A stretch of 25,682 nucleotides of DNA from Clostridia bacterium (GTDB taxonomy: Bacteria; UBA6262; WVXT01; JAUXBS01), in NCBI GenBank assembly GCA_030618495.1, contig JAUXDE010000010.1:1-25682 (forward strand), given 5' to 3'. The first letter of the stretch is position 1, and every line of letters begins with the position of its first letter. Both the position numbers and the translations under genes were made by a program. Under the pieces are notes generated by a model. The model saw only the letters and a program-made list of their open reading frames with translations. It made no database searches and was not told the origin of the DNA. Of this stretch, positions 1 through 25,682 are shown in pieces.

Positions 1-729
1 AATGGTATAGTGCTGAGCGCCCGCTCCTACGAAGCCGCCATCCACTACTGTTAAACTAACCTCGCCAAGACCGCTGGTTGCCTCATTCAATCCCACCGTT
101 CCCGTTGCATCACAATCACTCTCATAGTCAAGTACAACGGTAAAATTACTGAAGAGGGCATTGTCCATCTCCCATACCATTGTGGAAGTACCGCCACTTG
201 GATAAGCAAGCGTGGAAACAGTGCTGGAAACCATGTCATATGTAATGTCCACAAAAGTTCCCGCGCAGCTTCCATCAGTTGCGGTATATGTCAGAGTCCC
301 GTCTGCCGTTGGCGTGGATGCCGGAGCTGACCAGTCAAGCTGAATGGTACTGGATGAGGTGCCTTCACTTGATGCCATTTTTATACTAAAGGTATCAATG
401 CCGGATAAATCTGGCAGGCCGCTGACAACCTGCGGTTTATCACTCGAATTAAGGCATTTAAGCGATATAGGCGTGCCATTTACAAACGGAGTACATCCGT
501 ACCAGCCGCTGTCCTCATCCGTAAAAGTAATTTCAGCGACATTACCCTCATCTATAGTGTAAATAAGAGCCCTGGAAATATAAGTCAGACTAAGCGTTGT
601 TTCAGCAGCAGAACTTGTTAAAGTACCGATGACCAAGTAGAACGCCTCGCATCCTTCCATGGACACGCACCCTCCAAGCAGCATCAACGAAAGGACTACC
701 ACCTGAAGTTTTGTTTTTGTTTTTTTCAT
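1..729 (-). CDS. Putative secreted lipoprotein, C-terminus cut off by window edge
   Basis: I do not recognise this family. Reading from the ATG at 729, the frame stays open for 243 codons to the window edge, so the C-terminus is missing. The N-terminus is a lipoprotein signal peptide: a Lys-rich n-region (MKKTKTK), a hydrophobic stretch, and a lipobox LGGC with Cys21 as the likely lipidated residue. The mature part is rich in Ser, Thr, Gly and Asp and in alternating beta-type stretches, with a few further cysteines (for example in WYGC, LKC, GSC, SDC) that could form disulfides. It looks like an extracytoplasmic beta-sandwich protein anchored to a membrane. A strong Shine-Dalgarno (AAGGAGG at 737-743, 7 nt spacing) decides the start. 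It has its own promoter and is probably not part of the upstream operon. Function unknown. Confidence 0.8.
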   Translation of the reverse strand, partial: MKKTKTKLQVVVLSLMLLGGCVSMEGCEAFYLVIGTLTSSAAETTLSLTYISRALIYTIDEGNVAEITFTDEDSGWYGCTPFVNGTPISLKCLNSSDKPQVVSGLPDLSGIDTFSIKMASSEGTSSSTIQLDWSAPASTPTADGTLTYTATDGSCAGTFVDITYDMVSSTVSTLAYPSGGTSTMVWEMDNALFSNFTVVLDYESDCDATGTVGLNEATSGLGEVSLTVVDGGFVGAGAQHYTI

Positions 730-776
730 TCTTTCCCCTCCTTAACGAAAATTTTACTCATTTAAGCTACAATAAT

Positions 777-805
777 ATTATAACCACATTACACATAGTT
801 GTCAA
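777..805 (-). promoter_or_regulatory. Consensus sigma70-type promoter for the lipoprotein gene
   Basis: On the minus strand a perfect -35 TTGACA (800-805) is followed after exactly 17 bp by a perfect -10 TATAAT (777-782). Transcription would start near 770, giving a leader of about 40 nt that contains the strong ribosome binding site at 737-743. Both hexamers match consensus at optimal spacing, so this is expected to be a strong constitutive promoter. It separates the lipoprotein gene from the rng end of the operon. Confidence 0.88.
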
Positions 806-827
806 GTTAGAAAATTGTAAGATAATT

Positions 828-848
828 AATAGGTGTCTGTCCCTATTT
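828..848 (-). repeat. REP-like motif and small hairpin at the rng stop codon
   Basis: The plus strand reads GGTGTCTGTCCCTATTT (832-848). Arms AATAGG (828-833) and CCTATT (842-847) form a 6-bp stem with an 8-nt loop. The rng stop codon TAG (843-845) and its last Lys codon lie inside the motif. From memory, GGGACAGACACC-type sequences recur in many environmental genomes near REP-associated tyrosine transposases; that link is recalled, not tested here. The hairpin could act as a weak terminator or 3'-end stabiliser, but no clear U-tract follows it. Confidence 0.45.
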
Positions 849-2240
849 AATTTCAAATTCTTCGTGGTGGAGTTTATAATCGGGCCTGACTCTGATTTTC
901 TTCTTTATTACTCTAGAAAGGCTACTAACGTTTTTCTCATCAAAAAGCGCCGCAACCCTGGGGTGCATAAATATGTCCATCTGTTTGTTTCTCATCTTCG
1001 AGGCGGATTTTATAATGTCCTTCTTTATCTTGATGTACATCGTCGTTCCGCTGAAAACCACTCCGCTGCCCTCGCAATACGGGCACGGCTGGCATAGGAT
1101 GTTATATATACTTTCCCTCTTCCTCTGCCTCGTCATTTCAAGAAGTCCCATACGCGTAATGGGAAGAATATCTATTTTTGCCTTATCGTTCTTCACTTCC
1201 CTCTGCAGGAGTTCCAGCAGTCTTTGATTATGTTTTTTGTACTTCATGTCTATAAAATCAACAATGATGATACCCCCGACATTTCTCAATCTTAACTGGT
1301 AGGCTAACTCCTTTGCCGCCTGGCAGTTGGCAAGGAACGCTGATTCCTCCCTGTCCTTGCCTGAAGTATATTTTCCCGTGTTGACATCTATGGATGTCAG
1401 AGCCTCAGTCTGCTGCATGACAATCGAGCCACCGCAGGGAAGCAATATTTTCTGCTGTTTCATTTTTTTTATCTGCTCTTCGATGCCGTGGGTTTCAAAA
1501 AGCGAAGTGTTCTTTTTATGAAAGATAACCTTTTTTCTTAACTCCGGGGCAACCATTTTTACATACCCGTATATATCCCTGAATTCCTTTTTTGAATTGA
1601 TAGCAAGTGAATTTGTCTCACCGGTAAAAAGTTCCCTGACAACGTAAAAAACGATGCCGAAAGCCCTGTGCACCAGCTTTGGCGGTTTTGCGTGTTTCTC
1701 CTTTTCTATGAGTTTCCATAGTTTTATCAGGTATTTTGAATCACGGATGATTTCCCTGTCCCTGTGCCCCTCTGCCTCGGTACGGACTATAAAACCGCCT
1801 TCCTTTGGTTTCAGCGATTTGATTATTTCCTTTAACCTGAACCGTTCCTTCTCATCGACTATCTGTTTTGACACGCCCGTCCTGATACTGCCGGGAGTGT
1901 AGACTAGGTACCTTCCTGGCAAGGTTATCTCCGCCGTTGCGCTGGCGGCCTTCTTGCCTATTGCCTCCTTGACTATCTGAATAAGCACCTTGTCGCCTTT
2001 TTTAATCTTATTATCTTCAAGGGAAAGAAAAGCGTCCCTCCCTTCCCCGACATCAAGAAACGCCGATTGTATGCCCTTGACAACGCTGACGACCTTTGCA
2101 AGGTAAACGTTGCCTACGATATCCTTTTCATTATTCCTCTCGATAAAGAGCTCCACGAGCTTGCCGTCATCAACAAGGGCAATCCTTACTTCATCTTCAT
2201 GCACGTCAATTAATATTTCTCTTTTCATGTTTTTTCCCAT
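843..2240 (-). CDS. rng: Ribonuclease E/G family endoribonuclease (RNase G-like)
   Basis: Single-strand-specific endoribonuclease that processes rRNA and starts mRNA decay in the cytoplasm. At 465 aa it has the short RNase G layout without the long RNase E scaffold tail. An S1-type domain lies at about 38-125 (GNVYLAKVVSVVKGIQSAFL). The metal-binding catalytic Asp residues are D285 (SIDVNTGKYTSG) and D328 (IVDFIDMK). A Zn-link CPYC (C386, C389) followed by GSG should hold the dimer together. The start could be the first ATG or the one four codons later (2228), which follows a GGGA stretch. It lies 33 bp behind the DUF2344 gene. In several anaerobic lineages this trio is followed by rplU-rpmA; here a lipoprotein gene follows instead. 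Confidence 0.95.
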   Translation of the reverse strand: MGKNMKREILIDVHEDEVRIALVDDGKLVELFIERNNEKDIVGNVYLAKVVSVVKGIQSAFLDVGEGRDAFLSLEDNKIKKGDKVLIQIVKEAIGKKAASATAEITLPGRYLVYTPGSIRTGVSKQIVDEKERFRLKEIIKSLKPKEGGFIVRTEAEGHRDREIIRDSKYLIKLWKLIEKEKHAKPPKLVHRAFGIVFYVVRELFTGETNSLAINSKKEFRDIYGYVKMVAPELRKKVIFHKKNTSLFETHGIEEQIKKMKQQKILLPCGGSIVMQQTEALTSIDVNTGKYTSGKDREESAFLANCQAAKELAYQLRLRNVGGIIIVDFIDMKYKKHNQRLLELLQREVKNDKAKIDILPITRMGLLEMTRQRKRESIYNILCQPCPYCEGSGVVFSGTTMYIKIKKDIIKSASKMRNKQMDIFMHPRVAALFDEKNVSSLSRVIKKKIRVRPDYKLHHEEFEIK

Positions 2241-2273
2241 CTAATCATTATTTAATATGAGGACCTGAAGACA

Positions 2274-2873
2274 TTATAACTTAAAAAAGAACTTTTTGCG
2301 AGTAAATTCAATTTTTTTTACTTCATCCTCATCAATGTCAAGCAAGTTTCTCGCTATCTCCCTTGAAGACATTTTTTTACCTCCGCCCATTCCTATCACA
2401 AAATCACAGCCGGAGTCCCCGCTAATATCCATGCTTAAAACACTACTTGCTTCAAGCAGTTTCTTTTTCCTTTCGTTCAATAAACCCTTGTCCACGTTGA
2501 AACCCTCAAAACTGAACCGGTACCCGGCGGCTTCAATTGCATTGTTCAGGGATTTACTCTTAACGGCAATTTCCTCCACGCTCTTTATAATCATTCCTTC
2601 CGGCAGTTCTTTCTGTAACGATCCTTTTAGTTTGTCAACTGCCACCGTTTCATTCAGGAACAGTTCCATGAACTCCACATCGCTTGAAAAACCGAGAGAC
2701 AGCGGCGGTGAAAACGACGCCTTGATACGCGGGTTGAATCCTTCGGTATAACATAACGGCAACCCTGCCCTTCTGGCGGCAGTGAAAATCGTATCCATCG
2801 TATCAAGGTGTCCGATAAAACGGATTAACCCGTACTTACCATAAGTAATCTTAACCTTCTGTATTGCTTCCAT
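2274..2873 (-). CDS. Radical SAM-linked protein, DUF2344 (TIGR03936 type)
   Basis: A 199-aa protein that in many bacteria is encoded next to, or fused to, the radical SAM protein of the TIGR03960 type, as here. The N-terminal half carries the recognisable family features: KYGLIRFIGHLDTMDTIFTA at about 13-32, then ARRAGLPLCYTEGFNPR and SFSPPLSLGFSSD. Its activity is unknown; position beside RNase G suggests an RNA-directed role, which is only inference. The start codon lies inside the end of the radical SAM gene (23-nt overlap), pointing to translational coupling. Length fits the family (about 200 aa). Confidence 0.9.
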   Translation of the reverse strand: MEAIQKVKITYGKYGLIRFIGHLDTMDTIFTAARRAGLPLCYTEGFNPRIKASFSPPLSLGFSSDVEFMELFLNETVAVDKLKGSLQKELPEGMIIKSVEEIAVKSKSLNNAIEAAGYRFSFEGFNVDKGLLNERKKKLLEASSVLSMDISGDSGCDFVIGMGGGKKMSSREIARNLLDIDEDEVKKIEFTRKKFFFKL

Positions 2874-4584
2874 TTATCTTCCTGTACTCCTTTAGGAAAG
2901 TAGCTTTGCTGATACCGCAATCAATATGCTCCCACGGTAATATTTCCCCCGCGTCCCTGATTCTGGCAGCGTAGAATTCCATGGAAATATTCTGCGCGGA
3001 AAAAGCCTTTTTCCACAGGTCAAACCTGAAATGCTCTCTCCACTGGTCAAACCTGCAGCCCTGCCTCCATGCCTCTTCAATGACTCTTCCTAACCGCCTG
3101 TCACCCCTGGCAAAAACAGCTTCAAGTAATGATGATTCAACGTTGTGAACTTTTACCTTTCCCCTTAAATTACGTGAAAGGAATCCCGCCTTTTTCTTAA
3201 GGCTTCCAATATTTTCCTGCCCCACCCACTGAAACGGAGTATGCGGTTTCGGCACAAAATGAGAAATGGTTATATTAAGATTCAGCCTGTTGTTAATTCT
3301 TTTTATTTTATTAACCACATCGACAATAGTTTGCACATCCTCGTCTTGCTCTGTCGGAAGCCCTATCATGAAGTACAGTTTTATTAATTTCCAGCCTTCC
3401 TTGCAGGCATCGGATATCGCTGAAAGCATCCTGTCTTCATCTATTGATTTATTAAGTACCCCCCTCAATCTTACGCTCCCCGATTCAAGGGCAAACGTCA
3501 GTCCGGTTTTCCTGGTCTGCCTGATCCGGTTAACCAGTTCCAGCGAAAACCTGTCAGGCCTGAGTGAAGACAGGGATACCGATATTCTTTTATCCCTGTA
3601 CTTCTGTATGAGTTCGGAAACAAGCCACTCAATATGCGGATAATCAACGGATGAAAGCGATGAAAGGGATATCTCATCAAACCCGGTATTCTTCAACCCC
3701 TTTTCCGCGGCGTCAATCAGCTCCTTCTTATCCTTCAATCTCAATGGATAATAATATGTTCTTGCCTGGCAGAACGCGCAGTTATTGGAACAGCCCCTCT
3801 GTATCTCCAGCGTTAACCGGTTATGAACAGTGTTTATCAGCGGTACCAGCGGTTTAGCCTGATAATTATTTTTGCTGATATCAACCGTAGCTTTACTCAC
3901 AGCATCAGGAATGTCTTTCGTTACGGGCTTGATATCCCTGATTGCGCCATTGGCGTTATATCGGGCGGAATACAGTGATGGAACATATACCCCGTCAATT
4001 CCCGCAAGCTTCATCAATAACTTATCCCTGCCAATACTTCTGCTCCTCCTGTATGTTTCTATTATATTGACTATCGCTTCTTCACCGTCGCCCACAACGA
4101 ATAAATCAATAAAATCCGCCATTGGTTCGGGATTACAACTACATGGCCCTCCGGCGATTATGAGAGGATGTTTTTCATCTCTGTCTGAAACATGGACCGG
4201 GATATTTCCGATATCAAGTATATTTAGAATATTTGTAAAGGACAATTCATATTGAAGAGTAAAACCTATGATATCAAAATCTTCAATCGGGTGTTTTGAT
4301 TCCAGCGAGAAGAGCGGTACTTTTTCTCTGCGGAGTATCTTTTCCAGGTCCAGCCCGGGAGCGTACACCCGCTCTGCCAGGCTGTCATTTCTCTCATTTA
4401 CTATGTTATAAAGAATTTCCAATCCCTGGTTTGACATGCCCAGCTCATACAGGTCCGGGTAGGAAAGAAGAATTTTCACGTCCGTCTTTTCCCATTCCTT
4501 ATGAACGGAATTAATTTCAATACCCAGGTACCTTCCGGGCTTTTCAACCATGGATAGGATATTCGTTAATTTTTTTTCATTCAT
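2851..4584 (-). CDS. B12-binding-like radical SAM protein (TIGR03960 family)
   Basis: A 577-aa radical SAM enzyme of unassigned reaction. The N-terminal part (about 35-180) resembles the B12-binding-type fold found before many radical SAM cores (LSYPDLYELGMSNQGLEILY; IIAGGPCSCNPEPMADFID; VVGDGEEA). The radical SAM core follows, with the 4Fe-4S cluster motif CSNNCAFC (C265, C269, C272). It also carries a long C-terminal region typical of this family. The partner DUF2344 protein follows with a 23-nt overlap and rng comes next, so a role in RNA or ribosome modification is plausible but unproven. It lies 36 bp behind rodA. The start is ATG followed by a run of eight A. Confidence 0.93.
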   Translation of the reverse strand: MNEKKLTNILSMVEKPGRYLGIEINSVHKEWEKTDVKILLSYPDLYELGMSNQGLEILYNIVNERNDSLAERVYAPGLDLEKILRREKVPLFSLESKHPIEDFDIIGFTLQYELSFTNILNILDIGNIPVHVSDRDEKHPLIIAGGPCSCNPEPMADFIDLFVVGDGEEAIVNIIETYRRSRSIGRDKLLMKLAGIDGVYVPSLYSARYNANGAIRDIKPVTKDIPDAVSKATVDISKNNYQAKPLVPLINTVHNRLTLEIQRGCSNNCAFCQARTYYYPLRLKDKKELIDAAEKGLKNTGFDEISLSSLSSVDYPHIEWLVSELIQKYRDKRISVSLSSLRPDRFSLELVNRIRQTRKTGLTFALESGSVRLRGVLNKSIDEDRMLSAISDACKEGWKLIKLYFMIGLPTEQDEDVQTIVDVVNKIKRINNRLNLNITISHFVPKPHTPFQWVGQENIGSLKKKAGFLSRNLRGKVKVHNVESSLLEAVFARGDRRLGRVIEEAWRQGCRFDQWREHFRFDLWKKAFSAQNISMEFYAARIRDAGEILPWEHIDCGISKATFLKEYRKINGSNTEG

Positions 4585-4620
4585 TTGTTTCTTCTATGGG
4601 TAACGACAAAATTCCTTAAA

Positions 4621-5985
4621 TTAATGCGTGAACCTGCGGCCGTAAATACTTAGTAGTATACCGACTGCCGCCATTGAACTGAGAAGAGAAGACCCCCCGT
4701 AACTTATAAAAGGCAGGGACACCCCCATAACAGGCATCATTCCCATGGTCATCCCGAGATTTATAACAATTTCCACAAAAAGCAACCAGACTATCCCGCC
4801 CGCAAGCAAACTGCCGAAGCGGTCTCTTGCCGTAACGGCAATCCTGATACCTCTCAACAAAATGATAAGGAATAGTACGCTTAAAACAATCGCGCCCATA
4901 AATCCAAATTCTTCGGTAATCACTGAAAAAATGAAATCCGCATGCTGTACCGGCAAGAATCCCAGTTGTCCCTGCGTCCCCTGCAGGAAACCTTTTCCAA
5001 GGAATCCTCCTGAACCTATCGCAACCTGCGACTGAATAATATGATACCCCGTTCCAAAAGGGTCAATGTTCGGATTAATAAAAGCTATGAGACGCTGTTT
5101 TTGATACTGTTTTAGAAACAGCTGAAGCGGATAGGAGGCAAGCATGCCTGACAAAAATACTGCTGATGTTACAATAAAATATTTTATTGAAATATTGAAT
5201 TTCAATTTCACAAGAAAATAATACACTAAATAGAAAATCATTATAATTACAGCCATCATTACCAGCGCATACGGGAAATAACCCAGCACTTTAGCAAAAA
5301 ACTCTGTTATCATTCCATGCTGTATCTGTTTTTGACCCGCGTATGTCAGAAACAGGGGGATCCCGAGAGCCATGCCTGAGAAACCCAGAAAAGCTATTAT
5401 ATGACTAATCCCGACATTGCCAAGATAAAGAATCCCCATGAGTACCGGGAAGAACATAAGCGCTGAACCCATATCGGGCTGTAAAAGAATCAAAGCCATC
5501 GGTATCAACGTTAAGAAAAACGGAGCCGCTAAACTGCCGAATCCCTTCAAATCCCTTCTCAACAACAGCCTGTCAATATACCTGCTGAGCATGATAACAA
5601 GAGCAATTTTTGTAAACTCCGACGGCTGCAGGGTAAAATCCCCGATTGAAAACCAGCTCCTGGCCCCATTAACGTACTTGCCCATAAACAAAACCAGGAC
5701 AAGAAGCAAAATGGATGCCATATATACCAGCCAGGCATATTCTTCCAGCAAATGGTAGTCCATTCCCATTAAAAATATTAAGACCAGAAAACCCGCCAGC
5801 GCAAATGAAACCTGCCTGGCGTAATAAGCGGTATTTACTTCATATGTAGATTTATATGCCGCGCTGAATATCATCAGGCAGCTAAAGGCAATAAGCAGCG
5901 CCATTGCGCCGACAAGCCAAAAGTCTATTCTCCTGGATAGCGCCGTAAAAATACCTGCCCTTATATATTCGTTTTTTCTTTTCAT
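4621..5985 (-). CDS. rodA: Rod shape-determining SEDS glycosyltransferase RodA
   Basis: Membrane peptidoglycan polymerase that works with PBP2 in the elongation (Rod) complex, extending glycan strands from lipid II. SEDS signatures are present: LQPSEFTKIALV with E123, and the end block AIGSGGFLGKGF...QHADFIFSVITEE with the catalytic-type Asp D350. Many hydrophobic segments run through the protein. At 454 aa it is longer than typical RodA (about 370-420 aa). Two extra hydrophobic stretches lie at about 238-290, just before QRLIAFINPNIDPFGTGYH. The start ATG shares one base with the mrdA stop (TAATG), so the two are translationally coupled, matching the partnership of their products. Confidence 0.97.
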   Translation of the reverse strand: MKRKNEYIRAGIFTALSRRIDFWLVGAMALLIAFSCLMIFSAAYKSTYEVNTAYYARQVSFALAGFLVLIFLMGMDYHLLEEYAWLVYMASILLLVLVLFMGKYVNGARSWFSIGDFTLQPSEFTKIALVIMLSRYIDRLLLRRDLKGFGSLAAPFFLTLIPMALILLQPDMGSALMFFPVLMGILYLGNVGISHIIAFLGFSGMALGIPLFLTYAGQKQIQHGMITEFFAKVLGYFPYALVMMAVIIMIFYLVYYFLVKLKFNISIKYFIVTSAVFLSGMLASYPLQLFLKQYQKQRLIAFINPNIDPFGTGYHIIQSQVAIGSGGFLGKGFLQGTQGQLGFLPVQHADFIFSVITEEFGFMGAIVLSVLFLIILLRGIRIAVTARDRFGSLLAGGIVWLLFVEIVINLGMTMGMMPVMGVSLPFISYGGSSLLSSMAAVGILLSIYGRRFTH

Positions 5986-7781
5986 TAGTCTTCTATTTCA
6001 AAAATTTCCACTATTTCTTCTTCTTTTAAATTAAACATATTCTCAAGAATCTTCCGCGCAAGGGGCACGGCGGCACTTGACCCATGACCGCCATGCTCAA
6101 CGTACACCGACATGGCCACCTGCGGGTCTTCAACCGGAGCATAACATATAAACCACGCATGATCATCACCATGCGGGTTCTGTGTTGTTCCTGTTTTACC
6201 GGCAACGGCAAGATTCCTGAAATTCACTCCACGACATGTGCCGGAGGTTACCGCCTCCCTCATCCCACGCTGTATTATGTCCCACGTTTGTTGTTTAAGC
6301 TTCACTCTTTTTTTCACTTTCGGCCTGAAAGTCCTGATTATATTCCCTTCCGTATCAATGATTCGCCTGACTGTAAACGGTTCATATAAAACGCCCCTGC
6401 CGGCGACAAAACTTGCAAGATTCGCCATCTGGATGGGAGTAACCAGCACATACCCCTGCCCTATGCTCATGTTCACCGTATCACCCGGATACCAGCATTC
6501 TCCTGTTTTTTCCCGTTTCCATCTGGCGCTGGGAATCAAACCTCTTTCTTCCGAAGGCATGCAGAAACCACTCAGGGCAGATAACCCGAATAAAGCAGCA
6601 TATTCAGAGATACTATCGACTCCTGTTTTCAACCCGGCCTGGTAAAAGTAAACATCGCAGGAATGCGCTATGGCATCTATGATTTCCATCCTGCCATGCC
6701 CACCTTCCTTCCAGCATTTAAACTCCCTGCTTCTCCTGCCCCTGCCGAGAAGAAAAGAACCGTGGCAGTTATAAGTCGTTTCTAAATCAACAGCCCCCTC
6801 CTCCAGCGCTGAAATTGCGGTTATAATTTTAAACACCGACCCCGGGGATTGCTGGCTCTGAATAACCCTGTTAAACATTGGAAGTTCGGGATCATTAAAT
6901 AATTTCCTGTACTGCAGGGGGCTGGTATTTTCAATAAATATATTGGGGTCAAAATCAGGCTTGCTTACCATTGCAAGTACTTCGCCGTTTTTAGGGTTGA
7001 GGACGCAAATCGCGCCTTTTTTGCCTCTTAGAACAGCTTCACACGTATCCTGGATATTCTTGTCTACGGTTAAAATCAGGTGATCCCCCATCCATGAATC
7101 CTGATGGCTTAACATACGGAGCGGCTTGCCGTTTACGTCAACTTCTATTTGTTCGTTCCCATCCCTGCCGCGCAGGAACCGGTCGTAAATCTTCTCCAGT
7201 CCTGTCTTACCGATTATATCTCTCTTTTTATATCCAACATGAACCGGATCTTCAAGTTCCCTCTTGCTTATCTGGCCAAGATAACCTATCAAATGCGCAG
7301 CAAATGCGCCGTATGGATAATGCCGTTTTGGCCGAACCTGTATCCTCATCCCGGGAAAGTTATGCTTCTGCTCGCTTAAATAGAATATCTTCTCCGGTTC
7401 CACGTCTTCCGCAAGGCACACGTTGCCGGTCATACCGGGCTTATAATCGTTAACGGATTCAAGAACACCGTTCAGCCTGACAATGGTTTTTTCCAGGATT
7501 TCTCTTTTTAAGTTGATAGGTGATAACAGAACAGAGAAACTTAACCTATTATCCACCAGCACTTTTCCCTTACGGTCATAGATTATGCCTCTCGGGGCGG
7601 GCAAAGTAAATATTTGTATCCTGTTATCTTCGGATATTTTTTGAAAATAACTTCCCTTAATAATACTTATAAAAAAAAGCCTCAGGATCAGGATTACAAA
7701 AACCGCTATAGTAAAATACTGCAGGTGTTGTAAGTTATTATGTAATCTTTTTTCCTGAAAACTTTCCGTATTCTGCCACAT
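5985..7781 (-). CDS. mrdA: Penicillin-binding protein 2, elongation transpeptidase
   Basis: Class B PBP that cross-links peptidoglycan in the lateral wall, anchored by one N-terminal membrane segment (FTIAVFVILILRLFFISII). The PBP dimer domain has RGIIYDRKGKVL. The transpeptidase motifs are complete in the 598-aa form: SxxK as SVFK (active Ser about 315), SxD as SCD (about 374-376) and KTG (about 529-531). I chose the ATG at 7781; an in-frame TTG at 7808 would overlap mreD further. The start lies 44 nt inside mreD, and the stop overlaps rodA by one base, so mreD-mrdA-rodA are tightly coupled. Confidence 0.96.
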   Translation of the reverse strand: MWQNTESFQEKRLHNNLQHLQYFTIAVFVILILRLFFISIIKGSYFQKISEDNRIQIFTLPAPRGIIYDRKGKVLVDNRLSFSVLLSPINLKREILEKTIVRLNGVLESVNDYKPGMTGNVCLAEDVEPEKIFYLSEQKHNFPGMRIQVRPKRHYPYGAFAAHLIGYLGQISKRELEDPVHVGYKKRDIIGKTGLEKIYDRFLRGRDGNEQIEVDVNGKPLRMLSHQDSWMGDHLILTVDKNIQDTCEAVLRGKKGAICVLNPKNGEVLAMVSKPDFDPNIFIENTSPLQYRKLFNDPELPMFNRVIQSQQSPGSVFKIITAISALEEGAVDLETTYNCHGSFLLGRGRRSREFKCWKEGGHGRMEIIDAIAHSCDVYFYQAGLKTGVDSISEYAALFGLSALSGFCMPSEERGLIPSARWKREKTGECWYPGDTVNMSIGQGYVLVTPIQMANLASFVAGRGVLYEPFTVRRIIDTEGNIIRTFRPKVKKRVKLKQQTWDIIQRGMREAVTSGTCRGVNFRNLAVAGKTGTTQNPHGDDHAWFICYAPVEDPQVAMSVYVEHGGHGSSAAVPLARKILENMFNLKEEEIVEIFEIED

Positions 7782-8253
7782 TTTTCTTTTCCCAAAACTT
7801 AAATACAATAAAAATTGCCGGAGCGATTATCCCGTTATACGAGGCGAAAACCAATGAATGAAAGAAAGGTCTCGCATAATAAACCCGGCCGAATATAAAC
7901 TGCAAAAAAAGTATACTCCAATAATACAAAAAACAGAACAGAAAAACTATCCCTGCCTGGGCAACGATATTATCTTCATATATCTTTTTTTGAAACAACC
8001 CGACAATAAAACCTATTAAAGTCTTTACCAGGGCATTGGCTCCGAACGGACCGATAAGAAAAGCGTCCCGCAAGAGTCCAGAAAAAAATCCAAAATTCAT
8101 GCCCGTAACACTTCCATGCTTCAGAGCAAAATAAATTGTCCCCAGCAGAAATAAATCCGGACAAACATTATAAATCTTAAGCTCCTTACATACCACTACT
8201 TGAAATATCAGGAATATTATTGCCGTTGCGGGATAAAATAATATTTTTCCCAT
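7738..8253 (-). CDS. mreD: Rod shape-determining membrane protein MreD
   Basis: A 171-aa polytopic inner-membrane protein of the Rod complex, linking MreC, PBP2 and RodA to MreB filaments. It is mostly hydrophobic with about five membrane segments. It carries the family hallmark region around PDLFLLGTIYFAL and GFFSGLLRDAFLIGPFGANAL. Sequence conservation in MreD is low; the call rests on these blocks and on its place between mreC and mrdA. Its 3' end overlaps the start of mrdA by 44 nt. It lies 40 bp behind mreC. Confidence 0.93.
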   Translation of the reverse strand: MGKILFYPATAIIFLIFQVVVCKELKIYNVCPDLFLLGTIYFALKHGSVTGMNFGFFSGLLRDAFLIGPFGANALVKTLIGFIVGLFQKKIYEDNIVAQAGIVFLFCFLYYWSILFLQFIFGRVYYARPFFHSLVFASYNGIIAPAIFIVFKFWEKKNVAEYGKFSGKKIT

Positions 8254-8293
8254 TAATTCATTATCCTCACTTTGAAGTTCTCGGATTCTGTGT

Positions 8294-9022
8294 TTATTCC
8301 CTGCTCCTTATTATCAGCACTTCTTCGATTTTCTTAATGTTTACTTCCGGAATTATCAATGCTTCCTTGTACAGAGCGTATTCCTTCTTTATTACCTGCT
8401 TGACCCTGCCCAAACACATTCCTTTTGGGAATATTCCCCCTAAGCCGGAAGTGATTATCACATCGCCTTCCCGGGTATCAGCTTCCGGAAGCAGATATTT
8501 CATTTTTAAATCCGTTTTTTCAGACCCCATGACCACTCCCTGCTCCCTGCTTCTCCTGACCATGGCTGATATCTCACAAGTCATATCATTTACCAGTAAA
8601 ACCCTTGCGGTATTTATATCAATTTCCGTAATGCGTCCCACTACCCCCAGGTTATGCCCCTGGTAGGCAATTACAGGCATATCCCTGCCAACCCCCTGCT
8701 TGCGCCCCTTGTCGATAATCAATCCATCGTACTCTACGGAAGGTGTCTGTCCTATAATTCCTGCGGAGATAAAATCATAACCGGCGTCCTGCTTATAATC
8801 CAGAATGGCTTTTAACCTCTGATTTTCAAGGAGGATTTCCTCGTAGTTCTGCTGCTGAAGAATAAGCGTGTTTAACTTTTCCTTGAGTTCCTTATTCTCC
8901 TCCCTGGCGCGAATCAAGGAAGATACATTCCTATTTATCCTTCCGGATTCACTCAGCAGGTTACTTATCACCCGTGGACCGGGGACCATAATGTAGGCGA
9001 TGATATTCTTTGAAAAGGCCAC
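8294..9022 (-). CDS. mreC: Rod shape-determining protein MreC (N-terminus unresolved, likely extends to about 9102)
   Basis: Periplasmic scaffold of the Rod complex that activates PBP2. From the GTG at 9022 the protein is 242 aa: a coiled-coil (REENKELKEKLNTLILQQQ), then the paired beta-barrel domain with GQTPSVEYDGLIIDKGRKQG. This start lacks the membrane anchor that MreC needs. The same frame stays open upstream to 9127 and encodes a typical anchor (NLIVLIFYILTASFLLIF, then RTNRIV), but without any ATG, GTG or TTG. An ATG at 9102-9100 is followed by a run of ten A (9099-9090). Eleven A would join it exactly to the MreC frame; eight would also restore it. Either the run is a sequence error, slippage makes the full protein, or a non-standard start such as ATT is used. 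Confidence 0.9.
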   Translation of the reverse strand: MAFSKNIIAYIMVPGPRVISNLLSESGRINRNVSSLIRAREENKELKEKLNTLILQQQNYEEILLENQRLKAILDYKQDAGYDFISAGIIGQTPSVEYDGLIIDKGRKQGVGRDMPVIAYQGHNLGVVGRITEIDINTARVLLVNDMTCEISAMVRRSREQGVVMGSEKTDLKMKYLLPEADTREGDVIITSGLGGIFPKGMCLGRVKQVIKKEYALYKEALIIPEVNIKKIEEVLIIRSRE

Positions 9023-9124
9023 AATGCGATTTGTACGAAAGATAAGGAGAAACGAGGCGGTAAGAATATAGAAAATCAGGACAATTAGATTTTTTTTTTC
9101 ATTAATAAAATATTTTATACCGGA

Positions 9125-10135
9125 TTATTTTTTTATTTTATCCAGTTCTTCAAGATAAACACCCGTACCCATAACTACGCAGGTTTTTGGCTCCTCGGCA
9201 AGACATACGGGGAGATTGGTTTCCTGAGAAATAAGTTCCGGGAAACCTCTTATCAACGACCCGCCTCCCGCCATAATAATCCCGCGCTCAACAAGGTCAG
9301 AGGATAACTCGGCAGGTATGGATTCCAGTGTTTCCTTAATCAGATCAATTATAACCTTTACCGGTTCCTTAAGCGCTATGCGAATTTCTTTTCCTGTAAT
9401 CTCAATTGTTTTCGGCAGTCCATAAGCCATATCTCTTCCCTTAACCTCCATGCTCTTCTCCTCTTTTTGAGGAAAAACGGACCCCGTTCTTATTTTTACT
9501 TCTTCAGCTGTCCTCTCGCCTATCAGCAGGTTATGTTCTTTTTTGAAGTATGACACTATTGCTTCATCAAATTCATCACCAGCCACGCGAAGCGATTTGG
9601 CAACCACCATGCCTCCAAGAGAAATAACGGCTACCTCGGTTGTTCCCCCGCCTATATCAACTATCATATTTCCGGAAGGATCCTGTATGGGAATGCCGGA
9701 ACCGATTGCGGCTGCCATTGGTTCAGCAATAAGGTAAACCTCACGGGCGCCTGCCTGCGTTGCAGCTTCCTGCACCGCGCGCCTTTCAACTTCAGTGATA
9801 CAGGATGGAACTCCAATTACAATCCTGGGGTGTACAAGGCTCCTGTGGTTGTGAACTTTCTTGATAAAATATTGTATCATCCTCTGCGTAATGCCGAAAT
9901 CCGCAATAACCCCATCCCTCATAGGACGAAAAGCCGTTATGTTTGCAGGAGTCTTACCGATCATTCTCTTGGCTTCCGCCCCAACCGCCAGGATTGCGCC
10001 ATTATCATTATTAACGGCTACAACAGAAGGCTCGCTCATTACTATGCCCTGGCCCTTAACACATACTAGCGTGGTGGCCGTGCCAAGATCCATCCCCATG
10101 TCGTTGGAAAACAATCCTAACAAGAAATTAAACAC
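9125..10135 (-). CDS. mreB: Rod shape-determining actin homologue MreB
   Basis: Bacterial actin that polymerises along the inner membrane and positions the elongation machinery. The 336-aa protein has the N-terminal amphipathic membrane-binding helix (MFNFLLGLF) and all actin-fold nucleotide motifs: phosphate 1 MDLGTATT (about 15-22), phosphate 2 [14 protein letters not shown], and the adenosine motif [11 protein letters not shown]. The start is GTG at 10135 behind a good Shine-Dalgarno (GAGGAG, 5-nt spacing). It lies only 16 bp behind rplQ, so it is probably co-transcribed with the alpha operon. Confidence 0.98.
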
Positions 10136-10151
10136 ACCTGCTCCTCAAAAC

Positions 10152-10532
10152 TTATTTTTTCTTCTCTTCGGCATCCTTCGGAAGTATAAGTTTTATTATA
10201 ACCATTTTTGCCCTGTCGCCGGCGCGATATCCGGTTTTTATTATGCCGGTGTAACCGCTTTTACGGTCACCAAGCGCCGGAACGATTGAATCGAATATTT
10301 TTTTGAGTATTTCCCCGTCGTTAATTCTCTTTTTGACTTTCCTGATACTTGACAGCCCGCCTTTTTTTGCAGTACTGATTATTTCATCAACGTAGCGTCT
10401 TAATTCTTTGGCCCTGGATTCAGTGGTTTTAATCTGTTCATTTCTGAACAATGCAACGGCAAGATTGTTCAATAACGCAAACCTGTGAGCTGTTGTCCGA
10501 CCCAGTTTTCGCCCTTCCCTTTGATGCGCCAT
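10152..10532 (-). CDS. rplQ: 50S ribosomal protein L17
   Basis: Large-subunit protein near the exit-tunnel side. The 126-aa sequence opens with MAHQREGRKLGRTTAHRFAL, the usual L17 signature, and contains the conserved TKAKELRRYVDEIIS-type segment (here TTESRAKELRRYVDEI). It starts one base after the rpoA stop, the normal end of the alpha operon. Mature mreB follows closely instead of a terminator, which is unusual. Confidence 0.98.
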   Translation of the reverse strand: MAHQREGRKLGRTTAHRFALLNNLAVALFRNEQIKTTESRAKELRRYVDEIISTAKKGGLSSIRKVKKRINDGEILKKIFDSIVPALGDRKSGYTGIIKTGYRAGDRAKMVIIKLILPKDAEEKKK

Positions 10533-10533
10533 T

Positions 10534-11553
10534 TTATTCCTCTTCTTTTTTCTTCAGTATCTGAGATAAATCCATACCAAGTGACAGTGGAATATTCTTG
10601 GATTTTCCCAGTTCATTTAATTTCTTTTTAATTTCGTTCAGGGATTTCTTCCCGAAATTCTTAAAGGCAAGCAATTTATCTTCAGGCTGTTTAACAAGGT
10701 CTCCAATAGTTTTTATTCTTGCCCGGCTAAGGCAGTTTATGGACCTGACTGACAATTCAATAATATTAACCGAAAGATCTAAAAGGTTTTCCAGGACTTC
10801 ATTTGTCTTGTTTTTTTCCTTCTTTTCTTCCTCTATCAACGGTTCTTCTTCAAAGTTAATAAATATCGTCATGGAATCCTTTAGGATCTTTGCCGCATAA
10901 GCCAGGGCATCCGCCGGTTTTACGCTTCCATCCGTCCAGATATCCATAATCAATCTGTCATAATCAATTGACTGGCCGACCCTGGTACTTTCAACCTCAT
11001 AACTTACCTTGGTTACGGGAGAAAAAACCGCATCAATAAGAATCAATCCAATCGGCTGGTCCTTCCCCGCGAATAAAGTCCTTGCCTTCTCAACAGGAAG
11101 ATATCCCCGCCCCCTTGAAACCTCAATTTCCATTTCAAGTTTTGCATTACTGTTAAGCGTGCATATATGCGTTTCGGGATTAAGAATCTCAACGTTTTCA
11201 TTCAATTCAATGTTTTTCGCAATAACTTTTCCTTTTTTGTTGACATTCAGGTAAATCACTTCAGAACTGTCCTTGTACAACTTAAACCTAATCGTCTTTA
11301 AATTCAATATTATGTTCGTTACATCCTCCACAACATTGGGTATGGTGGAAAATTCATGCAGTACATTATTTATTTTCACTGAAGTAATTGCCGCGCCTTC
11401 AAGTGATGACAAGAGTATCCTTCGAAGAGAATTGCCTATGGTATGCCCATAACCGCGTTCAAACGGTTCGGCAACGAACTTGCCGCGCGTATCAATTGTA
11501 ACTCTCTCATCACATATAAGTTTTTTTGGTAATTGAAAATTTTTAAATCTCAT
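10534..11553 (-). CDS. rpoA: RNA polymerase alpha subunit
   Basis: Assembly platform of RNA polymerase. The 339-aa protein has the N-terminal dimerisation domain (FVAEPFERGYGHTIGNSLRRILLSSLEGAA, in two halves with the RRILLSSLEG core) and beta/beta'-contact regions. An acidic, Lys-rich linker around 230-250 leads to the C-terminal domain. There the DNA/UP-element helices are intact (SVRSINCL, IGDLV, NFGKKSLNEIKKKL), so UP-element promoter contacts should work. It lies 14 bp behind rpsD. Confidence 0.98.
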   Translation of the reverse strand: MRFKNFQLPKKLICDERVTIDTRGKFVAEPFERGYGHTIGNSLRRILLSSLEGAAITSVKINNVLHEFSTIPNVVEDVTNIILNLKTIRFKLYKDSSEVIYLNVNKKGKVIAKNIELNENVEILNPETHICTLNSNAKLEMEIEVSRGRGYLPVEKARTLFAGKDQPIGLILIDAVFSPVTKVSYEVESTRVGQSIDYDRLIMDIWTDGSVKPADALAYAAKILKDSMTIFINFEEEPLIEEEKKEKNKTNEVLENLLDLSVNIIELSVRSINCLSRARIKTIGDLVKQPEDKLLAFKNFGKKSLNEIKKKLNELGKSKNIPLSLGMDLSQILKKKEEE

Positions 11554-11567
11554 AAACTGTTCTCTCC

Positions 11568-12194
11568 TTACTTAGAATACAATTCTACTATCAACTGTTC
11601 CTCAACAGGAATTGAAATATCCTCCCTGCTCGGAAGGTCAAGCATAACACCCTCTTTTTTGTCCGAATCAAACTGTAAATACCTGGGTACGTTCCCCTGT
11701 TCCTTTGATTTTGCAACCACGTCCTTAACCATTTTGAAATCCATCGCTTTTTTGGAGAGGGATATTTTATTGCCTACCTCTACCTGATAGGAGGGCTTGT
11801 TTACCACCACACCGTTCACTCTTACGTGGCAATGAGTAATCAGCTGCCTTGCCTGGCTTTTTGAAGAAGCAATACCAAGCTGATAAACAATATTATCTAA
11901 ACGGCATTCCAACATCTTCAACAACGATACACCCGTCTGCCCCTTCTTCCTGCTTGATCGTTTATAATACAGGTTAAACTGTTTCTCCCTCATTCCCGCC
12001 ATTCTCTTGGCCTTCTGTTTCTCTCTCAACTGCAGCCCGTATTCACTTATCTTACCAGGCCTTCTTCTTGATCCCCGGGGAAATCTACCGGCCGCAGGCT
12101 TATCTACAGGACATTTTGCGGATAAACATCTTTCCCCTTTAAAAAATAATTTTGTATTTTGTTTCCTGCATAACTTGCAAACTGCTTTATTCAA
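11568..12194 (-). CDS. rpsD: 30S ribosomal protein S4, zinc-binding form
   Basis: Primary 16S rRNA binder that nucleates 30S assembly, often also the repressor of its operon. The 208-aa protein keeps the zinc-binding cysteines C6, C9, C23 and C28 (C+ form). The S4 RNA-binding domain is at about 95-160 (MLECRLDNIVYQLGIASSK; RQLITHCHVRVNGVVVNKP). The start is TTG at 12194, supported by GGGAGG nine bases upstream. It is preceded by the largest gap in the ribosomal block (182 bp), which holds a long palindromic structure. Confidence 0.97.
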   Translation of the reverse strand: MNKAVCKLCRKQNTKLFFKGERCLSAKCPVDKPAAGRFPRGSRRRPGKISEYGLQLREKQKAKRMAGMREKQFNLYYKRSSRKKGQTGVSLLKMLECRLDNIVYQLGIASSKSQARQLITHCHVRVNGVVVNKPSYQVEVGNKISLSKKAMDFKMVKDVVAKSKEQGNVPRYLQFDSDKKEGVMLDLPSREDISIPVEEQLIVELYSK

Positions 12195-12261
12195 TATCTT
12201 TATCCTCCCTATTTATCCTGTTTCCTTCTTTTACTTTCTTGCCTTTGCCTTTCTCTCTCAA

Positions 12262-12372
12262 CAGATAGATGTTTTAGCGACGAGGCTTAATTACGAAAGG
12301 TTAAACCCACCCCTTTCGTAATTCAGAGCGAGCCTCTCACGTGAGCGACCCCGGAGCTAAAACATCCATCTG
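12262..12372 (-). repeat. 111-bp nested palindrome between rpsK and rpsD
   Basis: Three nested inverted repeats. The outer arms are 17 nt (12262-12278 and 12356-12372) with one non-match that becomes G-U in minus-strand RNA. The middle arms are GAGGCT/AGCCTC (12282-12287, 12331-12336). The inner arms are a perfect 12 nt (12289-12300, 12312-12323) around an 11-nt loop. A small CTCACGTGAG palindrome (12336-12345) lies in the right internal loop. It begins 4 nt after the rpsK stop and ends 67 nt before the rpsD start. It could be an S4-binding regulatory leader, an mRNA processing site, or a MITE-like insertion. No target duplication is obvious and no U-tract follows, so a simple terminator is unlikely. 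Confidence 0.85.
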
Positions 12373-12376
12373 GCCC

Positions 12377-12739
12377 CTACACTCTTCTTCTCTTAGCAGG
12401 ACGACAACCATTGTGGGGAATTGGGGAAACATCCTTAATTACAATAACTTTTAACCCCACTGCCTGGAGTGATCGTATTGCCGTCTCCCTGCCTGCTCCC
12501 GGCCCCTTCACAAAAACCGAAACCTGCTGCAAACCTTTTTCAATCGCCTTCTTTGCGGCATTTTCAGCTATTATCCCCGCCGCGTATGGAGTGCTCTTTT
12601 TGGCCCCTTTAAACCCGAGTACACCCGCAGAGCACCATGAAATAGTATTTCCCTTCTTGTCGGTTATGGTTATCAGGGTATTGTTAAACGTCGCCTGAAT
12701 ATAAACATGACCTTCGGTTATTTTTACTTTATCCGCCAT
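12377..12739 (-). CDS. rpsK: 30S ribosomal protein S11
   Basis: Platform protein of the small subunit near the mRNA exit/Shine-Dalgarno helix. The 120-aa sequence has the S11 blocks [36 protein letters not shown] and the C-terminal [18 protein letters not shown]. The HNG site is the one known to form isoaspartate in other bacteria. It sits 21 bp behind rpsM. The palindromic element starts almost directly after the stop codon. Confidence 0.98.
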
Positions 12740-12760
12740 ATCATTTAAATCCTCTCTTGA

Positions 12761-13156
12761 CTACTTTGCAGTAGTTTTTTTGGCTACTTCCTTCTTTGCG
12801 CTTCCAACTGTTTTTCTCTTACCTCTCTTCGTCCTTGCATTGGTTTTTGTCCTCTGTCCGCGCGCAGGCAACCCCCTCCTGTGCCTCAGCCCCCTGTAAG
12901 TGCCCGTCGCAATCAATCTCTTGACGTTATCCTGAACCTCACGCCTTAATTCACCGCCAATTTTATACTCATTCTGGATTATTGACTGCAGGGTGCTTAT
13001 TTCACTTTCCTCTAGCTTACTCACCCGCTTATTAGGGTCTACTTCGGCTTTCTTCAGTATTTCATTGGAAATCGTTCTTCCAATGCCATAGATATACGTA
13101 AGCCCTATTTCAACTCTCTTATTTGCGGGTATTTCAAAACCGGCAATTCTCGGCAT
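12761..13156 (-). CDS. rpsM: 30S ribosomal protein S13
   Basis: Head protein of the small subunit that contacts 5S-associated L5 and tRNA. Conserved blocks: [26 protein letters not shown] at the start (in parts) and [22 protein letters not shown]. At 131 aa it is longer than the usual 118-126 aa because of a Lys/Thr-rich tail after GKRK. The start ATG follows GGGGAGAG. The 82-bp gap between rpmJ and this gene holds the ribosome binding site and only a poor imperfect hairpin. Confidence 0.97.
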
Positions 13157-13238
13157 TTATCTCTCCCCTTCTACCCCGTACAAGCAAAACCCACTCTTAA
13201 ACACCTGGCGCAAACGGAATAAATGCGTGGAGCGGAGT

Positions 13239-13352
13239 TTACTTCTGTCTTTGTTTATGACGGGGGTTGCTGCAAATAACACGCAATACTCCCTTTCTCT
13301 TGATTAATTTACACTTGTTGCACATTGGTTTGACCGAAGCCCTGACTTTCAT
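13239..13352 (-). CDS. rpmJ: 50S ribosomal protein L36, zinc-binding form
   Basis: A 37-aa protein translated directly from the sequence: it starts [15 protein letters not shown] and ends NPRHKQRQK. The zinc ribbon ligands C11, C14, C27 and H32 are all present. L36 binds 23S rRNA near the base of the L7/L12 stalk. The ribosome binding site AGGAG lies 7 nt before the ATG. It sits in the usual place between infA and rpsM. Confidence 0.97.
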
Positions 13353-13364
13353 TTCAAATCTCCT

Positions 13365-13396
13365 GCCCCGTGGCGAATTTATCCACCTTACGAGGC
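13365..13396 (-). promoter_or_regulatory. Hairpin in the rpmJ leader
   Basis: In minus-strand RNA, GCCUCGU (13396-13390) pairs with ACGGGGC (13371-13365), and after a 2-nt bulge GGUG (13387-13384) pairs with CGCC (13375-13372), leaving an 8-nt loop. Two of the eleven pairs are G-U in the transcribed strand and would be mismatches in the opposite strand, which suggests an RNA structure. It ends just before the rpmJ ribosome binding site and could tune rpmJ translation. Confidence 0.5.
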
Positions 13397-13399
13397 CTA

Positions 13400-13414
13400 T
13401 CCCGCAGAACGGGA
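13400..13414 (-). promoter_or_regulatory. Short hairpin directly behind the infA stop
   Basis: A 5-bp perfect stem, TCCCG/CGGGA, with a 5-nt loop begins one base after the infA stop codon. No U-tract follows, so it is not a typical terminator. It may mark an mRNA boundary or protect an end after cleavage. Confidence 0.4.
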
Positions 13415-13415
13415 A

Positions 13416-13634
13416 TTATTTCATTCTATAAGTAATTCTTCCCTTGGTTAAATCGTAGGGGGATAACTCAAGCTTAACCCTGTCCCCCGGAAATATTTTA
13501 ATATAATGCATTCTGATCTTCCCGCAAATATGAGCCAGCACAACATGTCCATTATCCAACTGTACACGGAACGTGGCATTAGGCAGTGATTCAACAACCT
13601 TTCCTTCAACTTCAATTTTTCCCTCTTTTGTCAT
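13416..13634 (-). CDS. infA: Translation initiation factor IF-1
   Basis: A 72-aa OB-fold protein that blocks the ribosomal A site during initiation. The sequence starts [20 protein letters not shown] and has the conserved [16 protein letters not shown] and [21 protein letters not shown]. The frame is open further upstream to 13694, but the ATG at 13634 gives exactly the family length and removes a long overlap with map. The Shine-Dalgarno here is weak, and the gene starts 4 bp behind map. Confidence 0.97.
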
Positions 13635-13638
13635 ATGA

Positions 13639-14385
13639 TTAAACTTTCGTAAGTATTTCCGGACCACCGTCCGTAATAGCAACTGTATGCTCAAAATGGC
13701 ACGATGTCTTACCGTCTGCCGTTACAACCGTCCAATTATCGTTTAATGTTTTTACCTTGTAATTTCCCCTGTTAACCATCGGTTCAAGGGCAAAAACCAT
13801 CCCCTCCTCCAGCAATGGCCCTGTTGAACTTTCTCCGAAATTAGGAATCTGCGGGTCTTCATGCAATGAACGCCCTATTCCATGCCCCACCAGGTCTCTT
13901 ACCACGGAAAAACCGTTTTTTTCTACATACTCCTGAATCCTGGCCGAGATGTCATAAAGCCTTTTCCCGCAAACCATTTCCTTGATACCGAGATTAAGCG
14001 CTTCACGGGTTACTCTTATTAACTTCAAATTCTCCCTGGACTGCTTCCCGACACCGACAGTCACTGTCATGTCGGAGTAATAACTATCAAATAAAACGCC
14101 GATGTCAATTGACAGCAAATCTCCGTCATTGAGCTTGTACTCGCCCGGGATCCCGTGAACAACCTGTTCGTTGACCGAAGTACAAATGGATTTGGGATAA
14201 CCCCGAAAATTCAAAAATGCGGGTTCAGCCCCGGCCTTCTTTATCAAAGAGAACGCGCGTTTATCCAATTCGCCCGTTTTTACTCCGGCTCTTACTATTT
14301 CCATCAACTCCCTGAAAACATGAGCCAGTATTCTGCCGCTCTGCCTCATCTTTTCAATTTCTTGCGGAGTTTTAATTATTATCAT
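13639..14385 (-). CDS. map: Methionine aminopeptidase, type I
   Basis: Removes the initiator Met from nascent proteins at the ribosome exit. The 248-aa protein has the catalytic His H77 (VVHGIPG) and the five metal ligands: D94 (SIDIG), D105 (YSDMT), H168 (GHGIG), E201 (ALEPM) and E232 (FEHTV). It lacks an N-terminal zinc finger, so it is the short type Ia form. Its ATG overlaps the adk stop by four bases (ATGA). The secY-adk-map-infA order is standard. Confidence 0.98.
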
Positions 14386-15023
14386 TTATCATCAATAACT
14401 TTACACAACTGATTGAATACTTCATCCACGCTGACATTGCCATTAATTTCTTCTAAAATACCCTGCTTCTGATAATAGTCAACTAACGGCGCCGTTTCTC
14501 CGTTATACACCTTCAACCTCTGTATTATGGTGTCTTCCTTGTCATCATCACGCTGAAACAGAGGGCCCGAACACCTGTCGCAAACATTTTCCTTCTTGGG
14601 CGGCTGAAAAACAACATGATAACCGGCCTTGCAATCAGAACATCCCCTCCTGCCGCTTAAACGCTTGACGGTTTCCTTCTCGCTTAATTCTATGTAAAGA
14701 ACAACCTCTATTCTTTTTTCTCCCAGGATATTCTCCAACGCTTGTCCCTGAATCAACGTTCTTGGAAAACCATCCAGGATAAAACCTTTTATACAATCTT
14801 CCTTTTTCAACCGCTCATTCACAACGTCAATAACCAGTTTGTCCGGTACAAGCTTTCCCGACTCCATTATATCTTTAAGCTGCCGGGCAAGTTCGGATTT
14901 ATCCTCAACCGCTTTACGAAACATATCTCCTGTAGAAATATGCGGTATCTGGTACTTATCTTTAAGCTTTTCAGCCTGTGTGCCTTTCCCGGACCCGGGC
15001 GCACCAAACAAAATCAAATTCAT
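14382..15023 (-). CDS. adk: Adenylate kinase, zinc-type LID
   Basis: Interconverts ATP + AMP and 2 ADP in the cytosol. The 213-aa protein has the P-loop GAPGSGKGT (7-15), the AMP-binding STGDMFR and the FILDGFPRT block. The long LID domain carries four cysteines (C128, C131, C148, C151), which bind structural zinc in this subtype. It lies 21 bp behind secY and overlaps map by four bases. Confidence 0.98.
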   Translation of the reverse strand: MNLILFGAPGSGKGTQAEKLKDKYQIPHISTGDMFRKAVEDKSELARQLKDIMESGKLVPDKLVIDVVNERLKKEDCIKGFILDGFPRTLIQGQALENILGEKRIEVVLYIELSEKETVKRLSGRRGCSDCKAGYHVVFQPPKKENVCDRCSGPLFQRDDDKEDTIIQRLKVYNGETAPLVDYYQKQGILEEINGNVSVDEVFNQLCKVIDDK

Positions 15024-15044
15024 AAATATATCTTCTCTGAAAAA

Positions 15045-16379
15045 TTACTTGATATTGAAATACCTGCCCTTTATTCTTCCCTTCTTCATAAACCCTTCAT
15101 AGTGACGCATGACCAGGTGCGACTCAATCTGACCTACCGTATCCAACCCAACACCTACAACAATAAGTATTGCCGTACCGCCGAATATATAAGCAAGACT
15201 CTCGGGAGCTTTCAACCATGCTATCGGGAACCTGGGCAGGGTTGTAATTAACACGACAAATATGGCTCCTGCCAGTGTAATGCGGGTTAGAATATCATTG
15301 ATATGTTTTGATGTGGGAGCCCCCGCGCGTATTCCCGGCACAAATCCTCCCCACTTCTTCATGTTTTCGGCAAGGTCATTGGGATTGAATGTAATAGCCG
15401 TGTAGAAATAGCAGAAAAATATAATTAAACCTGCCGAAAGAACCATATACAACCAATCACCCGGCATTAACGCGTCCTTCAGCCACTGCATGAATTTAAT
15501 ATTCGGAAAGAACTGCGCAAACTGGGCCGGAACAAGCAACACGGCGCTTGTAAATATTACAGCAATTACCCCCGACTGGTCCACTTTGAGAGGCAGAAAT
15601 GTACTCTGGCCCCCGTACATCTTGCGCCCCACGACCCTCTTGGCGTACTGCACGGGAATCTTCCTCTGTCCCTGCTCAACCAGTATGACAAATGCTGTAA
15701 TCGCAAAAATCAGGCCCCCCAACAGCAACACCTGGAACAACTGCATTTCCTCATTCCTCAACAGAGTAAATACATTTTTTACGGTACTCGGCAACCGCGT
15801 GATTATTCCCGTAAAAATAATCAATGAAATACCGTTCCCAACGCCTTTTTCGGAAATCTGTTCGCCGAGCCACATTATGAGTATGGTTCCCGTAACCAGT
15901 GTTACCATCGTTAATAGCTGAAAACTCAAACCGGGATCTTTCACTATGGGTAAACCGTTCGGGGCCTTTATGCTTTGCATCCAGAAAGTCAGCCCAAAAG
16001 CCTGAACAGCAGCTATGGCAAGCGTGGCATAGCGGGTTATCTGGGTAATCTTCTTCCTGCCGGTATCCCCCTCTTTTGATAAGCGTTCCAGGAAAGGAAC
16101 AACCGTCTGCAGGAGCGACATGATAATTGAAGCATTGATGTAAGGCATGACTCCCAGGGAAAATATGGAAAGCCTGTTAAGCGCTCCCCCCGAAAACATA
16201 TCAAGGAAACCAAAAAGGGAATTCTGCTGCTGTTCGAAAAATGCTTTTAATGCAGATGCATCCACCCCCGGAGTGGGAATCGACGCGCCGAGCCTGCATG
16301 CCGCAAGTATCCCAAGGGTGAAAAGTAATTTATTTTTCAATTCAGGAATCTTGAATATATCAGCTAATTTGTTTGACAT
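15045..16379 (-). CDS. secY: Protein translocase channel subunit SecY
   Basis: Central pore of the Sec translocon in the inner membrane. The 444-aa protein shows about ten membrane segments and the family blocks SIPTPGVD, MPYINASIIMSLL (plug/TM2 area), GVGNGISLIIFTGII and the basic cytoplasmic loops QRKIPVQYAKRV and AFNPNDLAENMKK-type (here TFNPNDLAENMKKWGGFVPG). It lies 13 bp behind rplO, the usual location. Confidence 0.98.
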   Translation of the reverse strand: MSNKLADIFKIPELKNKLLFTLGILAACRLGASIPTPGVDASALKAFFEQQQNSLFGFLDMFSGGALNRLSIFSLGVMPYINASIIMSLLQTVVPFLERLSKEGDTGRKKITQITRYATLAIAAVQAFGLTFWMQSIKAPNGLPIVKDPGLSFQLLTMVTLVTGTILIMWLGEQISEKGVGNGISLIIFTGIITRLPSTVKNVFTLLRNEEMQLFQVLLLGGLIFAITAFVILVEQGQRKIPVQYAKRVVGRKMYGGQSTFLPLKVDQSGVIAVIFTSAVLLVPAQFAQFFPNIKFMQWLKDALMPGDWLYMVLSAGLIIFFCYFYTAITFNPNDLAENMKKWGGFVPGIRAGAPTSKHINDILTRITLAGAIFVVLITTLPRFPIAWLKAPESLAYIFGGTAILIVVGVGLDTVGQIESHLVMRHYEGFMKKGRIKGRYFNIK

Positions 16380-16392
16380 ATAAACTTCCCCT

Positions 16393-16833
16393 TTATATTA
16401 CTTCTACTGTTCCCTTTGCCTCGGTTATTTTTTTTCTGGCACCGGCTGTAAATGCCTGGACTTTAACGTTAAGTTTCTTGCTCATATTGCCGTTACCCAA
16501 TATTTTTACGGGTTTCCTGCCGTTAATTACACCCTTGTCCATTAGTACCTGTTTTGTTACGGTATCATTATCAACGAATTTTTTATCCAATGTTTCAATC
16601 TTCACAATTTCATATTCTTTCGCGGACCTTCTTTTAAATCCCCTCTTGGGAACCCTGCGGATAAGAGGCATCTGTCCACCTTCAAAACCAATTGGAGTCC
16701 CACCGCCTGCCCTTGAGTTCTGTCCGTTATGCCCCCGCGTAGAGGTGCCCCCATGACCGGAAGCTCCACCCCTGCCAACAATTTTTTTTCTACGACGTGA
16801 ATTTTTTGCCGGTTTTAAATTCCACAGTTTCAT
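16393..16833 (-). CDS. rplO: 50S ribosomal protein L15
   Basis: Late-assembly large-subunit protein. The 146-aa sequence has the Gly/Arg-rich N-terminal extension ([29 protein letters not shown]) and the core [16 protein letters not shown]. Its ATG overlaps the rpsE stop by four bases, leaving no room for rpmD (L30), which normally lies between these two genes. Confidence 0.98.
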
Positions 16834-17330
16834 ATTTCTTCCACTTTCTTGCCCCTGAGCTCCGCGACGTCTTTTTTCGTTCTCAGGTTTCTAAGCCCGT
16901 CCAGTGTTGCAAAAACAACATTATAAGGGTTGCGTGATTTTTGTGATTTTGTTAATATGTCCCTGACGCCCAATGCTTCAATCACCGCTCTTACAGGACC
17001 ACCCGCAATCACCCCGGTACCCGGAGCGGCAGGTTTCATTATTACCCTGCTTGAGCAGAAGTTACCTACAATATCATGCGGAATAGTGTTTCCCAGCAGA
17101 GGAACGTTTACCAGGTTCTTTTTTGCCTTTGCAGCAGCCTTCTGAATGGAAGATTGGACTTCATTTGCCTTCCCGACAGCCGCTCCAACCCTGCCGTTCT
17201 TATCGCCAACCACCACCACGGTGCTGAAACTAAACCTCTTTCCGCCTTTAACAACCTTGCTGACACGGCTCACACCAACTACCGTTTCCGTAAATTTCTC
17301 TTCTGCCGCTATCCCATCAATTTCTGCCAT
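16830..17330 (-). CDS. rpsE: 30S ribosomal protein S5
   Basis: Small-subunit protein at the mRNA entry and decoding side. The 166-aa protein has the double-stranded RNA-binding-like N domain ([31 protein letters not shown]) and the C domain with [24 protein letters not shown]. It lies 23 bp behind rplR and overlaps rplO by four bases. Confidence 0.98.
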
Positions 17331-17353
17331 TATTTATTCCCTTCCCATCACAC

Positions 17354-17707
17354 TTAGAACTTTATTCCTTCTTCTCTTACGCTCTCGGCAAGTCCCCTGA
17401 CCCTGCCGTGATACTTATATCCCCCCCTGTCAAAAACAATTTTCTTAATACCTTTCTCTTTTGCCTTCTGAGCCAGAATTTTACCTATGATCCTGGAATT
17501 TTCCATCTTTTTTAATTTCTTCTTCTTTATTTCGGCTTCAAGAGAAGAAACCGAAACAATTGTCATGCCCTTAATATCATCAATTAACTGCCCGGATATA
17601 TTATTCAGGCTTCTGAATACAACCAGGCGCGGAACCGTGGCCGTACCGAATACTTTCTTTCTAATTCTATTATGTCTCCTTTTCCTTGCAAGCCCTATAT
17701 TCTTCAA
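17354..17707 (-). CDS. rplR: 50S ribosomal protein L18
   Basis: 5S rRNA-binding protein of the central protuberance. The 117-aa sequence has RKRRHNRIRKKVFGTATVPRL, VFRSLNNI and the C-terminal FDRGGYKYHGRVRGLAESVREEG; all are L18 hallmarks. The start is TTG at 17707, with AAGGA upstream. It lies 14 bp behind rplF. Confidence 0.97.
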   Translation of the reverse strand: MKNIGLARKRRHNRIRKKVFGTATVPRLVVFRSLNNISGQLIDDIKGMTIVSVSSLEAEIKKKKLKKMENSRIIGKILAQKAKEKGIKKIVFDRGGYKYHGRVRGLAESVREEGIKF

Positions 17708-17721
17708 TCAATCGTCCTTTC

Positions 17722-18288
17722 TTACTTCCCGCCTGCCCCCCCGCCAAATCCGGTACCGACCGCTGTCTTGCCTGCCTTCCTCTTAACCACTTCGTCAATG
17801 TACCTTATTCCTTTACCTTTATAAGGTTCCGGTTTCTTGATTCTCCTTATTCTGGCAGCCGTTTCACCAACAAGTTGTTTATCAACACCCGATATGGTTA
17901 CTTCCTGTTTTACAACTTTTATTGCTATTCCTTCCGGGAGATCAAATTCAACAGGATGTGAAAACCCCAGGGCCATTACCAGTTTATTGTCCTTGACTTC
18001 AGCCTTGTAGCCTAAACCTAACAATGTAAGTTTTTTCTCAAATCCTTTGGTTACGCCTATAAACATGTTGTTAACCAGGCTTCGCATCAGGCCATGAAGC
18101 GACCTGTTAATCTTGCTATCATTTTCCCTTTTCAAAATAATCCTTGTATTCTCATTTACAATTTCTATCGAAGGTGAAACCTTGCAGCTCAACTTACCAA
18201 GCGGCCCCGTTACTTCAATAACGTTGTCCTTTATACTGAACTTCACTCCTTCAACAACATCTATCGGCATTTTACCTACTCTACTCAT
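17722..18288 (-). CDS. rplF: 50S ribosomal protein L6
   Basis: Binds near the sarcin-ricin loop of 23S rRNA. The 188-aa protein has the two L6 repeats, with MSRVGKMPIDVVEGVKF at the start, VTGPLGKLSCKV, and the C-terminal KKPEPYKGKGIRYIDEVVKRKAGK (in parts). It ends in a Gly-rich tail (GFGGGAGGK), making it slightly longer than usual. The 82-bp gap before it carries a hairpin directly behind the rpsH stop. Confidence 0.98.
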   Translation of the reverse strand: MSRVGKMPIDVVEGVKFSIKDNVIEVTGPLGKLSCKVSPSIEIVNENTRIILKRENDSKINRSLHGLMRSLVNNMFIGVTKGFEKKLTLLGLGYKAEVKDNKLVMALGFSHPVEFDLPEGIAIKVVKQEVTISGVDKQLVGETAARIRRIKKPEPYKGKGIRYIDEVVKRKAGKTAVGTGFGGGAGGK

Positions 18289-18341
18289 ATCTTTATCCCC
18301 TGCTTGTTTTCCCTGATTCTTGCTTTTCTTCCTCTCCTCTT

Positions 18342-18368
18342 GAACTTTTGGATTTTGTCCAAAAGTTC
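18342..18368 (-). promoter_or_regulatory. Perfect 11-bp hairpin between rpsH and rplF
   Basis: GAACTTTTGGA (18342-18352) and TCCAAAAGTTC (18358-18368) are exact reverse complements around a 5-nt loop. The structure starts two bases after the rpsH stop. Minus-strand sequence beyond it is purine-rich (AAGAGGAGAGG), not a U-tract, so it is not an intrinsic terminator. A processing or stabilising site, or a translational control element for rplF, is possible. Confidence 0.7.
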
Positions 18369-18370
18369 CC

Positions 18371-18769
18371 CTACCAAACGTTACAGATTATTTCACCGCC
18401 AATGTTCATCTTGCGGCATTTTTTATCAGTCATTAAACCCTGAGAAGTCGAAAGTATGGAAATTCCCAACCCCCTGTATATTTTATCTATTTTACCCGCT
18501 CTTTTGTAACATCTCTTCCCGGGACTTGAGACACGCCTTATACCCCTGATAATTCTTTCCCCGGTGGGGGAATATTTCATATAAATCCTTAATATTCCCT
18601 GCTTATGATCTGAGATGTACTTGTAGTTTGCTATGAACCCTTCGTCTTTAAGAACTTTTAAAATAGCTTCCTTCATCGTTGAGGAAGGTATATCAACTTT
18701 TTCATTTTTCCTTTCATTAGCATTACGTACTCTCGTCAATAAATCTGCAACCGGATCGTTCATAGACAT
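18371..18769 (-). CDS. rpsH: 30S ribosomal protein S8
   Basis: Primary 16S rRNA binder and, in some bacteria, repressor of the spc operon. I chose the ATG at 18769 (132 aa, starting MSMNDPVADLLTRVRNANER) because GGGAGAG lies nine bases upstream and the length fits the family; the frame is open to 18862 but would overlap rpsN. The C-terminal block ISILSTSQGLMTDKKCRKMNIGGEIIC (in parts) is typical of S8. Confidence 0.97.
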   Translation of the reverse strand: MSMNDPVADLLTRVRNANERKNEKVDIPSSTMKEAILKVLKDEGFIANYKYISDHKQGILRIYMKYSPTGERIIRGIRRVSSPGKRCYKRAGKIDKIYRGLGISILSTSQGLMTDKKCRKMNIGGEIICNVW

Positions 18770-18785
18770 ATCTTCATACTCTCCC

Positions 18786-18971
18786 TTAAAAACTTGATTT
18801 CTTAATGCCGGGTATCCTGCCTTCATGCGCCAGTTTTCGGAAACATAACCTGCATAACCCAAAATCCCTCATATACCCCCTGGGCCTGCCGCAGCTACGA
18901 CAGCGGTTATATGCCCTGGTACTGAATTTAGCATTAAGCTTCTGTTTGGCTATAAGACTTTTCTTTGCCAT
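18786..18971 (-). CDS. rpsN: 30S ribosomal protein S14, zinc-binding short form
   Basis: A 61-aa type Z S14 with the zinc ligands C24, C27, C40 and C43 ([20 protein letters not shown]). It sits in the 3' head domain of the small subunit. The C-terminal [17 protein letters not shown]-type end (with W in place of F in most relatives) is recognisable. It lies 15 bp behind rplE. Confidence 0.98.
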
Positions 18972-18986
18972 TAATAATATTCCTTT

Positions 18987-19538
18987 TTATTTTTTCTTCT
19001 TCCTGAAAGGCAATCCAAACAATTTTAGCAATTCAAGCGATTGTTCAGGTTTACCCGTAATTACTATCGTTATACTCATCCCCTTGGGTTTTGTTATTTT
19101 ATCAATATCAATTTCGGGAAAAATCAGTTCATCCCGCATCCCAAGAGTAAAATTGCCCTGCTTGTCAAATCCCTTTTCAGAAACTCCCTGAAAATCACGG
19201 ACCCTGGGAAGAGCAAAATTAATCATATGATCCAGAAAGTTGTACATTTTTGAACTACGCAGTGTAACTTTGCAGCCTATAGGCATGCCCTGGCGTAATT
19301 TAAAATTCGATACCGCGTTTTTGGCTCGCGTGGTTATAGGGGCCTGTCCCGAAATTAAAGTAAGCTCTTCTCTGGCTTCATCCAGAACCTTGATATCCTC
19401 TTTGGCCGCGGAAACTCCCATGTTAAGAATGATTTTCTTAACCACAGGAACCTCCATTTGGTTTTTCAGGTCAAACATCTCCATCATCTTTGGAATGATT
19501 TCTTTCTGATATTTTTCTTTTAAATTTGATTTATACAA
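18987..19538 (-). CDS. rplE: 50S ribosomal protein L5
   Basis: 5S rRNA-binding protein of the central protuberance. The 183-aa protein has KKIILNMGVSAAKED, ISGQAPITTRAKNAVSNFKLRQG (in parts), PIGCKVTLR, LPRVRDFQGVS and the end FGLPFRKKKK. The start is TTG at 19538, eight bases inside the end of rplX; the protein aligns from this point with known L5, so the TTG start is well supported. Confidence 0.97.
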   Translation of the reverse strand: MYKSNLKEKYQKEIIPKMMEMFDLKNQMEVPVVKKIILNMGVSAAKEDIKVLDEAREELTLISGQAPITTRAKNAVSNFKLRQGMPIGCKVTLRSSKMYNFLDHMINFALPRVRDFQGVSEKGFDKQGNFTLGMRDELIFPEIDIDKITKPKGMSITIVITGKPEQSLELLKLFGLPFRKKKK

Positions 19539-19842
19539 TCATCTCACCGCATTTCTTACAGATTCTTATTTTTTTACCGTCGCTTAGCTTATCCCTCTGT
19601 ACCCGGGTAGGCTGATTACATTTCGGACAGACCAGCTGAATATTTGACATGTTTAAGGGTGCTTCTTTTTCAACAATACCGCCCGGCTCTGTCTGGGTGG
19701 GGCGGGTATGCCTCTTGATGAAATTGATTTTACTGATTATAACCTTGTTCTTTACGGGAAAAACCTTTAATACTTCCCCCGTTTTTCCCTTATCCTTGCC
19801 CGTTTTTACAATCACTTTGTCTTTTTTCTTGATAGATATCAT
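19531..19842 (-). CDS. rplX: 50S ribosomal protein L24 with Cys4 zinc-ribbon-like tail
   Basis: Assembly-initiating 23S rRNA binder with a KOW motif (KKKDKVIVKTGKDKGKTGEV). The 103-aa protein ends in a likely zinc site: C72, C75, C95 and C98 (VCPKCNQPTR ... ICKKCGE). Some lineages have this form and others have lost the cysteines. It overlaps rplE by eight bases and lies 14 bp behind rplN. Confidence 0.97.
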   Translation of the reverse strand: MISIKKKDKVIVKTGKDKGKTGEVLKVFPVKNKVIISKINFIKRHTRPTQTEPGGIVEKEAPLNMSNIQLVCPKCNQPTRVQRDKLSDGKKIRICKKCGEMIV

Positions 19843-19856
19843 TTTTTCACCAGTCT

Positions 19857-20225
19857 TTATACAATTTCCGGCGCCAGGGATATGATTTTAGCAAATCCCT
19901 TTTCTCTCAATTCCCTTGCAACGGGGCCAAATATTCTCGTCCCTACCGGTTCCTTGTTGGGATCGATTATTACCGCTCCGTTGTCATCAAACTTAACATA
20001 AGAACCGTCTTCGCGTCTTATATTCTTACGAACACGGACAATAACCGCTTTGACCACCTCTCCCTTCTTAACAGTACCCTTGGGTATTGCCTTCTTAACG
20101 CTGGCAACTATTATGTCACCCAGTCCGGCATACCTTCTTCTTGTACCGCCAAGAACTTTGAAACATAGAATTTCTTTCGCGCCTGAATTATCCGCTACCT
20201 TTAATCTTGATTGCTCCTGAATCAT
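19857..20225 (-). CDS. rplN: 50S ribosomal protein L14
   Basis: Forms part of an intersubunit bridge. The 122-aa sequence is a textbook L14: [40 protein letters not shown] (in parts), the KAVIVRVRK block, and [23 protein letters not shown]. The AGGAAGG ribosome binding site lies rather far (about 15 nt) from the ATG. Confidence 0.98.
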
Positions 20226-20261
20226 AGCTAATTTTAAAATCCCTTCCTGTGTTTTTTGGCT

Positions 20262-20516
20262 CTATGCCTTTTCAATAACCTTCAATATTTTCCATCTTTT
20301 GGTTTTACTCAGAGGCCTGGTTTCAACAATCGACACCCTGTCTCCGACATGACTTTCGTTCTTCCTGTCATCAGCGGCGTATTTCCTGGTTTTTTTTACA
20401 ACCTTGCCGTATAAGGAATGATTGATGATTCTTGTTACCCGCACGATTCTTGTTTTGTCCATCTTATCACTGATTATCTCGCCGAAAAAAACCTTTCTTG
20501 AGCCACGTTTCTCCAT
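20262..20516 (-). CDS. rpsQ: 30S ribosomal protein S17
   Basis: OB-fold primary 16S rRNA binder. The 84-aa protein has RKVFFGEIISDKMDKTRIVRV (in parts), the Y-KYAADD-type block and HVGDRVSIVETRPLSKTKRW. Its ATG shares one base with the rpmC stop (TAATG). It lies 36 bp before rplN. Confidence 0.98.
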   Translation of the reverse strand: MEKRGSRKVFFGEIISDKMDKTRIVRVTRIINHSLYGKVVKKTRKYAADDRKNESHVGDRVSIVETRPLSKTKRWKILKVIEKA

Positions 20517-20710
20517 TATTTCTCCATCCTTTTCTCATTCAGAACCGTCATCATCCTTGCAACGTCGCGGCGCAATTGACCTATTCTTAAAGGATTCTTT
20601 AATTTTCCCGAATTGTTTTCAAACTTCATCTGGAATAGTTTCTGCCTGCTTTCCTTTAATTCCAGTTGAATCTCCTCCACGGTTTTTTCTCGTATTTTAC
20701 TTGCTTTCAT
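20516..20710 (-). CDS. rpmC: 50S ribosomal protein L29
   Basis: Small helical protein near the exit tunnel, a docking site for exit-tunnel factors. The 64-aa protein has the L29 pattern EIQLELKESRQKLFQMKFENNSGKLKNPLRIGQLRRDVARM (given here as a description of two helices at about 12-35 and 40-60). It lies 7 bp behind rplP and overlaps rpsQ by one base. Confidence 0.97.
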   Translation of the reverse strand: MKASKIREKTVEEIQLELKESRQKLFQMKFENNSGKLKNPLRIGQLRRDVARMMTVLNEKRMEK

Positions 20711-20717
20711 TTAAACC

Positions 20718-21122
20718 TCACCTTGTTATCATCTTGGTCTTAATGGGAAACTTATGCCTTGCCAGGTTCACTGCCTTTTTTGCCTCTTCAAGTGACACTC
20801 CGCCTATTTCAAGCATAATTCTTCCCGGCTTAACAACGGCTACCCAGTACTCCGGATCCCCCTTGCCTTTCCCCATCCGGGTTTCAGCCGGTTTCTTTGT
20901 AACCGATTTATCCGGAAATATTCTCACCCAGACCTTCCCGCCTTTTTTAAGGCTTCGGGTCATGGCAACACGCGCTGCTTCTATCTGATTATTGGTTATC
21001 CATGCCGGCTCAAGAGCCTGCAAACCAAACTCACCAAAGTTAATGTTGCATCCCCGGTAAGCTAATCCTCTCATTCTTCCCCGTTGAAGTTTTCTATATT
21101 TAACTCTTTTTGGCATTAACAT
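20718..21122 (-). CDS. rplP: 50S ribosomal protein L16
   Basis: Contacts A-site tRNA and 5S rRNA. The 134-aa protein starts [11 protein letters not shown], the common form, so I keep the first ATG although a second lies two codons later. Blocks [20 protein letters not shown] (in parts), EAARVAMTR and [21 protein letters not shown] are diagnostic. It starts 3 bp behind the rpsC stop. Confidence 0.98.
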
Positions 21123-21125
21123 TTT

Positions 21126-21986
21126 TTATTCCACCGTTTTCTTATCTTCTGAGGAATCCACCTTACTATCACTTTTATCTGGTTCCACTTTTTTTACTTC
21201 ATCAACGCTCTTTGTTTCTACCACATCCCCGGCAGCCTGTGAACCTGCTTTACTCTCTTCTTTATCCTGCGCAACTTTTTCCTTCCCGTCAGTTGATTCC
21301 CGGGACGTTTTAGCTTTCTCTGCAGCTCCGGGGTCTCCCGCAATACGCTGCTTCAATTTTTTTTCAAAATCATCTTCAATAAAGATCCATACCTTAACGC
21401 CGATTTTTCCATAACTGGTATTGCTCTCGGCAAAACCATAGCAAATATTCGCCTTCAATGTCTGCAGCGGAATACGGCCTTCCTTCATCCATTCCGTTCG
21501 GGCTATTTCCGCTCCGTTTAGCCTTCCGCTTACTTTTATTTTAATTCCCTGGGCGCCCCCTGCCATCGATCGGCTGATGGTTTTTTTCAATATTCTCCTG
21601 AAGGAGCCTCTTTTCAACAGTTGCTGCGCAATGTCTTCTGCAACTATTTGAGCATCCAATTCCGGCTTTTTAATGGGTATTATGTTTATGTTAATCTGGG
21701 AATCGGTCATTTGCTCCATTTCCGTTTTCAGCACTTCAATATCGGAACCTCTTTTTCCTATGACAAGTCCCGGCCTCGCGGTATAAATATTTACCCTTAT
21801 GGATTTCCCCGCTCTCTCAATAATGATTTTACCGATTCCGGCATTGAAAAATTTCTTCTTGATAAAATCACGTATTGCCAAATCCTCCTGAATAAAATCA
21901 GGAACATTTCTTTTGGAAAACCACTTGGCATCCCACATTTTATTAAATCCTAAACGAACACCTAAAGGATGAACTTTCTGCCCCAA
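21126..21986 (-). CDS. rpsC: 30S ribosomal protein S3 with long charged C-terminal tail
   Basis: Small-subunit head protein at the mRNA entry, with helicase function. The KH domain has VIGKRG (75-80), and the C domain has GAQGIKIKVSGRLNGAEIART (in parts) and SYGKIGVKVWIF. At 286 aa it is about 60-75 residues longer than usual: after KQRIAG (about 217) comes a low-complexity tail rich in Lys, Glu, Asp and Ser. The start is TTG at 21986, preceded by GGGAGG at good spacing. Codons 218-228 resemble one end of the rpsK-rpsD palindromic element. Confidence 0.97.
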   Translation of the reverse strand: MGQKVHPLGVRLGFNKMWDAKWFSKRNVPDFIQEDLAIRDFIKKKFFNAGIGKIIIERAGKSIRVNIYTARPGLVIGKRGSDIEVLKTEMEQMTDSQININIIPIKKPELDAQIVAEDIAQQLLKRGSFRRILKKTISRSMAGGAQGIKIKVSGRLNGAEIARTEWMKEGRIPLQTLKANICYGFAESNTSYGKIGVKVWIFIEDDFEKKLKQRIAGDPGAAEKAKTSRESTDGKEKVAQDKEESKAGSQAAGDVVETKSVDEVKKVEPDKSDSKVDSSEDKKTVE

Positions 21987-22001
21987 ATCAACCTCCCATT
22001 A

Positions 22002-22020
22002 GTGACTCCGCCTCAGTCAC
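22002..22020 (-). promoter_or_regulatory. Hairpin just before the rpsC ribosome binding site
   Basis: GTGACT (22002-22007) and AGTCAC (22015-22020) form a perfect 6-bp stem with a 7-nt loop in the rplV-rpsC gap. It ends a few bases before the GGGAGG ribosome binding site of rpsC, so it could influence rpsC initiation from its TTG codon. Confidence 0.45.
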
Positions 22021-22030
22021 GGATTCTTTT

Positions 22031-22360
22031 TTACTCTTTTTCTTTTACCTTTATTGTTATATGACACATCTTACGTTTATAAGTTACTCCACGACCCATT
22101 GCCGCCGGCCTCATCCTTTTCAGCGTTGGGCCCTGGCCTACATGGGCTTCACTCACGTATATCTCGTTCAAATCCTTCGTACTCTTGAGGTTAGCCACTG
22201 CTGATTTTACAGTCTTTTCAACGGCAATTCCGGCGCGACGTTTAATAAACTTCGTAACACCATATGCCTCGTTAATAGATTTACCTGAAATAAGTTTTAG
22301 GATCTGGCCTACTTTTCTCGGCCCTAAACGAACAAATCTTGAAACCGCCTTAGCTTCCAT
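22031..22360 (-). CDS. rplV: 50S ribosomal protein L22
   Basis: Exit-tunnel constriction protein. The 109-aa sequence has AVSRFVRLGPRKVGQILKLI (in parts), the SAVANLKSTKDLN block, and the tunnel loop region with the conserved RMRPAAMGRGVTYKRKMCHITI (in parts). It lies 12 bp behind rpsS. Confidence 0.98.
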   Translation of the reverse strand: MEAKAVSRFVRLGPRKVGQILKLISGKSINEAYGVTKFIKRRAGIAVEKTVKSAVANLKSTKDLNEIYVSEAHVGQGPTLKRMRPAAMGRGVTYKRKMCHITIKVKEKE

Positions 22361-22372
22361 GTTTCTCCCTCA

Positions 22373-22660
22373 CTATGTTGTTGATGTCGCTTCCCTTGTA
22401 TGGGCAACGCCATGTCCCCTGAAAAACCTCGTATGAGCAAACTCTCCCAACTTGTGCCCAACCATTTCCTCGGTAATATAGACCGAAATGAACCTTTTGC
22501 CGTTGTGGACCGCAAAAGTGAGCCCCACGAACTCCGGGGTTATAATTGAACTCCGCGCCCAGGTTTTAATAGGTTTTTTATCTCCCGAATTTCTTGTTTT
22601 TTCAACTTTTCGCAGGAGTTTCTCATCAATGAAAGGACCTTTTTTGGTTGATCTCGACAT
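22373..22660 (-). CDS. rpsS: 30S ribosomal protein S19
   Basis: Small-subunit head protein forming a complex with S13. The 95-aa sequence opens [20 protein letters not shown] and has [21 protein letters not shown] (in parts) and [16 protein letters not shown], all typical of S19. It lies 12 bp behind rplB. Confidence 0.98.
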
Positions 22661-22672
22661 TAGCGCTCCTTT

Positions 22673-23503
22673 TTATTTATTAGGCCTTCTTCTTATGATC
22701 ATGCTACTTGAACTTTTCTTAGCGTTTCTTGTCCTGTATCCCTTACAGGGCTTTCCCCATGGACTTTGAGGATGCTTCTTCCCCTTGCTCTTACCCCGGC
22801 CTCCACCGTGCGGGTGGTCACAAGTATTCATTGCTACCCCTCGAACCGTCGGGCGTATACCTAACTTGCGCTTACTGCCGGCGCTGCCAAGCACAATGGC
22901 ATTGTGTTCAATATTGCCAACCTGGCCTATGGTTGCCCTGCAGTTTATCGAAACGCGCCTGATTTCGCCTGACGGCATTTTTAAATGGCCGTATTTCTTT
23001 TCCTTGACTTTCAGTTCAGCGTAAGAACCGGCGCTCCGCGCCAACTGTCCGCCCAAACCTCTTGTCAATTCAATATTGTGAACCATTGTCCCTTCGGGAA
23101 TTTTTGCAAGCGGCATGCAATTTCCAACAGACAGCTTTACCGATTCCCCGCTTATCACCGTGTCCCCGACTTTTAATCCGTCGGGCTGTAAGATATATCT
23201 TTTCTCACCATCGTCATACTGCAGCAGAACAATACGGCATGAACGGTTCGGGTCATACTCAATCGTAATAACTTTCGCCGGCGCATCATATTTGTCACGC
23301 TTAAAATCAATAAACCGGTATTTGCGTTTATGCCCTCCGCCCCTATGCCTTACGGTGATTCTACCCTGGTTATTCCTTCCGCCATGCGAGCGCAATCCCA
23401 CGACAAGCGACTTCTCGGGCTTTTCCCTGGTAATATCATTAGTTGAAACTCTAACGGCAAACCTTGTTCCCGGTGTTCCGTTTTTTAATACCTTCAGTGC
23501 CAC
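22673..23503 (-). CDS. rplB: 50S ribosomal protein L2
   Basis: Core protein beside the peptidyl transferase centre. I place the start at GTG 23503 (276 aa, [17 protein letters not shown]), because AAGGAG lies about six bases upstream and the length and N-terminus match the family. An in-frame TTG five codons earlier would sit inside rplW with the Shine-Dalgarno inside its own coding region. Blocks: [21 protein letters not shown] (in parts), [12 protein letters not shown], and the catalytic-centre loop [15 protein letters not shown] followed by [13 protein letters not shown]. Confidence 0.97.
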
Positions 23504-23504
23504 T

Positions 23505-23795
23505 TTATACTCCTTCAAATACCTTTATAGTATCTCCTGCTTTTAGAGTAACTATCGCCTTTTTCCTGGAAGAAGTATAACCCTCATATCTTCCAAGCCG
23601 TTTTTTCTTACCCCTTGATTTAACGGTGTTGACCTTCAGTACTTTAACCTTAAACAGTTGTTCTATTGCTTTTTTTATTTCAATTTTATTTGACTTTACA
23701 TGAACATAAAAACTGTATTGATTGCTACCCGACCTGAGTGATGTACTCTTCTCAGTAACTACCGGACTCTGTATTATCTGATATCCCAGTAACAT
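23505..23795 (-). CDS. rplW: 50S ribosomal protein L23
   Basis: Exit-tunnel rim protein and docking site for trigger factor and SRP. The 96-aa sequence has [35 protein letters not shown] (in parts) with the following VKVLKVNTV, and the end [20 protein letters not shown]. Its ATG shares one base with the rplD stop (TAATG). Confidence 0.97.
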
Positions 23796-24421
23796 TATAC
23801 AAGCACCTCTTTCATAGCATTTACTGCATCCTGAACGATGATTGTTTTTTCATAATTAAGCAAATCATGAACATTTATGTTTTTTAGAACTATTAACTTA
23901 GCATCCGCCAGGTTTGAAAAAGCCCTCATCGTACCCGGATTTTCCTGTTTGATTATAATAAGGGTCTTATATGCGCCTAACTGCATATCTTTTAGAAACC
24001 TATTTGCAAATTTTGTTTTTGGCTCTTTAAACTCAAGCGAATCAATAATTAAAAGGTTTCCTTCCTTCAGCTTATTCGTTAATATCTGCCTGATGGCGCA
24101 CTTCCTTTTCCGTCTTGGAAAAGCTGTTTTGTAGGAACGAGGCCTCGGGCCAAAAGTTATCCCTCCATGGTTCCATAATGGAGAACGGATACTTCCGACT
24201 CTTGCTCTTCCCGTACCTTTTTGTCTCCATGGCTTGACACCGCCGCCCCTTACTTCACCCCTGGTCTTTGTAGACGCTGTGCCCCTGTGCCTTCCCGCAA
24301 GCTGCGCAACCAGCGCCTCGTGAACAAGCACGGGATTCACCTTAACGTTAAACACAACTTCATCCAACTGAAGCTTGCCGGTTTTTTCACCCCTGGCATT
24401 GATTATATCTATTTCAGGCAT
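23795..24421 (-). CDS. rplD: 50S ribosomal protein L4
   Basis: Tunnel-constriction protein, often a regulator of its own operon. The 208-aa protein has the extended loop [22 protein letters not shown] (in parts), [20 protein letters not shown] and the C-terminal L4/L1 fold. It lies 5 bp behind rplC and overlaps rplW by one base. Confidence 0.98.
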
Positions 24422-24426
24422 AAATA

Positions 24427-25125
24427 TTACTTACCTCTCTTAATTTGTTTCTTCGTTGCTTTCTTGACGGGTTCCTTTTTTTCAACCTTCGGTTTCACAT
24501 GCCTTTTGGTCTTCGATATGGCAAGAAAGTTGTTTTTTGAACCCGGGACCGCGCCTTTAACTAACATAAAACTGTCTTTTTCTCTTATATCAATTACTTC
24601 CAGTTTCAAAACTTTTATCGCATCGTTACCCATGCGCCCCGCCATATGAGTACCCTTAAAAACACGCGAAGGATATGAGCTCGCGCTCAACCCGCCGGGG
24701 CCTCTCTTGTTGGTGCATCCATGGGATTTTGGACCGCCGCTAAAATTCCACCGTTTCATCCCCCCTGCCATCCCTTTACCTCTCGATTGACCTTTCACAT
24801 CAACGTAGTCCCCTGTTTTGAACATACTTATCCCGACCTTGTCTCCAAGTTTATATTCATCAGGATTCTCCACTCTTACTTCCCTTATGTGCCTGATTGA
24901 TAATACATTGGCTTTCTTTAAATGGTTCTTCAACGGTTTATTTATTAGTTTTTCCTTTTTTTCGCCATAACCCAGTTGAACCGCATTATACCCATCCCTG
25001 GAAATGGTCTTCTTCTGCAGCACTACACAGGGTTTTATTTCTATGACGGTAACAGGAACCACGTCACCTGAATCGTTAAAAACCTGCGTCATGCCTAATT
25101 TCGTTCCAAAAATTGTATTTATCAT
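24427..25125 (-). CDS. rplC: 50S ribosomal protein L3 with Lys-rich tail
   Basis: Early-assembly protein near the peptidyl transferase centre. Blocks: FGTKLGMTQVF, RGKGMAGGMKRWNFSGGPKSHG (in parts) and the core MAGRMGNDAIKV. The Gln that PrmB methylates in E. coli is Arg here (MAGRMG), so that modification is not expected. At 232 aa it exceeds the usual 205-215 aa because of a basic tail after SKTKRHVKPK. It lies 15 bp behind rpsJ. Confidence 0.98.
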   Translation of the reverse strand: MINTIFGTKLGMTQVFNDSGDVVPVTVIEIKPCVVLQKKTISRDGYNAVQLGYGEKKEKLINKPLKNHLKKANVLSIRHIREVRVENPDEYKLGDKVGISMFKTGDYVDVKGQSRGKGMAGGMKRWNFSGGPKSHGCTNKRGPGGLSASSYPSRVFKGTHMAGRMGNDAIKVLKLEVIDIREKDSFMLVKGAVPGSKNNFLAISKTKRHVKPKVEKKEPVKKATKKQIKRGK

Positions 25126-25140
25126 TTTTTACACCAATAA

Positions 25141-25449
25141 TTAAAGTTTTATTTCCACATCTACGCCTGCCGGCAGGTTCAGCTTCATTAACGCATCCAC
25201 CGTCTCGGGCGTGGGTTTTAAAATATCAATTAACCTCTTATGAACCCTCCGCTCGAACTGCTCCCTTGACTTTTTATCTACGTGAGGGGACTTTAAAACC
25301 GTATATTTCCGAATTCTTGTCGGAAGCAGCACCGGTCCGGATATCTTTGCCCCCGTCCTCGTAGCTGTTTCAACAATTTCCGTTAACGATTGATCGAGCA
25401 TCCTATGGTCATAAGCCTTCAACCTGATTCGAATTATTTCTCCTGGCAT
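25141..25449 (-). CDS. rpsJ: 30S ribosomal protein S10
   Basis: Small-subunit head protein, also the NusE antitermination factor. I choose the ATG at 25449 (102 aa, [20 protein letters not shown]), which fits the family length and has GAAGGGTG just upstream; an ATG five codons earlier overlaps the tuf stop. Blocks [20 protein letters not shown] (in parts) and [15 protein letters not shown] are typical. Confidence 0.97.
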
Positions 25450-25460
25450 TGATTCACCCT

Positions 25461-25682
25461 TCATTCCGTTATACCGGAAACAACACCCGCGCCTATCGTA
25501 TGTCCGCCCTCCCTGATTGCAAACCTAAGTTCTTTCTCCATCGCTATAGGCGTTATCAGCTCTCCCGTTATCTCCACGTGGTCTCCGGGCATCACCATCT
25601 CCCTGCCCTTCGGCAGGTTCAACGTACCCGTCACGTCTGTCGTCCTGAAGTAAAACTGCGGCCTGTAACCGGTGAAGAACGG
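25461..25682 (-). CDS. tuf: Elongation factor Tu, C-terminal end only (cut by window edge)
   Basis: The last 73 codons of EF-Tu, which carries aminoacyl-tRNA to the ribosome. The fragment has the domain 3 signatures [19 protein letters not shown] (in parts), MVMPGDHVE and [16 protein letters not shown]; it ends SGITE. The stop lies 11 bp before rpsJ, the usual tuf-S10 junction. Base composition and codon use differ from the neighbours: all five Arg codons are AGG, and five of six Ile codons are ATA. Confidence 0.97.

Follow-up and report, generated by a model that had tools for sequence, protein, structure and literature searches.

A dispersed, apparently mobile palindromic repeat in sense behind stop codons, with one copy between rpsK and rpsD

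The palindrome in the rpsK–rpsD gap

The stretch of DNA analysed here (25,682 nt, hereafter the window) carries rpsK and rpsD on its minus strand, with a large palindrome and a purine-rich tail between them. The features are given below in the order of transcription; genes were called from open reading frames.

12377–12739, minus strand: rpsK (S11), the upstream gene
12262–12372, minus strand: copy of the palindromic element, from one arm of the outer stem to the other (fold, inverted repeat and 12 core matches in the genome)
12356–12372, minus strand: outer stem P1, 5' arm in the sense direction (both-sided changes in 13 of the 18 pairs of the helix)
12348–12353, minus strand: middle stem P2, 5' arm, CGGGGT (covarying outermost pair; GGAG/CTCC in the sister family)
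12326–12347, minus strand: conserved core CGCTCACGTGAGAGGCTCGCTC (exact in 9 of the 12 genome copies)
12312–12323, minus strand: inner stem P3, 5' arm in the sense direction (homologous P3 covaries in 18 copies of two families)
12289–12300, minus strand: inner stem P3, 3' arm (pairs with 12312–12323; covariation)
12281–12286, minus strand: middle stem P2, 3' arm, GCCTCG (pairs with 12348–12353)
12262–12278, minus strand: outer stem P1, 3' arm (pairs with 12356–12372; alignment of copies)
12195–12261, minus strand: purine-rich tail of 67 nt, from the hairpin to rpsD (similar purine tails follow other copies)
11568–12194, minus strand: rpsD (S4), the downstream gene, with a TTG start

A preliminary description made from the sequence had placed a palindrome at 12262–12372, and an inverted-repeat search and RNA folding confirmed both its existence and its coordinates. 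No local inverted repeat longer than that formed by its arms (12262–12285 and 12349–12372) was found in the window. Folded as RNA, the plus strand of the 111-bp palindrome had a free energy of -45.1 kcal/mol, whereas shuffled versions averaged -24.9 (z = -5.6; none of 200 did as well), and the minus strand, which is the transcribed orientation of this copy, gave a fold of -53.7 with the tail included. Stems of 17, 6 and 12 bp had been proposed, of which the outer and inner ones stood; the 6-bp one proposed between them, GAGGCT/AGCCTC, is possible on the plus strand but is not conserved. The middle stem backed by homologues is CGGGGT/GCCTCG in the transcribed sense, whose outermost pair varies between C-G, G-C and A-U from copy to copy and whose GGAG/CTCC core persists in the sister family described below. 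The 17-bp outer stem provides the terminal inverted repeats expected of a MITE and covaries in other copies; its 5' arm starts 4 nt past the rpsK stop codon (12377–12379). At the other end, a Shine-Dalgarno-like GGGAGGA (12203–12209) lies within the tail upstream of rpsD, and the element's own 3' boundary falls somewhere inside this tail. An intrinsic terminator was rejected as an identity for the hairpin, the sense strand past it being purine-rich (TTGAGAGAGAAAGG) with no U run.

Copies in the genome and their contact with stop codons

The draft genome from which the window derives (1.69 Mb, 179 contigs) was searched with the 22-base core, allowing up to 3 mismatches and using the reversed core as control. 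This yielded 12 matches, 9 of them exact, and none for the control; BLAST returned 15 pieces of the element. Two contigs (C113, positions 1–93, and C132, positions 5734–5905) both terminate inside the element, where the assembly probably broke at the repeat. Because of this, and because guaA and hisH are adjacent in the congener (genome G001), the two copies probably represent a single guaA–hisH site, and the 12 core matches therefore correspond to about 11 sites. The genes flanking the copies, identified by visual inspection of their sequences, include nadK–recN, queC–queE, dnaJ–rsmE, a PIN/TRAM gene–ispD, ahcY, amiC, guaA–hisH and an mnhG-like antiporter gene. A scan of 84,980 species genomes with the exact core, from which the nearest records may have been omitted, gave one match, within an ORF of a member of the Planctomycetota, which was judged to be due to chance.

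All copies with readable neighbours were found beside co-directional genes and in one orientation relative to them. Each of the 11 testable copies lay directly after the stop codon of a gene in its own orientation and upstream of unrelated genes (recN, queE, ispD and others). The upstream stop codon was 14–66 nt ahead of the core in all 11, and in every one of the 11 copies with readable upstream sequence it was inside the outer-stem arm or no more than about 16 nt away; the stop codons of amiC, queC and mnhG are inside the arm. In a 197-kb sample of this genome, 129 of the 152 gaps lay between co-directional genes and contained 76% of all intergenic bases, so that a location within operons is in itself unremarkable. 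It is the uniform orientation and the contact with stop codons that are unexpected; for 11 independent, freely oriented copies, we calculate the chance of uniform orientation as 2^-10.

At one of these sites (L029), an ispD-like ORF starts in the element's purine tail, which gives it a lysine/arginine-rich N-terminal extension longer than that of its counterpart in G001.

Filled and empty junctions in related genomes

In the congener G001, orthologous junctions were located with a chimeric query of upstream-gene tails. The element was missing from all 10 comparable junctions, including rpsK–rpsD, where the gap is about 25 nt. Gaps at these junctions were mostly between a few and about 60 nt, the ahcY gap being longer and filled with unrelated sequence, and the short gaps lacked the purine-rich tail as well. 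The earlier statement that the rpsK–rpsD gap is usually short thus holds for the congener but not for some genomes of the sister family, in which it is longer. Since none of the 10 comparable junctions in G001 has the element, no gene pair appears to need it. G001 bears its own copies at other places. Loss is possible at any one site but would have to have occurred ten separate times.

A covariance model built from 11 copies was searched against 60 genomes, comprising 6 of the phylum and 54 outside it. Matches were obtained in three genomes (G002, G004 and G005) of the other family of the order, hereafter the sister family, and the 54 from outside the phylum gave none. BLAST with one sister-family element recovered 6–22 pieces in each of four genomes of that family, G003 included. 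The sister-family consensus, GGATGAAGGGATAGTTATCGGAGTCGCTCGG...CTCCTGCAACTATCCCTTCATCC, has its stems in the same order as the copies described above, and an inner-loop motif like GCGCTGGGG..ACCT is common to both families. A phage origin was rejected: 2.9 million viral contigs contained no exact copy of a 24-base sequence taken from the sister-family element.

Among 51 distinct 5' ends in the sister family, 39 lay near the end of an upstream ORF of 70 codons or more; these represent about 23 independent sites. Counting upstream genes in the same orientation only, all 39 primary 5' ends had a co-oriented stop codon between -12 and +9 nt, and in 20 of them the stop was the element's own (TGA or TAA at +1, TAG at +9). 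We read the remaining 12 ends as mostly second units in tandem, the rest lying near sequence ends or after short ORFs. A separate listing of both neighbours agreed, save for a small number of single-sided cases (G002:C30, G005:C116) and one ambiguous arm (G004:C41). Three sister-family junctions (s5, s9 and s17) were empty without remnant in another genome. Two that are empty in G003 (s9 and s7) show an ATGA or GTGA stop/start overlap. At three further G003 junctions (s1, s6 and s10) a tail like GGGTGTTAAAAGGTAG was retained and the hairpin was gone, which looks like deletion of the palindrome. Different genomes may have different interiors between the conserved ends at one and the same orthologous site, unrelated sequence having been swapped in; the element is therefore modular, or else other palindromes insert into it.

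The sister-family rpsK–rpsD gap (L123–L126) contains what is left of another palindromic family, AATTTAAAAATAGTTTG...CAAACTATTTTTAAATT, which is also found nested within sister-family elements.

Stem compensation and identity of the element

The stems of the hairpin are maintained by Watson-Crick compensation. Over 11 copies and 31 named pairs, 89.7% of cells were paired, against 35–43% when the pairing was slid, although these values are somewhat favoured by the structure having been chosen on the sequences scored. Both-sided changes occurred in 21 of the 31 pairs, and the covariation score was 0.385, compared with 0.160 for shuffled and 0.03–0.09 for slid controls; related copies share changes, yet the sliding control retains this relatedness and collapses. 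For the inner stem P3, in 18 copies of both families, 94.9% of cells were paired against 19–50% when slid, with a score of 0.510 against 0.137.

The single mismatch of the outer stem in the window is, as originally described, A-C on the plus strand and G-U on the transcribed strand, and this had been taken to favour a role as RNA. That argument fails across the family: in the transcribed strand, the outer and inner stems of the 11 aligned copies contained 4 G-U and 12 A-C, and the inner stem of the 18 copies contained 0 and 6, respectively. As G-U is no commoner than A-C, the fold is apparently kept as a palindrome rather than by selection on the sense RNA. These counts are small; a palindrome kept in the DNA, or template switching, would explain them no less well than would selection acting on the transcript.

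Dispersed, placed uniformly in sense behind stop codons and missing from orthologous junctions, the element is best read as a member of a palindromic repeat family of this phylum that is non-autonomous and apparently mobile (probability about 0.75). A MITE-like or palindromic repeat had been the fallback of the preliminary description, and is supported by the dispersed copies. The first idea there was a leader bound by S4 ahead of rpsD. Position and a stable fold suit it, but at least 10 other copies stand before unrelated genes, the same gap is free of the element in the congener and holds unrelated palindromic sequence in the sister family, and no Rfam family scored above its gathering cut-off in the window. 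An autoregulatory leader would be expected at a single site conserved in relatives; the 12 dispersed core matches and the element-free gap of the congener refute an S4-specific leader, and we give this reading almost no credence. The palindrome is more likely a form recognised or copied as DNA, whether as hairpin or as single strand, than an S4 regulator.

A more general cis-acting RNA, in which the transcribed hairpin would tune operon expression at gene ends and would have spread by selection for that effect (by acting, for instance, as a site of RNase III/E processing, a barrier to 3' exonucleases or a translation uncoupler), is a further alternative. Sense orientation is fixed at all testable sites, the stems covary, and core and P3 loop sequences are conserved between the two families; the strict orientation together with this conservation of core and inner loop could equally reflect selection on RNA. 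There are also precedents at the RNA level in the intercistronic repeats ERIC and neisserial NEMIS, which can affect mRNA (PMC2229807); the present element may do so as well. Set against this are the absence of a G-U preference in the sense strand, the variety of unrelated gene pairs that carry the element, the ten empty congener junctions and the replacement of interiors by unrelated sequence at the same orthologous sites, and we consider a selected RNA function improbable. Movement as a REP-like family by a REP-associated Y1 (IS200/IS605-like) transposase would account for imperfect palindromes in sense orientation, and a search confined to the Y1_Tnp class found one such gene in the genome of the window and several in G002 and G005. 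That single gene (218 aa, L032:1172–1828), however, is flanked by an inverted repeat of its own, GGGGACACGTACCTAATT, and no RAYT bordered by the present element was found; G001, G003 and G004, three of the six genomes, carry the element without a detected Y1_Tnp, as drafts of 76–92% completeness. Y1 as the partner was not supported, and we regard mobilisation by it as very unlikely.

For the mobile repeat, we infer insertion from the empty orthologous sites, and its tolerance at junctions from the sequence. The palindrome would enter tight stop/start junctions of operons, being inserted only, or tolerated only, in sense just past a stop codon. Its 5' end would supply stop codons in the frames used, allowing the upstream protein to end normally, and its purine-rich, Shine-Dalgarno-like 3' tail would let the downstream gene still be initiated; sense insertion or tolerance at stop codons could be understood because the element brings both. 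Comparison of filled and empty junctions gave no constant target-site duplication, boundaries being blurred by divergence, nor could a terminal motif be fixed; no transposition event was observed. A bolder version is that this phylum-specific palindrome targets sites of translation termination, inserting in sense at the stop of the gene being read and remaining silent in the operon by virtue of its stop and ribosome-binding tail, perhaps by a route templated by RNA or coupled to translation, for which other bacterial repeats offer no described precedent. We put this forward as a speculation that is unlikely in its full form.

MIRUs have the same orientation as their operon and insert at DTGA stop/start overlaps. 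The present copies were likewise found at stop/start junctions of co-directional genes in the orientation of the operon, and the overlaps at s9 and s7 are of a similar kind. MIRUs are described as mobile, inserting at start codons and coupling to the gene there with minimal effect, and both are short, dispersed and apparently mobile, occupy tight co-directional junctions and have translation signals that would preserve expression (PMC12548453). In accounts of MIRUs the repeat units contain a small ORF, whereas the present element is a covarying palindrome. In Streptococcus pneumoniae, 36 annotated genes end in a BOX element encoding the stop codon (PMC3049150). BOX thus resembles the present element as a modular repeat that gives genes stop codons, and here too conserved ends enclose a variable interior; however, BOX is over-represented between convergent genes (PMC3049150), whereas the tests made here place the present element only at co-directional junctions and in a single orientation. 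The likeness to MIRU and BOX is one of behaviour, based on a comparison of descriptions, and relation by descent is claimed to neither. ERIC/IRU and Correia/NEMIS share a size of about 100–150 bp, MITE-like character and RNA stem-loops, and ERIC is co-transcribed with its neighbours, but their sequences and hosts are different and a fixed contact with the upstream stop is not reported for them in the excerpted source (PMC2229807). REP/BIME elements with RAYT are also dispersed imperfect palindromes; the present copies are longer and strictly in sense. The element would thus be an independent counterpart of MIRUs, with strong structure, in a little-known lineage unrelated to theirs, and its recognition as a repeat corrects what was likely a false lead, the S4 riboregulator. 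Repeats in one orientation only at operon stop codons raise the question of target choice versus purifying selection, which can be answered by comparing pairs of filled and empty orthologous junctions between related genomes.

Some copies in the genome of the window vary internally. Three of them (L024, L025 and L027) have an insert of 31–38 bp between GATGTCGC-like direct repeats on the 5' side of the core, and several contain an extra hairpin within the inner loop.
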